Shown: positions 1 to 64,000 of the stretch, piece by piece
Numbering within the stretch: the stretch's first letter is position 1
Layout of the letters: the number at the start of each line of letters is the position of its first letter
Source of the DNA: Nitrospirota bacterium
GTDB taxonomy: Bacteria; Nitrospirota; Thermodesulfovibrionia; Thermodesulfovibrionales; UBA6898
Direction of reading: 5' to 3'
Assembly: GCA_016235245.1 (NCBI GenBank)
Contig: JACRLO010000034.1
Coordinates: 1 to 64,000 of the forward strand
DNA: 64,000 nt
Notes under the pieces: model-generated
The model's input: the letters and a program-made list of their open reading frames with translations, nothing else
What the model was told of the DNA's origin: nothing
Databases searched by the model: none
Made by a program: the position numbers and the translations under genes

Positions 1-162
1 ATCATCGGTCTTGGCAGCAGCGGTAGCACCGCAGCAGTTCCAGTCCTCGATCTCTTTCAATTCGATACCGAGATTCTTGAAGACCATCTTGCACTGTATA
101 TCATAAAGCTGCGATGATGCATGCAGAGAACATCCGGGATAATAGGCCATTTCCATGGTCAT
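1..162 (-). CDS. hdrB: CoB-CoM heterodisulfide reductase subunit B-like (HdrB), N-terminal part
   Basis: Only the first 54 codons lie in the window; the gene continues past position 1. The N-terminus reads [16 protein letters not shown] and then has a DWNCCGA motif, which is how HdrB-type CCG-domain proteins begin: the paired cysteines belong to the first cysteine-rich iron-sulfur domain. In the family HdrB carries the non-cubane clusters that reduce disulfides, partnered by HdrC. The ATG at 162 overlaps the hdrC stop in an ATGA arrangement, so the two are translationally coupled; internal ATGs at 156 and 150 are alternatives. Whether an hdrA or a membrane partner follows cannot be seen. The substrate in a bacterium is unknown and need not be CoM-S-S-CoB. 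Confidence 0.85.
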
Positions 163-770
163 GCCCCCTTCCCCTGCTTAGCCTTACGGTACAGGGCTTT
201 AACCTCTGCCACGTTCTTCACCTTGTCCACCTTGAAATGCATCCTCTTCTTCTTCACCATCTTCAGGCCGAGTTTTGCCTGGCCCATCATCTCTTCAATG
301 ACCGCCTGCAGATCGCCCTTCTTCAGTTCCTTGATCGCAGTCTTTGTCTCATAGATGCCCATACCCTCGATCTCATTGAAACGGCCCACATGTTCCGTAG
401 CCGCCATAAAGGAGGTATGGAAATCTGCAACACGCGGCTTCAGAGGTTTGAGATGGGCCTCTTTTGACATCTGCTTGAGTGTCTCGGTGATACGGGCGGT
501 CTGAATATTGTTGGGGCAGCGCGTTCCGCAGGTATAGCAGGCAACGCATTGCCAGACGAGCAGATTATTGAGCGCATCTTCCCTCTCTCCGAGGAGGACC
601 ATTCTGATAAGCCGGTCAGGGGTGACCCCCGTCTCCTCGCCCACAGGACAGCCTGCTGCACATCTGCGGCACTGATAGCAGGAAGTCAGGTTCTGGGATG
701 ATCTTTCCGAGACCTCCCTGAGAAGGGATTTAGCGTTTGTCGTATCATACTTCAACGTCTTCGTTGACAT
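159..770 (-). CDS. hdrC: Heterodisulfide reductase subunit C-like 4Fe-4S protein (HdrC)
   Basis: A 203-residue cytoplasmic electron carrier. Two classical 4Fe-4S motifs are visible: Cys31/34/37/41 ([12 protein letters not shown]) and Cys75/78/81/85 ([12 protein letters not shown]), the spacing expected for HdrC. The family passes electrons to HdrB, and here hdrB overlaps the stop codon by four bases, so they form one operon. The start is preceded by AAAGGAG. The C-terminal half (residues 120-203) is basic and ends in a Lys-rich helix. No membrane segment is seen, so it resembles the soluble HdrABC type. The upstream 188 bases to folD hold a terminator for folD. Confidence 0.9.
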
Positions 771-925
771 GGCCTGCTCCTTTAACCTCCATCGGTAATT
801 CTTCAGAAAAAAAGAGAACTGCCCGCAATATCTTATTCAGAGGAACTACATTCAATTATAAATGCTGGATTTTCTTTTTTTCAATTAACGTTTCTTTATA
901 TATTTATAAGCGCCCGAAAGACTGA

Positions 926-949
926 GGCGGGGCTTCGAAGAACCCCGCC
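926..949 (-). terminator. Hairpin terminator downstream of folD
   Basis: Perfect 7-bp GC stem (GGCGGGG with CCCCGCC) around a 10-base loop, ten bases after the folD stop. On the minus strand it is followed by TCAGTCTTT, so it is a plausible but not textbook intrinsic terminator separating folD from hdrC. Confidence 0.55.
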
Positions 950-958
950 CGACAAACA

Positions 959-1864
959 CTATATCCCTGCTGCCAGTTTCGCAGATTTCACCGTGTTCTT
1001 CATAAGCATCGTGATTGTCATCGGTCCTACGCCGCCCGGCACAGGAGTGATGGCCCCGGCAATCTCCTTTGCCGCATCAAAATCAACGTCGCCCTTGAGG
1101 ATAGGGATCATCTTGCCGGTCTTCTCGCTCATCTTCTCACCAACGCGGTTCACACCGACATCGATAACACATGCTCCGGGCTTGATCCACTCGGGCTTCA
1201 CAAGACCAGGAACGCCAGCTGCAACGATAAGGATATCAGCACGTTTGCAATGCGCATCGAGGTTCTTGGTGCCGGTATGGACGATCGTGACGGTCGAGTT
1301 TGCGCCTCTGCCCTTCTGAAGCATAATGTTTGCAATCGGCTTGCCGACGATATTGGAACGTCCGACAACAACCACCTCGGCGCCTGATGTCTCAAAGCCT
1401 GAGCGAACGATCAGTTCCTGTATGCCTGCAGGTGTGCAGGGCAGGAATTTCACTTCGCTGCCGCCGATCATAAGGCGGCCGACATTGACCGGGTGGAAGG
1501 CATCGACATCCTTATCAGGATCTATGGCATTTAAGACCTTCTTCTCGTCAACCTGCTTTGGCAGCGGAAGCTGGACAAGGATGCCGTGGATCTTGGGATC
1601 GTTATTATATTTTGCGATCAGGTTCAGAAGGTCTGCTTCAGAGATGTCTTCAGGCTGGCTGTCCTGAATCGAATGAAAGCCGATCTCATGTGCAGCCTTC
1701 TGCTTTGCCGTAACATAGCTTACCGAGGCCGGATTGTGACCAACCAGTATTGTTACCAGGCCGGGGACCACTCCTGTCTTTGCCTGCATCTCAGCAACTT
1801 CTTTCTTCAGTTCTTCCCGTATCTGTGCGGCGACTTCAGTGCCGCTGATGATCTTTGCACTCAT
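959..1864 (-). CDS. folD: Bifunctional methylenetetrahydrofolate dehydrogenase / methenyl-THF cyclohydrolase
   Basis: A 301-residue cytoplasmic enzyme of one-carbon metabolism that oxidises 5,10-methylene-THF with NADP and hydrolyses methenyl-THF to 10-formyl-THF. The catalytic SYVTAKQK segment places Tyr50 and Lys54 as in the family. The nucleotide-binding GRSNIVGKP motif lies near residue 168 and the C-terminal PVPGGVGPMT signature near 275. Length is normal. AGGAGG precedes the ATG. It lies 45 bases after folE, on the same strand, so the two folate-related genes are probably co-transcribed; a GC hairpin follows the stop. Confidence 0.97.
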   Translation of the reverse strand: MSAKIISGTEVAAQIREELKKEVAEMQAKTGVVPGLVTILVGHNPASVSYVTAKQKAAHEIGFHSIQDSQPEDISEADLLNLIAKYNNDPKIHGILVQLPLPKQVDEKKVLNAIDPDKDVDAFHPVNVGRLMIGGSEVKFLPCTPAGIQELIVRSGFETSGAEVVVVGRSNIVGKPIANIMLQKGRGANSTVTIVHTGTKNLDAHCKRADILIVAAGVPGLVKPEWIKPGACVIDVGVNRVGEKMSEKTGKMIPILKGDVDFDAAKEIAGAITPVPGGVGPMTITMLMKNTVKSAKLAAGI

Positions 1865-1909
1865 TTCAATTCCTCCTATGTAATGGGTTTAGGGATTAGG
1901 GTTTTGGGG

Positions 1910-2473
1910 TTAATCCCTTTTCTTGATGAGTTCAAGCAGTTCCTGCCGCGTGGATTCCTTTGATCTGAAAATGCCTCTTACTGCTGAAGTGACAGTCCGC
2001 GCCCCTGATTTCTTCAGCCCGCGCATCGAAAGACAGAGGTGCTCTGCATCAATAATGACCATCGCGCCCTTTGGCTTCAGCCGTTCCATGAGCAGATCAG
2101 CGAGCTGGGCAGTAAGCCGCTCCTGAACCGTGGGGCGTTTTGCAAAGACTTCAAGGGCTTTTGCAAGCTCTCCGATGCCGGCAATTCTTCCTGCACCGGG
2201 GATGTAGGCAATATGCGCCTTGCCGATAAAGGGAAGAAGATGGTGCTCGCAGACGGAGTAGAACGGGATATCTTTCAGAAGGACAAGCTCCTCATGACTT
2301 TCGCCCTCGATGGGAAGAAGGATCTCTTCGGTAGGCGTGGAAAGGCCGGAAAAGATCTCTTCGTACATTTTGGCAACCCTGCCGGGTGTGCCCTTCATGC
2401 CAGGCCTGTCAGGGTCTTCGCCGATACCTTCAATAATAAGTCTGACGCCCTTTTCTATTTTTTTGATATCCAT
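1910..2473 (-). CDS. folE: GTP cyclohydrolase I
   Basis: A 187-residue enzyme converting GTP to dihydroneopterin triphosphate, the first step of folate/pterin synthesis. The zinc-binding CEHHLLPF motif and the HLCLSMRG motif supply the Cys-His-Cys ligand set of the zinc-dependent type IA enzyme. The ATG at 2473 (MDIKKIEKG) is chosen because the family starts just before the first helix; a frame-open extension to 2494 would add seven residues. It is upstream of folD in the same direction and divergent from the nitrilase-family gene. Confidence 0.95.
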
Positions 2474-2621
2474 TGAATTACACCCCTGTATCAATAAGCC
2501 TGAAGGCAGATGATTGTATCATTTGAGAGAAAAAGAAGTCAAAAGGTTTTCTTATAAGTTTATTTTATTATCTTATACGCTACTGCTTGTTCCCGAAGAC
2601 CGGTCAGTGCTATCTTATTGC

Positions 2622-3413
2622 ATGAAAGCCTCCTTTTTCCAGTTCAATCCGGTGTTCGGCAGAAAAAGCGATAATCTGATGAAAGTCAGGGCTGCGGTAA
2701 GCACCGCATCCGCAGACCTTCTTGTGCTTCCGGAGTTCTTTGCAACCGGTTATCAGTTCACCTCAAAGGAAGAGGTCTCTGAAGTTGCCGAGTCTGTTCC
2801 TTATGGTGAAACAACCGAATTTCTTATGACCCTCTCGCAGGAAAAGGGCATATATATTGTGGCAGGTCTGCCTGAAAGAGACGGCAGCAAAGTCTACAAT
2901 TCAGCAGTACTGACCGGCCCTGAGGGTTTTATCGGCAGATACCGTAAGACCCATCTCTTTTACGAAGAGAACCTTTTCTTTACGCCGGGGGATACCGGCT
3001 TCCGGGTTTGGGATACCCCCATAGGCAAGATCGGCATCATGATCTGCTTTGACTGGTTCTTTCCGGAATCTGCACGGACTCTTGCCCTCAAAGGGGCAGA
3101 GGTGATCGCGCATCCGTCAAACCTTGTCCTGCCCTATTGCCCGCAGTCCATGCCAATCAGATGCCTTGAGAACAGGGTTTATGCGGTAACAGCCAACCGT
3201 ATCGGCACTGAACAGAGAAAACAGGGCGAGGCGCTCACATTCATCGGCCAGAGCCAGATCACATCACCCAAGGCTGAAATCCTGTTACGTGCGGGTAATG
3301 ATGAAGAAATCCTTATGACTGCAGATATTGACCTGTCCCTGAGCAGGGACAAGAAACTGAATCAGTTCAACGACCTATTCAAAGACAGAAGACCGGAATT
3401 TTATAATTCATAA
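2622..3413 (+). CDS. Carbon-nitrogen hydrolase (nitrilase superfamily)
   Basis: A 263-residue amidase-type hydrolase. With the start at 2622 (MKASFFQFNP) the catalytic triad is visible: Glu38 (LVLPEFF), Lys109 (RYRKTHLF) and Cys142 (GIMICFDWFFPE). Family members hydrolyse linear amides such as carbamoylputrescine, omega-amides or deaminated glutathione; the substrate cannot be told from the sequence. An open frame reaches back to 2514, but those residues do not match the family and no Shine-Dalgarno supports them. The gene is convergent with the next small secreted protein, with eight bases between the stops. Confidence 0.9.
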   Translation: MKASFFQFNPVFGRKSDNLMKVRAAVSTASADLLVLPEFFATGYQFTSKEEVSEVAESVPYGETTEFLMTLSQEKGIYIVAGLPERDGSKVYNSAVLTGPEGFIGRYRKTHLFYEENLFFTPGDTGFRVWDTPIGKIGIMICFDWFFPESARTLALKGAEVIAHPSNLVLPYCPQSMPIRCLENRVYAVTANRIGTEQRKQGEALTFIGQSQITSPKAEILLRAGNDEEILMTADIDLSLSRDKKLNQFNDLFKDRRPEFYNS

Positions 3414-3421
3414 CTTCGACT

Positions 3422-3871
3422 CTAATCATTAGCACCGGTCCCTGTAAACAGATACCTGCCCTCTATTTTCTCAAATAGAAGAATTTCCTCACCGCAGAAA
3501 ACGCTGTAGCTGCCTCTGTCCTGCTGCGGCTCGGGCAATGGCGCAGAGTGTTTCTTTGTGAGTTTGACTGCATCCAAATACCCCTGATAATCATTAACTG
3601 GTTTTTCTTTCGCAAGGCATCTCTGTAGCTTTCGGTCAAAGATCTTATTATATTTCCTGATAAAGGCATCTCTCGTCAGTTCTTCGCCCCGAAGAAATGG
3701 GAACTTCGTCATTGCAACGACCGCTTCTTTATCATTGTTCGCCACAGCAGTTTTGAACTGGGCCCAGAATGTGGCAAACGCTTGATTAGTTTGATCCTGT
3801 TGGCCTTGCACAGGAGAGGTAAAAGCACTCAGCATCAGGACCGTCGATAGTAATAGATATAACTTTTTCAT
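3422..3871 (-). CDS. Secreted protein of unknown function
   Basis: 149 residues with a clear signal peptide (basic start, hydrophobic core, cleavage probably near VQGQ at residue 23). The mature part begins with a helix containing FATFWAQFKTAV, then KFPFLRG, and has a lone CLAKEK and a later FCGEE cysteine. The FWAQFKTAVANNDKEAV pattern recalls small extracytoplasmic alpha+beta (NTF2-like) proteins, but I do not recognise the family with certainty. GGAGAATAAACC precedes the ATG. It is the first of several small accessory genes between the nitrilase and the TPM gene. Confidence 0.7.
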   Translation of the reverse strand: MKKLYLLLSTVLMLSAFTSPVQGQQDQTNQAFATFWAQFKTAVANNDKEAVVAMTKFPFLRGEELTRDAFIRKYNKIFDRKLQRCLAKEKPVNDYQGYLDAVKLTKKHSAPLPEPQQDRGSYSVFCGEEILLFEKIEGRYLFTGTGAND

Positions 3872-3929
3872 GGTTTATTCTCCGCTTGAACGTCCTGTTA
3901 TGCGATAGTTGTTATGAATGCTCCACCGC

Positions 3930-4325
3930 TTACCGTTGCTGCTTGCATTTTTTCTTGCCCGCGGCTTTTTTGCCAACCTCCTTCACCCTAAATGCAACTA
4001 TTTTGCGAATCAGACTGTAAGGTATCGGCTGGTCGAGCGGAAATTGGACAGAGCCTTTTGCGCTTTTATAGACAGACAACTCGTCCTTGAATTCTTCAAT
4101 TCCGGAGGGCGTCGGATAAAAGCCAATATGCTTCTGAAACCCGCCGAAGTGCACCAGATTGCCGTTAAGCACGAATGTCGGAATTCCATACTTAACCGCC
4201 TCTTCCGCGTCAGGAGCGGCACTCCTGATCGTGCTTTGTGTTTTCCGGAGAATCCCCTGGACATCTTCCGGAAAACCGGCTATGTATTCGTCAATGCTCT
4301 TGGGTGGTCCTTTGGGGCTTTTCAT
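3930..4325 (-). CDS. DUF1801 (YdhG-like) domain protein
   Basis: 131 residues covering the DUF1801 fold: SIDEYIAGFPEDV at the start, then IRSAAPDAEEAVKYGIPTF, the NLVHFGGFQKHIGFYP core and the basic FPLDQPIPYSLIRKIVAFRVKE helix. Bacterial relatives have been called iron chaperones or YdhG-like proteins but the biochemical role is not settled. The C-terminus is Lys/Arg-rich (KKAAGKKKCKQQR). AGGAGA lies before the ATG. It shares orientation with its neighbours but is separated from them by 50-155 bases. Confidence 0.85.
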   Translation of the reverse strand: MKSPKGPPKSIDEYIAGFPEDVQGILRKTQSTIRSAAPDAEEAVKYGIPTFVLNGNLVHFGGFQKHIGFYPTPSGIEEFKDELSVYKSAKGSVQFPLDQPIPYSLIRKIVAFRVKEVGKKAAGKKKCKQQR

Positions 4326-4480
4326 AATTGAATCTCCTGCGTCTGTTCGAAATGTTGGACAAACGGGACGGGAGTTGACCCGCCATCTTTTGGGCGTGCC
4401 TGACTTCCTGATTGGAACTCGTCCTTTTCATTTGTCATTGCTCTTTTGTCCCGTGTTAAAACTGACCGTTTGAGGCACGA

Positions 4481-4984
4481 TCAGAAACTCCGCTGATATA
4501 CGATAACCACGTGCGTAACGTGAAAGATGAGAAAAATAAACGCCGGCGCAAGATAAAAAACTGGGCGATAGCGCAAGCGCTCCGGGAAATAGAATCTTTC
4601 ACCGAGCAAGCCAAGCCCGATAATCCAAAACAAATTGGTATAAGCTGTCGCCACGAAACCGGCCATACTGGTACTCCAGGCGCTGTTAGGGAATACAATC
4701 AGAGCGAGATAGGACAGGTAGTAAAGCGCTACTCCAGCCAGATACAAAGCCAACCCTCGCTTTTGAGTTTTTGTAGATATTCCAATGGAGAAAAACATCG
4801 GCAACGCAAACACCAATAACCGCCCAATATTTTCGCCATTTACCAATACATTCGGAATACCTTTGTTGAATAGGGCCTGCGTCAATGCAGCCGGCAGGTG
4901 GTTCATCAGGAGCAGGCTAAAGACCAGCGGTGGAAACGTCAGCCAAACACCGTTCTTTGTGATGTCAGTTATCGTAATCTTCAT
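4481..4984 (-). CDS. Small integral membrane protein, unknown function
   Basis: 167 residues with about five hydrophobic segments (roughly 15-35, 50-68, 78-98, 108-128, 140-160) and short polar loops, suggesting an isoprenylcysteine-methyltransferase- or DoxX-sized inner-membrane protein. I see no catalytic motif and do not recognise the family. AGAGGGG stands eleven bases before the ATG, so it is likely translated. It lies in the accessory block between DUF1801 and YciI-like genes. Confidence 0.65.
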   Translation of the reverse strand: MKITITDITKNGVWLTFPPLVFSLLLMNHLPAALTQALFNKGIPNVLVNGENIGRLLVFALPMFFSIGISTKTQKRGLALYLAGVALYYLSYLALIVFPNSAWSTSMAGFVATAYTNLFWIIGLGLLGERFYFPERLRYRPVFYLAPAFIFLIFHVTHVVIVYQRSF

Positions 4985-5046
4985 TATCTGTTTCCCCTCT
5001 TAAGCGTTTACCTGGAGAGGCTGAAGCAATCGATTCAGACCGTGTT

Positions 5047-5310
5047 TTACTTTTCTGGCATCCATTCCTTTATCCATTTTTCTGCAATCAACCCATGAAC
5101 GATAAAAGGGTCTTTTTCAATTATCGCCGCAGCCTCTGCATTACCCGGAGCTTCAAAAGTTATTAAGCCACCACTTCTGTCTGCAAATGGCCCGCCGACG
5201 TAGTTTTGAAAGTTGCTGTTTTTCCAATATGCGATATGAGCGGGGACAACTTCTCGAATTTTGTCAGGATCATTTTTCATGAAATAAAAAAAGACAATGC
5301 GAATCGCCAT
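5047..5310 (-). CDS. YciI-like / dimeric alpha-beta barrel protein
   Basis: 87 residues with the YciI pattern: a first beta strand (IRIVFFYFMK), RE..PAHIAYWKN, a GGPFADRSGGLITFEA strand-turn and the AAAIIEKDPFIVHGLIAE helix with an Asp-Pro-Phe. The catalytic-like His and Asp of YciI proteins are present (PAHIAYW, KDPF). The start at 5310 is chosen because AAGGAGG lies five bases before it; a longer frame to 5373 lacks this. Family members are small cytoplasmic proteins of uncertain enzymatic role. The gene is alone, followed by an apparently unrelated membrane protein. Confidence 0.85.
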   Translation of the reverse strand: MAIRIVFFYFMKNDPDKIREVVPAHIAYWKNSNFQNYVGGPFADRSGGLITFEAPGNAEAAAIIEKDPFIVHGLIAEKWIKEWMPEK

Positions 5311-5600
5311 GTTTTCCTCCTTATTGATATTACTTGCGCATAAAGCTACACAGTCAGTCAGGCCTGACATCACATAGAGAAGTGAGTCACCTGCACAACA
5401 GCTAAAAAGAGAAGAGCTTTTTCAGATCCTTAATAATTTCTTCTTAAATTTCATTCTCTTGTAAGGGTCTATTACTATTATCTCTTTTGTATGAGTGTCC
5501 CTCGTCACGAGTAGTGTTCTCGTTTCATCAAACTGTTTTTGTCAGGCATACGGTAGAACGTAATATAAAATGTGTAATATACATCAAAATTCTCGTCATT
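5311..5600. other. AT-rich intergenic stretch, no gene seen
   Basis: About 290 bases between the YciI-like start and the stop of the next gene. It is visibly more AT-rich than the surroundings and contains only a spurious short frame on the plus strand. I see no convincing tRNA, terminator or repeat in it. Confidence 0.5.
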
Positions 5601-6005
5601 CTAGTGCAAAGAATAATCTTTTTGGGTGATTGCATTCTCCATGTATGCAGTAATAGGGATCGTATATGCTTCACCAGGCTCCATTTTCTTATTCTTTTCC
5701 AAATCTTTGACTGATCCGCCTACCTGCATTGGCATTGTGCCATTGCTGAGATTCACCAAACGAGTAAATGTCTCAATATTCAGATCATATATGGCATTTG
5801 GTCCTTCATTAATCAGCGTTAGAGAGTATATTCTCTTATCATTATCTATCTTAAACTCTGAACCTATAATGGGCTGAAGGTTTATTTGGAAAGCCTTATC
5901 TGCGGTGTTCCAGCTTATGTATGAAATCCATAGGCTAACACCTAAAATGAGAATTGCAATTACACTGAGCCAGATACTGACTATATTTTTGGTTTTCACT
6001 TTCAT
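5601..6005 (-). CDS. Single-pass membrane protein with extracytoplasmic beta domain, unknown function
   Basis: 134 residues: a short basic cytoplasmic start, one transmembrane helix at about residues 8-30, then a domain of beta strands with IIGSEFKIDND, IYSLTLINEGPNAIYDL and PGEAYTIPITAY. The pattern resembles an immunoglobulin-like fold, but this is inference. Base composition is AT-rich compared with the neighbouring genes, hinting at acquired DNA. No Shine-Dalgarno is obvious. The next gene upstream is the TPM protein, 131 bases away on the same strand. Confidence 0.55.
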   Translation of the reverse strand: MKVKTKNIVSIWLSVIAILILGVSLWISYISWNTADKAFQINLQPIIGSEFKIDNDKRIYSLTLINEGPNAIYDLNIETFTRLVNLSNGTMPMQVGGSVKDLEKNKKMEPGEAYTIPITAYMENAITQKDYSLH

Positions 6006-6136
6006 TTTAGGTTGTTATACATGTCTTTTTATTGTCATTGATTTTAATGAAAATGGGAACTGAATCCTGAACCGGATTTGATCTGCCTTTAACCGCCTTC
6101 GCAGTCTCATCGAACTCCCCAGCTGCTTCATGGCCA

Positions 6137-7123
6137 TTACCAACTCCCTGAGGCTCCGCCGCCGCCCGACGACCCTCCTCCTCCGGAAAAACCGGAACTG
6201 CCGGAGCTGCCTGAGCTCCAGGAACCTCCCGAACTCCCCGATGAAAGCGAGAAGCCGCCGATGGTGGCATGGCCTTTGGTGCGCATATCCGCAGCGGCTT
6301 TCGCGTACCATGCGGTCTTGCTGAGCAGCAGTTTGGCAAGGGGATATACGATCAGATAGGTTATGAGCATATAGAGCGCGCCAGAAGTTCCGACAATGAC
6401 GATCGGAAACATGGCCCAAAAAGGGATGAGAAAGAAGTAGAGAAACCATCCCATGCCAGGTGTCATGATACCGATAACAGTGAAAAGACCGATGATGCCG
6501 AAGATGAATGCGCCGAACAGTATTCTTTGGGTAAGCGGCATAGGGGGCGCTTCAAGGCCAGAGGTGGTTGATGTTTTCGTTTCACCTCCGAGGGAGCTTT
6601 CCAACTCAGGCGTCTTGCCGTTTTCGAGAAGCGTAATGATCGCCCCTACCCCAGCTTCCACGCCGCCGTCATAGTCCCCGGTCTTGAACTTAGGAGTAAT
6701 AATGTTTTGAATGATCCTTCCTGCCATGAGATCAGTGAGCGTACCTTCGAGGCCGTATCCGACCTCGATCCGCATGCGACGGTCCTTCAGGGCCACGACG
6801 ACCAGGATGCCGTTGTCTTTGCCCTTCTGCCCGAGCTTCCATTCCCTGAAAACCGCTTCTGCATATTCCTCGATGCTCTGACCTTCGAGCGACGATACCG
6901 TAAGGACCGCGATCTGGTTGCCGGTGCTCTCTTCGTGGGCCTTGAGCCGCTCGGTCAGCGATTTTCGCATGGGCTCAGACAGGGTTTCTGCATTGTCGGT
7001 TATACGACCGGTAAGAAAAGGGACGTTCGTTGCAGCTGCGATATTCGCTACGAGGATTATCGAGGCAAGGAGTGTCAGCAGATTGAGTATATTTCTAAAA
7101 GTCCTTGTCGTCTCCCCATTCAT
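6137..7123 (-). CDS. TPM-domain (YgcG-like) membrane protein with Gly/Ser-rich tail
   Basis: 328 residues. A signal segment is followed by a TPM domain (about residues 30-155) with NQIAVLTVSSLEGQSIEEYA, WKLGQKGKDNGILVVV, RRMRIEVGYGLEGTLTD and GDYDGGV, all typical of the TPM (formerly DUF477) family. Two or three membrane helices follow (about 185-265), then a Ser/Gly-rich tail ending in GGGASGSW. Family members are linked to photosystem II repair in plants and to membrane/stress functions in bacteria; the reaction here is unknown. The ATG at 7123 is preferred because GGAAGGGG lies just before it. It is a solitary copy; three more TPM genes lie at 18.9-21.4 kb. Confidence 0.85.
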   Translation of the reverse strand: MNGETTRTFRNILNLLTLLASIILVANIAAATNVPFLTGRITDNAETLSEPMRKSLTERLKAHEESTGNQIAVLTVSSLEGQSIEEYAEAVFREWKLGQKGKDNGILVVVALKDRRMRIEVGYGLEGTLTDLMAGRIIQNIITPKFKTGDYDGGVEAGVGAIITLLENGKTPELESSLGGETKTSTTSGLEAPPMPLTQRILFGAFIFGIIGLFTVIGIMTPGMGWFLYFFLIPFWAMFPIVIVGTSGALYMLITYLIVYPLAKLLLSKTAWYAKAAADMRTKGHATIGGFSLSSGSSGGSWSSGSSGSSGFSGGGGSSGGGGASGSW

Positions 7124-7211
7124 TTCGGCCCCTTCCAAAAAAAGTGAGAATGATCTATCAAGCGGATAATTTCTGTTTCAATGCAAACGCGAAAACGAAT
7201 TAATATCGGGC

Positions 7212-7778
7212 TTATATTTTGCCCCCAAGCCCTGCCAAAACTTCCTTCACCGACTCTGACAGCGCAGCGCTCAAGCCCTTTGCAAGCCCTGCAGAATCCT
7301 TTGTATCGAGCTGCACTTTCTTCCGCTCTTCAAAACGCAGCATCTCTTTTCCCTCGGCCGACAATAACACTGCATCTAAAGCCAGTTCAGCATATGAGTC
7401 ATCCACTCTTTCAAATCGTTTCAGATTGATGTTCAGAACATAAGAGCCTTCAGCCACAGAATTCGATGTCCTTACATCCTCGTACACGGCTGACAGTGAA
7501 TCCCTGAATATTTCCCTGACCATCTCAACAGGGGCTGAATCCCATTTTGCATAACGGGATATGTCAAGCTGATACGCAGACAGTCTGTGTGCAATATAGG
7601 GTTGTGCCAGATACCTCGGCGACTGGACTCTGAGGATAATCGTTGCCTGCTTTCTGACCTGGGCCCTGTTATTGTCAGCAGGCATATGCAGGCTGTAAAT
7701 CCTTGTCTCGGGCATGGAGCATGCAGCCACTAAGAGAATACCAAGCAGAACAATACCTTTCCGTAGCATATTACTCAC
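7212..7778 (-). CDS. ABC-transport auxiliary lipoprotein (PqiC/LptE-like family) of the Mla-like system
   Basis: 188 residues with a lipoprotein signal ending in VAAC, then YSLHMPADN, LRVQSPRYLAQPYIAHRLS and a conserved-looking Trp-Asp-SAPVEMVREIF segment, the pattern of PqiC-type auxiliary lipoproteins of MCE transporters. Such proteins sit in the outer membrane and receive lipid or bridge the MlaD-like channel. The GTG start at 7778 overlaps the mlaD stop by eight bases and is preceded by AAGGAGG; an in-frame ATG follows at 7769. Position at the end of a mlaF-mlaD operon supports the role. Confidence 0.8.
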   Translation of the reverse strand: MSNMLRKGIVLLGILLVAACSMPETRIYSLHMPADNNRAQVRKQATIILRVQSPRYLAQPYIAHRLSAYQLDISRYAKWDSAPVEMVREIFRDSLSAVYEDVRTSNSVAEGSYVLNINLKRFERVDDSYAELALDAVLLSAEGKEMLRFEERKKVQLDTKDSAGLAKGLSAALSESVKEVLAGLGGKI

Positions 7779-8646
7779 CCTTGCCCTCCTTATAGATCAC
7801 GCTCCAGGGCTTACTCTTTACGTCATGAATCAGCTCCTGGAGTTCATCGGTCGTCCTGGTCATGGTATTAAGCAGCGCATCAAGATTCTGGGACTGAAGG
7901 TCAACTGCCCGATCCACGGTCTTTGCAGTCTTTTCAATACCCTTGAGCATCACCTCTGCCTTGTCAAGAGCCTCACGCGCCTTTTTCAGGACCTGCGTAA
8001 ACTCACCCTTATTGTTGCTCACCAGGCCTTCAAGCTCATCAAGCACCCTTGAAAGTTTGTCGGCCGTCATCCTGATGTCAGCGGTCATTTTGTCGATATT
8101 AGAGGTTGCCGAAACAATCGCCTTATTGGTATTGCCTAATAGGGATTCGACCTGCTTAATATTTTGGGGGCTGAAAACCTTGTTCACATCCTGAATGAGG
8201 GAATCAAGTGACTTTGACAGACCTTCGACCTTTGACATGATGACCCCAAAATCAACGACCTCTTCGGAAGGTATCACATCGCCTACCTTGATCCGCTCAT
8301 TCACCGTTTCGTTGACAGACAGGAGCAGGTAAATGTCACCCACAAATCCTACCTGCGTGACAGACGCCTTGGTACCCTTATAGATCGGCTTGCCCCTCTT
8401 GATACCGATCTCGACAACGACCGATTCCCCGGCCTGCTGCGGCTCTTTTACGCTGACCACGCGTCCGACTCTTACGCCGCCCAGTTTGACCTGAGCACCC
8501 GGTTCAAGACCGGCAGCATTTTTCACCTTGATATAATAAGGGTCGAATTTATCGAGAAACTGCGCACCGCCGATAAGAATTATCAGCGCCGTAAGCAGGA
8601 CCATGGACACGCCAATTATCAGACCAGCCTTAATCTCTTCTCTCAA
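7771..8646 (-). CDS. mlaD: MCE/MlaD-family substrate-binding protein
   Basis: 291 residues: a transmembrane anchor (about 10-32), an MCE domain (about 38-115; YYIKVKNAAGLEPGAQVKLGGVRVGRV is characteristic), followed by a long helical tail of roughly 170 residues with heptad-like spacing that could form the periplasmic needle or barrel seen in other MCE proteins. It is inferred to be periplasmic, anchored in the inner membrane, and to accept phospholipid from the MlaE permease. The stop overlaps the next lipoprotein gene, and mlaF lies 29 bases upstream. No mlaC-like gene is in this operon. Confidence 0.9.
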   Translation of the reverse strand: MREEIKAGLIIGVSMVLLTALIILIGGAQFLDKFDPYYIKVKNAAGLEPGAQVKLGGVRVGRVVSVKEPQQAGESVVVEIGIKRGKPIYKGTKASVTQVGFVGDIYLLLSVNETVNERIKVGDVIPSEEVVDFGVIMSKVEGLSKSLDSLIQDVNKVFSPQNIKQVESLLGNTNKAIVSATSNIDKMTADIRMTADKLSRVLDELEGLVSNNKGEFTQVLKKAREALDKAEVMLKGIEKTAKTVDRAVDLQSQNLDALLNTMTRTTDELQELIHDVKSKPWSVIYKEGKGE

Positions 8647-8675
8647 AGCGCCTCCTCACCTATTCTCATGAGATA

Positions 8676-9464
8676 TCAATCCCCGGCAATCATCTTAAAG
8701 TAATCGTCCGGCGAGTATTGCTCCTCTTCCCATCTTCTCTCAAGAAACTGCCTGATGCGGGGATGGTCCGACGCCTTCAGCCCCTCAAGAGGGCCAAAAA
8801 ACAGGACCTGTCCCTTGTCGAGCATGATAACATAATCGGCAATTGCAAAAACACTGGGCAGTTCATGGGTCACCACAACGATTGTCATCCTGAAGGCCTT
8901 CTGCAGTTTCAAGATCAGATCGTCAAGTCCGGCAGCAGTGACCGGGTCGAGTCCTGCAGAGGGCTCGTCAAAAAAGAGCATCTCCGGGTCGAGCGCCAGG
9001 GCCCGTGCGAGGCCAGCCCTCTTCTTCATGCCGCCCGAGAGCTGGGACGGATAAAAATGATCAAATCCTGAAAGCCCGACCAGGTCAAGCTTCATGCGTA
9101 CCATGATCTGGACCGTAGCGTCATTTATCTTGGTATGCTCCTTAATCGGCAGGGCGACATTTTCGGCGATGGTGAGTGAATTAAGCAGGGCAGATCCCTG
9201 AAACAGCACTCCCATCTTCCTCCTCACATCGTCCATCTCAGGGTCTGTCAAGGCCGTAATCTCCCTATTGCCGATGCTGATGGTTCCTTCAGAAGGCTTA
9301 AGCAGGCCGATGAGATGTTTCAGGAGTGTGCTCTTGCCGCAGCCGCTGCCGCCTAAAATGACCGTAGTCTTTCCCTTCGGGATGGCAAAGGTGAGGCCTT
9401 TCAGCACTTCCCGGTCGCCGTACCGCGTCCTGAGCCCGGTTACTTCAATAGCAGCTTCATTCAT
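8676..9464 (-). CDS. mlaF: ATP-binding subunit of Mla-like lipid ABC transporter
   Basis: 262 residues with Walker A GGSGCGKST near residue 36, Q-loop LFQGSALLNSLT, signature LSGGMKKRAGLARALALDPE, Walker B MLFFDEPSAGLDP and switch His in VVVTHELPS. It powers the MlaE permease. There is no Shine-Dalgarno before the ATG; instead a TATAAT ends seven bases before it, so the mRNA could be leaderless, although no good -35 is seen. The partner permease gene is separated from it by pilT and a DUF4388 gene. The C-terminus runs past the ABC fold (FLERRWEEEQ), as MlaF proteins do. Confidence 0.93.
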   Translation of the reverse strand: MNEAAIEVTGLRTRYGDREVLKGLTFAIPKGKTTVILGGSGCGKSTLLKHLIGLLKPSEGTISIGNREITALTDPEMDDVRRKMGVLFQGSALLNSLTIAENVALPIKEHTKINDATVQIMVRMKLDLVGLSGFDHFYPSQLSGGMKKRAGLARALALDPEMLFFDEPSAGLDPVTAAGLDDLILKLQKAFRMTIVVVTHELPSVFAIADYVIMLDKGQVLFFGPLEGLKASDHPRIRQFLERRWEEEQYSPDDYFKMIAGD

Positions 9465-9560
9465 TGGCAGAATTATACCTTATAACGAATTTGCGAAGAT
9501 AGATAGCCTGACTGCTGCCATCTGAAGGAGAACGCACGCAGACCTGACTGCAATGGCTGC

Positions 9561-10628
9561 TTACGAATACATCAGCTTGCGCTCCAGATCAGTAGATCGG
9601 GAAATGCGCTTGGCCTCTTCAAGAGAGATAACATCATCCTTGCAGAGCTGAACAAGATGCTGGTCCAGGCTCTGCATGTGATACTCATCCCTTCCCTTTT
9701 CAATATGATGCTCGATCTCATCAAGATGGTTATCCCGTATGCATGCCTTGATGGTATTGGTGGCAGACATTATCTCAAGAACCGGTATGAGACCTTCATC
9801 ATTCTTGCCCCTTACAAGACGTAGTGATATGGTGGCAACAAGGATTTCAGCAAGCCGGTGGCGGACATTCTCCTGCATATCGGAGGGGAAATACCCGACG
9901 ATCCGGTTGATAGTTGAGGCTGCGTTAAGGGTATGAAGCGTTGAAAAGACAAGATGACCGGTCTCTGCCGCCTTGATGCAGGAGTCGATGGTGTCCAGAT
10001 CGCGCATCTCTCCCACCATGATTACATCGGGGTTCATGCGCATTGCCGCCCGCACCGCACCGCTGAAGGTGTCGGTATCGATGCCGACCTCCCTCTGAAT
10101 AATACAGCTCCTGCTTGAGGTAAACAGGAACTCAATGGGGTCCTCAATGGTGATGATATTGTATTGAAAATTGTCATTGATGAATTTGATCATGGAGGCC
10201 AGGGTCGTTGATTTACCGTTACCCGTCGGCCCTGTCACCAGGACCAGCCCGTTTGGAGACTGCGATATCCTGCCGAGCACAGGAGGGAGTCTCAGCTCTT
10301 CAAACGAGGCGATACTATGCGGAATCGTTCTCATGACAACGCCGATATTGCCGCGCTGGCGGAAGATGCTGACCCTGAACCTTCCGACATTGGCAAGAGT
10401 ATAGGAGGTATCAAATTCCTTCATATCCTCCGGAAGCTTTCTGTTGTGCTGCTCCATGACGGCGGATGCCACAAACTCGGTGTCTGCGGCTGCAAGATTA
10501 TTGAGCTTTGACCGTATCAGGTGTCCGCGGGCCCTGAACATCGGCGGGTCGCCTACCTCGAAATGGATATCCGACACCTTCTTGTCAAAAGCAATCTGCA
10601 GTATCTGCGCAAATGTTGAACTGTCCAT
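9561..10628 (-). CDS. Type IV pilus retraction ATPase (PilT/PilU family)
   Basis: 355 residues. Walker A GPTGNGKST near residue 133, Asp box and Walker B GEMRDLDTI, and the His box HLVFSTLHTLNAASTINRI define a PilT-type hexameric secretion ATPase. The C-terminus (EKGRDEYHMQSLDQHLVQL) looks closer to PilU than to the AIRNLIREGK motif of classical PilT. It would act in the cytoplasm at the pilus base. The start is preceded by GAGGG. No other pilus genes are in the window, so it is a stray retraction ATPase here, sandwiched between mlaF and a DUF4388 gene. Confidence 0.9.
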   Translation of the reverse strand: MDSSTFAQILQIAFDKKVSDIHFEVGDPPMFRARGHLIRSKLNNLAAADTEFVASAVMEQHNRKLPEDMKEFDTSYTLANVGRFRVSIFRQRGNIGVVMRTIPHSIASFEELRLPPVLGRISQSPNGLVLVTGPTGNGKSTTLASMIKFINDNFQYNIITIEDPIEFLFTSSRSCIIQREVGIDTDTFSGAVRAAMRMNPDVIMVGEMRDLDTIDSCIKAAETGHLVFSTLHTLNAASTINRIVGYFPSDMQENVRHRLAEILVATISLRLVRGKNDEGLIPVLEIMSATNTIKACIRDNHLDEIEHHIEKGRDEYHMQSLDQHLVQLCKDDVISLEEAKRISRSTDLERKLMYS

Positions 10629-10675
10629 TCTTCATCCCTCACTGAATTCTGCCGGCATGCGACGGCAGATCTGAT

Positions 10676-12478
10676 TTATATTGTCGTCTTTAAAATCTGC
10701 CTGCGATAAAGTGCATTTTCCAAAACCGTGCCGGCCTCGATGGCAAGCAGTTCAAAAACATCCGTATATACCGAAGACAGATCTTTCTGCCCGAAATCGG
10801 CATAGACCAAAGCCTTGACCTGGCCGCTGACCTTCAGCGGCAGGATAAAGACCGTCGGCTTGAGGGGCTCTCCGATTTTTTGGAAGAGATGGCCATGCAG
10901 CACTTCATCGTCAGTTTCACCATAAAAGATCTGACCGGATTCGACGACATCGTCAAAAACGGAGTATTTGCCCAAAGGCACGGCAAGGAACTGATCCAGG
11001 TTCTGTTGCGATGTTTTTTCGAGTGCCGGGAGCAGGGCTTTTTTCACAACAAGACCAGGACCTTCAACCGAATACAGGATAGAACGCTCAAATGAAGATG
11101 AAATCGCCGCCAAAAGAAAAGAAGAGACCTCATCGGGATCCTCCAGCAGCCGAAGAGCAGCAGTCTTCGCTTTCAGCTCGCTCAGTATTTCTGCGGCTGA
11201 AGAACCACTGGGCTCGATGAGAATACATCTCGCTGCATTACGGAAGGATTCGAGAAAGATAATCATATCCCCCACAAAGGTATCTCTGGAAGCAGTACAA
11301 TCCGGCTTGGGAAATACTGTCCTCACCCCTTCGTTCAGACACTGCAGGGAATACCGGTACGAGCAGGGCAATATGAATTGAATAAATGGAATAAGTGGAT
11401 GCATCGTTTTTATATGAAGTCTGAGTGCTGTCGTGTCCTTTTCAGACAGCCCGGCACCTGACTCATCAGGGGTGTCAAATACCAGAACCGGCTGAATGCT
11501 CATCTTGTGGCATTGATCGATAACACGCTCAATCTCCGCCTTCTGGCTTACCCCAAATATGCTGATACCGTCATTCTTGCAGACCGTCATCAACGCATGC
11601 GTAAGCAGCTCATCTCCGCTAAACAGTATTATGGCCATGGCATGACGCTTTTGCCGGCCTGTCTCCTCAAAAAAGGAGCCGCTGTCCATGGCATCTTTCA
11701 GAAAGGAAACAAGATCTTCCTGCTCCTGCGCAGGGAAATCGGCCAAAACCCTTTGAATAATCTTTCGATGAATCGTGACCGGATCGAACCCTTCCGAAAC
11801 AACCTTGACCGGGGTCCTGTTTTCCAGCTGTTCAAGATCGGCAAGGCCGAGGATATCTGCCGTGATCACCTTTCCTTTTGGAGCAGACTCGGAAGAATTA
11901 GCAGGAAGCGCCTCTGCATAAAGATCCTCATCAGACAGGACCGCCTTGCCGGACAAGCGGTCTCTCTCCTTCTCATCGTAGACACGCAGGGCGTCCATCA
12001 ATACCATCTGGGCGTCAAATCTCTGTTCCTGCTCCATTTCACCCGGGTGATAGGTGCATTCAGAGGAAACCGCAATGGCGTCGGCATCAAAGGTAAATCT
12101 TCCTTCCTTCCAGCTGATCAGTTCGACCACGGTAATCTCGATCAGTTTCTTGAGCGCACGGAAAGCAGCCTCGTCCTTCAGTCTTCCAATCTGTTTCAGC
12201 GTAATTACCAGGGGTTGACGGTTACTGCCTGACTTCTTTTGTGTTTCAAGGGCGAATTTCAGGTCTTCGGTAGTAATATATTTCATGGCCACAAGAACCG
12301 AGCCAATGCGAACGCGGCTGCTCAGGTGATTTGCACTGACAATATATCCGTTGCTGAATATGATCCGGCTTTCCCCCTTGCTTCCTTCAACGGAAAGAGT
12401 GCCGGACTGTCTTGTCGTGTGAATCAGCTGAATGATGTCCGTGATATGTAACTGTGACAGATCTCCCGTCAGTGCCAT
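10676..12478 (-). CDS. DUF4388 (PATAN) protein with pseudo-receiver and GAF-like C-terminus
   Basis: 600 residues. The N-terminal 110 match DUF4388/PATAN: LHITDIIQLIHTTRQSGTLSV, then IIFSNGYIVSANH. Middle residues 280-410 have receiver-like strands (AMAIILFSGDELL, PVLVFDTP, PLIPFIQFILPC, VFPKP) but no standard acidic pocket and Lys, so it may be a pseudo-receiver. The last 170 residues look GAF-like. Such proteins occur with pilus and signalling genes in Deltaproteobacteria and Nitrospirota; here pilT follows 47 bases later. Function is likely sensory or scaffolding; exact role unknown. The plus-strand frame inside it is a shadow. Confidence 0.8.
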   Translation of the reverse strand: MALTGDLSQLHITDIIQLIHTTRQSGTLSVEGSKGESRIIFSNGYIVSANHLSSRVRIGSVLVAMKYITTEDLKFALETQKKSGSNRQPLVITLKQIGRLKDEAAFRALKKLIEITVVELISWKEGRFTFDADAIAVSSECTYHPGEMEQEQRFDAQMVLMDALRVYDEKERDRLSGKAVLSDEDLYAEALPANSSESAPKGKVITADILGLADLEQLENRTPVKVVSEGFDPVTIHRKIIQRVLADFPAQEQEDLVSFLKDAMDSGSFFEETGRQKRHAMAIILFSGDELLTHALMTVCKNDGISIFGVSQKAEIERVIDQCHKMSIQPVLVFDTPDESGAGLSEKDTTALRLHIKTMHPLIPFIQFILPCSYRYSLQCLNEGVRTVFPKPDCTASRDTFVGDMIIFLESFRNAARCILIEPSGSSAAEILSELKAKTAALRLLEDPDEVSSFLLAAISSSFERSILYSVEGPGLVVKKALLPALEKTSQQNLDQFLAVPLGKYSVFDDVVESGQIFYGETDDEVLHGHLFQKIGEPLKPTVFILPLKVSGQVKALVYADFGQKDLSSVYTDVFELLAIEAGTVLENALYRRQILKTTI

Positions 12479-12558
12479 ACAAGTCTCTCATTCATGTTCA
12501 TAGAATATCAGATTTATGCTCCTTTAAGAATAGCATATGAGCGATTCAACGGCCAATT

Positions 12559-12580
12559 CCCGGGACAGGTCTGACCCGGG
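12559..12580. other. Interrupted inverted repeat in the mlaE/DUF4388 gap
   Basis: CCCGGG arms flank an inner CAG/CTG pair around a GT dinucleotide, in the 171-base gap between the mlaE stop and the DUF4388 start. It is followed by no T-run on the minus strand, so it is at best a weak hairpin; the rest of the gap shows no gene. Confidence 0.3.
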
Positions 12581-12649
12581 GCCGGACCGGATACGGCAGC
12601 AGGATAAAGCCGCTTGCGCCCAAGCCCTCATATCGTTTCTGCTTAATTT

Positions 12650-13414
12650 TCAGGTAAAGTAGTAAAAGAGTGTGGTAAAGAAGAGGTCGAAGATAATTAC
12701 CAGAAAGATGGAGACAACGACTGAAGAGGTTGTACGCCGGCCTACTTCTTCCGCACCGCCCTCAACCTTGAAGCCCTGGTATGCGCCCACAATGGTTATG
12801 ACAATGCCAAACGCCCAGGCCTTGATCAGACCGGTAAAGACATCCTTTACCAGAAGGGCATTAAGGGTCTGCTGATAGTAGTTATACGCATTGATTTCCA
12901 AAACAGAGACCGACAGAAGGAACCCGCCCAGGATACCGATAACATCGGACAGGATGGTCAGTGCCGGGACCATGACCATAAGAGCAAGAAGCTTCGGGCT
13001 TACCAGGAACCGCACAGGGTTTATGCCCATCGTAACGAGGGCGTCCACCTCTTCCGCTGCCTTCATCGAGCCAATCTCGGCAGCAAAGGCGGAACCGCTC
13101 CTGCCCGAAACAATGATCGCCGTAAGGATTGGGCTCAGTTCCCTCGTAAGAGAGACTCCGACAAGATTGGCAACATAGATCAGGGCGCCGACACGCTTCA
13201 GCTGGTACGCTGCCTGGAGGGCAAGGATGATCCCGACAAAAAAGGAGATGACTGCAACGATCGGCACGGAGTTGTACCCCGCCTTGACCATCTCGGAGAT
13301 TGTGGCCCTGACGCGGACAGGCTTACCCCGAAGCGGTGAGACAAAGGTCCAGTAGAAGGATTTATTGATAATGCGCGAGGCATCAGTGATATCTTTCAGG
13401 AGCGTAAAGGCCAT
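12650..13414 (-). CDS. mlaE: MlaE-family lipid transport permease
   Basis: 254 residues with five to six membrane helices and the MlaE signatures ALQAAYQLKRVGAL and LTRELSPILTAIIVSGRSGSAFAAEIGSMKAAEEVDAL. It is the inner-membrane part of the Mla-like ABC lipid transporter, presumed to pair with the MlaF and MlaD encoded 3 kb downstream. No Shine-Dalgarno is visible before the ATG. It starts 25 bases after the STAS gene stop, so it belongs to the SpoIIE/RsbW/STAS operon rather than to mlaFD. The STAS neighbour recalls MlaB of Escherichia coli, also a STAS protein. Confidence 0.93.
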   Translation of the reverse strand: MAFTLLKDITDASRIINKSFYWTFVSPLRGKPVRVRATISEMVKAGYNSVPIVAVISFFVGIILALQAAYQLKRVGALIYVANLVGVSLTRELSPILTAIIVSGRSGSAFAAEIGSMKAAEEVDALVTMGINPVRFLVSPKLLALMVMVPALTILSDVIGILGGFLLSVSVLEINAYNYYQQTLNALLVKDVFTGLIKAWAFGIVITIVGAYQGFKVEGGAEEVGRRTTSSVVVSIFLVIIFDLFFTTLFYYFT

Positions 13415-13439
13415 TTAGGCTGTCATGGCAATCATGGTA

Positions 13440-13769
13440 TCAGCGGCTGACCGCATCATCCAGATTTCCGCAGATCTCAAAGACCTTGTCGAGCTTTGAA
13501 AAACTGAATATATCCATGATGGATTGAGGGAGTTCAGAGAACTGCAGCCTCCCCTTATATGCCTTCACATGCTTGAGGCCTTCGACAAAGGTGGCTATGC
13601 CTGAGCTGTCAATATAGGATACGCCCCTGAAATTGACGATAAGACGCGGAGGCTTGTTCTTGATGACGCCGAGCAGTTTGTCCCTCAGAGCCGGCGATGA
13701 ATGCATATCGACATCACCGCTCAGCGAGATGACCATATTCCCTTTGTAGTCGCCAATATCACAATGCAT
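13440..13769 (-). CDS. STAS-domain anti-sigma-factor antagonist (RsbV/SpoIIAA-like) or MlaB-like protein
   Basis: 109 residues, one STAS domain. The VSYIDSSGIA segment (Asp54-Ser55-Ser56-Gly57) is the phosphorylation site in anti-sigma antagonists. The RsbW-like kinase gene overlaps by 11 bases and a SpoIIE phosphatase is upstream, so the protein can be read as the phosphorylatable switch. Directly downstream is mlaE, and in E. coli the STAS protein MlaB binds MlaF and supports transporter activity. Both roles are possible; sequence alone does not separate them. GGGGGGAACG precedes the start. Confidence 0.9.
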   Translation of the reverse strand: MHCDIGDYKGNMVISLSGDVDMHSSPALRDKLLGVIKNKPPRLIVNFRGVSYIDSSGIATFVEGLKHVKAYKGRLQFSELPQSIMDIFSFSKLDKVFEICGNLDDAVSR

Positions 13770-14181
13770 CGTTCCCCCCTGCCTGCTTCACAAGAAGCAG
13801 CCTGTTTCCCTTCACCTTTTTGGCATCGAACTCTACCCGGTCAAATACCCTTCTGATAAAATGCATGCCGAGACCGCCGGGCCTCACGTCATCAAGATCC
13901 CTTCCGCGGATCTTTTCGGGGTCAGCCTTTTCCCCGCTGTCTTCAATAATGATAGAGATCTGCTTTTGCGAAGAGCCGTATTTTACAACAATTCTCCTGG
14001 ACGTGTCTCCATGATAGGCATATTTGATCACATTGGAGCAGGCTTCATCCACAGCAAGCTTGATCTTGCCGGTCAGGTCCTCGTCAAGACCGCAGGACTG
14101 GCAGAAGCGGTTGGTCACCTCGCGGATCAGGCTGAGATAGCGCGGATGAGACAGGACATTTATGGTCGCAACAGTCTTCAT
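13759..14181 (-). CDS. RsbW/SpoIIAB-like serine kinase anti-sigma factor
   Basis: 140 residues of the GHKL fold: the N-box VDEACSNVIKYAYH and a G1-type segment (IIEDSGEKADPEKI), then the GGLGMHFIRRVFDRVEF G2/G3 region. It would phosphorylate the STAS protein and bind a sigma factor or another target when the STAS partner is phosphorylated. Start ATG overlaps the phosphatase stop in ATGA and its end overlaps the STAS gene, so the three are translated in concert. No cognate sigma factor gene is seen in the window, so the released target may be something else. Confidence 0.9.
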   Translation of the reverse strand: MKTVATINVLSHPRYLSLIREVTNRFCQSCGLDEDLTGKIKLAVDEACSNVIKYAYHGDTSRRIVVKYGSSQKQISIIIEDSGEKADPEKIRGRDLDDVRPGGLGMHFIRRVFDRVEFDAKKVKGNRLLLVKQAGGNDAL

Positions 14182-15482
14182 GTCATGCGCCTCAGTTCTA
14201 CAATAGTAAGATCATCTGCCCTGTCTGCATCTCCCGTAAAGCTGCCCACAAAATCGACGATACGTTCAGTCAATCGGTCATCCTGCCGGTTGCGGATTGC
14301 AAACGCCACGATCTCTTCAAAACCGAGCCGTTTGCCCTCGCTGTTTTTCGCATCGAAAACGCCGTCAGTCACCATGATAAGCCTGTCTCCCGGAGCAAGG
14401 GTCAACTGACTGGTCGGATAGTCGATCTCCATAATGCCGACCGGTGGTCCACCTTCAAGGTCCATAACCTTCACCTCAGTTGCGGTTATCCAGAGAAAAG
14501 GAGGGTGACCCGCAACAGAGACTTTCACACTCCCTGTCTGCATATCGGCAACAGCGTACATGGCGGTCAGGAACATGCCTCTTGGCGTATCGGACATCTG
14601 CCGGTTCAGACTGCTCATAACCACACCGGGGTCATCAACACCATGCATCTGATATCGGAAATCGCTGATCACCTTTGCCATAAAAAGCGCGGCCGAAACA
14701 CCCTTGCCCGAGATATCACCGATCAAAACGCCGATCTTGCCCGGGACTGGCTCAGCAAAGTCATAGAGATCGCCGCCCACATGCTTGGCGGGAAGGGTAA
14801 ATCCTGAAACCCTCATTATCCCTTTTTCGTATACAGGCAGCGGGGGCAGGAAGCTCCTCTGAATCGTGGCTGCAAGTTCGAGTTCCTGTTTGAGCCTCTC
14901 TTTTTCGAGCGACTCCAGATGGAAAACTGCATTTTCCATCGCAACCGCTATCTGCCTGCAGAGGGCCTGGAATATCTCAAGGTCATAGACAGAAAACGTA
15001 TCCCTGCCGATGGGATTCAGTATCTCGGCAACACCGATCAGCCCTGATCTGCCTACAAGAGGCACCGCGATCATACTTTTCGTCGTGAACCCTGTCATGG
15101 TATCTGCATGATTGGAGTGCCGGTCGTCCTTTGCTGCCTGTCCGACAACAATCGGTTCAAGGGTCTGGGCAACCCAGCCGGCAATGCCTTCTCCAAGCCC
15201 GAGGGTTACATGCTTTTTAAGCAGCTCACCGCTCGATTCATCACTGCTGAGCGCAACCTCGAACTCAAGACGCCCGGTCTTTTTATTATAGACAAGGATC
15301 GAGCAGGCATCGGCATGCATAACTTCCTTCGCCTTTTCCATCACGAGGCCGATCAATTCATTAAAATCAAGCGTAGAGGAGATGAGAGAGGAGACATCCA
15401 TAAGCAGCCGCAGGTCTTCGACCTTTTTCTCCAGGCTTTGCAGATGCTCCTCTGCCGCGTTCAAAGGGGGCTTTTCTTCCAT
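14178..15482 (-). CDS. GAF-domain PP2C-type serine phosphatase (SpoIIE/RsbU family)
   Basis: 434 residues. Residues 20-185 are a GAF domain (LMDVSSLISSTLDFNELIGL, ACSILVYNKKTGRLEF, GVAEILNPIG), residues 195-220 a linker helix with AATIQRSFLP, and residues 230-430 the SpoIIE fold with HVGGDLYDF, IGDISGKGVSAALFM and MVTDGVFDAKNSEGKRLGFEE metal-binding aspartates. It dephosphorylates the STAS protein in response to a GAF-sensed signal. Start 15482 (MEEKPPL) is chosen over 15506 because AGGAA precedes it. First gene of the operon SpoIIE-RsbW-STAS-mlaE. Confidence 0.92.
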   Translation of the reverse strand: MEEKPPLNAAEEHLQSLEKKVEDLRLLMDVSSLISSTLDFNELIGLVMEKAKEVMHADACSILVYNKKTGRLEFEVALSSDESSGELLKKHVTLGLGEGIAGWVAQTLEPIVVGQAAKDDRHSNHADTMTGFTTKSMIAVPLVGRSGLIGVAEILNPIGRDTFSVYDLEIFQALCRQIAVAMENAVFHLESLEKERLKQELELAATIQRSFLPPLPVYEKGIMRVSGFTLPAKHVGGDLYDFAEPVPGKIGVLIGDISGKGVSAALFMAKVISDFRYQMHGVDDPGVVMSSLNRQMSDTPRGMFLTAMYAVADMQTGSVKVSVAGHPPFLWITATEVKVMDLEGGPPVGIMEIDYPTSQLTLAPGDRLIMVTDGVFDAKNSEGKRLGFEEIVAFAIRNRQDDRLTERIVDFVGSFTGDADRADDLTIVELRRMT

Positions 15483-15594
15483 AGTTCCTATTGAATACCA
15501 GTTCACCTCAGGTTTTCAAGGGAAAAACGTCTCTAACCTGTTGTAAACAGCAACGGAGAGGTTGTAAAATCCCTGTACCACATAGGGGGCATTA

Positions 15595-16068
15595 ATGATA
15601 AAGCTGTTCGGATGGGCACTAGACAAGGAAAAAGAACGCAGGGTCGCGATCCTGCAGAAGGTCCACCTCTTCAAAGGGCTGCGCCGGAACCTTCTCATGA
15701 AACTTCTGGTGGATCTCGTCGAAAAGGAATATGAAGCAGGCGAGCTTATCTTTTCAGAGGGCGAGATCGGCAAAGCCTTGTATATTATCCTCGAAGGTTC
15801 CGTCGCCCTGACCAAGAAAGGCAAGGAAGCGCCCCTTGTCCTGGCAGAGCTGCAGGCAGGCTCCTATTTTGGAGAACTGGCCCTGATCGATCAGATGCCC
15901 AGATTTGCGACGGCCTCTGCACAGGAAAAGACAATCCTGCTTATCATGTATAAGTCGTATTTCGATGATCTCATCAAGGGGAGCGCGGCTATCTCATCGC
16001 GCGTACTGCTGAACCTCGTTGAGCTCCTCTCTGTTTATGTGAGAAAGAACCATGATGCAAGAACCTGA
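15595..16068 (+). CDS. Cyclic-nucleotide-binding domain protein
   Basis: 157 residues with one cNMP-binding fold: HLFKGLRRNLLMKLLVDLVEKEYEAGELIFSEGEIGKALYIILEGSVAL, and the phosphate-binding-cassette region YFGELALIDQMPRFATASA, which carries the Gly-Glu and Arg characteristic of nucleotide binding. No helix-turn-helix follows, so it is a stand-alone regulatory domain rather than a CRP. AGGGGG precedes the ATG. Overlaps the AI-2E-family gene by 17 bases, so the pair is likely coupled and the domain may regulate the membrane protein. Confidence 0.85.
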   Translation: MIKLFGWALDKEKERRVAILQKVHLFKGLRRNLLMKLLVDLVEKEYEAGELIFSEGEIGKALYIILEGSVALTKKGKEAPLVLAELQAGSYFGELALIDQMPRFATASAQEKTILLIMYKSYFDDLIKGSAAISSRVLLNLVELLSVYVRKNHDART

Positions 16069-17158
16069 CAGGGAATTGCTGAAAGAGATACAGAAAGCAC
16101 ATCATCAGATGCCGCGATGGGTAATTGTCCTGCTTCTTTCAGGGCTGGTTATCGTCACGGCATACTTTACGGCAACCCTCCTCATATTGCTGCTCATATC
16201 CGGCATTGTCGCCTATCTGCTCAGTTCGATCATCAAGCGGATCGAATACCTCGGCATAAAAAGAGCCGTGGCAGTCGCAGCGGTTTATGTCACGGCAGGC
16301 CTTCTGCTCATAGGCGTTGACATTCTGATTGTTCCCTGCCTCCAGCAGGAAACAAGGAACATTACCGAAAAACTGCCTGAGATCACGCAGCAGGCAGAGG
16401 GCGCATTCAGAGATCTGAGAGACTATCCCGTTGCCGGGGAGGTGATCGACAAGATCATCGGCGGCATAGCACAGCCAGGCCATATGATCTCAAAGATGCT
16501 GAACATGTCCGACCTGTTCAGTCAGGCTGCTTCGGTAGCCTTTGCCATGATCCTCATTCCCTTCTTTGTTTTTTTTCTGCTCAAGGACTGGCCCGAGGTG
16601 CGTAACAGAATCATGCGCTGGATCCCCTCTCCCTATGTGGAGACATCGATTGCAGCCTTTTCAGAGATAGATATACTTGCCGGCAGTTACCTCAGAGGAC
16701 TTGCCATAGAGTGTTCGTCCGTAGGGGCAATGGCCTCTGTCGGTCTTGCCCTGCTCGGCGTTGACTACCCCGTGACCTTAGGCATTGTGACTGCTGCGGC
16801 AAATGTCATCCCCTACATCGGTCCGATCATTTCCTGCGTGATCGCCTGTCTCATTGCCTTTATCCAGTTCAAAAGCATAGGTATAGTAATCAACGTGGCG
16901 CTGCTTTACACCGGAATCAAGCTCCTTGACGACTTTCTGGTCCAGCCGCTGACCATAGGCAGAAGCGTAAAGCTGCACCCCATGCTCCTTGTCATCACGA
17001 TCATTGCAGGGCAGAAGCTCTTCGGTATTATGGGCATGGTCCTGGCAGTTCCGGCAGTCACCATTGCCCAGAAAGTCGTGGTCATATTCCTCGAACACGG
17101 AAGAAACAGGACAGGGCGTTCCGAGGCACTGAAGCATTCACATGAAATAATCGTTTAA
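16052..17158 (+). CDS. AI-2E-family (YdiK/PerM-type) membrane protein
   Basis: 368 residues with about eight membrane helices and the family's late motif GVDYPVTLGIVTAAANVIPYIGPIISCVIA and IAGQKLFGIMGMVLAVPAVTIAQKV. The family exports autoinducer-2 in some bacteria and other cargo, or exchanges ions, in others; substrate is unknown here. Two ATGs are adjacent (16052 and 16055). It overlaps the cNMP-binding gene by 17 bases and is followed by a potassium channel gene eight bases later, so all three are in one transcription unit. Confidence 0.9.
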   Translation: MMQEPDRELLKEIQKAHHQMPRWVIVLLLSGLVIVTAYFTATLLILLLISGIVAYLLSSIIKRIEYLGIKRAVAVAAVYVTAGLLLIGVDILIVPCLQQETRNITEKLPEITQQAEGAFRDLRDYPVAGEVIDKIIGGIAQPGHMISKMLNMSDLFSQAASVAFAMILIPFFVFFLLKDWPEVRNRIMRWIPSPYVETSIAAFSEIDILAGSYLRGLAIECSSVGAMASVGLALLGVDYPVTLGIVTAAANVIPYIGPIISCVIACLIAFIQFKSIGIVINVALLYTGIKLLDDFLVQPLTIGRSVKLHPMLLVITIIAGQKLFGIMGMVLAVPAVTIAQKVVVIFLEHGRNRTGRSEALKHSHEIIV

Positions 17159-17166
17159 TATAGCAG

Positions 17167-18189
17167 ATGCATCTATTCAGGGATATACAGAATAAGTTTG
17201 ACGAACTCCGTCAACAATTTATCATAGCACTTGGCCTGGTAATCCTTGTAGCCTCATTTGGGACTGCAGGGTATATGCTGATCGAAGGCTGGAACTTTAT
17301 CGATTCTCTGTACATGACGGTCATAACCCTCGCCAGCGTGGGGTTCAAGGAGATCCATGACCTTTCCCTTTTCGGCAGGCTTTTTACGATCGTCCTTATC
17401 ATTGGCGGGGTCGGCACCGTGGCCTATGCGATCAGTGCAGGGGCGAAGATTATCCTCGAAGGGGAATTACAGGAAGTATACGGGAGGCGAAGATTGGAAA
17501 AGAAGATTAAGGAGCTGAAGAACCATTACATTGTCTGCGGATACGGCAGGATGGGAAAGATCATCTGCCGGGAGCTTCGTGAAAAGAATATCAAGTTCGT
17601 GATCGTCGAAAAACAGCCTGATATTCACAAAGACAGTGATGACCTTCTGATCTTTCCCGGTGATGCCACAAAAGATGAGGTATTGAAGGAACTCGGTATA
17701 GAAAAGGCAAAGGGCCTTGTTTCCGTGCTCCCGACTGATGCGGAGAACCTCTTTGTCGTTCTGAGCGCAAGGGGTCTCAACCCGGACCTTTTCATTGTCG
17801 CCAGGGCCGGAGAGGAAGGCTCCGAAAAGAAGCTTGTGCGGGCCGGTGCGGACAAGGTGGTATCGCCCTATCATATCGGCGGCCTCAGGATCGCCCATAC
17901 GGTACTCAAACCTGCGGTAGTAGACTTTATTGAATTTGCAACAAAAAGCGGCAACATCGACCTCCAGATGGAGGAAGTATATATTAATGAGACCTCAGAA
18001 CTTATCGGGAAATCACTTGACGAATGCGGCATCGGAAGGGAGCTTGGGATTATTATCGTAGCTATCAAGAAGCCCAACGGCGAGATGAAGTTCAACCCAA
18101 CGTTCAAAAGTGCGATAAAAACAGGCGACACGCTCATCGCCCTTGGCGAGAGTTCAAAACTCAAGAATCTTGAAGTGATGGCATCATAG
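17167..18189 (+). CDS. Two-TM potassium channel with RCK domain
   Basis: 340 residues: TM1 (about 18-40), pore loop, TM2 (about 68-90), an RCK_N Rossmann domain (about 115-235, [17 protein letters not shown] nucleotide-binding) and an RCK_C domain (about 255-338). The filter segment reads [13 protein letters not shown] where a classic K channel has TVGYGD, so the second filter Gly is Lys and the Tyr is Phe. Close relatives with GFxE filters exist; conductance properties are uncertain. Follows the AI-2E-family gene with eight bases in between. Confidence 0.9.
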
Positions 18190-18218
18190 GTTCATCACAC
18201 CGTAAAACGGAGGACACA

Positions 18219-18809
18219 ATGAAAAAAGCGATATTTCTGATTTTGATCACGCTCATGTTGTCAGGGCTGTCAGGCTGCGGGTACAACACCATGCAGGCCA
18301 ATGAAGAGGCGGTCAAGGCGGCCTGGGGAGATGTAGAGGCATCATACCAGCGGAGGAACGATCTTATACCGAACCTCGTGGAAGTGGTGAAAGGTTACGC
18401 AAAACATGAGAAGGATACACTTCAGGCAGTAACCGAGGCGCGTGCAAAGGTCGGGACTATTCAGGCATCCAAAGATATTCTCAACGACCCCAAGGCCCTG
18501 TCACAGTTTCAGGCGGCTCAAGGCGCCATGTCCAGTGCACTCTCGCGCTTAATGGTCGTTGTTGAAAAGTATCCGGACCTGAAGGCGAACCAGAACTTCA
18601 TGGATCTTCAGCACCAGTTGGAAGGAACAGAAAACAGGATCAATGTTGCCCGCACCCGTTTCAACAAGTCTGTGGAGACCTTTAATGTCTCGATCAGGAT
18701 ATTCCCCAACAGTCTCACAAACTCCATGCTTCTGCACCTGAAACCGCGGGAGGCCTTCAAGGCCGAGGCAGGGGCTGAAAAGGCGCCAAAAGTGGAGTTT
18801 AGCAAATAG
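18219..18809 (+). CDS. LemA-family lipoprotein
   Basis: 196 residues. Lipoprotein signal ends LSGC with the lipid Cys at residue 20, then the long LemA helices: [36 protein letters not shown] and [24 protein letters not shown] (LemA signature). LemA proteins are inner-membrane or periplasmic helical proteins, typically beside TPM genes as here. CGGAGG precedes the start. TPM genes follow at once, suggesting a LemA-TPM complex. The role is unknown. Confidence 0.93.
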
Positions 18810-18856
18810 CAAGAGAGTACAAAAAAATGATGGCTTTATTCCTTAACACCTCCCGT

Positions 18857-18879
18857 CCTCCCCTTACATTAAGGGGAGG
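18857..18879. repeat. REP-like palindrome
   Basis: CCTCCCCTTA, a CAT loop, then TAAGGGGAGG: a perfect 10-bp stem, followed by GGAGGTGGAG. It lies between lemA and the first TPM gene and inside a frame that would extend that gene upstream. It resembles dispersed palindromic repeats known from other genomes, but only one copy is seen here. Confidence 0.6.
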
Positions 18880-18910
18880 TGGAGGTGGAGTTACCCGCCA
18901 AAGGGCAATA

Positions 18911-19840
18911 ATGTGCACTATCGGCTTTACGCTGATAATGTTAGCGCTTGTCATTATTATAGCTCCATCTGCCCATGCCCTTGAAGTCCCGAAGCTGCTG
19001 GGACGCGTCAATGACTACGCAGGCATGCTCTCCCCTCAGACTAAGAGCACCCTTGAACAGCAGCTTAAGACAGTTGAGCAGTCTGACTCTACTCAGATCG
19101 TTATCGTCACAATCCCTTCTCTGCAGGGAGAGGTGCTGGAACAGTTCAGTATCAAAGTGGCGGAGAAATGGAAGATCGGGCAGAAGGGAAAGGACAATGG
19201 CGTCATCCTCCTTGTATCGAAAAACGACAGGAAGATGCGCATCGAGGTCGGCAGAGGGCTCGAAGAAAAGATAACAGACCTGAGGGCCGGCAGGATCATC
19301 GATGAGGTGATAAAACCTAGGTTCAAGGCAGGCGATTATGACGGGGGCATCACAGAGGGTATCGCCTCGATCATAGCTGCGTCCAGGGGTGAGTTCAGGG
19401 CAGTTCCTCCACCTCAACCTCAGCAGAAACCTCCCGTGCCAGGATCATTTTCAACCATAACTGGTATCCCATGGGGATTTTATGTCCTGGTAATTGTAAT
19501 ATACATCGGCATATTCTTCTTCGGAAAGATATCGGAAATTCTCGGCTCAGGCCTCGGTGCTTTCTTCACACCTCTGGCTGCCGGAATGCTTTCCCTCAAT
19601 CCATTGGCGAATTTGACCAAGCTCCTGTTTGCGATTCTCGGGCTTGGCATAGGTTATGGCCTCTCGGTAATGGGAACTTCAAAACTCAGAATAGCTCAAG
19701 AATACCTGTCCTCTAGATTGATCAGGGAGTCTGGCTCGGGCTCAGGCAGCAGCGGCGACAGCAGTAGCGGCAGCAGCGGAGGTGATTCTGGCGGAGGTGG
19801 CGGAGATTTTGGCGGCGGTGGGGCGTCAGGGAGTTGGTAA
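18911..19840 (+). CDS. TPM-domain membrane protein, first of tandem pair
   Basis: 309 residues. Signal peptide (about 1-23, ending AHA), a TPM domain (about 26-150: VNDYAGMLSPQ, DSTQIVIVTIPSLQGEVLEQF, WKIGQKGKDNGVI, GRGLEEKITDLRAGRIID, GDYDGGI) and two or three membrane helices, then a Ser/Gly-rich tail ending GGGGASGSW. The start at 18911 is chosen because the longer frame to 18827 runs through the REP-like palindrome and adds 28 residues before the signal peptide. It shares long near-identical blocks with the next gene, a tandem duplication. Confidence 0.88.
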   Translation: MCTIGFTLIMLALVIIIAPSAHALEVPKLLGRVNDYAGMLSPQTKSTLEQQLKTVEQSDSTQIVIVTIPSLQGEVLEQFSIKVAEKWKIGQKGKDNGVILLVSKNDRKMRIEVGRGLEEKITDLRAGRIIDEVIKPRFKAGDYDGGITEGIASIIAASRGEFRAVPPPQPQQKPPVPGSFSTITGIPWGFYVLVIVIYIGIFFFGKISEILGSGLGAFFTPLAAGMLSLNPLANLTKLLFAILGLGIGYGLSVMGTSKLRIAQEYLSSRLIRESGSGSGSSGDSSSGSSGGDSGGGGGDFGGGGASGSW

Positions 19841-19851
19841 TGAGGGGAAAA

Positions 19852-20742
19852 ATGAAAATATCTTTAATTGTCACAAGCTTTTTGGCCGCTGCACTTCTGT
19901 GCCTCGGCCCATATGCCCATGCCCTTGAGGTCCCCAAACTGACCGGGTATATAAATGACTATGGCAGTATGATCTCGCCCCAGGCAAAGGCAACACTTGA
20001 ACAGGAACTGCGCGCGTTCGAGCAGTCAGACTCAACCCAGATCGTAATCGTCACCATTCCTTCTCTGCAGGGAGAAGTGCTGGAACAGTTCAGTCTCAAG
20101 ATTGCAGAGGCATGGAAGATCGGCCAGAAGGGAAAGGACAATGGCATCATTTTCCTTGTTTCAAAGGAAGACAGAAAATTACGCATTGAGGTTGGCCGGG
20201 GGCTTGAAGGCAAGCTCACAGACCTTATGGCAGGAAGAATCATAGACCTTGTAGTAAAGCCTCGCTTCAAAAGAGGCGACTTTGACGGCGGCTTTCTTAC
20301 CGGCGTCCATTCCCTGATCGATGCAACAAGGGGCGAGTTCAAGGCAGAACCAGGAGCAACAAAGCGCTCGTCAAAAAAATCAGGGGCTCTTCCTCAACTA
20401 GTCACTTTTATCATCTTCGGGGCTATTGCACTTCTTGTTTTGGGAAATTTTTCCCGCCCTCTTTCAGGAGCAGCAGGCGCAGTCGGACTACCGGCGTTAG
20501 TCGCAATGCTCCTGACGCCAATAGGGCTGATAGCTGCGTTGATTCTCGCGATCATAGGTCTTCTTATAGGACTGATACTGCCCTCCCTTTTTTCTACAGG
20601 GGGCCGTGGTGGTGGGTTTGGCGGCGGATTTTATGGAGGAGGCTTTGGCGGCGGTGGGGGCTTTGGCAGCAGCAGCGGAGGTGATTTTGGTGGTGGTGGC
20701 GGCGGTGACTTTGGCGGCGGCGGGAGTTCGGGAGATTGGTGA
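19852..20742 (+). CDS. TPM-domain membrane protein, second of tandem pair
   Basis: 296 residues: signal peptide (MKISLIVTSFLAAALL...AHA), TPM domain with the same DSTQIVIVTIPSLQGEVLEQF and WKIGQKGKDNG blocks as the preceding gene, two hydrophobic segments near 190-245, and a Gly-rich tail of about 45 residues ending GGGSSGDW. AGGGG lies five bases before the ATG at 19852; frames open to 19834 and 19840 would overlap the previous stop. Duplicate of its neighbour, so probably acts alongside LemA. Confidence 0.88.
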   Translation: MKISLIVTSFLAAALLCLGPYAHALEVPKLTGYINDYGSMISPQAKATLEQELRAFEQSDSTQIVIVTIPSLQGEVLEQFSLKIAEAWKIGQKGKDNGIIFLVSKEDRKLRIEVGRGLEGKLTDLMAGRIIDLVVKPRFKRGDFDGGFLTGVHSLIDATRGEFKAEPGATKRSSKKSGALPQLVTFIIFGAIALLVLGNFSRPLSGAAGAVGLPALVAMLLTPIGLIAALILAIIGLLIGLILPSLFSTGGRGGGFGGGFYGGGFGGGGGFGSSSGGDFGGGGGGDFGGGGSSGDW

Positions 20743-20761
20743 TCTTTACCGGGAGGGTGTG

Positions 20762-21397
20762 ATGAAAATAAAGTCGGAGGCATTTTTTTCAGAGGAAGAG
20801 AAAAAGAAGATCGAGGAGACTGTGCAGAGTGTCGAATGCTGCACCATCGGCGAGGTGGCGGTCATGGTCGTTAACAGCAGCGATGAATACCGCGAGGCAA
20901 CCGTGCTCGGCAGTGTGCTTCTCGGCTCCGGTATCAGCCTGCTTGTATCAGAAGCCTTCCTCCATGCATCGCTCAACTATTTCATCCTCCTCAGTTTTCT
21001 CTTCTTCCCTCTCATCTGGGCGCTGTTGAAGTATCTGCCCGTATTAAAGACATCCTTTGTCGGCAGACTCAGACTGGAGGAGGCCGTACGAGAACGGGCA
21101 TTGAGGGCCTTTTACGAAAAAGGTCTGTACAAAACAAAGGCGAACACAGGCGTACTCTTCTTTATTTCTCTGCTGGAGCACAAAGTATGGGTGCTGGCAG
21201 ATAAAGGTATTTACGAAAAGATCGATCAGCAGACACTTAATACCTATGCGTTGACGGTTTCCCGTGGCATAAAAGAAGGCAGAGCCTGCGATGCTTTGTG
21301 TCAGGCTATCAATGAAGCAGGCAAGATACTCGCTCAGCATTTTCCGCTCACAGCCGGAGATACAAACGAGCTGCCAGATCAAGTTATAACAGAGTAA
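20762..21397 (+). CDS. TPM-family protein (short, signal-less)
   Basis: 211 residues. Starts FFSEEEKKKIEETVQSVECCTIGEVAVMVV, then a hydrophobic pair (about 58-95), a loop with LRLEEAVRERALRAFYEKGLYKTK, NTGVLFFISLLEHKVWVLADKGIYEKI and the C-terminal helix. This is the TPM domain variant in which two membrane helices are inserted into the fold. ATG 20762 follows GGGAGG; the frame open to 20606 is only the out-of-frame Gly tail of the upstream gene. Third TPM gene of the operon. Confidence 0.87.
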   Translation: MKIKSEAFFSEEEKKKIEETVQSVECCTIGEVAVMVVNSSDEYREATVLGSVLLGSGISLLVSEAFLHASLNYFILLSFLFFPLIWALLKYLPVLKTSFVGRLRLEEAVRERALRAFYEKGLYKTKANTGVLFFISLLEHKVWVLADKGIYEKIDQQTLNTYALTVSRGIKEGRACDALCQAINEAGKILAQHFPLTAGDTNELPDQVITE

Positions 21398-21436
21398 TGA
21401 TTACACAGAACAGGCAAATCACGGTCAGCTCTGCAG

Positions 21437-22015
21437 CTAATCCGTCTCGTCACGCAGTCCAAGGCAGTCACGTTCGCAGCGTTGAATGATTTCGAGCATC
21501 TCATCCTGAGTAAGGTTATCGATCATGATCTTGCCGTCGTCATCGCGTTTCACATCAGTTATGCCCGGGAAAAACTTCTCGATGCTTTTCATCTCAAGTG
21601 TCCGCCTTTTGACCGTTTCAAGAAGCCTTCGGTTCTCCTCCTCCAGGTCAGAGCGTTCAAATGCAGACCGTATTGCAAAAATCAGCTGGAGATCATCCCA
21701 AGGTTTGGTAAAGAAACGGTAGATCTCTCCCTCGTTGATCGCCTTCATCGCGGCTTCAATGCTTGCCTGGCCGGTGAGCATAAACCGGATAGTATGAGGA
21801 TAGAGCCTTTTCGCCTCTGACAGGAATTCCGCGCCAGACATCCCTGGCATCTTCTCGTCTGAAATGATAACCTGAACAGGTTCTTTTGCCAACAACTCAA
21901 GCCCTGCCAATCCGCTGATGGCAGAGAATACCTCAAACTCCTCATTTATAAAGGCCCTCTTGAGGGAAGAGATCACGTTTGCCTCATCATCCACTATGAG
22001 CAGCTTATGCGCCAT
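21437..22015 (-). CDS. Receiver-domain response regulator with coiled-coil tail, no output domain
   Basis: 192 residues. A REC domain of the RpfG type (about 1-118: LLIVDDEANV, VIISDEKMPGMSG with the phospho-Asp, FFTKPW), then a coiled-coil (about 120-145) and an unrecognised C-terminal segment with DGKIMIDNLTQDEMLEIIQRC. The ATG at 22015 (MAHKLLIVDDE) has AAGGGGG before it; an open frame to 22042 lacks that. It may pass phosphoryl groups or act by protein contact. It closes the signalling island and is convergent with the TPM operon. Confidence 0.85.
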   Translation of the reverse strand: MAHKLLIVDDEANVISSLKRAFINEEFEVFSAISGLAGLELLAKEPVQVIISDEKMPGMSGAEFLSEAKRLYPHTIRFMLTGQASIEAAMKAINEGEIYRFFTKPWDDLQLIFAIRSAFERSDLEEENRRLLETVKRRTLEMKSIEKFFPGITDVKRDDDGKIMIDNLTQDEMLEIIQRCERDCLGLRDETD

Positions 22016-22085
22016 ATATGCCCCCTTATGGTTTCTTATCATTTGACAGCACCGACTCTGTATTAATGAAGCTCAACCGCTAAGA

Positions 22086-23435
22086 TCATTTTGGCTTCCC
22101 GCTTACGCCTTTTACGTAAATACCCGTTTTGGACGGGTCCATGCGATAGTATCTCTGAAGTGCATCGATGATCTTCTGGTTCATTACCACACCGCGGGCA
22201 AGGATCAGCAGTCCGGTGCCGCTACGTACGTCCCGCGTAAGCACCATGCCGATGGAGAGTTTTGAAGGATGAATTTCGAGTTCTTCGGAGTGCGCAGCGC
22301 CTTGCTTTTCGAGCTCTCCAATCCGCTGTCTAATGATCGGGGCAAGATACTGATAGACCTGTCTGTCATATCGCGTATCCAGATAAAACTCAACATGGTT
22401 CATGGCCTTCTGATAATCCTCTGCAGCGATGAAGCCGCTGTTCGCCATCCGGTCAACTGCATCCGCGACTGAGATGATCCGGCTCCCGAGGGGAATTGAA
22501 GAACGCTTCAGTCCTTCCGGATAACCTGTCCCGTCCACGCACTCATGGTGGTGACGGATCAGGAGACCGATATCGTGAAAACCCTCAATCGCCTCGACCG
22601 CAACCTGCCCACGCACAGGGTGGCGCCGGTACTCAGCAAACTCGATCTCGTTCATCTCTTCTTCCTGCTTCTGGAGAACGACATCGGGGACACCGATCTT
22701 GCCGATATCATGCAGCAGTGAAGCTACAAGCACATTGCTCACTTCTTCGCCTGAGAGCTGCATTGATACGGCAATCTGGCGGGCAAGCGATGCCACATTT
22801 CTCGAATGGTTTGATACCGACTTCTCACGCATCTCGATCAGTCCCGAGAATGCCTCGATCGACTTCCGGAAGTTCTTTTCGAGTTTCAGGTTCAGCGCCT
22901 CAAGGTCCCTGTTCTTGTTCTGGATATCAAGGGTCTGCTCCTGCACCATTACCTCAAGTTGTGTATTCCAGCGCTTCAGTTCATCGTTCTGTTTGGCCGT
23001 GAGGTCTGTGAGATACTTGTTCTCCTGCTTCAGACGATAGGTCTCGGCAGCGTCCCTGATCAGCAGGACAAGATCAGCGTCATTCCACGGCTTCGTAATA
23101 TACCGGTATGCACCTCCCTGGTTAATCGCATTGATTGCGGCATTCACGTCGGCATATCCGGTAAGAACGAGCCTTATGGCCTCCGGCTGAATCTCTCTGG
23201 CCAATCCGAGAAATTCAGACCCGCTCATCTCAGGCATACGCTGGTCTGATACGATAACCGCAAAACCATGCTCTTTCATCACCGCAAGCGCCTCTCTTCC
23301 CGACAAGGCTGTATAGAACTCATACGGCTCATCAAGAAAAAGACGCTTCAAGGCACGCAGCACATTCTCCTCATCATCGACAAAAAGTATCTTCGGCTTC
23401 TCATTACGAAGTGCCTTGTTCGGTTCATCTTCCAT
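22086..23435 (-). CDS. Response regulator with HD-GYP c-di-GMP phosphodiesterase domain (RpfG family)
   Basis: 449 residues: REC domain (about 14-130, IVSDQRMPEMSG), coiled-coil (about 140-190), then HD-GYP (about 195-380). HD and GYP motifs are intact: LLHDIGKIGVPD near residue 245 and HHECVDGTGYPEG near 293, with other metal-binding His. The expected activity is hydrolysis of c-di-GMP under phosphorylation control. About 80 residues at the C-terminus form a separate small domain. It lies between the receiver-PAS gene and the receiver-only gene, in one direction. Confidence 0.93.
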   Translation of the reverse strand: MEDEPNKALRNEKPKILFVDDEENVLRALKRLFLDEPYEFYTALSGREALAVMKEHGFAVIVSDQRMPEMSGSEFLGLAREIQPEAIRLVLTGYADVNAAINAINQGGAYRYITKPWNDADLVLLIRDAAETYRLKQENKYLTDLTAKQNDELKRWNTQLEVMVQEQTLDIQNKNRDLEALNLKLEKNFRKSIEAFSGLIEMREKSVSNHSRNVASLARQIAVSMQLSGEEVSNVLVASLLHDIGKIGVPDVVLQKQEEEMNEIEFAEYRRHPVRGQVAVEAIEGFHDIGLLIRHHHECVDGTGYPEGLKRSSIPLGSRIISVADAVDRMANSGFIAAEDYQKAMNHVEFYLDTRYDRQVYQYLAPIIRQRIGELEKQGAAHSEELEIHPSKLSIGMVLTRDVRSGTGLLILARGVVMNQKIIDALQRYYRMDPSKTGIYVKGVSGKPK

Positions 23436-23508
23436 AGTTCATGCCTTTCACGCTCTCCACGAATATAATCAGTATCTCCGGATTACCATACAAACAGAAT
23501 GGTTCCGT

Positions 23509-24318
23509 TCATGCACAATCTTCCGCAGCCACAAAGATTACGATCACACCTCTTTCTGCAACATCCGTTCCGATCATTCTCATCCTGTCGCCGTTTTGGA
23601 TATGATATTCCGCAGCGCGGCCGCTGCTCTTCACCGTATCGATAAACTGCAGAATATCCTGAGGGAGGACACTTCTGGCATCGCTGCCGATTATCCCCGT
23701 ATTCTCCTTGCGGAACGGAGGACATGACGTATTACACATCACAACCATGTCCGTGTTATCGACACCCAAAATGCCGACCGGCATCGCATCGAGAAGAGAC
23801 TGATGGACAGCCAGCGACTTGCTTCTGAATTCCAGACTCCTCCTCTGTTCCTCAAAGAGCTGCTGGAGCTGCTCGTTCAGCCCGAGAAGTTCTGTATTCT
23901 TCTTCGTTAATTCCGCAGAGAGTTCGCTATTTTGTTTGAGCAGGAAGTATCGCTCTATCGAATTGGAAATGGTAATTTTCAACTCATCATCATTCCATGG
24001 TTTTGGAATAAATTTATAGATATGACCCTCATTAATCGCAGCGACAATTGAAGAAGCATCAGCGTATCCTGACAGTACAATCCTGACCGTATCGGGCCAT
24101 CGTTTATACACCTCTCGGAGAAACTCCACACCGTTCATGGAAGGCATACGGTAGTCGGATATGACGAGCTGAACATGCTCCCTTTCAAGAATACTGATGC
24201 CCTCTGGCGCAGACAACGCAGTGAAAATCAGGTAATCGTTATCGAGGAAAAGACGTTTGAGCGCATTGAGCACATTCGGTTCGTCATCAACGCAGAGTAT
24301 CCTTATCTCTTCTTCCAT
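23509..24318 (-). CDS. Receiver domain plus PAS-like sensor protein
   Basis: 269 residues: REC domain (about 1-120; RILCVDDEPNVLNAL, VISDYRMPSMNG), a coiled-coil helix (about 125-165) and a PAS-like domain (about 170-265, LLDAMPVGILGVDNTDMVV). No DNA-binding or kinase output is seen. It is two bases downstream of the large hybrid kinase stop-to-start and so likely its partner in a phosphorelay. GGAGGGATAAGG precedes the start. Confidence 0.85.
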   Translation of the reverse strand: MEEEIRILCVDDEPNVLNALKRLFLDNDYLIFTALSAPEGISILEREHVQLVISDYRMPSMNGVEFLREVYKRWPDTVRIVLSGYADASSIVAAINEGHIYKFIPKPWNDDELKITISNSIERYFLLKQNSELSAELTKKNTELLGLNEQLQQLFEEQRRSLEFRSKSLAVHQSLLDAMPVGILGVDNTDMVVMCNTSCPPFRKENTGIIGSDARSVLPQDILQFIDTVKSSGRAAEYHIQNGDRMRMIGTDVAERGVIVIFVAAEDCA

Positions 24319-24320
24319 CC

Positions 24321-26789
24321 TTATCCCTCCACTACAGGTATGCTGACCACAAAGGTGGTCCCTTTGCCGACTTCACTCTCCACTTTGATTTCTCCTTTGT
24401 GCTTCTTTACAATATCGTACGTTATGCTTAGTCCCAGCCCTGTTCCCTTGCCCACTTCCTTGGTCGTAAAAAACGGCTCAAAAATACGGTTCAGCATGTC
24501 TGCCGGTATCCCGCTTCCGGTGTCAGCTATCGATACGTTGATATACCCGTCTTCTTCCCATGTCCTTATCCGTATCTCTCCCTGTTTTTCTATCGCATGC
24601 GCAGCATTAACCAGTATGTTCATGAAGACCTGGTTCATCTGCCCGGGATTGCATTTTGTCTGCGGTATAGATCCATATTCTTTCACTACGGTAGCCTTGT
24701 ACTTCAGCTCGTTCCAGACGATATTGATGGTGCTCTCAATGCCGGCAGTAATGTCAGCCATCATCAGCTCTGCCTCATCTACCCGCGAAAAATTTTTCAG
24801 GTCCCGCACAATTTTTGAGATCCTATTGGCCCCCTCCAATGATTCTGATACCAGACTCCTTATGTCATCCGTGATAAAGTCCACCTTCAGGGTCTTCTTT
24901 CGCGCCTCCAGATCTTTCATTACGGTTTCCCTGTCCCTGATGACACACACTTCCCGCGTATCGTCCCCGCCTATCAAAGGAAGGCTGAGGGGGGTTGCAA
25001 GTTCTCTAACCGCCTCTCCCTGAACTCGTATAAACTCAGTCAGCCTGTCCACATATTTCTGAAAGGACCCCAGGTTGCTCATGATAAAGCCGGTCGGATT
25101 ATTTATCTCATGCGCAACTCCTGCAGCAAGCTGCCCAATTGATGCCATCTTCTCCTGCTGGGTGATCTGGGACTGGGCGATCTTCAGCTCATTATAGGCC
25201 CGCTCTAGTTCAGCGTGCTGCAGTTCGAGTATATGCATCATGTTATTAAAACTTTCACCGATCTGATAGATAGGATCGGCCGTAGCAAATTTATAGGTAG
25301 GGCATTCGGCGCAGTTATCAAACTTATCGGTAAATTCACCCTGGACCCTGCCTCCGCAGAATGTGCCGGCAATCTGCCAGCAGCGCTCTGCAACAGTGCC
25401 ATGGCACGGACAGTCAGCTTTTCTGCAGTTCATAACCTCATGGCATTTCTTGAGATGAGGATTTGCAAAACGAACGCTAAAATCCTTTTTTAGGGTCACC
25501 TGCTGGATCAGCGTTGAAATCTCGTCCAGTGCATTCTGCAGTTTCACCCTGTTTTCTTCAATCTGCGTGTTCGTGATTTCGAGGGCAGCGGTAATATTCT
25601 TCATCTCGGTTGTATCGTGAACAGTCACGATACTGCCCTCAAGATTTTCTGCGTCCATGAAGGGATGAGAGTTAAGCTGAAACCAGCGGCCGCTCGTTTC
25701 ATGGAACAGTTCAGCGCTGCCCTGATACGTGGCATGGCGTGAAAAACCCATCTCGTCAAGCACAGAATCCAGATCTTTCAGGAGTACGCTTTCATAGGTT
25801 TTCCGGGAAAACTCCATAAAAACCCTATTGCACCGTTTGATCAGGCCACTACTATCGACAATGACAATCATGTCGCCAGTTGCATCGAAAGAGCTTTCCC
25901 ATTCCTTTTTTATCGACTCGACTTTCCTGAAGAGTTCGTTCAGCTCCTCGTGTTTCAGCTGAAGCTCTTCTTTCTGCCTCTGCATCTGGCGCTCCCGGAT
26001 ATTCCTCTCGGTAACGTCCCTGATAATACCCTCGATGCCTGCAAAGTTTCCCTGCTCGTCCTCTATGATACGACTTGTTGCCTCCAGATCGATCAAGGTT
26101 CCATCGGCCTTCTTAGCAGGAATAGGATATGTCTTAACGATCCCTTCTCTCCTGATCGTTTCAACCATACGTGCCCGGTCTTCGGGGTTTCGCCAATAGT
26201 CTGCAGCCTTTCCTCCAAGAATTTCAGAGATGGATCGATAGCCCAGTATATCGGCGCCGGCCTGGTTCATCATGGTAAAAGTCCCAGCTTTGTCTGTTCG
26301 GAAGACCATGTCCTGACTGCTGTCAATGAAGCTCTTGAACTGCTCCTCGGTCCTTCTCATTTCCCTGAGTGCCCTGTTCTCTGAAAAGAGTAACGCATAA
26401 TGGCCCAGCAAGAGCAGGTTTTTAACCCGCAGGACCAGCTCGTGAGGATCAACAGGCTTACCAAGAAAATCATTCGCACCAGACTGCAGGCAGTCTGCTT
26501 TAACATTCCCTTCAGTCATTCCGGTCATCATCATGACCGGAATATGCTGGGTCAGCGGATTGCCCTTGAGCATACTGCAGATTTTTATGCCGTTAATGTC
26601 CGGCAGAAAGACATCCAGAAGTATAACATCAGGAAGTTCGACTGTGGCCATGGTGAGGCCATCAGATCCGGTAGATGCGGTCAGCACTTCGTAGCCTCTG
26701 CTTTTTATGATTCCCGTCAGATAGCCGAGGTTCTGGAGCTCGTCATCTATCACCAGTATCCTGGCTTTATCTTCAATAGAATTTGCCAC
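24321..26789 (-). CDS. Hybrid histidine kinase: REC-PAS-PAS-Cys-rich-HisKA-HATPase
   Basis: 822 residues, no membrane segments. REC (about 8-130), PAS/PAC (about 150-275), PAS (about 295-405), a Cys-rich region (about 445-505) with motifs KKCHEVMNC, CPC, CW and ECPTYK that looks like the two-CW domain of bacterial sensors, HisKA with GVAHEINNP (His near 565) and HATPase with DTGSGIP and GKGTGLGLSI. GTG start preceded by GGAGG. The Cys cluster may bind a metal, haem or Fe-S. The gene is followed immediately by the receiver-PAS and HD-GYP genes. Confidence 0.92.
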   Translation of the reverse strand: MANSIEDKARILVIDDELQNLGYLTGIIKSRGYEVLTASTGSDGLTMATVELPDVILLDVFLPDINGIKICSMLKGNPLTQHIPVMMMTGMTEGNVKADCLQSGANDFLGKPVDPHELVLRVKNLLLLGHYALLFSENRALREMRRTEEQFKSFIDSSQDMVFRTDKAGTFTMMNQAGADILGYRSISEILGGKAADYWRNPEDRARMVETIRREGIVKTYPIPAKKADGTLIDLEATSRIIEDEQGNFAGIEGIIRDVTERNIRERQMQRQKEELQLKHEELNELFRKVESIKKEWESSFDATGDMIVIVDSSGLIKRCNRVFMEFSRKTYESVLLKDLDSVLDEMGFSRHATYQGSAELFHETSGRWFQLNSHPFMDAENLEGSIVTVHDTTEMKNITAALEITNTQIEENRVKLQNALDEISTLIQQVTLKKDFSVRFANPHLKKCHEVMNCRKADCPCHGTVAERCWQIAGTFCGGRVQGEFTDKFDNCAECPTYKFATADPIYQIGESFNNMMHILELQHAELERAYNELKIAQSQITQQEKMASIGQLAAGVAHEINNPTGFIMSNLGSFQKYVDRLTEFIRVQGEAVRELATPLSLPLIGGDDTREVCVIRDRETVMKDLEARKKTLKVDFITDDIRSLVSESLEGANRISKIVRDLKNFSRVDEAELMMADITAGIESTINIVWNELKYKATVVKEYGSIPQTKCNPGQMNQVFMNILVNAAHAIEKQGEIRIRTWEEDGYINVSIADTGSGIPADMLNRIFEPFFTTKEVGKGTGLGLSITYDIVKKHKGEIKVESEVGKGTTFVVSIPVVEG

Positions 26790-26956
26790 TCTTCCTCCGA
26801 TTAAAATCTTATCACAACATACCCAGTTCAGGAATGTATTTAGCCATTTATTCTATTTTCGGAGGTTGCTATTGACTGATTACGAGGCAATCAGCAGTAT
26901 TTCTTTCGACATTGCTTCTTTTTATCGAACCTATACCTGAAAACAGGTTCGTGTGA

Positions 26957-29900
26957 TTATGCGTCCAGGGCATCTCTCACTGCCCTGAGCAGTTCGTGGG
27001 GAGAAATAGGCTTTTTCAGAAGCGGAACTGACACATCCTTAAAACCTCTGTCTGAAAGAATATCGGCAGTGTACCCGCTCATAAGAATCACCTTTGTTTC
27101 AGGTGACTGTTCTTTAATGAGCCCGAGCGCATCATGTCCGCTCATGTCTGGCATAATAACATCAAGCAGCATCAAGGCAATATCCTGAGACTGTTTCTTG
27201 AATATTTCGATCACTTCAATGCCATTAACAGCCTCGATAACCCGGTAGCCCTGATGCTCCAGAACGACTTTGACAAGCCGTCTGCCTGACTCATCATCTT
27301 CGCCGACAAGAATCAGTTCTCCCCTGCCCTTTGCAACAAAATTTCTAATCTCTTTCTCTTCACCAGCAGATTCTGCCGGCACCGCAAGAGGAAGATACAC
27401 ACTGAATGTCGTACCCTGGCCAGGGCTGCTTTGACACTCCAGAAATCCATTATGCTGGGTAACGATTCCATAGATGATCGACAGTCCAAGGCCCGTGCCT
27501 TTCCCTACAGCTTTGGTGGTGAAAAATGGCTCAAATATCCGTTCCTGTGTCTCTGCCTCCATCCCCATTCCGGTATCGGTCAGAAGCATCGCCGCATATT
27601 TGCCGGGATTGCCAAATCCCTTGAGCGCAATGAATTGTTCATCCATCTTAACGATTTCTGTTTTGAGGGAGAGCGAACCTCCCTTTGGCATGGCATCACG
27701 GGCATTGGTGGCAAGGTTCACCACGATCTGTTCGACCTGTCCGGAATCACAGATAATTACCATATTGTCCTGAGATAATTCGATATTCATTCTTATGTCC
27801 TCACCGATAATACGGTGAAGCATGGCTGTAATGCTGCGAATAATGTCATTGAGATTTGCAGGTTTCAGTTCAAGATGCTGCTTGCGGCTGAAGGCTAACA
27901 GGCCGCGGGTCAGGTATGCCGCCCGGTTTGCCGCACTGGTGATTTCGGAAAGAAACTGCTTTGCTTTTCCGGTCATGGCGGGCATCGTTTCCAGGAGGCC
28001 GCCGTAACCGATGATCACGTTCAGGATATTATTAAAATCATGCGCAATGCCGCCGGCAAGAGTTCCAACAGCCTCCATCTTCTGGGATTGAAGCAGCTGC
28101 TCACGGAGATGTTCCTTCTCCTGATTAAGCCGTTCATGCTCGGATTCGGCCTTTTTCCTCTCGGTGATGTCCCTGACAATATGGATCAACCCGATAAGCG
28201 TACCGCTGCTGTCAAGACGGGGAATCGCCCGGATCTCAACGAACATATTAAGGTGCGGCTCAAACATCTCAAACAATGCCGGTTCCGCGCTCTGAAGACA
28301 TCCGCAGCTCGGGCATCCATAGGGAGCGTAATCGGTCCCATGATAATAGGAAAAGCATTTCCGGTCGTGCATCTTCTCAAGGAGCGGCAGTCCAAGGATT
28401 CTTTCCGCTGCCTTATTGGCCAAAATAATATTGTAGTCCTTGTCATGGACGGTAACCATGTCCGTGATGCTGTTAAACGTATGTTCCCAATCCTGCTGAC
28501 TCCGGTAAAGCGTTTCTTCAAGCCTTTTCCTCTCGGTTATGTCATGGAGGAGACACTGCATCGACTGCACCTTGCCCTCGACCAAATTGACTGAAGCGCT
28601 GCCCTCAACATCGATCACCCTGCCGTCACTGGCTAAAAACTGGCTTTCGAAATGCTCAACAGATGTCCCTAAACTCAGGCGGCTGAAAACGCCCGAACAT
28701 TTCGACTGACAGTTCGGATGAATGATCTCAAATATCGTCTTGTCCGAGAGATCCTCCATCGTATATCCCATGGTCCGAAGCCAGGCAGGATTTGCATAGA
28801 TAAAACGTCCATCCGGCGTAATGCTATGGATCATATCAAAGGCGTTCTCGACAACGCTGCGGTATCTCTCTTCGCTCTCCCTGATAGCCTCCTCCGAACG
28901 CTTATGATCTGTTATGTCCTGCAGCGTCTCTATGGCAGCAATAATGGCTCCTCTGCCATCGCGAATCGGGGCTGCATCAAAGACAAGATAGCAGTCGTCG
29001 CCGTTCAGATGATACCATCCCTCTGCATGAAGTCCATCCGGAGCATGCAAAGATTGAGAGACAGAAGAATACAAAGGAGCAAGGTCTGCCGGAAGGCCTT
29101 CAAGAACGATATCCGCCAGGACAGGCCGTGCGTGATCATAAAATGGTTTCCACTGCTTCATGGTTCCAACCATTTCTGCCGCAGGTATCATTGTCAATTC
29201 CTCGCATGCCCGGTTCCATATCAGCACCCGGTGCTCTGCATTAAGCACAAATGTGGCAACAGCTGAATTCTGCAGCAAGCTCTCCGTAAACAGCTTCTGC
29301 TGTTTGACAATATCCTCGACAGACTTGCGCTCGGTGATATCCCTGATCACGCTCAGGACCATCTTTTGACCGGCATAATCGATTACAATCGCATTTATCT
29401 CAACCGGAATGACTCTGCCATCTTTTGCAATATGTGCTGACTCAAATACGGCCTTGCCGGACTCAGTTATCAGTGCCATCCGCTGAGGCACTTGTGCTGC
29501 GAATTCCGGAGTGTCAAACTTGGTGACAGATTTTCCGAGCATTTCCTCCCGGCAATATCCAAGGCGCTCATAGGCGGTCCTGTTTACATCCATCAATGTT
29601 CCATTCATATCGACGATGAACAGTGAATCATTGGCCGATTCGAAGAAATACCGGAACTTTTCTTCGCTCTTCCTGAGCGCATTTTCGAACTGCTTATGCT
29701 CCGTAATATCTTTAAGGATATGCACGGTTCCCTGCAATTGCCCGGCTTTGTCAACAATAGGGTCTGCGGACACCTCAAACCATAGATCACCACTCCTGAG
29801 TACGGAACTCTCCCGCTTCAAGGTCTCTCTGCAGATGACAGTCGGACAGGCCTCCCTGTGGCCGCCAAGGCAGATGCAGAGCTCTTTGCATGCATGCCCG

Positions 29901-30100
29901 ATGATCTCCGAAAAGGACTTTTGGGTAAGCACTGCCATTGCCGAATTGCACCGCATAATTCTGCCTTCTGCGTCCAGAAGCGCCACAGCCTCTTTCATGG
30001 CATCAAACGTACTACGCCATTCATCATTGGCATTCTGAATTTCCAGCAATGTCTGATCCGGGTCTTTCATGGTATTTCCCCATACAGGCTTTCTCATCAT
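26957..30100 (-). CDS. Multi-PAS hybrid histidine kinase with C-terminal receiver
   Basis: 1047 residues. Five PAS domains in series (about 15-135, 140-265, 270-405, 408-535, 540-660), HisKA with GGIAHDFNNILN (His near 683), HATPase (about 790-905, DTGMGME, GKGTGLGLSI) and a REC domain (about 928-1045, MLLDVIMPDMSG). The fifth PAS contains a Cys triplet (CPSCGC), and PAS1 has CICLGG and a nearby CPTVIC. No membrane segment, so it senses an intracellular signal. GGAG precedes the ATG. A 167-base gap separates it from the next kinase gene. Confidence 0.92.
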   Translation of the reverse strand: MMRKPVWGNTMKDPDQTLLEIQNANDEWRSTFDAMKEAVALLDAEGRIMRCNSAMAVLTQKSFSEIIGHACKELCICLGGHREACPTVICRETLKRESSVLRSGDLWFEVSADPIVDKAGQLQGTVHILKDITEHKQFENALRKSEEKFRYFFESANDSLFIVDMNGTLMDVNRTAYERLGYCREEMLGKSVTKFDTPEFAAQVPQRMALITESGKAVFESAHIAKDGRVIPVEINAIVIDYAGQKMVLSVIRDITERKSVEDIVKQQKLFTESLLQNSAVATFVLNAEHRVLIWNRACEELTMIPAAEMVGTMKQWKPFYDHARPVLADIVLEGLPADLAPLYSSVSQSLHAPDGLHAEGWYHLNGDDCYLVFDAAPIRDGRGAIIAAIETLQDITDHKRSEEAIRESEERYRSVVENAFDMIHSITPDGRFIYANPAWLRTMGYTMEDLSDKTIFEIIHPNCQSKCSGVFSRLSLGTSVEHFESQFLASDGRVIDVEGSASVNLVEGKVQSMQCLLHDITERKRLEETLYRSQQDWEHTFNSITDMVTVHDKDYNIILANKAAERILGLPLLEKMHDRKCFSYYHGTDYAPYGCPSCGCLQSAEPALFEMFEPHLNMFVEIRAIPRLDSSGTLIGLIHIVRDITERKKAESEHERLNQEKEHLREQLLQSQKMEAVGTLAGGIAHDFNNILNVIIGYGGLLETMPAMTGKAKQFLSEITSAANRAAYLTRGLLAFSRKQHLELKPANLNDIIRSITAMLHRIIGEDIRMNIELSQDNMVIICDSGQVEQIVVNLATNARDAMPKGGSLSLKTEIVKMDEQFIALKGFGNPGKYAAMLLTDTGMGMEAETQERIFEPFFTTKAVGKGTGLGLSIIYGIVTQHNGFLECQSSPGQGTTFSVYLPLAVPAESAGEEKEIRNFVAKGRGELILVGEDDESGRRLVKVVLEHQGYRVIEAVNGIEVIEIFKKQSQDIALMLLDVIMPDMSGHDALGLIKEQSPETKVILMSGYTADILSDRGFKDVSVPLLKKPISPHELLRAVRDALDA

Positions 30101-30300
30101 TTTCGGCTCCAGCGCCGGACGGAATTAATAAGCCGGTCTGATTCTAGATAACAGCTTTGCTGACAGCACAAAGCCCGCTGCCGCCTCCCGCTTCACTGAT
30201 ATGCTTCCTGCTTTAGCGTAACAGGAGGAGCAACTGCTTTCCTATCAGGGTAAACCCCTATAGAGCTTCGGCAGCAGAAATAAAGGAATGTGAGCAGGCC
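30101..30300. other. Intergenic gap in the signalling island, nothing recognised
   Basis: 200 bases between the LuxR-type regulator stop and the multi-PAS kinase start. No clear terminator, RNA or repeat; probably holds the promoter of the kinase gene, but no good -35/-10 pair was found. Confidence 0.4.
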
Positions 30301-30963
30301 TTATTCCGGCTGAACAATACCTGACCTGATGGCATAGCGGACAAGGCTGGCGAGGTCTCGTATGTTAAGCCGGTCCATGATCTGGGAGCGATAGGTCTCT
30401 ATGGTCTTTATGCTCAGGTTGAGCTTTGCGGCTATTTCTTTGGTGGTATGGCCCTCTGCTATGAGCTGCAGGATTTCCCTCTGACGCGGCGTAAGTGTTT
30501 CAAAATGTTTTTCATCTTTTCCTGTTTTTTTCCATGCAGTTTCGATTCTCTCAGGATAATGCTGCGCGAAGTGGTCTGCCACTGTGGTACAAAGATAGAT
30601 CTTTCCCTTGCAGACAGTCTGTATTGCTCCTTCTAGCTCAGAGATTTTGGCATCCTTCAGAATATATCCCAGGGCACCTGACCTGAGGGCCTGAAGTACA
30701 TATTCATCATCAGCATGCATGGAAAGGATGATAATGCGTGTGCCAGGACATTCCTTCACTGCACGGGCAGTCACCTCAAGCCCGTTTATGCCCGGCATGG
30801 ATATATCGACAAACGCGATATCCGGCAGCAGTTCACGGATAAGCCGCAGGGCCTCATGGCCGTCAGCAGCTTCTGCAATGACTTCAACTCCTTCGATCTT
30901 CTGAATGAGGGCCCGGAAGCCGGCCCGTACAAGCGCATGATCGTCGGCAAGAAGAATGCGCAT
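30301..30963 (-). CDS. NarL/FixJ-family response regulator (REC plus LuxR HTH)
   Basis: 220 residues. REC (about 1-120: RILLADDHALVRAGF, AFVDISMPGINGLEV with phospho-Asp) and LuxR-type HTH (about 150-215: LTPRQREILQLIAEGHTTKEIA). It binds DNA as a dimer when phosphorylated. The HK gene seven bases upstream is of the NarX/DegS HisKA_3 type, the usual partner, so the two form a two-component system. Confidence 0.93.
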   Translation of the reverse strand: MRILLADDHALVRAGFRALIQKIEGVEVIAEAADGHEALRLIRELLPDIAFVDISMPGINGLEVTARAVKECPGTRIIILSMHADDEYVLQALRSGALGYILKDAKISELEGAIQTVCKGKIYLCTTVADHFAQHYPERIETAWKKTGKDEKHFETLTPRQREILQLIAEGHTTKEIAAKLNLSIKTIETYRSQIMDRLNIRDLASLVRYAIRSGIVQPE

Positions 30964-30970
30964 CTTTTGC

Positions 30971-32134
30971 TTACACCGGCGGAAGCGGGAAGTATGCGGA
31001 GACCGTTGTCCCCCTTCCCGGCTCCGATTCTATGGACAATCTGCCTCCGGCCAAAACAGCACGTTCGTGCATACCCAAAAGGCCGAAGCTCTGCCCTTTC
31101 ACCGACCGGTCAAAGGAGGGTTGCAGGTCAAACCCGAGTCCGTTATCCTGCACCGACAGTTCGACCGCATCATCACTGCGCCTCAGACGTATGGTAATCT
31201 TTTTTGGCTGAGCATACCTTACCGCATTGCTCAGCGCTTCCTGGGCTATGCGGAAGCAGGCTGTTTCCAGTTCAGCAGGAAGGCGGTCAGTATGAGCATC
31301 TGAAACCAGCTCTGAAGAGATGCCGGCAGGCCGGGCTGTCCGATCAAGCAGCCATCCCAGGGCAGCAGCAAGTCCCAGGTCATCCAGAAGCGACGGCCTG
31401 AGATTAAGGGAGAGATTTCTCACTCTCTGTATGGCGTGGTCTACACTGACGATGCTCTGCTGCAGCATCCGGGCAGACTCTCTTTCATCAGGCGACAGTT
31501 CAAGAGACTGAAGGCTGAGCTTAACGGCAGTAAGGGCCTGGCCGATATCATCATGCAGCTCGCGAGCAATATGCCTGCGCTCAAGTTCAAATTTTTCGAG
31601 CAGACCATGGGAAAGGGTCTGCAGTTTATGTTCTGCCTCCCGGCGCTGCAGGATTTCCTGCTCAAGCTCGCGAATTTTTTCATCGAGCTTGCTCGCAACA
31701 ACCTTGCCGTAGAGCCGCAGATTCTCGTCCGCCACCTTCTCCTCATACTGCCCTTCGTCTACTGACTTCTTCACCCGGAATTTAGTATGGATCTCATGCC
31801 AGAGCTGCCACGGCTGCATCGGCTTCAGCAGATAGGCGTCAGCTCCAAGAGAGAGGGCCAGATCAGCATCCTGTTCACCAATATAGTTGCCGGAATAAAA
31901 GAGAAACGGGATATCCTTAGTGCCTGCATTGCGCTTTATCTCCATGAGCATCTGAAAGCCGTCCATGGTGGGCATAAGCGAATCAGAGATGATCATATCA
32001 AAACTGTCAGCCAGCGCTCTTTCGATACCTTCCCTGCCATCAGCAGCCTCTGTCACCACGCAGTCGTGGCTCTGCAGCAGATGCCTGAGATAGGTGCGTG
32101 ACTCTTCATGATCATCAACGATAAGAATGTTCAT
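30971..32134 (-). CDS. REC-HisKA_3 histidine kinase (NarX/DegS-type)
   Basis: 387 residues. N-terminal REC (about 1-122, NILIVDDHEESR, MIISDSLMPTMDG), coiled-coil linker (about 135-185), HisKA_3 dimerisation with RHIARELHDDIGQAL near 188, and an HATPase (about 285-385) with NAVRYAQPKK, DNGLGFD and SFGLLGMHERAVLAGG. Typical of kinases feeding a LuxR-type regulator, which is encoded seven bases downstream. The start at 32134 (MNILIVDD) is chosen because the frame to 32149 gives five unlikely residues; no strong SD for either. The receiver at the N-terminus suggests input from another kinase of this island. Confidence 0.9.
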   Translation of the reverse strand: MNILIVDDHEESRTYLRHLLQSHDCVVTEAADGREGIERALADSFDMIISDSLMPTMDGFQMLMEIKRNAGTKDIPFLFYSGNYIGEQDADLALSLGADAYLLKPMQPWQLWHEIHTKFRVKKSVDEGQYEEKVADENLRLYGKVVASKLDEKIRELEQEILQRREAEHKLQTLSHGLLEKFELERRHIARELHDDIGQALTAVKLSLQSLELSPDERESARMLQQSIVSVDHAIQRVRNLSLNLRPSLLDDLGLAAALGWLLDRTARPAGISSELVSDAHTDRLPAELETACFRIAQEALSNAVRYAQPKKITIRLRRSDDAVELSVQDNGLGFDLQPSFDRSVKGQSFGLLGMHERAVLAGGRLSIESEPGRGTTVSAYFPLPPV

Positions 32135-32291
32135 TGGATAGTCACACAAGGAACGCAGACCAGAAGAAAAAGGAAAAATCGCAAACGCGGGGCAGGCCGA
32201 ATCTCCACAAACCGTTTTGCAGATGTTATCACCATCTCATTTTGTACCGTAGGCGGACATAAAAGCAATCATCGCAGCGGCGGATAAGAGA

Positions 32292-32317
32292 GGCCGGAGG
32301 CTTATCTGCCCCCGGCC
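32292..32317 (-). terminator. Hairpin terminator downstream of the secreted-protein gene
   Basis: On the minus strand a 10-bp stem, GGCCGGGGGC with GCCTCCGGCC (one G-U pair), around an AGATAA loop, 13 bases past the stop at 32331, followed by TCTCTTATCC. A good candidate for intrinsic termination. Confidence 0.6.
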
Positions 32318-32330
32318 CGGTCAGGCAGAA

Positions 32331-33218
32331 CTATTTGCCGCCGGCAACAAGCTTCAGTTTTTCCTCGATAGCTGAGGGCGCACCGGAGATCTTCATGAAT
32401 GTCCCCATGGTAAGGTCAGGGAAGTCGAGCGCAATGCGGAACTTGCCATGCAGCATGTACACCTTTCCGCCAGAGACCACCATTTCGTAGGGAAGATGCG
32501 CAGTATGTTTCGGTTCGCTGATATCGATGACCGGCATGATCGTTCTGTCCGCGCCTTCGCCTTCTGTTATACCAAGGCCAAAGACCGTTTCCTTCTTGTC
32601 AGCAAGGTCCACCCGATAGACCTTTGAAGAGCCGCCTTTACGGGCAGCGAGGTTCGCCTCCACTGCCTTGAGCGCCTCCTCCTGTGAATTATGAGAAGCA
32701 AGCAGAACCTGGTCCTCAAAGTATGGCATCATCACCATGTAATGATAAGAACGAAGCTTTGCCGCGCTCAACCCTTTTTTAGACCCGAAAGCAGATTTCT
32801 TGCCAAGCGCTTTTTCCAAAGAGACGGCTACGTCAGCAAGCGAGTCCTTCATCTGATACGCCTGGGCAAAATAAAGCGGGTTCGTATAGGAGACCTCGAT
32901 ATCGCCGCCCTTCTCGGTCAGAGCGACACGGGAGATTGCACCATAAGCGCCAAATTCTGATTTGGCCGCGTTCTTTCGTAGTGAGTCACTGGTCACCACG
33001 ATGACATGAGCGCCTTTATAGGGTGAATATTCACCGACGGTCTGAAAGCCCTGCTGGAGAAGGCTGGACTTCACCTCATCCTTCTTCTTCTCAAGAGTAC
33101 CCGATCCTGATGATGCGAGCACGTAGGGCTTCAGCATCTCATCTGCACAGGCAATACCAAAAAACATGACCATTCCCACAACAGATGCCAGAATCATTGC
33201 AACAGTCTTTTTATTCAT
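32331..33218 (-). CDS. Secreted protein of unknown function, DUF302-like N-terminal part
   Basis: 295 residues from the ATG at 33218 (MNKKTVAMILASVV), with a signal peptide ending at about residue 23 (IACADE). The mature part starts LKPYVLASSGSGTL, then QGFQTVGEYSPYKGAHVIVVTSD, GGDIEVSYTNPLYFAQAY, later HYMVMMPYFEDQVLL and MPVIDISEPKHTAHLP. The first strands resemble DUF302-type alpha+beta folds. I do not recognise the function. The 33251 extension would add 11 residues without a signal-peptide match. It is 56 bases after a small companion gene. Confidence 0.7.
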   Translation of the reverse strand: MNKKTVAMILASVVGMVMFFGIACADEMLKPYVLASSGSGTLEKKKDEVKSSLLQQGFQTVGEYSPYKGAHVIVVTSDSLRKNAAKSEFGAYGAISRVALTEKGGDIEVSYTNPLYFAQAYQMKDSLADVAVSLEKALGKKSAFGSKKGLSAAKLRSYHYMVMMPYFEDQVLLASHNSQEEALKAVEANLAARKGGSSKVYRVDLADKKETVFGLGITEGEGADRTIMPVIDISEPKHTAHLPYEMVVSGGKVYMLHGKFRIALDFPDLTMGTFMKISGAPSAIEEKLKLVAGGK

Positions 33219-33274
33219 GATTACCTTCCTTTTCTTGCCAGTTACAGGCAACTAACGCAGATTTTCGATCTCGC

Positions 33275-33535
33275 TCAGCTGAAATACTTCTTGATCTCGC
33301 CCTCGATCATGCTGTACGGCACGACAAACGGCTTGTCCTTAATCGTAATGTGTATCTCGCTCCCCGAAACGGCGAAATATTCTCCCTTGATCGGGCCCAT
33401 GACAGAGTTGCCCTGAAAAACCCCTTTTTCAGCGTCACCGACAAACGTGCCGCCGCTGCCGGTTATCGCAGATTCGACCCTTGCAAGCACTGAAGAAATG
33501 TCATTATTGATTGCCACGGCAAATTTATGTGCCAT
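33275..33535 (-). CDS. Small conserved-looking protein (86 residues), unknown function
   Basis: 86 residues with no signal or membrane segment. It reads like a small alpha+beta fold (helix, then KGVFQGNSVMGPIKGEYFAV, SEIHITIKDKPFVVPYSMI, and a final helix), with a faint similarity to the polyhydroxyalkanoate-system small protein family, which I would not claim as homology. GGAGGGAGACA precedes the start, and an extended -10 promoter lies upstream. It is followed by the secreted DUF302-like protein, so the two are a likely operon. Confidence 0.65.
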   Translation of the reverse strand: MAHKFAVAINNDISSVLARVESAITGSGGTFVGDAEKGVFQGNSVMGPIKGEYFAVSGSEIHITIKDKPFVVPYSMIEGEIKKYFS

Positions 33536-33554
33536 TGTCTCCCTCCATATTTAT

Positions 33555-33563
33555 AGTATACCA
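33555..33563 (-). promoter_or_regulatory. Extended -10 promoter for the 86-residue gene and its downstream partner
   Basis: On the minus strand TG-G-TATACT, an extended -10 match, lies 20 bases before the start of the 86-residue gene. No good -35 is seen, as is usual for this class. Confidence 0.4.
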
Positions 33564-33649
33564 TGCAATCTGAAAGAGCCTTGCTTTGACCTGCGGCTGA
33601 AAACTGATAAACTGGAAGAAATACGAGCATTCTCCCCGGGAGGTTGGGC

Positions 33650-34555
33650 ATGACGCGAAAGATAAAGAAGATCTGGAAGAGCAGGCCTACGATCGAAGGC
33701 GCAGGGGTGCACCTGAAGCGTGCATTTGGATACTCCCAGGTCCCTCAACTCGACCCATTTCTGCTTCTCGACAATTTCCATTCAGACATCCCTGGCCAGT
33801 ATCTTGCGGGCTTTCCGTGGCACCCTCACCGCGGCATCGAGACGATCACCTATGTTCTGCATGGCCGGGTCGAACATGGAGACAGTATGGGAAACAGAGG
33901 CATGATTTCTCCGGGAGACGTGCAGTGGATGACCGCTGGAAGCGGTATCGTCCATCAGGAAATGCCGAAGGGCGGCAAGGATGACCTCCTCTGGGGCTTC
34001 CAGCTCTGGGCAAACCTTCCGGCAAAAGAAAAGATGATGGACCCGCGTTACCGCGAGGTGAAAAGGAGTGAGATACCCGAGATAACGCTGGCCTCAGGTA
34101 CAGCGGTCAAGGTTATCTGCGGAACAGTGGGCAGCGTCACTGGCCCGGTAAGGGACATTGTGACCGACCCGGAATACCTGGATGTTTCTGTCCCCGCCAA
34201 CACGACCTTCACCCATCGCGTATCATCAGGGCATACGGTCTTAGCCTATATTGCAGAAGGGAGCGCCTATTTTGACGAGGAGCGCAACGCCTTTTCCCGT
34301 GAGGTGATAGGCAGCAACTATTTCGATTACAAGCGCGGCTGCAAAGGCGTGCCTGAAGACCTGATCCTCTTTGAACACAAGGGGGATCAGATTACCGTCA
34401 CGACAGAAGGCTCAGCAGTTCGCTTTCTCCTGATCTCAGGCAGGCCGATAGGTGAACCGATCGCCTGGTATGGCCCAATTGTGATGAATACGCAGGAGGA
34501 ACTTCAGATAGCCTTTGAAGAATACGAAAAAGGAACGTTTATTAAACACCGGTGA
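33650..34555 (+). CDS. Pirin-family cupin protein
   Basis: 301 residues in two cupin folds. The metal-binding motif FPWHPHRGIETITYVLHGRVEHGDS and the downstream GIVHQEMP provide the usual His/Glu ligands for iron. Pirins are redox-related regulators or quercetinase-like enzymes; the role in this bacterium is unknown. The ATG at 33650 is favoured: GGGAGG lies six bases before it; a TTG two codons earlier is possible. It is divergent from the 86-residue gene and shares no operon with it. Confidence 0.92.
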   Translation: MTRKIKKIWKSRPTIEGAGVHLKRAFGYSQVPQLDPFLLLDNFHSDIPGQYLAGFPWHPHRGIETITYVLHGRVEHGDSMGNRGMISPGDVQWMTAGSGIVHQEMPKGGKDDLLWGFQLWANLPAKEKMMDPRYREVKRSEIPEITLASGTAVKVICGTVGSVTGPVRDIVTDPEYLDVSVPANTTFTHRVSSGHTVLAYIAEGSAYFDEERNAFSREVIGSNYFDYKRGCKGVPEDLILFEHKGDQITVTTEGSAVRFLLISGRPIGEPIAWYGPIVMNTQEELQIAFEEYEKGTFIKHR

Positions 34556-34575
34556 GACTGATAAACAGGAAGAAG

Positions 34576-35037
34576 TTACGAATTCACTTCGAAGATAAAC
34601 TCTATTTCAACCGGTGAATTCATCGGCAGAATATGCACGCCGACCGCAGCGCGGGCATGCAATCCTGCTTCCCCGAATACCTCGCGCAGAAGATCAGATG
34701 CGCCGTTGATAACCTTGGGTTGATCAGTAAAATCCTGAGCTGAGGCAACAAAACCGGTCACCTTGACGCATCTCTTCAGGGAATCAAGACTGCCGCTTGC
34801 CGCTTTCAGGACAGCGATGGCATTGATCGCAGCCCTGCGCGCAGCCTGTACCGCTTCATCGAGAGAAACCGTTTCACCAACCCTGCCGGAATAAAGAAGC
34901 TTCCCCCTTTCAAGCGGCAGCATGCCGCTGAGATAGATCAGATTTCCTGTCCTTACAAAGGGAACATATGAGCCAAGCGGCTGCGGCAGATCAGGAAGGT
35001 CGATGCCAAGACCCTTAAGTCTTTCTTCCGGTGACAT
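34576..35037 (-). CDS. RidA family (YjgF) protein
   Basis: 153 residues. MSPEERLKGLGIDLPDLP is a common N-terminus in this RidA subgroup, followed by GNLIYLSGMLPL, VQAARRAAINAIAVLKAASG and EAGLHARAAVGVHILPMNSPVEIE with the conserved Arg and Pro region. RidA deaminates reactive enamine/imine intermediates from amino-acid synthesis. It begins one base after the leuD stop, so it is co-transcribed with leuCD. The neighbouring leuCD genes belong to branched-chain synthesis, a source of such intermediates. Confidence 0.9.
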   Translation of the reverse strand: MSPEERLKGLGIDLPDLPQPLGSYVPFVRTGNLIYLSGMLPLERGKLLYSGRVGETVSLDEAVQAARRAAINAIAVLKAASGSLDSLKRCVKVTGFVASAQDFTDQPKVINGASDLLREVFGEAGLHARAAVGVHILPMNSPVEIEFIFEVNS

Positions 35038-35038
35038 C

Positions 35039-35563
35039 CTAATACTTGGCATCCGCAAACCCAACCCAGCCGTCTGCCTCGATAAGTGCCCTGTCGAACT
35101 CAGCGATCTGATAGGATATCGTTTTATTACCCTTGCCCGAGCTGACCGTTAACGTGTTATGCTGGAAATCAAAAGTGATCTCGGCGCTGCTGTCATTGTG
35201 TTTAAAGAGCGCATCTATCGTCTCTTCGGACAGTTCAATAGCCAGCATGCCGCAGTTGAACATATTCTGCCTGAATATTCTGGCAAAGCTTGAGGCAATC
35301 ACAACATTAATGTCGTTGACCTCAAATACCCAGGGAGCATGCTCACGCGATGAACCGCATCCGAAATTCCCCCGCGTCACAATAACCCCGGCCTCAAGGG
35401 TCTGGCGGGACTGAGGATCAAATCCCTCAAGCTTCAGGTCCTCCAGCATATGAGGTTTTAATGCCTCCTTCGATATCTCGGTAAGGTACTTTGCCGGTAT
35501 GATCTCGTCGGTATTAATGTCAGACCTGTCTAAGAAGAGGACCTTGCCTCCGAATCGTTTCAT
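35039..35563 (-). CDS. leuD: 3-isopropylmalate dehydratase small subunit
   Basis: 174 residues with the swivelling domain: LDRSDINTDEIIPAKYLTE, GVIVTRGNFGCGSSREHAPW, IASSFARIFRQNMFNCG. It completes the leuC active site and positions the 2-carboxyl of isopropylmalate. The size and the YLTEISKE motif resemble the homoaconitase/archaeal-type small subunit. Its start overlaps the leuC stop by four bases, and its stop nearly abuts the RidA gene. A role in homoaconitate or citraconate conversion cannot be excluded. Confidence 0.93.
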   Translation of the reverse strand: MKRFGGKVLFLDRSDINTDEIIPAKYLTEISKEALKPHMLEDLKLEGFDPQSRQTLEAGVIVTRGNFGCGSSREHAPWVFEVNDINVVIASSFARIFRQNMFNCGMLAIELSEETIDALFKHNDSSAEITFDFQHNTLTVSSGKGNKTISYQIAEFDRALIEADGWVGFADAKY

Positions 35564-36858
35564 TTCAATCGCTCCTTCGAAAATTTCCTTGGATCAGCGA
35601 CCCTGCCTTCAAGCGCCGTCACTGCTGCCACTGCCGGGCTCATGAGATGCACCATACCGCCCTTGCCCATTCTGCCGTTAAAATTACGGTTCGTTGTCGA
35701 TGCACAGACCTCGCCCGGTGCAAGCACACCGCTGCTCATGCCCAGGCATGCGCCACAGGTGGGATTCGTGACGCAGAACCCTGCGTCCATGAATATCCTG
35801 ATATAACCCAGTTTATCAGCATCCCTGAAGACCTTGGGTGTGGCCGGAGATACAATTCCCCTGATTGTCGGGGCGATAGTCTTTCCCTTAAGATACTGAG
35901 CTGCAATGCGCAGGTCCTCAAGCCTGCCGTTTGTGCAGGAACCGATATAAACCTGATCTACCTGCGTGCCCGCAACTTCCGAGACATTTTTCACTTCATC
36001 CGGCTTAAACCCGACCGTCACCTGCGGCTCCAGTCCGCTCACATCAAGATCGATGACCTTTTCATATCTGCAGCCCTTGTCAGACCACCATTTTTTGAAA
36101 TCAGCAACTGCAGCTTTTTTGTCAGCGTATTCAGTCGAAATAAAGGGCCAGAGGTAATCAACGGTCACCTTGTCCGGCATGCAGATGCCTGACGTGCCTC
36201 CTGCCTCGATCGCCATATTGCAGAGCGTCATCCTGCTCTCCATGGACATCTTCTTTACCACACTGCCCTGGAACTCTATCACACAGTCCGTCGCACCTTT
36301 AACCGTAAGTTCCTTAATGATCCTCAAAATGACGTCCTTTGCATAGACCGCCTCGGGCAGGGTACCGTTCACATTGACCCTGATTGTCTTCGGCTCACGG
36401 AACGCGCAAACGCCTTTCAGGATGCCGACCTCCAGGTCCGTAGTTCCGACACCTGCTGCAAATGCCCCGAAGGCACCGTGCGTGCAGGTATGTGAATCTC
36501 CCATAATGACCGTATACCCAGGACGGATAAAGCCCTTTTCAGGGAATATCGCATGGCATACGCCATTGCTGCCGATATCGAAAAAATCCCTGATCTTCTG
36601 CCTTCGGGTCCAGTCTCTCAGGATCTTGCCCTGCAGCGCAGTCTTGGTGTCTTTGGCCGGTGTGACATGATCAATAACGACCTTTATCTTGTCAGGATTA
36701 AAGACCCTGTCCATTCCCCGCGCCACGAGATCGTTGATCGCAATCGGCGTCGTGATCTCGTGACACATCACCACGTCGATATCGAGGACCTTTGTTCCCG
36801 GAAATGGTTCATCCCTCAAATGGGATCTGAATATCTTTTCTGCCAATGTCTGTGCCAT
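35560..36858 (-). CDS. leuC: 3-isopropylmalate dehydratase large subunit
   Basis: 432 residues with the aconitase-family Fe-S ligands: GSCTNGRLEDLRIAA (Cys), then NPTCGACLG (two Cys), and GDSHTCTHGAFGAFA. The 4Fe-4S centre catalyses the isomerisation of 2- to 3-isopropylmalate in leucine synthesis. The size is that of the homoaconitase-related leuC. Start 36858 (MAQTLAEKIF) is chosen because AAAGGAA precedes it; a frame to 36873 adds five residues. leuD and RidA follow in the same operon. Confidence 0.94.
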   Translation of the reverse strand: MAQTLAEKIFRSHLRDEPFPGTKVLDIDVVMCHEITTPIAINDLVARGMDRVFNPDKIKVVIDHVTPAKDTKTALQGKILRDWTRRQKIRDFFDIGSNGVCHAIFPEKGFIRPGYTVIMGDSHTCTHGAFGAFAAGVGTTDLEVGILKGVCAFREPKTIRVNVNGTLPEAVYAKDVILRIIKELTVKGATDCVIEFQGSVVKKMSMESRMTLCNMAIEAGGTSGICMPDKVTVDYLWPFISTEYADKKAAVADFKKWWSDKGCRYEKVIDLDVSGLEPQVTVGFKPDEVKNVSEVAGTQVDQVYIGSCTNGRLEDLRIAAQYLKGKTIAPTIRGIVSPATPKVFRDADKLGYIRIFMDAGFCVTNPTCGACLGMSSGVLAPGEVCASTTNRNFNGRMGKGGMVHLMSPAVAAVTALEGRVADPRKFSKERLK

Positions 36859-36995
36859 CGTAGTTCCTTTCAAAAACTGCGCAAATAGTTCCGACTGATG
36901 CTTTCTAAAATATCATATTGTGCGCACTTTTATAAAGAAGCCTCACCGTCATGCCTGAGTCCAAAAGGCATGTAAAATATGCTAAACTTTTTCCT

Positions 36996-37559
36996 ATGAA
37001 CACTCCTGATGCCGGGTCTCAGCCGCCAAGCGTCACACGAATATTTCTTGTTTTCCTCAAGATCGGCACCTTTGCCTTTGGCGGTGTGTACTCCATGCTC
37101 TCCTTTTTTGAAAGAGAACTTGTTGCAAAGCGCCAATGGCTGACACACGACGATTATATTGAGAGCATCGCGATCGGCCAGATGACACCGGGAGCACCTA
37201 TCGTCAATACCGGTATCTGCATCGGATACCGGCTACAAAAAATGAGGGGGGCACTGGCATCTACCGCGGGGCAGATCTTTACCGGCACGGTCGTAGCAAT
37301 CCTTCTTGCGGTCTTTTATATGAAGATAAAGGAACATCCCCTGCTCAGGCCGGTCATGAAAGGTATTGGAGCTGCAGTCGTTGGTCTGCTCCTTTCGATC
37401 ATTTTCACCATGTCCGGGAAGACCATCAAAGATTATAAAACGCTGCTCATTGCAGTTGCAGCATTCTTCCTGCTGGCGCTGTTCAAACTCAGTCCCATCA
37501 TGATCATCCTGACGGCAGGTGCGGCCGGATATCTCATCTTCAGGAACAAACCTGCATGA
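36996..37559 (+). CDS. Chromate transporter, half-size subunit 1
   Basis: 187 residues of ChrA half-domain type: FLKIGTFAFGGVYSMLSFFERELV, AIGQMTPGAPIVNTG and three to five membrane helices. Half-size chromate transporters work as pairs encoded side by side; the next gene overlaps by four bases. They belong to the CHR superfamily, which exports chromate, but many homologues have other or unknown substrates. The frame extends to 36951 but no SD is obvious, so 36996 (MNTPDAG) is tentative. Confidence 0.88.
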   Translation: MNTPDAGSQPPSVTRIFLVFLKIGTFAFGGVYSMLSFFERELVAKRQWLTHDDYIESIAIGQMTPGAPIVNTGICIGYRLQKMRGALASTAGQIFTGTVVAILLAVFYMKIKEHPLLRPVMKGIGAAVVGLLLSIIFTMSGKTIKDYKTLLIAVAAFFLLALFKLSPIMIILTAGAAGYLIFRNKPA

Positions 37560-38071
37560 GCCTGCTCACCTTCTGCTGGATTCTTTTTTATATCAGCTCC
37601 CTGACTATTGGCGGAGGATATGCCATGCTCCCTCTTCTGCAGCGTGAATTCGTGGACAAGCACCACTGGCTCACCAACCAGGAGTTTCTCGACGCAATTG
37701 CGATAGGGCAGCTATCTCCCGGCCCTCTTACCGTTATGAACGCATTTATCGGATTCAAGCTTCATGGTGTCGCAGGCTCCCTTTTGGCAGTCATATGTTC
37801 CTATCTGCCGAGTCTGGTAATCGTTACGCTTGCCGTCAAATACTATTACGCGTACAAAAACTCTGCGTTCATCGCTTCAAGCTTTACCGGTGTAAAAAGT
37901 GCTGTTATCGGACTGCTTGCCGCAGTTGCTCTTTCCCTGGGAGCTACCTCTCTGGTTGATCCCGAAACCTTTGCAATAGCGCTCTGCAGCTTTGCGCTTA
38001 TTACGTTTACTAAGATCGACCCGTCTTTTATTATCCTCGGCGCCGGCCTTATCGGCGCATTCATATTTTGA
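37556..38071 (+). CDS. Chromate transporter, half-size subunit 2
   Basis: 171 residues with the same half-domain: SSLTIGGGYAMLPLLQREFVDKHHWL, AIGQLSPGPLTVMNAFIGFK and several membrane helices, ending LIGAFIF. It overlaps the first subunit by an ATGA, typical of a pair translated together. The two halves are distinct sequences, not a frameshifted full-length ChrA. The next gene is the phosphodiesterase, 15 bases away. Confidence 0.88.
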   Translation: MSLLTFCWILFYISSLTIGGGYAMLPLLQREFVDKHHWLTNQEFLDAIAIGQLSPGPLTVMNAFIGFKLHGVAGSLLAVICSYLPSLVIVTLAVKYYYAYKNSAFIASSFTGVKSAVIGLLAAVALSLGATSLVDPETFAIALCSFALITFTKIDPSFIILGAGLIGAFIF

Positions 38072-38086
38072 TCAGGAGAAAATACC

Positions 38087-38566
38087 ATGCTCATAGGGAT
38101 CATTTCAGACACCCACGATAATATGCCGGTAATCCACAGGGCCGTAGAGATCTTGAACAAACGGAACGTGGCACACGTAATCCATGCAGGGGATTTCTGT
38201 TCTCCATTCACCTTCATGGCATTAAAGCACCTGCAATGCGATTTTACCGGCATTTACGGCAACAACGACGGCGAACGCGTGCTGCTTCAGAAGCTGTCAA
38301 ACGGCAGAATCTTCACGCAGCCCTACATTTTTGAACTGGCGGGGAAAAAGATCGTGATCATGCATGAACAGCATGTGGTGGATGCGCTTGCGGTCAGTGC
38401 TCAGTTCGACCTTATCGCCTACGGCCATACGCATACCTCTGATATTCGGAAACAGGGGAACACCCTCATCGCAAACCCGGGAGAATTGAGCGGATGGCTC
38501 TACGGCAAATCCACGATGGCGATAGCAGATCTTTCTTCGCTTTCAGCAGAACTGATCGAACTTTAA
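38087..38566 (+). CDS. YfcE/MJ0936-type metallophosphoesterase
   Basis: 159 residues with the calcineurin-like phosphoesterase set: SDTHDNM, HAGDFC, YGNNDGE, and YGHTHTS, which bind two divalent metals. These small enzymes hydrolyse phosphodiesters in vitro; the natural substrate is unclear. AGGAG precedes the start. The gene is convergent with the MBL nuclease gene, 13 bases between stops. Confidence 0.92.
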   Translation: MLIGIISDTHDNMPVIHRAVEILNKRNVAHVIHAGDFCSPFTFMALKHLQCDFTGIYGNNDGERVLLQKLSNGRIFTQPYIFELAGKKIVIMHEQHVVDALAVSAQFDLIAYGHTHTSDIRKQGNTLIANPGELSGWLYGKSTMAIADLSSLSAELIEL

Positions 38567-38579
38567 CAGCCCAAACTTC

Positions 38580-39959
38580 TCAGATTTCGAAGACCTCTCC
38601 TGACTTTGGTACATGCGTCGGGCAGGCAAATCTTGCCCCAATGGCATCGCGGAACGCCAGTGATGACTGCTCTTCACCGTGCACGATAAATATCTCTGGT
38701 CTGTTCCTGAACTGAGCTATCCAGTCCAGAAGTTCGCGCTGGTCTGCATGTGCCGAGAACCCGCCAAGCGTATGGATACCTGCACGGACAACGATATTTT
38801 CTCCAAGCACCTCGACGACCTTTGCGCCGTCTACGATCTGCCGGCCAAGAGTCCCTTCGGCCTGATATCCGACAAACACGATGCTGCTCTCTCTCCGCCA
38901 GAGGTTATGTTTCAGGTGATGCCTCACCCTTCCTCCTTCGCACATACCAGAGCTCGAAATGATAATCGCCTCTTTTTTGATCTTATTCAGGGCCATGGAC
39001 TCCTCCGGCTTTTTTGTAAAATGGAGCCTCAGGGCGTCTCTGCTTTCAAGCGTAAAAAGTTGTTTTGCCTCTTCGTCAAAATATTCGGGATGTGCGGCAT
39101 AGACTTTCGTAATGCGTTCACCCAAAGGACTGTCGATATACACGTTAATCCTGAAAAGCCTGTCCTGCTTGACCAGTCTGTTCAGAATGAAGAGCAGATC
39201 CTGCGTCCTGCCGAGGGCAAAGGACGGGATGATCACATTGCCACCCTTCCTGAACGTGGTCCTGATCACATTCACCAGTTCATCGACCGAAGCATCCATG
39301 TCCTTATGGTTGCGGTTGCCGTAGGTGGATTCTATCGTAAGATAGTCCGTCTCTTCGACAAAGACCGGATCATTTACAATAGGATTGTCCTTCCTGCCGA
39401 TATCCCCCGAAAAAGAGATCTTTTTTTCCCTGCCGTCTTCCTCATACCAAAGCTCAAGGGTTGAGGAGCCCAGGATATGGCCGGCGTTTACAAAACGATA
39501 GCGAACTCCTTCACGGAGCTGCTCTATCCTGTTATACTGTTTTCGCTGTATGAGTGGCAGCACCATATCCACATCCCGGGACAGATAAAGCGGCTCCTTA
39601 AGCGCATGCCCTGTTCTCATCGCCTTTCGATTGTGCCACTCGGTATCGTATTCCTGTATATGAGCAGAGTCTCTCAGAATCAGCTCGGCAATATCTGCCG
39701 TTGCCGATGTGGCAAGGATCTTTCCCCTGAAGCCCTCCTTTACCAGCCTTGGCACAAGGCCAATATGGTCAAGATGGGAATGGGTCAGGAAGAGGCAGTC
39801 AATCTCAGAAGGGTCAAACGGGAATGGACGGCGGTTCACCGCCTCAGCGTCATGGCCCTGGTACATGCCGCACTCAATCAGTATCTTGTAATTCTTTCCC
39901 TGCAGCAGGTAGCATGAGCCTGTCACCGTCCGAACGCCGCCTAAAAAAACAAGTTTCAT
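38580..39959 (-). CDS. MBL-fold/beta-CASP RNA-processing exonuclease (CPSF-like)
   Basis: 459 residues. The metal-binding motif FLTHSHLDHIGLVP, the histidine in FVNAGHILGSSTLELW, GDIGRKDNP, and the beta-CASP part with SGMCEGGRVRHHL and GFSAHADQRELLDW are all present. It is a ribonuclease or metallo-phosphohydrolase of the RNase J/CPSF73-like family. GGGGTGATAGA lies before the ATG. It is divergent from the zinc-ribbon regulator gene. Confidence 0.93.
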   Translation of the reverse strand: MKLVFLGGVRTVTGSCYLLQGKNYKILIECGMYQGHDAEAVNRRPFPFDPSEIDCLFLTHSHLDHIGLVPRLVKEGFRGKILATSATADIAELILRDSAHIQEYDTEWHNRKAMRTGHALKEPLYLSRDVDMVLPLIQRKQYNRIEQLREGVRYRFVNAGHILGSSTLELWYEEDGREKKISFSGDIGRKDNPIVNDPVFVEETDYLTIESTYGNRNHKDMDASVDELVNVIRTTFRKGGNVIIPSFALGRTQDLLFILNRLVKQDRLFRINVYIDSPLGERITKVYAAHPEYFDEEAKQLFTLESRDALRLHFTKKPEESMALNKIKKEAIIISSSGMCEGGRVRHHLKHNLWRRESSIVFVGYQAEGTLGRQIVDGAKVVEVLGENIVVRAGIHTLGGFSAHADQRELLDWIAQFRNRPEIFIVHGEEQSSLAFRDAIGARFACPTHVPKSGEVFEI

Positions 39960-40108
39960 TCTATCACCCCGTCAGTTCATCTTTCAAACGCAGTGTTCCC
40001 GTCGCTTTAGAGCGCAGGCACCCTTTCTCCGCAATATTTTATCAGAACGTGGCCTGCAATGACTTCTCTTGCAATCAAAACCCTGCTTCTTTATAATGAG
40101 AGAGCAAA

Positions 40109-40714
40109 ATGGGGGACGAAACAAAATATTGTTTATGCTGCGGGGACCAGGTGCCTTTCAATACCTTCAAAAGAAATGAAAGGCTTGAAGTAACGTGCGC
40201 CTATTGCGGCTTCACACTCGATATTCAAAACCTCTGGGAGGCAAAAAAACAGGAGGCAGCGCAGAAACAGCCAGCACCTGCTGAAAGCTACGCGCTGGTA
40301 ACCGATGATTCTCATTCCACCCGCAAAATCATCGAAGACCTGCTTCGTGCCCGAAAGTTCTCTACCCAGGTCATGGCATTCCAGAACGGTCTTGAACTTA
40401 TATCCGCATATTCGAAGCTCATCAGCGAAAAGAAGATAATTGATATCGCGATCATTGACCTCAACATGCCGATCATGGATGGTCTCACCGCAGCCCGTCT
40501 TATGCGGTCCCTTGAATCGCAAAACGATATAAAGAAAACGCCGATTATGTTCTTTTCGGCTGAAAAGGCTGACGAAAATCTGAGAAGGCAGATGCAAAAT
40601 CTGGATCCTGCCAATTACGTAAACAAAGGCTCTGAGCCAGATCCTGACAAACTGATATCAAGAGTAGAATCCCTCATCAGCTATCTTATGGAAAAGTATA
40701 AACAGAAGAAGTAG
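40109..40714 (+). CDS. Response regulator with N-terminal zinc ribbon
   Basis: 201 residues. The first 35 have CLCC-15to20-CAYC (two CxxC pairs), a zinc-ribbon-like motif. A REC domain follows (about 65-195: LVTDDSHSTRKIIEDLL, IIDLNMPIMDGLTAARL, IMFFSAEKADE). There is no classic output domain, so the ribbon may be the DNA/RNA or protein contact. GAGAGAGC precedes the ATG. lysS follows, but with its own promoter. Confidence 0.87.
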   Translation: MGDETKYCLCCGDQVPFNTFKRNERLEVTCAYCGFTLDIQNLWEAKKQEAAQKQPAPAESYALVTDDSHSTRKIIEDLLRARKFSTQVMAFQNGLELISAYSKLISEKKIIDIAIIDLNMPIMDGLTAARLMRSLESQNDIKKTPIMFFSAEKADENLRRQMQNLDPANYVNKGSEPDPDKLISRVESLISYLMEKYKQKK

Positions 40715-40729
40715 CTGCTCTCCCGTTTC

Positions 40730-40759
40730 TTGACGTTCATCCGCACAAATCATTATAAT
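40730..40759 (+). promoter_or_regulatory. Sigma-70-type promoter upstream of lysS
   Basis: TTGACG (40730-40735), 18-base spacer, TATAAT (40754-40759), 28 bases before the lysS ATG, with AGAGG as the ribosome-binding site. Confidence 0.65.
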
Positions 40760-40786
40760 CCTTAAATATTTTCGAAAGAGGTCATT

Positions 40787-42262
40787 ATGGACGATACAAA
40801 TGAACTGATAGAGCAGCGCATCAAAAAAGTTGGAGAACTCAAAGAGCTCGGCATAAAACCCTATGGCGGCTCCTATGAAGCAAATGACCATGCTGCTGAG
40901 CTGAGGGCACTGTACGGCGCTACGCCAAAGGAAAATCTGGAAACGGAAAAGATCTCCTGTTCCCTGGCAGGCAGGATAGTAGCCATGAGGGATTTCGGCA
41001 AGGCTGCATTTGGACATATCCAGGATGCAACCGGCAGACTTCAGATCTATTTCAAGAAAGATCTGCTGGGCGAACAGTATAAACTTCTCCGGAAACTTGA
41101 TATCGGTGACATTATCGGCATCAGGGGGTCCCTCTTCAGAACAAGAACGGACGAACTTACCGTTGAGGTTGAGTCATACACCCTGCTCACAAAATCGATC
41201 AGACCTCTTCCGGAAAAATGGCATGGTCTCAAGGATATCGAAATACGGTACAGGCAGCGCTACATTGACCTTATCGTAAATCCCGAAGTAAGGGAGAACT
41301 TTGCAAAACGGGGCAAGATTATCAAAGGCGTGAGGGATTTTCTGGAATCAAAGGGTTTTATTGAAGTTGAGACTCCCATGATGCACCAGATACCGGGCGG
41401 CGCAACAGCGCGCCCCTTTAAAACACATCACAATGCGCTGGACATTGATCTTTATCTCAGAATCGCTCCGGAACTGTATCTGAAGAGACTGCTGGTCGGC
41501 GGATATGAACGCGTCTACGAACTGAACAAGAACTTCAGAAACGAAGGAATCTCAACACGGCACAACCCAGAGTTCTCAATGCTCGAATTCTACATTGCCT
41601 ATAAGGATTACCATTTTCTCATGTCACTGACCGAGGAGCTCTTTGCTGAAGTTGCGATGAAGGCCGTCGGCTCACTCCAGATTCCTTATGGTGACCAGAT
41701 GATAGACCTCACCCCACCCTGGCCGCGTATACCAATGCTTGAAGCACTTGAAAAGGCGGGAGTTCCAACCGAAGTTTTCAATGATCAGGAGAAGGCGAAA
41801 CAGTGGGGAAGAGCTCATAAGATAGATATTCCAAACGGCTCTTCCATGGGCAAGATTCTCGATGAAATTTTCAAGGAGATGGTCGAGCCGGGACTGCTTC
41901 AGCCGACCTTTATTATTGATCACCCGGTTGAGCTTTCGCCTCTGGCTAAAAGGAAGACCGATAATCCGGGGCTGGTGGAACGTTTCGAGCTCCTCATCTG
42001 CGGCCGGGAGATTGCCAATGCCTTTTCTGAACTGAACGACCCCTTTGACCAGCGCGACCGCTTCGAAACACAGGTTGCTGCCAAACAGGCAGGCGATGAT
42101 GAGGCGCATGAGATGGATGAGGACTTCATCAGGGCTCTCGAATACGGCATGCCGCCTGCTGCAGGTGAAGGCATAGGCATTGACAGACTCGTCATGCTCC
42201 TTACGAACTCGGCGTCGATCCGTGACGTAATCCTTTTCCCCCAGCTCAAGCCCGAACAATAA
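40787..42262 (+). CDS. lysS: Lysyl-tRNA synthetase, class II
   Basis: 491 residues: N-terminal OB-fold anticodon-binding domain (about 55-165) and the class II catalytic domain with motif 1 (VETPMMHQIPGGATARPF), motif 2 (NKNFRNEGISTRHNPEFSMLE) and motif 3 (GEGIGIDRLVM). It charges tRNA-Lys. The promoter above and AGAGG before the start fit. lolC begins 9 bases after the stop, so lysS, lolC and lolD are one operon. Confidence 0.97.
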   Translation: MDDTNELIEQRIKKVGELKELGIKPYGGSYEANDHAAELRALYGATPKENLETEKISCSLAGRIVAMRDFGKAAFGHIQDATGRLQIYFKKDLLGEQYKLLRKLDIGDIIGIRGSLFRTRTDELTVEVESYTLLTKSIRPLPEKWHGLKDIEIRYRQRYIDLIVNPEVRENFAKRGKIIKGVRDFLESKGFIEVETPMMHQIPGGATARPFKTHHNALDIDLYLRIAPELYLKRLLVGGYERVYELNKNFRNEGISTRHNPEFSMLEFYIAYKDYHFLMSLTEELFAEVAMKAVGSLQIPYGDQMIDLTPPWPRIPMLEALEKAGVPTEVFNDQEKAKQWGRAHKIDIPNGSSMGKILDEIFKEMVEPGLLQPTFIIDHPVELSPLAKRKTDNPGLVERFELLICGREIANAFSELNDPFDQRDRFETQVAAKQAGDDEAHEMDEDFIRALEYGMPPAAGEGIGIDRLVMLLTNSASIRDVILFPQLKPEQ

Positions 42263-42271
42263 GTCCTGAGG

Positions 42272-43501
42272 ATGAAACTCCCCTATCAGATATTTATCGC
42301 CTTCAGATATCTCAAATCAAAGAAAAAGCACAAAGGGGTATCGGTAAATACGGCCATCTCTATCGGGGGCGTTGCCGTTGGTGTTATGGCGCTCCTCGTG
42401 GTACTTTCCGTCATGTCGGGCTTTCACCAGGATCTTCAGAAAAAGATATTGGGGGCAAATGCCCATATCATTATCCGGGACTACAAGGGCGCGATGACTG
42501 ACACGCTCCAGATAACGGAAAAACTCGCCTCCAACAAGGAGGTCCTTTCCCATGCTCCCTTTGTGATCGGCCAGGTCATGGTCTCGTTTAACAACAGGGC
42601 TCACGGAGTCTTCATCCGCGGCATTGAACCGGAGGTGGAAGCAAAGACAACCGAGATCCTTTCACATATCAGGGAAGGTGATTTCAGAAGACTCGCTGAA
42701 GATGAGAAGATTCCCGGTATCCTTATAGGCAGTGAACTTGCGTCTAACCTCGGCGTTCTCCTTAATGACATGATCAATGTGGTCTCTCCTGTTGGCGAGA
42801 TCGGACCGATGGGTATGCTGCCGAAGGTGAAACAGTTCCGGGTCGTGGGCATATTCGAAATCGGCATGTTCGAATATGACGCAAACCTGGTGCTGACAGC
42901 CATGAAGCCGGCACAGGATTTTTTTGGATTTAAAGACAGCATTTCCGGAATCGAACTGAGACTCAAAGATATTTATCGGGCGCCTGAGGTGAAGAAGCAA
43001 CTCCAGGAGACTCTCGGTATGCGCTATCTCGTACTCGACTGGATGCAGATGAACAAGAACCTGTTCTCTGCACTGAAACTTGAGAAATTTGCGATGTTTG
43101 TAATCCTCGTATTGATCATTCTTGTTGCATCATTCAACATCATCAGCAACCTGATCATGAACGTCATGGAAAAAAGCCGGGAAATCGCGATATTAAAGGC
43201 TATCGGGGCAACCAATACGAGTATCATGACTATCTTTATGCTCCAGGGGCTTTTCATCGGGCTTATCGGAACCTCCAGCGGCATGACCGGAGGATATCTG
43301 CTCGGTCTTGTCCTAAACAAATACCAGCTCATCAGGCTGCCTGCTGACGTCTATTATCTAAGCCATTTGCCGGTAAATATGAGTCTTTTTGACTTTGTTA
43401 CCGTCTCGCTCTCTGCGATCATTATCAGCTTCGCCGCCACACTTTATCCTGCATGGCAGGCTGCAAAGCTGAATCCTGTGGAACCGTTGCGCTATGAGTG
43501 A
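42272..43501 (+). CDS. lolC: LolC/LolE-family lipoprotein-releasing permease
   Basis: 409 residues: an N-terminal membrane helix, a large periplasmic domain (about 60-265) and three C-terminal helices of the FtsX fold, with VNTAISIGGVAVGVMALLVVL and VMEKSREIAILKAIGATNTSI as characteristic. It extracts lipoproteins from the inner membrane with LolD. Only one such permease is here, so it probably works as a homodimer in the LolCD manner. Its end overlaps lolD by eight bases. Confidence 0.93.
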   Translation: MKLPYQIFIAFRYLKSKKKHKGVSVNTAISIGGVAVGVMALLVVLSVMSGFHQDLQKKILGANAHIIIRDYKGAMTDTLQITEKLASNKEVLSHAPFVIGQVMVSFNNRAHGVFIRGIEPEVEAKTTEILSHIREGDFRRLAEDEKIPGILIGSELASNLGVLLNDMINVVSPVGEIGPMGMLPKVKQFRVVGIFEIGMFEYDANLVLTAMKPAQDFFGFKDSISGIELRLKDIYRAPEVKKQLQETLGMRYLVLDWMQMNKNLFSALKLEKFAMFVILVLIILVASFNIISNLIMNVMEKSREIAILKAIGATNTSIMTIFMLQGLFIGLIGTSSGMTGGYLLGLVLNKYQLIRLPADVYYLSHLPVNMSLFDFVTVSLSAIIISFAATLYPAWQAAKLNPVEPLRYE

Positions 43502-44165
43502 ACTCATAGCAGCCGTTGATATCCAGAAGTCTTTCAGGACTGAGGCAGGGGAACTGCAGGTGCTGAAAGATATCAACCTTTCGATCAATGAAGGTGAAAT
43601 GGTCAGCATTACCGGAGCGTCGGGAGCAGGTAAAAGCACGCTCATGCATATTCTCGGAGGCCTGGACAGACCGACCGCCGGCAAGATCCTCTTCAGAGGC
43701 ACCGACGTCTTTTCGATGGAAGAGTCGGCCCTCGCTCTGTTCAGAAACAGGAGTATCGGTTTTGTCTTTCAGTTCCACCACCTGCTTCCGGAATTCAATG
43801 CACTTGAAAACACTATGCTGCCGGGCCTGATCGGCAAAAAACCCTATGCAGATGTGCAGAAAAAGGCGCAGGACCTGCTGGGCGATCTCGGCCTGTCCAG
43901 GAGACTGCACCACCGTCCCGGTGAGCTTTCTGGCGGTGAACAGCAGCGTGTTGCTGTGGCACGCGCACTCATGCAGGACTCAGGTCTTGTACTCGCTGAC
44001 GAACCTACCGGCAATCTCGACACCTCAACAGGCGAAAGTCTTTTTGAGCTTTTCCTCGATCTCAACAAAAAAAAGAATATTACTTTTATTATCGTCACTC
44101 ACAATATGAACCTCTCTGATCGCTGCCACAGGATCCTCCGCATGGCAGACGGCATGCTCGTCTGA
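43494..44165 (+). CDS. lolD: Lipoprotein-releasing system ATP-binding protein
   Basis: 223 residues with Walker A GASGAGKST, Q-loop VFQFHHLLPEFNALEN, signature LSGGEQQRVAVARALMQD, Walker B VLADEPTGNLD and switch His in IVTHNMNLS. The PEFNALEN region is a LolD-specific feature. Overlap with lolC supports the complex. The stop is followed by 91 bases before nosL; no clear terminator was found in them. Confidence 0.94.
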   Translation: MSELIAAVDIQKSFRTEAGELQVLKDINLSINEGEMVSITGASGAGKSTLMHILGGLDRPTAGKILFRGTDVFSMEESALALFRNRSIGFVFQFHHLLPEFNALENTMLPGLIGKKPYADVQKKAQDLLGDLGLSRRLHHRPGELSGGEQQRVAVARALMQDSGLVLADEPTGNLDTSTGESLFELFLDLNKKKNITFIIVTHNMNLSDRCHRILRMADGMLV

Positions 44166-44256
44166 ACTGATTGACTCAATTACTCCTTTCTGTTTAACTA
44201 AATATGCAACAATAATTTTTATCAAGGTTCAGGCATAAACATAGCCCGGGAGCAGG

Positions 44257-44733
44257 ATGATGACGAAATTCAGATTACTTATTTTTACACTTATACTCTG
44301 CGGTGCCTTCACCGTTCCGTCCTATGCCGCAGAAGTAAAGGCGGTTACGGTAAAGAAAGACGATAAATGCCCTGTCTGCGGCATGTTTGTCGCAAAGTAC
44401 ACGCACTGGCTCGCAGAGGTCGTCTTTAAAGATGGGACCTATGCGGTATTTGACGGCCCCAAAGACATGTTCAAGTATTATCTGAACCTGCAGAAATATG
44501 CATCCTCAAAGAGATCAGATGACATCACGGGGATCTATGTTACCGAGTATTATTCAACAAAGCTTCAGGATGCCAGAAAACTGTTTTATGTTATCGGCAG
44601 TGACGTGTACGGCCCTATGGGAGATGAGCTGGTTCCTCTTTCTACAGAGGCGGACGCCCGGGAGTTTATGAGAGATCATAAAGGCACCAGAATAGTGAAG
44701 TTTCAGGAAGTAACGATCGAGCTTCTGCACTGA
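44257..44733 (+). CDS. NosL-family copper-binding protein
   Basis: 158 residues with a signal sequence (about 1-24; LCGAFTVPSYAAEV, not a standard lipobox) and the NosL core: KCPVCGMFVAKYTHWLAEV with Cys38, Cys41 and Met43, then AVFDGPKDMFKYYL. NosL binds Cu(I) and serves N2O reductase maturation in denitrifiers, but NosL-like proteins also occur without nosZ, as here. It is followed four bases later by the DUF2318 gene. No nosZ, nosD, nosF or nosY gene is present in this window. Confidence 0.88.
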   Translation: MMTKFRLLIFTLILCGAFTVPSYAAEVKAVTVKKDDKCPVCGMFVAKYTHWLAEVVFKDGTYAVFDGPKDMFKYYLNLQKYASSKRSDDITGIYVTEYYSTKLQDARKLFYVIGSDVYGPMGDELVPLSTEADAREFMRDHKGTRIVKFQEVTIELLH

Positions 44734-44737
44734 TACC

Positions 44738-45178
44738 ATGAGGCCTCATACAATCTTTGCTTTCTTCCTGTTTCTCCTCATGCTGACCGGCTGCGGCAGG
44801 CAACCCGCCCTGTATAAGGATGCCCCGGCAAGAGACGGCAGTATTGTCATACCGCTTAGTGATGTCAGTGATGGAAAGGCGCATTTTTACACGTACCGGA
44901 AGACCGGCAAGCATATAAACTTCTTTGTCAGAGCTGATGGAAAAGGGACTGTTTCTTCATACTATGATGCCTGCTTCACCTGCTACAAGAAGAAAAAAGG
45001 ATACCGTCAGGAGGGCATTGACCTGATCTGCAACGAATGCAGCATGAAGTTCGGACTTGCAGAAGAGAAATGGGATGAAAAAGACGGGTGCAATCCCATC
45101 CACCTCAAGAGCACTATTGTGGCCAACAACCTCGTGATTGATACTGCCGTGATCGAAAAAGGAGCAAAACTGTTCTGA
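44738..45178 (+). CDS. DUF2318-domain lipoprotein (Fe-S/metal-binding-type)
   Basis: 146 residues. Lipobox LTGC with the lipid Cys at residue 19. Cys79, Cys82, Cys98 and Cys101 (YYDACFTC, LICNEC) and the downstream GCNPIH match the DUF2318 pattern, predicted to bind a metal or Fe-S centre. In Campylobacter the p19 iron-uptake operon carries a DUF2318 protein with MacB/FtsX-type ABC genes, a parallel to the transporter encoded here. It ends three bases from the ABC gene on the other strand. Confidence 0.87.
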   Translation: MRPHTIFAFFLFLLMLTGCGRQPALYKDAPARDGSIVIPLSDVSDGKAHFYTYRKTGKHINFFVRADGKGTVSSYYDACFTCYKKKKGYRQEGIDLICNECSMKFGLAEEKWDEKDGCNPIHLKSTIVANNLVIDTAVIEKGAKLF

Positions 45179-45181
45179 TCT

Positions 45182-45856
45182 TCATACCCCGGCAAGGATG
45201 CCGCGGGTCATCCGCAGCTGCCGTGATGCCATGCCTGCAAGCTCCAGATTGTGCGTTATAAAAATAAAGGTCATCATCTTTTCCCTGTTCAGCTTCTTGA
45301 ATAGTTCAACAATATCAGCCTCTGTCTCTTCATCCAGATCGCCTGTGGGTTCATCAGCAAGGATGACGGGAGGATCGTACATCAGTGCCCGGGCAATAGC
45401 AACACGGCGCTGCTGACCTCCTGAGAGCTGTGACGGATAGGCATCTGCCTTCTCCCCAATACCAACAAGATCAAGGTATTCCTCTGCCCTTTTAACCGCA
45501 TGCACATCCTTCCGTTGACTGAAGAGGCCCGGCAGAAGAACATTTTCCGTTGAGGTAAGCATGGGGAGAAGACTGGCGAATTGAAACATGAACCCGATAT
45601 TCATATTTCTGTATGCAGAGAGATCGTCATCATTAAGGCTGCAGATGTCCTTGCCCTCAAAGAGCACCTTTCCTGATGTAGGCTTCATGATACCGCCGAT
45701 TATCGATATAAGCGTAGTCTTTCCTGACCCCGAATGACCGACAATCGACACAAACTCACCCTTCTCAATGTGCAGCGATACCTTGCTGACTGCAGTGATC
45801 TCCTGATTGCCCACCGGATAGATCTTCGTCAGCTCTGAAACTTCAATCTGGGCCAC
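45182..45856 (-). CDS. MacB-type ABC transporter ATP-binding protein
   Basis: 224 residues with Walker A GHSGSGKTT, signature LSGGQQRRVAIARALMYDP, Walker B VILADEPTGDLDEET and switch His in ITHNLELA. It belongs to the LolD/MacB/FtsE class, which pairs with FtsX-fold permeases and moves or extracts rather than imports. The permease gene precedes it by three bases. The DUF2318 gene is convergent. Substrate unknown; neighbours suggest a metal or cofactor function. Confidence 0.92.
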   Translation of the reverse strand: MAQIEVSELTKIYPVGNQEITAVSKVSLHIEKGEFVSIVGHSGSGKTTLISIIGGIMKPTSGKVLFEGKDICSLNDDDLSAYRNMNIGFMFQFASLLPMLTSTENVLLPGLFSQRKDVHAVKRAEEYLDLVGIGEKADAYPSQLSGGQQRRVAIARALMYDPPVILADEPTGDLDEETEADIVELFKKLNREKMMTFIFITHNLELAGMASRQLRMTRGILAGV

Positions 45857-45859
45857 AAG

Positions 45860-47056
45860 CTAATCCTTTTTTATCGCCATGAGAGGTTCCATCTTTTTTA
45901 TCTTCCAGATGGGCGCAAGCGCTCCGGCAATACATATTGAATTTCCGATGAGAAAACCTATACACGCAATAAGTATGCGATTCAGGACCGTAAGATGCAT
46001 CGGAAGGCTCTTCATAATCGAAAAACTCTTTGCAAGAACTATTGAAAGCGTCGTCCCGCCGAAAATACCGATGAGACTGCCGATGCTGCCGACGATAATA
46101 ACCTCGGCAAGAAATACCGTAACGATATGCGACTCCCGTGCGCCAACCGCCCGCATGATCCCCACCTCACGGGCACGCTCATTCGCAATGGCAGAAAATA
46201 TGGCCCAGGTCAGAAATCCCGACAATAAGGCAATAAGTATCATGGTGAAGATGAATATCTGATTAATGTCCCGGAGTGTGGTAATAATGCTCTTGCCGAT
46301 ATCTTTCCGCGCCATAGTGTCAAGCTCCACAAAGGCATCCTCGATCTCACCGGCAACCTTATAGGGATCAAGTCCTTTTCTTACCTTTATGAAAACAATA
46401 GAGACCTGACCCGGCTTCAGATCTGTCTGCCCCTTTACCATGATATCCTCAAGGTTCTCGTCATTGATGAACAGCGCATTGTCAAGACCGGTGCCTGTCT
46501 TGTCAAGGACACCGACCATCTTAAAGATATTACCGAAAAGGACCTTGTCAACATCAACAAGCCCTACTCTGATATTGAACGCAGACTCGTTGCCAACGAG
46601 GGCCTCGCCCTTCTGCAGCTTCCTGTTGAATTTTTCGCTCAGCCAGGGCTTTACAACGAAATCAGTCTCCTGATTAAAGGCAACCACAACGGTTTCAGGC
46701 ACATCGCAGCATTTACCCTGCATGGTAGTAAGATATGTCTGATAGGTCATCTGATCAATGCCTTTTATCGTCTTCAGCTTATCGATCTCGGCCTTGTCCA
46801 TGTAAAAGGACTTTGCCTTGTTCTCAAGCAGCACATCCTCGGCTGCTCCCCGGGAGCCCGCAGGAACGACCAGAATATCAGCGCCAAGCCGCTCCGAAGC
46901 CAGCTTGATGCTCGAAGACACCCTGCTGACAAAAGAAAGGGCGAAGACCAGAGCAGAGACAAGGATTGCAATAGCCGCAATTAGAATTACCGTACGTACC
47001 GGTTTTCTCTTGAGATTGCGCAGGGCAAAAGTAGAAATAGTAAATTCGGTCTGCAT
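45860..47056 (-). CDS. MacB/FtsX-fold ABC permease
   Basis: 398 residues: first membrane helix (about 20-45), a periplasmic domain of about 220 residues and three C-terminal helices. AREVGIMRAVGARESHIVTVFLAEV is the FtsX cytoplasmic signature. It is the partner of the downstream ATPase. The homologous p19 systems have two such permeases; only one is encoded here, implying a homodimer. A strong UUCG hairpin separates it from the cytochrome gene upstream. Confidence 0.92.
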   Translation of the reverse strand: MQTEFTISTFALRNLKRKPVRTVILIAAIAILVSALVFALSFVSRVSSSIKLASERLGADILVVPAGSRGAAEDVLLENKAKSFYMDKAEIDKLKTIKGIDQMTYQTYLTTMQGKCCDVPETVVVAFNQETDFVVKPWLSEKFNRKLQKGEALVGNESAFNIRVGLVDVDKVLFGNIFKMVGVLDKTGTGLDNALFINDENLEDIMVKGQTDLKPGQVSIVFIKVRKGLDPYKVAGEIEDAFVELDTMARKDIGKSIITTLRDINQIFIFTMILIALLSGFLTWAIFSAIANERAREVGIMRAVGARESHIVTVFLAEVIIVGSIGSLIGIFGGTTLSIVLAKSFSIMKSLPMHLTVLNRILIACIGFLIGNSICIAGALAPIWKIKKMEPLMAIKKD

Positions 47057-47085
47057 AAGGTAAGTATTATAGCGGATTTAAAGAT

Positions 47086-47121
47086 ATTCTATCTATGCGG
47101 CCGAAGCCGCATAGATAGAAT
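47086..47121 (-). terminator. UUCG-capped hairpin after the cytochrome gene
   Basis: A perfect 16-bp stem whose minus-strand RNA loop is UUCG closed by C-G, the extra-stable tetraloop. It is 18 bases after the cytochrome stop and before the permease start. The trailing bases (ATCTTTAAATCC) are only weakly T-rich, so it may be a terminator, a partial terminator or a 3' end protecting hairpin. Confidence 0.7.
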
Positions 47122-47139
47122 TAAGAGAGAAGATAGATT

Positions 47140-48273
47140 CTATTTCTTGAAGTTCGCGTCTATACCGCAGAGAACAGCACTCTTGTCGCCAAGGCCCATG
47201 CCCTTATGGCAGGCCTGGCAGGTAGAAGCTGACTTACCAACAATCTTCTTGGCATCTACATCATAGAGCTGGAGAGTACCGTCTGTGATGGTCTTGCCGG
47301 GAAGCGGCTTGCCATCAACATCACAACCCTCTGTGGAGGTCCTGAGCGTAAGGAGTGCATACTTGCCGTCCAGAGTAGGTATTGCATCATGATTCTGCCC
47401 TGCAGTGGACATCTTCTCATCAACCATCTTCAGATTGCTGCCGTCAAGAAGCCAGAACCTGTCAGCTGCTGATTGGAAAATTAACTTGTCATCCTTGCTG
47501 AAATACATTCTGAATGTGATGGTCTTTCCTGGCTCGCCTTTATGGGTTGCCTTTGCAAGAACCTTCCATTCACCCTTTTCCATTGCAGGCAGATCAACAA
47601 GAATGGAATCAACTGCGCCGTTGGCCTTGCCGTCATCACCCTTCATCGTTATGGATATAAGGAACTTCTTCATATCGTTTGAGTTTGTTCCATGGACAAA
47701 GACATAGGAACCTGACTTGTAACCAAGACCGTCAACGAACATTCTCTTCTTGTGCTCCATGGTCTTCTTGTCGAATACATCTACATAGCCTTCATTACCC
47801 ATGAAAATCGGAAGATAGCTGGCCTTTGACTGGCCTGATGCACAATACAGGGGGGGCTTTTCGCCAGGGGATCTCTTGTCAGGATCCATCGCAACATCCT
47901 TGAGAACCTTTCCGGTCTTCAGATCAGTCTTTCCGACGTGCTGCTTCTTGTTGGCATCAAGCACATAAGTCGACCAGAACATGATGTTCGAATCTTCAGA
48001 GTCGATTCTTGCATCGTGGGTCGGGTGTGAGGTCTTGTCACCGATTACAACTCTGTCAAGATTAGCCACCTTGATCGGATCGTCTGCATTGTTCGGGTCG
48101 ATTGTAACATCAGCCTTTGCGAAATGTCCGCCCATGCCTGCTACGTAAACTGTTGCCGAGTATGTCTTCTTCGCTGCTGTCGCAACAGATACCTTGGTAT
48201 CGACTGTCGTAAAGGCAAGATAGCCGCCCACTACCACTGTAAGAACTAAAGCCACAAGCAATACTTTCTTCAT
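47140..48273 (-). CDS. Exported monohaem cytochrome c with predicted beta-propeller-like body
   Basis: 377 residues with an N-terminal signal or anchor (about 4-24). The body has recurring strands (VYVAGMGGHFAKADV, HPTHDARID, NHDAIPTLDGKYALLTL, GTLQLYDVDAKK) suggesting a beta-propeller, and ends with a haem c motif CQACH (Cys352, Cys355, His356) plus a later Cys369. The scattered His-containing turns are typical of metal or haem periphery, which is inference. GGGGAG precedes the ATG. It precedes the ABC permease and shares the locus with NosL and DUF2318. I do not recognise the family. Confidence 0.75.
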   Translation of the reverse strand: MKKVLLVALVLTVVVGGYLAFTTVDTKVSVATAAKKTYSATVYVAGMGGHFAKADVTIDPNNADDPIKVANLDRVVIGDKTSHPTHDARIDSEDSNIMFWSTYVLDANKKQHVGKTDLKTGKVLKDVAMDPDKRSPGEKPPLYCASGQSKASYLPIFMGNEGYVDVFDKKTMEHKKRMFVDGLGYKSGSYVFVHGTNSNDMKKFLISITMKGDDGKANGAVDSILVDLPAMEKGEWKVLAKATHKGEPGKTITFRMYFSKDDKLIFQSAADRFWLLDGSNLKMVDEKMSTAGQNHDAIPTLDGKYALLTLRTSTEGCDVDGKPLPGKTITDGTLQLYDVDAKKIVGKSASTCQACHKGMGLGDKSAVLCGIDANFKK

Positions 48274-48388
48274 AGTTTCTCCCCGTTATATTTGGTTTAT
48301 ACAGCTGTGCAACTCCAGAGAACATACATCATTTGCACCGTTTGTTCATTGCTCGCTTCCGGGATCACCACCTTTCGCCTAAGCATTT

Positions 48389-48433
48389 ATGAGATGTATA
48401 ATAATCTCATGCTGTCTTACCTTAGCATCTCAT
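48389..48433. promoter_or_regulatory. ATCTCAT repeats upstream of the cytochrome gene
   Basis: ATGAGAT (48389-48395) faces ATCTCAT (48404-48410) as an inverted repeat, and a second ATCTCAT lies at 48427-48433, spaced 23 bases. They sit in the 290-base AT-rich gap between the DsrE-like gene and the cytochrome start. A possible operator array; no promoter was found with confidence. Confidence 0.35.
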
Positions 48434-48501
48434 TCATAGAGTTATCAACTTGAATTTCTAACTTTAGAAGACCTATGTCATTGATTTATCATGAAAAACA
48501 A

Positions 48502-48529
48502 ACAATTTCACATGATCATGAAGAATTGT
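48502..48529 (-). terminator. Imperfect palindrome with T-run after the DsrE-like gene
   Basis: ACAATT/AATTGT arms around a self-complementary CATGATCATG core (48511-48520), separated by three unpaired bases on each side. On the minus strand it is followed by TTGTTTTTC, 35 bases past the DsrE-like stop, fitting an AT-rich intrinsic terminator. It could alternatively be an operator. Confidence 0.35.
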
Positions 48530-48563
48530 GAAAAGTAACGGCAGCTTGCTGCCAGGAAAGTCT

Positions 48564-48836
48564 TTAATAGGATATGACAGAATCGAAATGGACAAGCTCG
48601 CGGGCAATGGCATCCGTGTCCATCACTTCAAAAGAATTGTCAGGGCGGTTGGAGACAATGCGCATGCCAAGGTCATTCAACACCTCGAGGGTTGCGGCAA
48701 TACCCTGCTCCTTACAGTCCAGTAAGCAGTCCATCAGATAGACATGGACCTCATCATCTTCGAGCGACAGGCCTATTGCCATACGCAGGGCCTCTGCATG
48801 CCTGTCTCTGACTACCACACCTATTTTTTTTGCCAT
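48564..48836 (-). CDS. DsrE-like small protein
   Basis: 90 residues: KKIGVVVRDRHAEALRMAIGLSLEDDEVHVYLMDCLLDC resembles the first half of DsrE/DsrF-type sulfur-trafficking proteins, with Cys at about 38 and 42. No signal or membrane segment is present. No strong Shine-Dalgarno is seen. The assignment rests on fold-level similarity only. It is solitary, between the cytochrome and the phospholipase-like gene, with opposite downstream context. Confidence 0.6.
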   Translation of the reverse strand: MAKKIGVVVRDRHAEALRMAIGLSLEDDEVHVYLMDCLLDCKEQGIAATLEVLNDLGMRIVSNRPDNSFEVMDTDAIARELVHFDSVISY

Positions 48837-48922
48837 ATTTGAGATATCAGGGAAGTATTTTACGCTGAAGCGGATTCAGCCCATAGAAAGCCGCTGCTAT
48901 AAAAAACCGCTGCCATACCGAT

Positions 48923-49726
48923 CTATTGACGGTAAAATAAACGGCGATTGCCCTTCTCTGCCTGGAACTGAACAAAAGCTTTTGCGAATTTACCATTTCG
49001 CACAGTACCTCCCGGCCTTGTCGAGATCACTTCAGAGCCTTCAAAATTCTGAAGCAGGTCAATCATCTTGTCAAGCGACTCCTGGTGCAACAGTTCGATG
49101 GCATCACGGTCGGGGATAGACGTGACCAGCCTGCGATCAATAAAATCACCAATCTTCTGCTGATTCATAAAGGAAAAGAAGACCATGCCCTTGAAGATTC
49201 TTTTATTGGTCTTAAAAGAAAAGAGAAAGCGCTCAAGCGAGTTTTCAAGGAAGAGATCATTGCGCACTTGTGTTTTTCTGTCGATAAGCATTGCCTGGAA
49301 CCAGTATTTCTTGTCAATAATACTGTCTGCCTTCATCTCAAGGAGCGTATGACCGATATTCTTCTTGTCTGCAGTGTAGGAATTGTGGGCAACCGTATCA
49401 GATGCAAGGTGGCAAAGATAACCGTAGACAAACGCCTTCTGCTGCGATGTCTTAGCCGCCTTGAGAAGATCAAATCCAACTTCCCAGCTGTGAGAGCTCT
49501 TGCCCTCAGGCAGATATTTCTTGCCGATGATGATATCTGCCATGATGTTTCCGTAAAGAAAATCTTTTCGGTATCTCCTCATAAGCTCAAGAACGCCTGC
49601 AGGGATAAGGGCGCTGAGAGAGAAAAGCTCATTCCCGAGATAGATATGCGTCAAAGGCCCCCAGGCATAGCTGAGGCTCGGAACAAGAAGAAAGGATATA
49701 ATCCAGAAAAGCTTGGATATTTTCAT
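48923..49726 (-). CDS. Zinc-dependent phospholipase C-like protein
   Basis: 267 residues, beginning with a signal peptide (KLFWIISFLLVPSLSYA) and then AWGPLTHIYLGNELF, the Trp and His of the family's N-terminal metal site, followed by the helical GYLCHLASDTVAHN with more metal-binding His and Asp. Proteins of this family are related to bacterial zinc-dependent phospholipase C and eukaryotic GPI-PLC-type enzymes; its substrate is not known. The ATG overlaps the pepA stop in ATGA, so it is translated after PepA. The frame extension to 49813 overlaps pepA and is discarded. Confidence 0.82.
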   Translation of the reverse strand: MKISKLFWIISFLLVPSLSYAWGPLTHIYLGNELFSLSALIPAGVLELMRRYRKDFLYGNIMADIIIGKKYLPEGKSSHSWEVGFDLLKAAKTSQQKAFVYGYLCHLASDTVAHNSYTADKKNIGHTLLEMKADSIIDKKYWFQAMLIDRKTQVRNDLFLENSLERFLFSFKTNKRIFKGMVFFSFMNQQKIGDFIDRRLVTSIPDRDAIELLHQESLDKMIDLLQNFEGSEVISTRPGGTVRNGKFAKAFVQFQAEKGNRRLFYRQ

Positions 49727-51174
49727 TGCCACCTCTCGATCAGATTCAACATAAGCCGCACCCCGATGCCTGAAGCGCCCTTCGGTATATAGGGCCGGTC
49801 CTTTTCTACCCACGCAGTCCCAGCGATATCAATATGAACCCAGGGCGACTGACCTGCAAATTCATGGAGAAAATACGCAGAGGCCATAAGTGAGCCTATC
49901 CTGTTGCCAATATTTCTTATATCAGCGATATCACTCTTGAGATAGTCCCTGTACTCGTCAAAGAGCGGAAGCTCCCATACCCGCTCATAGGTTTCCTCAC
50001 CAGCCTTTCTGAGGGCGTCAAGAAGAGATCTATCATTGCCCATCATTGCCGCAACCTCGCCGCCAAAGGCGATAGCACAGGCGCCGGTAAGGGTGGCGAT
50101 ATCGATGATGGCCCTCGGCTTGAAACGCCTGGCATATTCGATAGCGTCAGCGACTGCCAGCCTGCCCTCAGCGTCAGTGTTTGCAATCTCAATAGTCTTG
50201 CCGCTGACAGACCGGACAACATCACCCGGCTTTACCGCGGAACCCCCAGGCAAATTCTCCGTGGCAGGAAGCAGGCCGATGAGATGCACAGGCAGTTTCA
50301 GCTCTGCGGCAGCCTTCATTGTGCCCAGAACTGCAGCACCTCCGGCCATATCATATTTCATCTTTTCCATGCCGTCAGAAGGCTTGAGTGACAAACCTCC
50401 GCTATCAAACGTAATCGACTTGCCTACGAGGACTATGGGCGGCTTTGCACTTCCCCGGTATTCTGCCACGATGAATTTCGGCAGCTCCTTTGATCCGCGC
50501 GATACCGCCAGAAATGCTCCCATGCCGATCTTTTGAATATCCTTTTTTTCAAGGACCCGGACAGAAATAAGCTTCTGCTTAAGGGAACAGGCAGCACCTG
50601 CGAGGTCATTCGGCGTCATATCATTGGCCGGAGCATTGACAAGGTCTTTTGCAAAGGCAACAGCAGACGCGATCACCTCTTTTTTCCTGATGCCGAGAGA
50701 AAGTTCCTTTGAAGGCTTTGTGATCAGCACAAGTGAAGATATCGTCTTTGCGTGATCCTCATTTTTGTACTTTTTATACGTATAAAGGCCCAGAAGCGCT
50801 CCCTCGATAAAATGGACAGGAGACTGCTTCAGTTGATCCAGGACCAGGGTCGAGAGAGCCGTTTTCCTCATCTCCATATCGCGGAGATAGGAAAGTGCCT
50901 TACCGCCCGACTGCCTGACCTTCTCCGCAGTCACCGCAGCCTTTTTACCCAGGCCCAGGAAAAGGATTCTTTCCGCTTTACTATCTTCCGGGGCAGGCAC
51001 AAGCAGGAGTTCATTAAGAGTGCCCTTGAATTCCTTTTTTCGGATTTTCTCGATGAGCCTGCCGACCGAAGGCTTAAGCCCTCGATAGGAACTCGGCCCA
51101 TCCTCCACAAAAGGAAGTATTAATACATCACAGGCACAGTCTTCTTCCTTTAAGTTCTTTACGGCAATCTGCAT
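49723..51174 (-). CDS. pepA: Leucyl aminopeptidase (M17)
   Basis: 483 residues. The metal and catalytic residues of M17 are visible: GKSITFDSGGLSLKP (Lys, Asp), MKYDMAGGAAVLG and NTDAEGRLAVADA. It removes N-terminal residues from peptides in the cytoplasm as a hexamer. The N-terminal 150 residues form the poorly conserved domain. The stop overlaps the phospholipase-like gene by four bases. No strong SD directly before the ATG at 51174. Confidence 0.95.
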   Translation of the reverse strand: MQIAVKNLKEEDCACDVLILPFVEDGPSSYRGLKPSVGRLIEKIRKKEFKGTLNELLLVPAPEDSKAERILFLGLGKKAAVTAEKVRQSGGKALSYLRDMEMRKTALSTLVLDQLKQSPVHFIEGALLGLYTYKKYKNEDHAKTISSLVLITKPSKELSLGIRKKEVIASAVAFAKDLVNAPANDMTPNDLAGAACSLKQKLISVRVLEKKDIQKIGMGAFLAVSRGSKELPKFIVAEYRGSAKPPIVLVGKSITFDSGGLSLKPSDGMEKMKYDMAGGAAVLGTMKAAAELKLPVHLIGLLPATENLPGGSAVKPGDVVRSVSGKTIEIANTDAEGRLAVADAIEYARRFKPRAIIDIATLTGACAIAFGGEVAAMMGNDRSLLDALRKAGEETYERVWELPLFDEYRDYLKSDIADIRNIGNRIGSLMASAYFLHEFAGQSPWVHIDIAGTAWVEKDRPYIPKGASGIGVRLMLNLIERWQ

Positions 51175-51317
51175 GTAGGGATTACTCCGTCCAGTTTTTC
51201 AATTAATTACTCTTTTTAGTCTAACCAATCGAGAAGTAATTATCCACAAAACATATCATTAAGTTTTCTTCATTATTACAATTGACAGCCTCAGGACCTT
51301 TCGGTAATCATCTATCT

Positions 51318-52481
51318 ATGAAAAACAGTGCAACTCCGTCTCCCTTCTCGAAAAAAGGCATTCAGAAGATCTTCGGCTCGTCCTTTACGGATGCTAATCA
51401 GGTGGACCTTGTCTGGAAAGACAGAGAGTCCTTCCAGGGCATATTCGAGGCCGTCAGCGAAGCAAAGGAACTGATATGTCTGCAGTTCTATATATTCCGC
51501 AATGACGAAACGGGCAGGGAGCTGGCGGATATCCTTAAGCGTAAAGTAAAAGAAGGGGTGACTGTCTGCCTTATTTACGATCATTTCGGCTCCCTTTGCA
51601 CACCAGGCTCATTCTGGAAGGAACTGCGGCTTGCCGGCGTTCATATTCGTGCATCCCGGCCTTTTGCCTGGACTACACCGTTTCATTATATACACAGAGA
51701 TCACCGGAAACTCATCATAATTGACAGTTCCAAAGCCTTTACCGGCGGCCTTAACATTGCCAACGAATATCGTGGCTACCACAGGTTGAGGAAAGGAAGA
51801 GGCTGGCGCGACACAGGGATATTTCTGCAGGGTCCGATCGTAAAAAGGCTTCTGGAGGAGTTCATAAAAAGCTGGGAGATATGGAAAGGTGATCCCATTG
51901 AACCCCGCCTGGATGTCGTGATGCCCCAACAAGGTGTCCCCGTGCTTCCTATCTTTGCAAGCTCGGCAAAGGGCAGAAGAAAAATGCGCAAGATACTTTA
52001 TTACAGCATCAATACTGCGCAGAAGAGCATTTATCTAACAACGGCATACTTCACGCCAAGCAGGCGCATGGTTCATATTCTTGAGGCCGCTGTCGTTCGG
52101 GGTGTTGACGTGAAACTGTTATTGCCAGGAGTCTCGGACATCTCGGCAGCTCACTTTGCGGCAAGGGCCTTCTTCTCAAGACTCCTGAGGGCAGGCATTG
52201 AAATATACACGTATAATGGTGTAATCCTCCATGCAAAGACCTCCGTTTTTGACGAGATCTGGTCCATCATAGGCTCTGCAAACCTCGATTTTCGTTCGTT
52301 GCGGCGAAACGATGAGGGGAACGTCGGGATCATGGACAGTGATTTCGGAAAGCAGATGGCCGAAGTATTCTATGCCGATATTGCCCGCTCAGAGAAGATA
52401 ACCCTTGTACAGTGGAATAAGCGGCCATTCCATGAAAAACTCAGAGAATACTTTTTTGCCTTCTTCAGAAGAAAGCTGTAA
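51318..52481 (+). CDS. Phospholipase D-family protein (cardiolipin synthase-like)
   Basis: 387 residues with two HKD motifs: HRDHRKLIIIDS and LHAKTSVFDEIWSIIGSANLD. This arrangement without an N-terminal membrane helix resembles the ClsB-type of cardiolipin synthase. It transfers phosphatidyl groups between phospholipids. ATG 51318 (MKNSATPS) is favoured; the open frame to 51282 begins with TTG. No strong ribosome-binding site is seen. Divergent from pepA. Confidence 0.9.
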   Translation: MKNSATPSPFSKKGIQKIFGSSFTDANQVDLVWKDRESFQGIFEAVSEAKELICLQFYIFRNDETGRELADILKRKVKEGVTVCLIYDHFGSLCTPGSFWKELRLAGVHIRASRPFAWTTPFHYIHRDHRKLIIIDSSKAFTGGLNIANEYRGYHRLRKGRGWRDTGIFLQGPIVKRLLEEFIKSWEIWKGDPIEPRLDVVMPQQGVPVLPIFASSAKGRRKMRKILYYSINTAQKSIYLTTAYFTPSRRMVHILEAAVVRGVDVKLLLPGVSDISAAHFAARAFFSRLLRAGIEIYTYNGVILHAKTSVFDEIWSIIGSANLDFRSLRRNDEGNVGIMDSDFGKQMAEVFYADIARSEKITLVQWNKRPFHEKLREYFFAFFRRKL

Positions 52482-52540
52482 ACAGTTCAATAAAAGGACA
52501 CGATATACAGACAAGACGGCGCGCAGGAGTGGGGGCCAGC

Positions 52541-53080
52541 TCAAAACGTGCTGCCGAATGATAAAATCTTTTGGGACAGGATATTGTGGAATCCAAGAAA
52601 CAGAATGTTTGCCACAAAATGGAAAATGACAGACGGCAGAATATTGGAAGTCTTCAGATACATAAATCCCATCACCAGCGAAGGGAAGAACGTCAACACT
52701 GAATACCAGTCACCATAAACGACCAGTTGCGGCAGGTGCATAATGGCAAATAGGAGGCTGGTTAATATAACCCCTCGCGCGTTATTGCCAAGATTTTGCT
52801 GAAAATACCCCCTGAAATAGGCCTCTTCGGGCAGGGAGACACCAAAGAGTTGAAACGCCATGATATGCAATGGCACCGCCGGAAGACGGCCGGCAGAGGG
52901 CACCAATAAAAACCAGAAGGGCAGCAGAACTATTGCTGATGTTAAAACGCCAAAGGCAATGTCACGCACTTTCAACTGCATAGTGATGCTGCCGGCCACA
53001 AGGAATGGAACAGCAATAAGATAAAGAGGAATCAGATACTTTAGTATGCCAAAAGAAAAGGCATGATATACAAATACCAT
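52541..53080 (-). CDS. CPBP-family intramembrane glutamic protease
   Basis: 179 residues with about five membrane helices and all three CPBP motifs: EExxxR (Glu85, Glu86, Arg90), FxxxH (His115) and HxxxN (His154, Asn158). Adjacent to a subtilase with a Cys-TM-basic C-terminus, it is likely its sorting/processing protease, as is known or predicted for CPBP partners of Cys-type CTERM signals (MrtJ/MrtX/MrtS). Start 53080 is taken as the most upstream ATG; no strong ribosome-binding site is evident. It lies 67 bases downstream of the subtilase gene on the same strand. Confidence 0.87.
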   Translation of the reverse strand: MVFVYHAFSFGILKYLIPLYLIAVPFLVAGSITMQLKVRDIAFGVLTSAIVLLPFWFLLVPSAGRLPAVPLHIMAFQLFGVSLPEEAYFRGYFQQNLGNNARGVILTSLLFAIMHLPQLVVYGDWYSVLTFFPSLVMGFMYLKTSNILPSVIFHFVANILFLGFHNILSQKILSFGSTF

Positions 53081-53147
53081 TAAAAAAAGAATCAGGTATG
53101 TATATAATGCCTTTCTCTTATTGGCAATTACGGTGCTTTTCAGCTTG

Positions 53148-54980
53148 TTACTTCTTTTTCCGCCTCATTAAAATCACGACAACCAGAGGTATCAGCATGA
53201 CCGCCACATTTCCAGAAGCTGAGGCAGCGTTCTGCCTTGCACCGATTGAACAGCCTCCTCCGCCTCCACCATTGCCGCTGCTCGCCGGGACGAATTCAGG
53301 CGCAAGGGTTGTTGTAGATGCTTCATTGGACATAAGCGGTGACTCTCCAATGTTATTAAACGCCCTTACCCGATAGGTATACCTGGTAGAAGGCTGCAGG
53401 CCCGAATCAGTAAACGATGCATTGGCTGAGCTGTTCGGTCCTATTGGACCTATTTCAACATAGGGTCCTCCCGCAGTAGACCTTTCGATCCTGTAGCCGT
53501 CCTCTCCCGTTGCATTATCCGACCATGAAAGAGATATCGTGGTTGGAGACGTCGATATCGCCGTAAGGGCAGTTGGCGAGAGCAGGGATGAGACAGCCTT
53601 ATATGCATTGACTCTGCCGCCTGTAAGAATCCATCCCTGAAGAGTCGGCAGCACATCGACATACCTTAACAGCGTTGCGCGTATCTGTGCATGAGTAAAG
53701 TTCGTATAGTAACTGTAGAGCAGCCCCGTAATTCCCGACACCTGAGGGGCAGCCATTGATGTGCCTTCACAGAAGTCGTATCCCGGGTAAGGAGACCCTG
53801 TACACATGCCAAACGAGGTGCCCTGAGGGATCGTACTCAGGATATATACTCCCGGGGCGGCGACATGAACAGAAGTCGTTCCATAATTACTGAATGTTGC
53901 CCTCCTGTCATTCTGATCAGTTGCCGCAACAGAAACGATATTAGGGAGTGCATAACTTGCGGGATATTCAGGGGTATGGTCATTGTTGTCACCCAACCCA
54001 TCATTGCCACCGTTGCCGGCAGCAGCGATCAAGAGAGCCCCCGAAGAGTTCGCCGCATTTATCGCATCGAACTCGGGAGAAGAAAAATCGCTCCCTCCAT
54101 AGCTAGCGTTTATTATTCTTACTCCCTTTGATACCGCATATTGAATAGCCGAAATTGAATCAGATACCGTTCCTTCACCATTTGCATCCAGGATCTTCAA
54201 GGGCATAATCTTAACTCTCCAGATTACGCCGCTGACGCCAATGCCGTTATCGCCGGCTGCGCCAATAATGCCGGAAACATGCGTGCCGTGACCATTATCG
54301 TCCATCGGGTCATTGGTATTGCTGACAAAATTCCATCCCCTCCAATCATCTATCTTTCCGTTGCCGTCATCGTCAATGGAATTATTGGAGTTCTCGGAAG
54401 GGTTGGTATAGATATTGCCAACGAGATCGACATGATTATAGTCTATGCCGGTATCCACCACGGCGATAACAGAACCGGTTGTTCTGCTTATGTCCCACGC
54501 ATCTGCAACCCTCATGTCTGCGCCGGAGGTCCCGCTTGCAAACGAACCGGTATTCCTTAAAGCCCACTGCTGGCCGAAATACAGATCACTCGCGATCGTA
54601 GTGGCAGAACGCCTTATGTAGTTCGGCTCGGCATACTCGACATCAGGACGAGACATGTAATTTATAATGGCATCCCTGACAGAAAGGCCCTTGGGAAGTT
54701 TTACATGCTCAAGGTTGGGTACAAGCCCATAGGTCTTCAGCACTGATGCACCGATTGACTGATGCGCTCGTACCGAAGATGCTCCAACGATACCCGATTT
54801 GAACTTTACAAGCAGTTCGCCTTCCTTAAATCTGCCGGTCTCCATGTTTGTAAGAACCGACTGCACCGAAAGCCTGGGGCTGCTCACCTCTATGGTTGAA
54901 TTCGTCGAGTTGCTAGCGGTCTTGTCGCTACCGCAGGACGCCAGAAACAGAACCAGAAACATATACAGTAACTTCTTCAT
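53148..54980 (-). CDS. Subtilisin-like serine protease (S8) with fibronectin III and C-terminal sorting signal
   Basis: 610 residues. N-terminal lipobox LASC (Cys16); an inhibitor-like propeptide (about 55-125); S8 domain (about 135-455) with the Asp in AVVDTGIDYNH (near 177), His in NGHGTHVSG (near 234) and Ser in GTSMAAP (near 408); an Fn3 domain (about 470-560); then GGGGGGCSIG (Cys577), a hydrophobic stretch and RRKKK at the end. The C-terminus resembles Cys-type CTERM sorting signals. The dual lipobox and CTERM is unusual. The CPBP protease downstream is its probable processing partner. Confidence 0.93.
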   Translation of the reverse strand: MKKLLYMFLVLFLASCGSDKTASNSTNSTIEVSSPRLSVQSVLTNMETGRFKEGELLVKFKSGIVGASSVRAHQSIGASVLKTYGLVPNLEHVKLPKGLSVRDAIINYMSRPDVEYAEPNYIRRSATTIASDLYFGQQWALRNTGSFASGTSGADMRVADAWDISRTTGSVIAVVDTGIDYNHVDLVGNIYTNPSENSNNSIDDDGNGKIDDWRGWNFVSNTNDPMDDNGHGTHVSGIIGAAGDNGIGVSGVIWRVKIMPLKILDANGEGTVSDSISAIQYAVSKGVRIINASYGGSDFSSPEFDAINAANSSGALLIAAAGNGGNDGLGDNNDHTPEYPASYALPNIVSVAATDQNDRRATFSNYGTTSVHVAAPGVYILSTIPQGTSFGMCTGSPYPGYDFCEGTSMAAPQVSGITGLLYSYYTNFTHAQIRATLLRYVDVLPTLQGWILTGGRVNAYKAVSSLLSPTALTAISTSPTTISLSWSDNATGEDGYRIERSTAGGPYVEIGPIGPNSSANASFTDSGLQPSTRYTYRVRAFNNIGESPLMSNEASTTTLAPEFVPASSGNGGGGGGCSIGARQNAASASGNVAVMLIPLVVVILMRRKKK

Positions 54981-55020
54981 AACTGATCTTCCCTCCCGTG
55001 CAAGAATTTAATTAAACTGG

Positions 55021-55050
55021 GTATAATTTAAGCACCGCACTATACTGCAA
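55021..55050 (-). promoter_or_regulatory. Promoter of the subtilase gene
   Basis: On the minus strand TTGCAG (revcomp of 55045-55050), 18-base spacer, TTATAC (revcomp of 55021-55026), 40 bases before the ATG at 54980. Confidence 0.45.
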
Positions 55051-55217
55051 CCGGGCTCAAACAACATGAAATTTCTGAAAAAAGTATAGTTGATATTACC
55101 CGGTGAGTCAAGGGAAATTAGTTATCGCGACAGGGGATAATTCCTCCGGCAAATATACGAAGAAGTCTTTGTGTGACCAAGATTTTTTTTACGATAGGAA
55201 TGCACTCACTTTTTTAT

Positions 55218-55246
55218 TTGTCAGGCTATAGAACTTCTGTTATAGT
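55218..55246 (+). promoter_or_regulatory. Promoter of the lemA-DUF2207 pair
   Basis: TTGTCA (55218-55223), 17-base spacer, TATAGT (55241-55246), 30 bases before the lemA ATG. GGAGGG is the ribosome-binding site just before the start. The rest of the 296-base gap (54981-55276) contains only the promoter for the subtilase. Confidence 0.6.
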
Positions 55247-55276
55247 CATATCAAAAATCAGCATTCCGGAGGGACT

Positions 55277-55852
55277 ATGGTTGCAATCGCTGGATTGGTA
55301 TTAATGCTGTTTCTGGTCATTGCCGTATTGGTCGTCGTAGCGGTGGTTGTCATCTACAACAGGCTTGTCCGTCTCAGGACTACGGTTAAGTCGTCCTGGT
55401 CCGACATTGATGTAAACCTCAAGAAGCGCTATGATCTTGTGCCGAACCTCGTTGAGACCGTGAAGGGTTACGCCGGTCATGAAAAATCAGTTTTTGAGAA
55501 TGTGGCTCTGGCCCGTTCAGCAGCGATGAAGGCATCTTCGACTGCTGACAAGGCGAAATCGGAAAATATGTTCACCGAGACCCTGAAGAGCCTCTTTGCC
55601 GTTGCTGAGGCCTATCCTCAGCTCAGAGCAAATGAAAATTTCATGCAGCTTCAGCAGCAACTGAAAGAGCTTGAGGACAATATCGAATCTGCCCGCCGCT
55701 ATTATAATGCAGTGGTCCGTGACTATAACATCATGACTGAAACCTTTCCTTCAAACGTCATTGCCGGCCAGTTCAGGTTCGAAAAGTCAGAGTTTTTCGA
55801 ACTTGAGGAAGCAGGGGTAGAGAGAAAACCGACAAAAGTAAGTTTTTCCTGA
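55277..55852 (+). CDS. LemA family protein
   Basis: 191 residues. One N-terminal membrane helix (about 3-30, without lipobox), then the LemA helices: [66 protein letters not shown]. It is a second LemA in the window, unlike the lipoprotein one at 18.2 kb. DUF2207 protein follows within eight bases, an association common in bacteria. The role is unknown, likely envelope-related. Confidence 0.94.
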
Positions 55853-55859
55853 GGCATTC

Positions 55860-57608
55860 TTGAAGAGGCCGGCTGGGTATACCCTATTTTCACTCTGCCT
55901 TTTCCTCTGCCTGAACCTCTTCATGCCTGAGGCTTCCTTTGCGCAGGACTTCACGATCAATGATTTCAATGTCTTTATCGCCATAAATCAGGACTCGTCT
56001 TTTACCGTCAAAGAGACTCTAACCGTAGAGTTCCATCGGCAGAGACACGGCATATATCGCGACCTCCCCTATCGCTACACCGACAGCACCGGCGCGACAT
56101 TAATGACACCGACCGATATCCTTTCGGTCACTGACGGCAATGGAGCACCCATATCATACCGCATAATCAGACAGGGGAATATCCTGAGAGTGCGGATCGG
56201 TGATGCAAAAACATATGTATCCGGCATACAGAAATACGAGATTTTCTACAGAGTCGAAAACGCCATTCTCTTCTTTGACGATCATGACGAACTCTACTGG
56301 AACGTCACCGGAAACGAATGGAACGCAGCCATCATAAAGGCCCGATGCACGGTGTCCCTGGCCGGGGCCAGGACAAAGGAATACTGGGCCTCCTGCTACA
56401 CGGGCAGGCAGGGTTCCCGCGAATCTGCATGCAGGAATATCCCCGGCGATAACGTTATCGAATTCGTCGCGCAGAGACCACTCCAGACAGGAGAAGGACT
56501 CACCGCTGCATACGGATGGGACAAGGGCATTGTTTCCCCGCCCACTTCTTTTAAGAAAATCCTCTGGGTCTTCAATCTGGTACAGAACTGGGTATTCATT
56601 CTGCCCGTGTTATCCTTCCTGTTCATGCTTTTTCTCTGGATAGAGACAGGCAGAGATCCCCGCGTAAGGGAAGCAATTATGGTCATGTATAGCCCGCCTG
56701 AACATTCCGGGGCTCCGCTCACACCTGCTGAAGTCGGCGCCATGGTCGATGAAAAGCTCGATCCGCGCGATATCACCGCAAGCATTGTCGGACTTGCCGT
56801 AAAGGGGTACATCACGATCGAGGAGACAAAAGATGACGGTCTCATCTTTGACCGAACTGACTATTACCTGAAGAAGATGAAGGATGCAGACGGATCTCTC
56901 AGCAGTTTTGAGCAGCAGTTAATGCTCGATGTCTTTGGATCAATGCCGGGCAGGATGATCTCGGAACTCAAGAACAGCTTCTACCAGAATATCCCTGCAC
57001 TGAAAAAAATACTCTATAATGAACTCCTCAGAAAGAAATACTTCCTCACCAACCCCGAGAGTGTCAGGATCACGTACAGCGTCATCGCTGCAGCCCTTGG
57101 ATTCGGAACGTTTTTTGCACTTCAGACACTGCTGGGCGATACCATTGGAGAGGTCCGGGCTGTATCTGCAGGAGTCCTGACAGGACTGTCAGTGCTTGGC
57201 TTCGCCAAATTCATGCCTGCAAAAACCCGGGAAGGATCTGCGGTATACATGCAGATCCTGGGATTTCAGGAGTTCATGAACAGGGCGGAAAAAGATCAGC
57301 TCGAAAGGATGAAGGACCAGAACCTCTTTTCGAAGTTCTTCCCCTATGCCCTTGCCCTTGAAGTGTCGGACAACTGGGCAAAGGCGTTTGAGGGCATGTA
57401 CCAGGAGCCGCCGGACTGGTATGTCTCGCCCGGCGGGGTCAGGACCTTTAGCCCCACAGGGTTTACTCATTCATTCCGTTCGGCCATGTCAGACATGTCA
57501 TCAGCTATCTACTCCGCACCACGGGGAAGCGGGGCAGGAGGCAGCGGCAGCTTTGGCAGCGGTTCTTCAGGAGGCGGGTTCGGAGGAGGAGGAGGAGGCA
57601 GCTGGTGA
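55860..57608 (+). CDS. DUF2207 membrane protein with Gly-rich tail
   Basis: 582 residues. Signal peptide (about 1-28), DUF2207 extracytoplasmic domain (about 30-215: [36 protein letters not shown]), a hydrophobic helix near 240, a cytoplasmic winged-helix-like part with [40 protein letters not shown], two more helices near 400-440, then a Ser/Gly tail ending [11 protein letters not shown] start preceded by GAGG five bases away. It forms an operon with LemA. Function unknown. Confidence 0.9.
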
Positions 57609-57651
57609 TTTGATTCACTCCGGACTTGCGTATTCATGGGATTTGTCTGCT

Positions 57652-57669
57652 GAGCACCCCTTTGTGCTC
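57652..57669 (+). terminator. Weak hairpin after the DUF2207 gene
   Basis: GAGCAC with GTGCTC around CCCTTT, 43 bases past the stop. The stem is only 6 bp and no T-run follows, so it is a weak candidate. The rest of 57609-57761 holds nothing recognised. Confidence 0.3.
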
Positions 57670-57761
57670 TGATTCACCGGGACCTGCCATGACAGTTGCC
57701 TTTCCACTGCCCCACGTCACGCCGGAGACTATCCATTGCTCATCGTTAATTGATAAATCGA

Positions 57762-59537
57762 TCAGGTTGTGAACGTGATGAGGACCTCATCACTTTCTAC
57801 GGCTTTGCCGATCGTTACCGCCACATTTTCCACGACTCCGTCGCAGGGGGAGGAAACACCACTTTCCATTTTCATGGATTCGATGACCACAAGGTCCTGG
57901 CCGCGCCTTCGCCGATAGAATTCAAAAACCGGTGCAACGACTGCGAATTCCGTCCCGTTTACCCTGACACTCCAATCCGTGGATGAGACCTGTCCCTGCA
58001 GTTCAACGTCAAAGATGTTCTTATTGCCCTTGACAACATAACGATGCAACTGGGCCGGCTTGTGAGACAGACCGACCTTTGCAGCCATCGGTTTTAACGA
58101 TTCACGGACCAGATTTTTTCGGTTATGATACACAACGGTAGTGGCAAGCACCATGGCCTCAAGCTGCTCCATTGGCGGGTCGATTTTGGACTCGCCTTCC
58201 TCATAAAATTCATCAATAAACCCGGTCGAAAGCTCGCCTTTGATAAAGGCCGGGTGGTTGAGAATAGAATTCGCAAAATTCAGATTGGTGGTCACGCCCT
58301 CAACATGATATCGATTCAGGGCATTGATCAGGGTGGTCCTGGCTTCTTCGCGAGTCTCCCCCCAACTGATAACTTTGGAGACCAGTGAGTCGTAATACAC
58401 GCTTATAAAGCTCCCGGCCTCAACACCGCTGTCAAGTCTGATATTTCTGCCCCTGGGATTTGAATACCTGGTGAGCAGTCCTGTAGACGGCAGGAAATTT
58501 CGGCTGGAATCTTCAGCACAGATCCTGGCCTCTATGGACCAGCCTTTTATGGCGACATCCTCCTGAGAGATCGGCAGCGGTTCGCCTGCCGCGACCCTGA
58601 GCTGCAGTTCGACCAGGTCAAGGGAGGTAACCATCTCGGTAACAGGATGCTCCACCTGAAGTCTTGTGTTCATTTCCATGAAGAAGAAGTTCCTATGATT
58701 ATCCATGATAAATTCCACTGTCCCGGCATTCGAATATCCTGCCTCGCGGGCCAGGGCACAAGCCATATCGCCCATACGGGACCTCAGTGCCGCATCAACC
58801 GCCAGGGAGGGCGCCTCTTCGATCACCTTCTGGTAGCGCCGCTGGATTGAGCATTCCCGTTCTCCCAAAGAGACGACTTTTCCATGCTGGTCAGCAATGA
58901 TCTGGATCTCTATATGGCGGGGGTTGATGATAAATCGCTCCAGAAAAATCCTGTTGTCGCCAAATGCCTTGCGGGTCTCCTCCTGTGCCGACTGAAGGGC
59001 AGCCTCAAGTTCAGAAGGAGTGGCAACCATGCGCATGCCCCGGCCTCCTCCTCCGGCAGCCGGCTTAAGCAGCACGGGATAGCCTATTTCAGCAGCAAGC
59101 GCCTTAATTTCTTCAAGGTCAACAATAGGCAGGTTGTGACCGAGCACCACGGGTACCCCTGCTTTCATCGCGATATTCTTGGCTGAAATCTTATCTCCAA
59201 GCGCAGCGATCACCTCTGGTGAAGGCCCGATAAATTTCAAGCCGGCCTTGACCACGGCTGCAGCAAATACTGAATTCTCCGAAAGAAAACCATATCCCGG
59301 ATGGACAGCCTCGCAACCCTGCTCAACCGCAGCCCGGATAATTTTTTCATGCACAAGATATGAGGAAGGAGACGGAGACGGCCCGATATGAACAGCCTCG
59401 TCAGCCTCCCGAACATGGAGTGAACGCGCATCAATATCCGAATACACGGCAACAGTCTTTACATTCAGTTTTCTGCAGGTCCGGATGATACGGATCGCAA
59501 TCTCACCGCGGTTGGCTATAAGGATTTTTTTAAACAT
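57762..59537 (-). CDS. Biotin carboxylase fused to biotinyl carrier domain (acyl-CoA carboxylase alpha subunit)
   Basis: 591 residues. N-terminal biotin carboxylase: GEIAIRIIRT, ATP-grasp PAAGGGGRGMRMV, ECSIQRRYQKVIEEAPS, FMEMNTRLQVEHPVTEMV. The C-terminal biotinyl domain (about 510-590) has VVIESMKMESG, where Lys carries biotin. With the beta subunit upstream, the pair would carboxylate propionyl-CoA or a related acyl-CoA. AAGGGG precedes the start. The fusion makes it a PCC-alpha-like protein, shorter than animal PCCA. Confidence 0.95.
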   Translation of the reverse strand: MFKKILIANRGEIAIRIIRTCRKLNVKTVAVYSDIDARSLHVREADEAVHIGPSPSPSSYLVHEKIIRAAVEQGCEAVHPGYGFLSENSVFAAAVVKAGLKFIGPSPEVIAALGDKISAKNIAMKAGVPVVLGHNLPIVDLEEIKALAAEIGYPVLLKPAAGGGGRGMRMVATPSELEAALQSAQEETRKAFGDNRIFLERFIINPRHIEIQIIADQHGKVVSLGERECSIQRRYQKVIEEAPSLAVDAALRSRMGDMACALAREAGYSNAGTVEFIMDNHRNFFFMEMNTRLQVEHPVTEMVTSLDLVELQLRVAAGEPLPISQEDVAIKGWSIEARICAEDSSRNFLPSTGLLTRYSNPRGRNIRLDSGVEAGSFISVYYDSLVSKVISWGETREEARTTLINALNRYHVEGVTTNLNFANSILNHPAFIKGELSTGFIDEFYEEGESKIDPPMEQLEAMVLATTVVYHNRKNLVRESLKPMAAKVGLSHKPAQLHRYVVKGNKNIFDVELQGQVSSTDWSVRVNGTEFAVVAPVFEFYRRRRGQDLVVIESMKMESGVSSPCDGVVENVAVTIGKAVESDEVLITFTT

Positions 59538-59593
59538 GGTGACCCCTTAACGTTATAGCATTATTCTCTTCAGCTCGCATCGCAACTGTCAGC

Positions 59594-61153
59594 TCACAAG
59601 GGGATATTGCCATGTTTCCTCTGTGGCCGGACTGTCCTCTTGTTTTCCAGAAACTGAAGGCTGCGGATCAGCCGGTGCCTTGTATCACGAGGACTGATGA
59701 CGTCGTCGATAAACCCTCTTTTGGCTGCCATGAAGGGATTGGCATACGTTATCCGGTATTCTTCTGTTTTCCGGGCGAGCATCTCATCAGGGTCAGCAGC
59801 CTCTTCAATCTCCTTGCGGTAAATGATCTGTGCAGCACCTTTGGGGCCAAGGACAGCGATTTCCGCTGCAGGCCAGGCAAAATTCAGGTCGCAGCCAATA
59901 TGCTTGGAATTCATGACCACGTATGCGCCGCCATATGCTTTCCGAATAATAACCGTTATTCGCGGCACCGTAGCTTCTGAAAAGGCATAGAGCAATTTTG
60001 CCCCGTGCCGGATGATACCGCCGTACTCCTGTTCCGGTCCGGGCATGAAGCCCGGTACATCCTCAAGGCAGACAAGCGGGATATTGAAGGCATCGCAGAA
60101 ACGGACAAATCGGGCGGCTTTTTCCGAGGCCTGCACATCGAGGACACCGGCAAGCACTGCAGGCTGGTTGGCAATGAGGCCGATGGTCTGACCGCCAAGA
60201 CGGCCGAAACCCACGATGATATTCCTGGCAAAATGGGGATGGATCTCAAGAAATTCGGCTCCGTCTAAAATACTGGTGATGAGAATCTTCATGTCATAGG
60301 TCTGGTTCGGGTTGGCCGGGACCAGATAATCAAGGGCCGGGTCAATGCGTTCAGCCGGATCCCTCAGATCGAGAATCGGCGACTGCTGACGATTGTTTGA
60401 AGGCAGATAATTGATCAGCCGCCTCACCTCCCGCAGGCAGAGAATATCATTGGGAAACGCGAAATGGGCCACACCGCTTTTTTTGCTGTGCACCATGGCC
60501 CCGCCTAATTCTTCTGCGGTAATGTCCTGGTGGGTAACGGTCTTGACCACATTGGGGCCTGTCACAAACATGTATGAAGTATTTTCGACCATGAAGGTAA
60601 AATCCGTAATTGCCGGGCTATAGACCGCACCTCCGGCGCAGGGACCCATGATGCACGATATCTGAGGAACCACCCCGCTTGCCTGGACATTGCGGTGGAA
60701 AATTTCTCCATACGCTGCCAGCGATTCAACCCCTTCCTGGATACGCGCGCCTCCGGAATCGTTCAGGCCGATGATTGGCGCTCCTACCCGTACTGCATGG
60801 TCCATAACTTTACAGATCTTCTGGGCATGGGCCTCGCCAAGCGCCCCTCCCATGATGGTGAAATCCTGGCTGAATATGAAGACCTCGCGGCCGTCAATAG
60901 TGCCATGGCCGGTTATTACCCCATCTCCGGGGAACTCACCGATCCCGGCATTCTGCCCCCCTCTTCCGGTCATCAGCAGATCGAATTCTTCAAATGAACC
61001 CTCATCAAGGAGCAGGTCGATACGCTCTCGCGCGGTGAGCTTTCCCTTGCGGTGCTGGGCCTCAATCCTTTTAGCCCCTCCGCCTAAAAAGGCCTCCTCT
61101 TTCATGGTTTCAAGTTTTCTCAGATTATCCTGGCCTGGCTGCTGCACAATCAC
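59594..61153 (-). CDS. Acyl-CoA carboxylase beta subunit (propionyl-CoA carboxylase-like)
   Basis: 519 residues in two crotonase-like halves: [71 protein letters not shown] and [12 protein letters not shown]. It transfers the carboxyl group from biotin to acyl-CoA, giving methylmalonyl-CoA. GTG start at 61153; a GTG at 61147 is better spaced from AGGGGG. It follows the epimerase gene by 18 bases. The specificity (propionyl- versus other acyl-CoA) is inferred from neighbours. Confidence 0.94.
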
Positions 61154-61171
61154 ACCCCCTCAGAAAAGGTC

Positions 61172-61567
61172 TTATTCACAGAACTCGGTGAGCACGCAGA
61201 ACGTGCTCTTCGGATGTAAAAACGCCACCTGTTTGCCGCCGGCACCCTTTATCGGAGTCTCATTGATCAATTTGCATCCATGCTCCCGGGCGATTGCCAA
61301 CTGGCTGTCAATATCATTGGTCATATACGCAATATGATGGAAGCCTTCTCCCTTTGTTTCGAGAAATCCGGCGATGGGGCTGTCATCGGCGGTGGGTTCC
61401 AGCAGCTCGATATGGATATCTCCCACCGTAAAAAAAGCGGTCCTCACCTTTTGCGAGGCCACAACCTCTTCCTTTTCACAGACAAGCCCCAGCACCTCTT
61501 CATAGAATTTCCGTGCCAGATCAATAGACCTGACCGCAATCCCAATATGATCAATTTTCTCTATCAT
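61172..61567 (-). CDS. mce: Methylmalonyl-CoA epimerase
   Basis: 131 residues, two vicinal-oxygen-chelate repeats: KIDHIGIAVRSIDLARKFYEE, the HIELLEPT strand, GFHHIAYMTNDID and AFLHPKSTFCVLTEF. The metal ligands His, Gln/Glu and Glu are in place (His7 of DHIGIAV, HHIAY, LTEF). It interconverts the R and S forms of methylmalonyl-CoA, linking the carboxylase to the mutase. Starts 64 bases after the mutase stop, in the same direction. Confidence 0.94.
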   Translation of the reverse strand: MIEKIDHIGIAVRSIDLARKFYEEVLGLVCEKEEVVASQKVRTAFFTVGDIHIELLEPTADDSPIAGFLETKGEGFHHIAYMTNDIDSQLAIAREHGCKLINETPIKGAGGKQVAFLHPKSTFCVLTEFCE

Positions 61568-61631
61568 GGAAGCAATAACTCCAAAGTGGGTGTGTTTTTT
61601 ATTATACCTGCGTTCTCAGTCCGGAATCGAA

Positions 61632-63272
61632 TCATCCTCTGTACTCACCGAACACCTCCCGCAGAACGTGGCAGATTTCGCCCAGCGTAGCATATGTTTT
61701 GACCGCAGCAAGTATCGCGGGCATCAGGTTCGATGAACCCCGGGCGCATACGGACAGATTCGCAAGCGCTTCCTCAACTTTATTATTATCACGCCTCTGA
61801 CGCAGTTCCTTGAGGCCCTGTACCTGGGCATTTTCTACTTCAGGATCAACACGCAGCAGCGGGGGTTTTGTTTTTTCATCAATTTTAAAGTCGTTTACCC
61901 CGACAATTATGCGCTGCCCTTTTTCGATCTCCTGCTGGTATTCATAGGCGCTGTTTTCGATCTGGCGCTGGATAAAACCATCTTCGATTGCTGCTACAAC
62001 ACCGCCAGCCTTGTCGATCTTTGCAATAAGTTCGGAGGCCTGCGACTCGATGCGGTCGGTAAGTTCCTCAATAAAATAAGACCCGGCCAGAGGATCAACT
62101 GAATTGGCAACACCTGATTCATGGGCTATCACCTGCTGTGTGCGAAGGGCCGTGCGTACGGAATCTTCTGTGGGCAGAGACAGTGCCTCATCCCGGGAAT
62201 TGGTATGCAGCGACTGTGTGCCGCCAAGGACTGCGGACAAAGCCTGGAGCGCAACTCTTACAATGTTATTGTCTATCTGCTGGGCAGTAAGCGTGTACCC
62301 TGCCGTCTGTGTATGGAAGCGCAGCATCCGGCTTGCCGGTTTCACGGCCTTGAAACGCTCTTTCATGATCCGTGCCCATAGTCTTCTGGCAGCCCGGAAT
62401 TTGGAAACCTCTTCCAGAAGATCGGAAGAGGCATTGAAGAAGAACGAAAGCCTTGGCGCAAAATTATCGAGTTCAAGCCCGGCATCCAGTGCGGCCTGCA
62501 CATAGGTGATGCCGTTGGCCAGGGTGAAGGCCACTTCCTGGACCGCAGTGGATCCGGCCTCACGGATGTGATAACCGGAGATCGAAATAGTATTAAATTC
62601 CGGGGTATGTTCTGTGCACCATTTGAAGGTATCGGTGATCAGCCGCAGACTCGGCGTGGGCGGAAAGATATAGGTGCCGCGGGCCACGTATTCCTTGAGG
62701 ATATCGTTCTGGATCGTTCCTTTGATTTTGCTGATCGCCACCCCCTGCTTTTCAGCAACAGCCGCATACATGGCAAGGAGTATGGCAGCAGGTGCGTTGA
62801 TGGTCATGGAGGTAGAAACCTTGTCCAAAGGAATCCGGTCAAAAAGGAGTTCCATGTCAGCCAATGAATCAATCGCCACTCCGACTTTCCCCACTTCTCC
62901 GGCAGCCATCGGGTCATCAGAGTCGTAGCCGATCTGGGTCGGCAGATCAAAGGCTATGGAAAGACCGGTTGTTCCCTGATCGAGTAAATACCGGTATCTC
63001 TTGTTAGATTCCGATGCGGTTGAGAAACCGGCATACTGGCGCATGGTCCAGAACCGTCCCCGGTACATGGTGGGCTGCACTCCCCGGGTATAAGGATAAC
63101 GTCCGGGAAAGCCGATATCCTCTACATAGTGATCGTCGATCTGATCCGGCACGGCAAGCCGGGGAATTTCTTCGCCGCCGTGATTGGTGAACTTCTCCTT
63201 CCTCTCCGGATAACGGTTGAGGTTTTTGACCAGCTCTTTTTCCCAGTCTATCTGTTCAGGATGTTTTTCCAT
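61632..63272 (-). CDS. Methylmalonyl-CoA mutase, catalytic subunit without B12-binding domain
   Basis: 546 residues covering the TIM barrel: [88 protein letters not shown]. It ends before any DxHxxG cobalamin-binding motif, so the B12 domain must be a separate small subunit (about 130-140 residues), not seen in the window. The radical rearrangement turns succinyl-CoA and methylmalonyl-CoA into each other. Start 63272 (MEKHPEQ) is preferred; GAGG is nine bases before it. Confidence 0.94.
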
Positions 63273-63287
63273 GATAATTATCCTCAA

Positions 63288-64000
63288 TCATTTCTGTGCA
63301 AGCAGTTTTGCAGCCTGCAGGCGCGGAGCGCCTTTCCGGTCATGCTCCCATGTTTTGATCTTCTCGATTATCGAAGGCTTAATCATCTCAAGGGCCCAGT
63401 CCAATACTTCAAGGTCATACGCCTTTTCCCTGCGTGCCCTGCGTTCACCGCTTTCCCTGTGTGAAGCATCAACGGTTTCGATTGCCGCAAGCAGATCGTC
63501 AATCCCCTTCCCTTCCAGGGCAACGGTCATGCAGACCTTTGTACTGCATTTGTCTTTCCTGATGCCCTCACGGGCAATAGATTCCATATCCATGGCAAGT
63601 GTCTCCGCACCGGCACAGTCCGCTTTATTGACGATCAGGATGTCAGCCACCTCCAGAAGACCTGCCTTCATGGCCTGAATGTCGTCGCCAAGGCCTGGAG
63701 CAAGTACCAGGGTCGTGATGTCTGCAAGCCTGATGATATCCATTTCCGATTGCCCTACTCCTACGGTTTCAATAATAATTACAGAGCACCCGCTGCCTGC
63801 AAGTATCCTCACTGCGGCCCCTGCAGCAGCACACAACCCTCCCAGTCTTCCCCTCGTAGCCATGGAACGGACAACCACATCCTTATCAAGGGAATGCCCC
63901 ATCATCCGTATCCGGTCACCGAGGATGGCACCGCCCGAAATGGGCGAAGAAGGGTCTACTGCAATGACCCCCACTCTCCTGCCCAGGGAACGGTACTTTG
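63288..64000 (-). CDS. meaB: MeaB-type GTPase chaperone of methylmalonyl-CoA mutase, partial
   Basis: The gene runs off the right edge; the reading frame stays open through KYRSLGRRVGVIAVDPSSPISGG up to position 64000, so the Walker A lies outside. Visible motifs are SGGAILGDRIRMMGH, ETVGVGQSEMDI, and NKADCAGAE of G3 and G4 boxes. It protects and reloads the mutase with cobalamin. The GTG at 63974 that starts an open frame is internal, not the true start. It is 15 bases upstream of the mutase start, in the same operon. Confidence 0.93.
   Translation of the reverse strand, partial: KYRSLGRRVGVIAVDPSSPISGGAILGDRIRMMGHSLDKDVVVRSMATRGRLGGLCAAAGAAVRILAGSGCSVIIIETVGVGQSEMDIIRLADITTLVLAPGLGDDIQAMKAGLLEVADILIVNKADCAGAETLAMDMESIAREGIRKDKCSTKVCMTVALEGKGIDDLLAAIETVDASHRESGERRARREKAYDLEVLDWALEMIKPSIIEKIKTWEHDRKGAPRLQAAKLLAQK

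Follow-up and report, generated by a model that had tools for sequence, protein, structure and literature searches.

A predicted propeller cytochrome with a Cys-Cys permease and copper chaperones in Nitrospirota: a candidate copper and haem-c enzyme and its putative maturation genes

Introduction

Why should a copper chaperone, a Cys-rich lipoprotein, an ABC transporter and an exported cytochrome lie side by side on a Nitrospirota contig, and which metal, if any, do they handle together? The locus lies in a stretch of 64,000 nucleotides, which we call the window. An original prediction, made from its sequence alone, saw there one system that loads or scavenges Cu, Fe or haem for the cytochrome. 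Copper-propeller enzymes are few, namely N2O reductase (NosZ) and thiocyanate dehydrogenase (TcDH). Taking the evidence below together, we consider it likely, if well short of certain, that these genes encode a periplasmic propeller oxidoreductase with copper and haem c, akin in kind to TcDH and N2O reductase, together with its maturation machinery, in which NosL or, in relatives, PCuAC delivers the copper.

Results

Composition of the locus

The following genes make up the locus and its immediate surroundings:

44257..44733, plus strand: exported NosL-type Cu(I) chaperone (PF05573, E 3e-33)
44738..45178, plus strand: DUF2318/FtrD-like Cys-rich lipoprotein with lipobox LTGC (PF10080, E 1e-22)
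45182..45856, minus strand: LolD/MacB-type ABC ATPase (ABC_tran, E 3e-35)
45860..47056, minus strand: MacB/FtsX permease of a Cys-Cys subfamily (FtsX, 2e-18; MacB_PCD, 6e-9)
47140..48273, minus strand: exported cytochrome of 377 aa, predicted six-bladed propeller (AlphaFold2, residue invariance, TcDH/N2O reductase matches)
48564..48836, minus strand: 90-aa protein that resembles DsrE by eye, without a family in Pfam or NCBIfam

All five genes named by the original prediction are present as open reading frames, four of them with Pfam matches. The 90-aa protein may be a further member of the cluster; homologues lie upstream of the cytochrome, on its strand, in many Nitrospirota loci (L034, L036, L038, L043, L046, L070 and others). 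The cytochrome had been described as exported, monohaem and unrecognised, and this description holds: its N-terminus is an anchor or signal, its reading frame contains exactly one CxxCH, and neither Pfam nor NCBIfam assigns it a family. Across members of the cytochrome family such models returned only generic WD40/THOC3 propeller matches, a phmmer search of a single cytochrome sequence against the PDB gave one chance match, and we found no description of the family in the open-licence literature.

On the minus strand the order of transcription is cytochrome, permease, ATPase, converging on the plus-strand NosL and DUF2318 genes. The tail-to-tail arrangement that had been noted is thus real in the window, but NosL and DUF2318 are placed opposite in this way only within the genus and among its closest kin (L034, L035, L036, L038, L070). 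Rfam gave no match in 44000-49000, and promoter and terminator scans of the locus stayed near chance level. This layout invites the reading that the neighbours are accidental, with NosL and DUF2318 going with the lolCD genes upstream of them and the cytochrome-ABC set standing apart; the nosL start lies only 91 bp past lolD on the same strand, and the tail-to-tail order is shared by close relatives only.

Conservation of the gene cluster

We collected 75 related loci from 84,980 genomes, 31 of them in Nitrospirota and 44 elsewhere. In 67 of the 75, no more than 400 nt separates the cytochrome from a permease of the window permease's family (26/31 in Nitrospirota, 41/44 in the others); the five Nitrospirota exceptions include a solo second paralogue, and the other three permease-less loci are on short contigs. 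The window's own genome carries a solo cytochrome paralogue without the usual neighbours (contig C8, 25807-26937). The widely conserved unit is the cytochrome-permease pair, usually with the ATPase. In Nitrospirota loci the ATPase gene comes after the permease and shares its strand, whereas in Desulfobacterota-type loci it sits a short way upstream, on the other strand. In most non-Nitrospirota loci (Desulfobulbaceae and related) NosL shares a block with a membrane protein, a TlpA-like thioredoxin, a small conserved protein and a further permease-ATPase pair, and several of these loci are adjoined by a two-component system. A plasmid search with the cytochrome found none.

In a survey of 395 Nitrospirota genomes, 58 contained the cytochrome, and chaperones were counted over 49 cytochrome-bearing genomes. 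Of these 49, 15 have NosL no more than 8 kb from the cytochrome; in the non-Nitrospirota loci it is found within 6 kb in 35 of the 44. PCuAC, likewise a copper chaperone, lies within 2.2 kb in 17/49 of the Nitrospirota genomes, nearly always 170-430 bp away; because only 22 of the 49 genomes own any PCuAC, its adjacency in 17 of those 22 is far above chance (binomial P about 4e-33 for random placement, with shared ancestry ignored). Both chaperones are near in two Nitrospirota genomes, giving a union of 30/49, while neither is nearby in 19/49, partly because contigs are short. One divergent member of the family (L143) is accompanied by PCuAC and an SCO1-like gene. Chaperones from different families substitute for one another at cytochrome loci.

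The original prediction had taken the clustering to be chance if homologues of the cytochrome and ABC genes usually lay far from nosL and DUF2318. Across genomes and phyla, NosL or PCuAC adjoins the cytochrome/ABC pair, and DUF2318 does so sporadically. The clustering is not chance, since a copper chaperone recurs beside the cytochrome from one phylum to the next. For the same reason the accidental-neighbours reading is largely refuted, and we regard it as very improbable: Desulfobacterota-type loci, whose gene order differs, again have NosL as a neighbour of the cytochrome. Matched to these cytochrome-linked NosLs, the window's NosL reaches 108-137 bits, as compared with only 26 bits for the double-NosL encoded elsewhere in its own genome.

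The window's NosL carries the motif CxxCGM (C38, C41, M43) and an invariant M121, and CxxCxM is present in 43/43 aligned NosLs. This is the motif of clade II NosL, and NosL is a chaperone dedicated to CuZ, which is a copper centre within a propeller (PMC6530538). The nos_propeller model has no match in the window's genome, which bears out the reported absence of nosZ, and exceeds its cut-off in 30/395 Nitrospirota genomes. As NosZ reaches a high score in only two of the 58 cytochrome-bearing Nitrospirota genomes, NosL at these loci is not serving NosZ.

DUF2318 and the iron-uptake parallel

FtrD/DUF2318 lies within 6 kb of the cytochrome in 9/31 Nitrospirota loci and in 0/44 of the others, and is a sporadic, accessory partner.

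DUF2318 is also what links the locus to iron or haem uptake of the FetMP/p19 kind, which would here feed the cytochrome. The fetMP-fetABCDEF cluster likewise combines DUF2318, an FtsX permease and an ATPase (PMC10783030), and the window's DUF2318 retrieved a cluster of this kind on an E. coli plasmid. Neither FTR1 (PF03239) nor P19 (PF10634), however, has a match in the window's genome, with both controls positive, as the original prediction had stated for the locus; the locus has a single permease; and the Fet permeases lack Cys-Cys and are only distantly similar, matching the window permease over 101-191 residues (E 1e-7 to 1e-6). Most relatives of the locus, moreover, have no DUF2318. The parallel drawn earlier with p19-type loci thus fails, and iron or haem uptake is the least probable of the explanations that we weighed.

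What stands of the idea of one system loading metal for the cytochrome is its copper branch, carried by the linkage to NosL and PCuAC, and not its iron and haem branch. The choice of "Cu, Fe or haem" narrows to copper because the recurrent metallochaperone neighbours are all copper ones and because the propeller resembles copper propellers.

Structure and conserved residues of the cytochrome

The propeller-like body suspected from the sequence takes shape in structure prediction: AlphaFold2 models the window cytochrome as a six-bladed propeller with 24 strands (6 x 4) at pLDDT 89.8, and a Desulfobulbaceae homologue likewise (85.5; 23 strands listed and one broken). Six residues, H86, C144, H194, R255, H295 and C369, lie one near the start of each inner strand as a ring and are invariant in 65/65 sequences. 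Invariance extends to H50 and H112 and almost to H83; judged from strand order, these three would lie on the ring's face. The haem c motif, C352-C355-H356, is C-terminal, in the loop entering the last inner strand. His and Cys are enriched among invariant positions even when CxxCH is excluded (hypergeometric P 1.6e-5).

Could the protein be an electron carrier and nothing else? The propeller would then scaffold one haem c, the conserved His and Cys would ligate the haem and form disulfides, and the neighbouring genes would serve cytochrome maturation or general envelope metal/thiol homeostasis. There is indeed a single CxxCH, C144 and C369 could pair, and the best profile match, described below, is a helper propeller. 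Yet six invariant or near-invariant His outside CxxCH exceed the needs of axial ligation, and the recurrent NosL, PCuAC and SCO1-like neighbours are left unexplained. We judge such a role unlikely, though less so than either iron uptake or accidental clustering, and retain a copper-loaded enzyme as the preferred explanation.

Remote kinship to TcDH and N2O reductase

In structure comparisons TcDH and NosZ recur in the top 50 for both models (Z 19.5-21.7, 272-289 residues aligned) with alignments among the longest there, although the top-ranked matches are unrelated six-bladed propellers with Z as high or higher (up to 25.5). Foldseek alone returned generic WD40/YncE propellers. With no structural input, a profile of divergent members (A3) searched against PDB sequences found TcDH at E 0.003-0.02; its best match was hydrazine synthase beta (E 3e-5), and propeller repeats align easily. 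In the A3 alignment F254-R255 fall on TcDH Phe436-His437, and H295 falls on His482, which is mutated in PDB entry 6sji. In TcDH, His482 serves as a copper ligand. In the ring, which reads H, C, H, R, H, C, only for H295 does the profile give a counterpart among known ligand positions.

TcDH homologues are present in Nitrospirota, where they were found via the matched TcDH fragment, and hhalign aligns the cytochrome with them at 93% probability (P 3e-7), over about the C-terminal half only. By gap-free extension of this alignment, CxxCH would sit about where TcDH has GHHD, a copper-ligand motif. Against NosZ, hhalign with alignment A1 covers about one blade at 47% probability, with H295 on the conserved NPHG His. 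Weak nos_propeller matches in other genomes were considered as TcDH and rejected; they are divergent NosZ-like proteins with a CuA-type tail. Because of its six predicted blades, different ligand set and built-in haem c, the cytochrome falls outside TcDH and NosZ proper.

The Cys-Cys permease

The window permease has C116-C117 in its periplasmic core, conserved at 98% with a broken reading frame as the single exception, and C375 in the C-terminal FtsX domain, conserved at 100%. It matches the first permease of Nitrospirota TcDH operons along its full length (32% over 417 columns, E 3e-53), and Cys-Cys is shared by the window permease and all three of these Nitrospirota first permeases. The permease of the divergent cytochrome branch is nearer still to the TcDH one, at 40%. 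Cys-Cys is missing from LolC, the E. coli Fet permeases and the second permeases. In the permease tree the cytochrome permeases form one clade (99/99), and the cytochrome, TcDH-operon and divergent-branch permeases group at 89/81, a node that is not starred. In Thioalkalivibrio, the published TcDH operon encodes two each of permeases and ATPases along with a sigma54 two-component system (PMC5328954). When plasmids were searched with the window permease, this independently led to Methylocella tundrae, where a permease without Cys-Cys lies directly behind a TcDH homologue.

Fusobacterium, Treponema and Acetoanaerobium likewise have Cys-Cys permeases next to DUF4418 genes, and no propeller lies in their vicinity, so the Cys-Cys transporter is not specific to copper propellers. 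In a variant of the preferred explanation, the Cys-Cys ABC transporter moves no metal and instead exports a thiol or reductant that keeps the Cu(I), Cys and haem sites reduced. Several observations agree with such a thiol or sulfide relay: a relay of reducing power has been proposed for the Fet ABC genes (PMC10783030), the Desulfobacterota-type clusters hold the TlpA-like thioredoxin, and besides their DUF4418 linkage, the Treponema Cys-Cys permeases lie near cysteine and methionine genes. On its own, however, a relay leaves NosL and PCuAC unexplained; it is compatible with a copper-loaded propeller enzyme and alters only the transporter's job. We hold it to be a possible but not the favoured account of that job.

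Host context

Among cytochrome-bearing Nitrospirota genomes, 52/58 contain dsrA, against 177/395 overall (Fisher P 2e-14, uncorrected for ancestry), and the association is partly one of shared ancestry. At one archaeal locus, dsrAB-like genes were seen by eye a few kb off. The main text of a 2026 study of sulfur-disproportionation genes mentions no NosL, FtsX, copper, propellers or cytochromes, so we claim no role in disproportionation for the locus.

Discussion

How could such a system work as a copper-loaded propeller oxidoreductase? The genes and their linkage, the invariant residues, the predicted fold, the remote TcDH homology and the common permease subfamily are established here; we infer copper binding by the cytochrome, and likewise the number of coppers, the order of transfer, the direction of electron flow and the substrate. 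NosL, or PCuAC in relatives, would pass Cu(I) to the propeller, where the ring of H86, C144, H194, R255, H295 and C369, together with the nearby H50, H83 and H112, may form a central copper site. The Cys-Cys MacB/FtsX transporter could use ATP to drive copper transfer or could supply a required thiol or sulfide, haem c at CxxCH would wire the copper site to or from a periplasmic electron carrier, and DUF2318 might assist, where present, in redox or metal handling. A small sulfur or nitrogen compound is probably the natural substrate. A counterpoint to this picture is that the ring includes Arg and Cys, as against the seven His of CuZ, and that the modelled propeller has six blades rather than seven.

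More tentatively, haem c and the copper centre might both sit at the mouth of a single central channel in this compact propeller, with the electron-transfer haem built into the active-site face, and serve an unrecognised sulfur or small-nitrogen-compound step in dsr-bearing anaerobes; we offer this as a speculation rather than an expectation.

If the overall explanation is true, the cytochromes would represent a third, haem-bearing branch of copper-propeller enzymes in sulfate-reducing and sulfur-cycling Nitrospirota, Desulfobacterota-type bacteria and archaea, and a step that depends on copper would be indicated in lineages whose copper enzymes have received little study. NosL and Cys-Cys MacB-type transporters would then look like a general loading kit for the metal sites of propellers, the assembly of which could be tested with a small client protein.

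Comparison with known systems

Four known systems can be set beside the locus. With transporters of the MacAB/LolCDE type it shares the MacB superfamily fold (MacB_PCD and FtsX) and a LolD-like ATPase, whereas the window cluster lacks a MacA/TolC-type adaptor and its permease has Cys-Cys in the core and groups with TcDH-operon permeases. The FetMP-FetABCDEF (p19) systems of Campylobacter and E. coli are alike in DUF2318, FtsX-type permease and LolD-like ATPase, with a thioredoxin in relatives of the locus; the locus differs in lacking FTR1 and P19, in its one permease, in Cys-Cys and in having copper rather than iron chaperones.

The likeness to the Nos system lies in a propeller protein that is a candidate copper enzyme here, a NosL with CxxCxM and a maturation ABC transporter. 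The ABC type differs, however, no NosD/F/Y lies beside the window cytochrome, and the cytochrome has neither the CuA cupredoxin domain nor the seven-His CuZ set. Some NosZ proteins bear a haem c domain.

While TcDH (Thioalkalivibrio paradoxus 5F75) has seven blades, about 500 aa and no haem c, the cytochrome has six predicted blades, CxxCH and 377 aa, at about 15% structure-based identity. TcDH is thought to pair with a separate cytochrome c552, whereas the haem of the window cytochrome is built in, and CopCD takes the place that NosL or PCuAC holds here. Even so, both are periplasmic propellers with ligand-type residues on inner strands, and in both a Cys-Cys permease and an ATPase follow, with a sigma54 two-component system in some loci and copper genes nearby.

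Cytochrome copies and variants

The genome to which the window belongs carries a further copy of the exported cytochrome on another contig (C8), where it adjoins alanine dehydrogenase and an ATP synthase operon, with no permease, NosL or PCuAC beside it. Variant and fused forms were found at related loci.

L109 9308-10438: solo second cytochrome copy, 70% identical to the cytochrome
L143 5491-6714 and L145 4717-5916: variant cytochromes, two CxxCH motifs each
L146 5039-7165 (genome G245): cytochrome-like propeller with an N-terminal caspase-like domain fused on, as judged by eye

The two-CxxCH cytochrome of L143 adjoins PCuAC and an SCO1-like gene, while that of L145 has two FtsX permeases and an ATPase nearby. 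The fusion protein retains CxxCH, with ring residues H86, C144 and C369 missing or displaced.

Other genes

L168 7001-8203, L169 5956-7167 and L170 5857-7077: Cys-Cys MacB/FtsX permeases, fermentative anaerobes
L110 9654-10538 (contig C10, window's genome): tandem double-NosL protein, no linkage to the cytochrome
Window, at 18219-21397 and again at 55277-57608: a LemA-like gene with further genes downstream

DUF4418-like proteins adjoin all three permeases, and at L147 such a gene follows the ATPase of the cytochrome cluster. Each LemA-like gene is followed by membrane proteins with Gly-rich tails, which at 18219-21397 look TPM-domain-like by eye.

Divergent NosZ-like proteins (L132-L136; genomes G021, G030, G002, G049 and G012) share 26-29% identity with Nitrospirota NosZ and have a CuA-like motif at the C-terminus. 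Thiocyanate dehydrogenase (TcDH) homologues are carried by Nitrospirota genomes G063, G213, G263, G170, G186 and G220 (L162-L167), five being 58-73% identical to the TcDH fragment and that of G220 40%; at L163, L164 and L166, a TcDH-permease-ATPase cluster occurs with a second permease-ATPase set.
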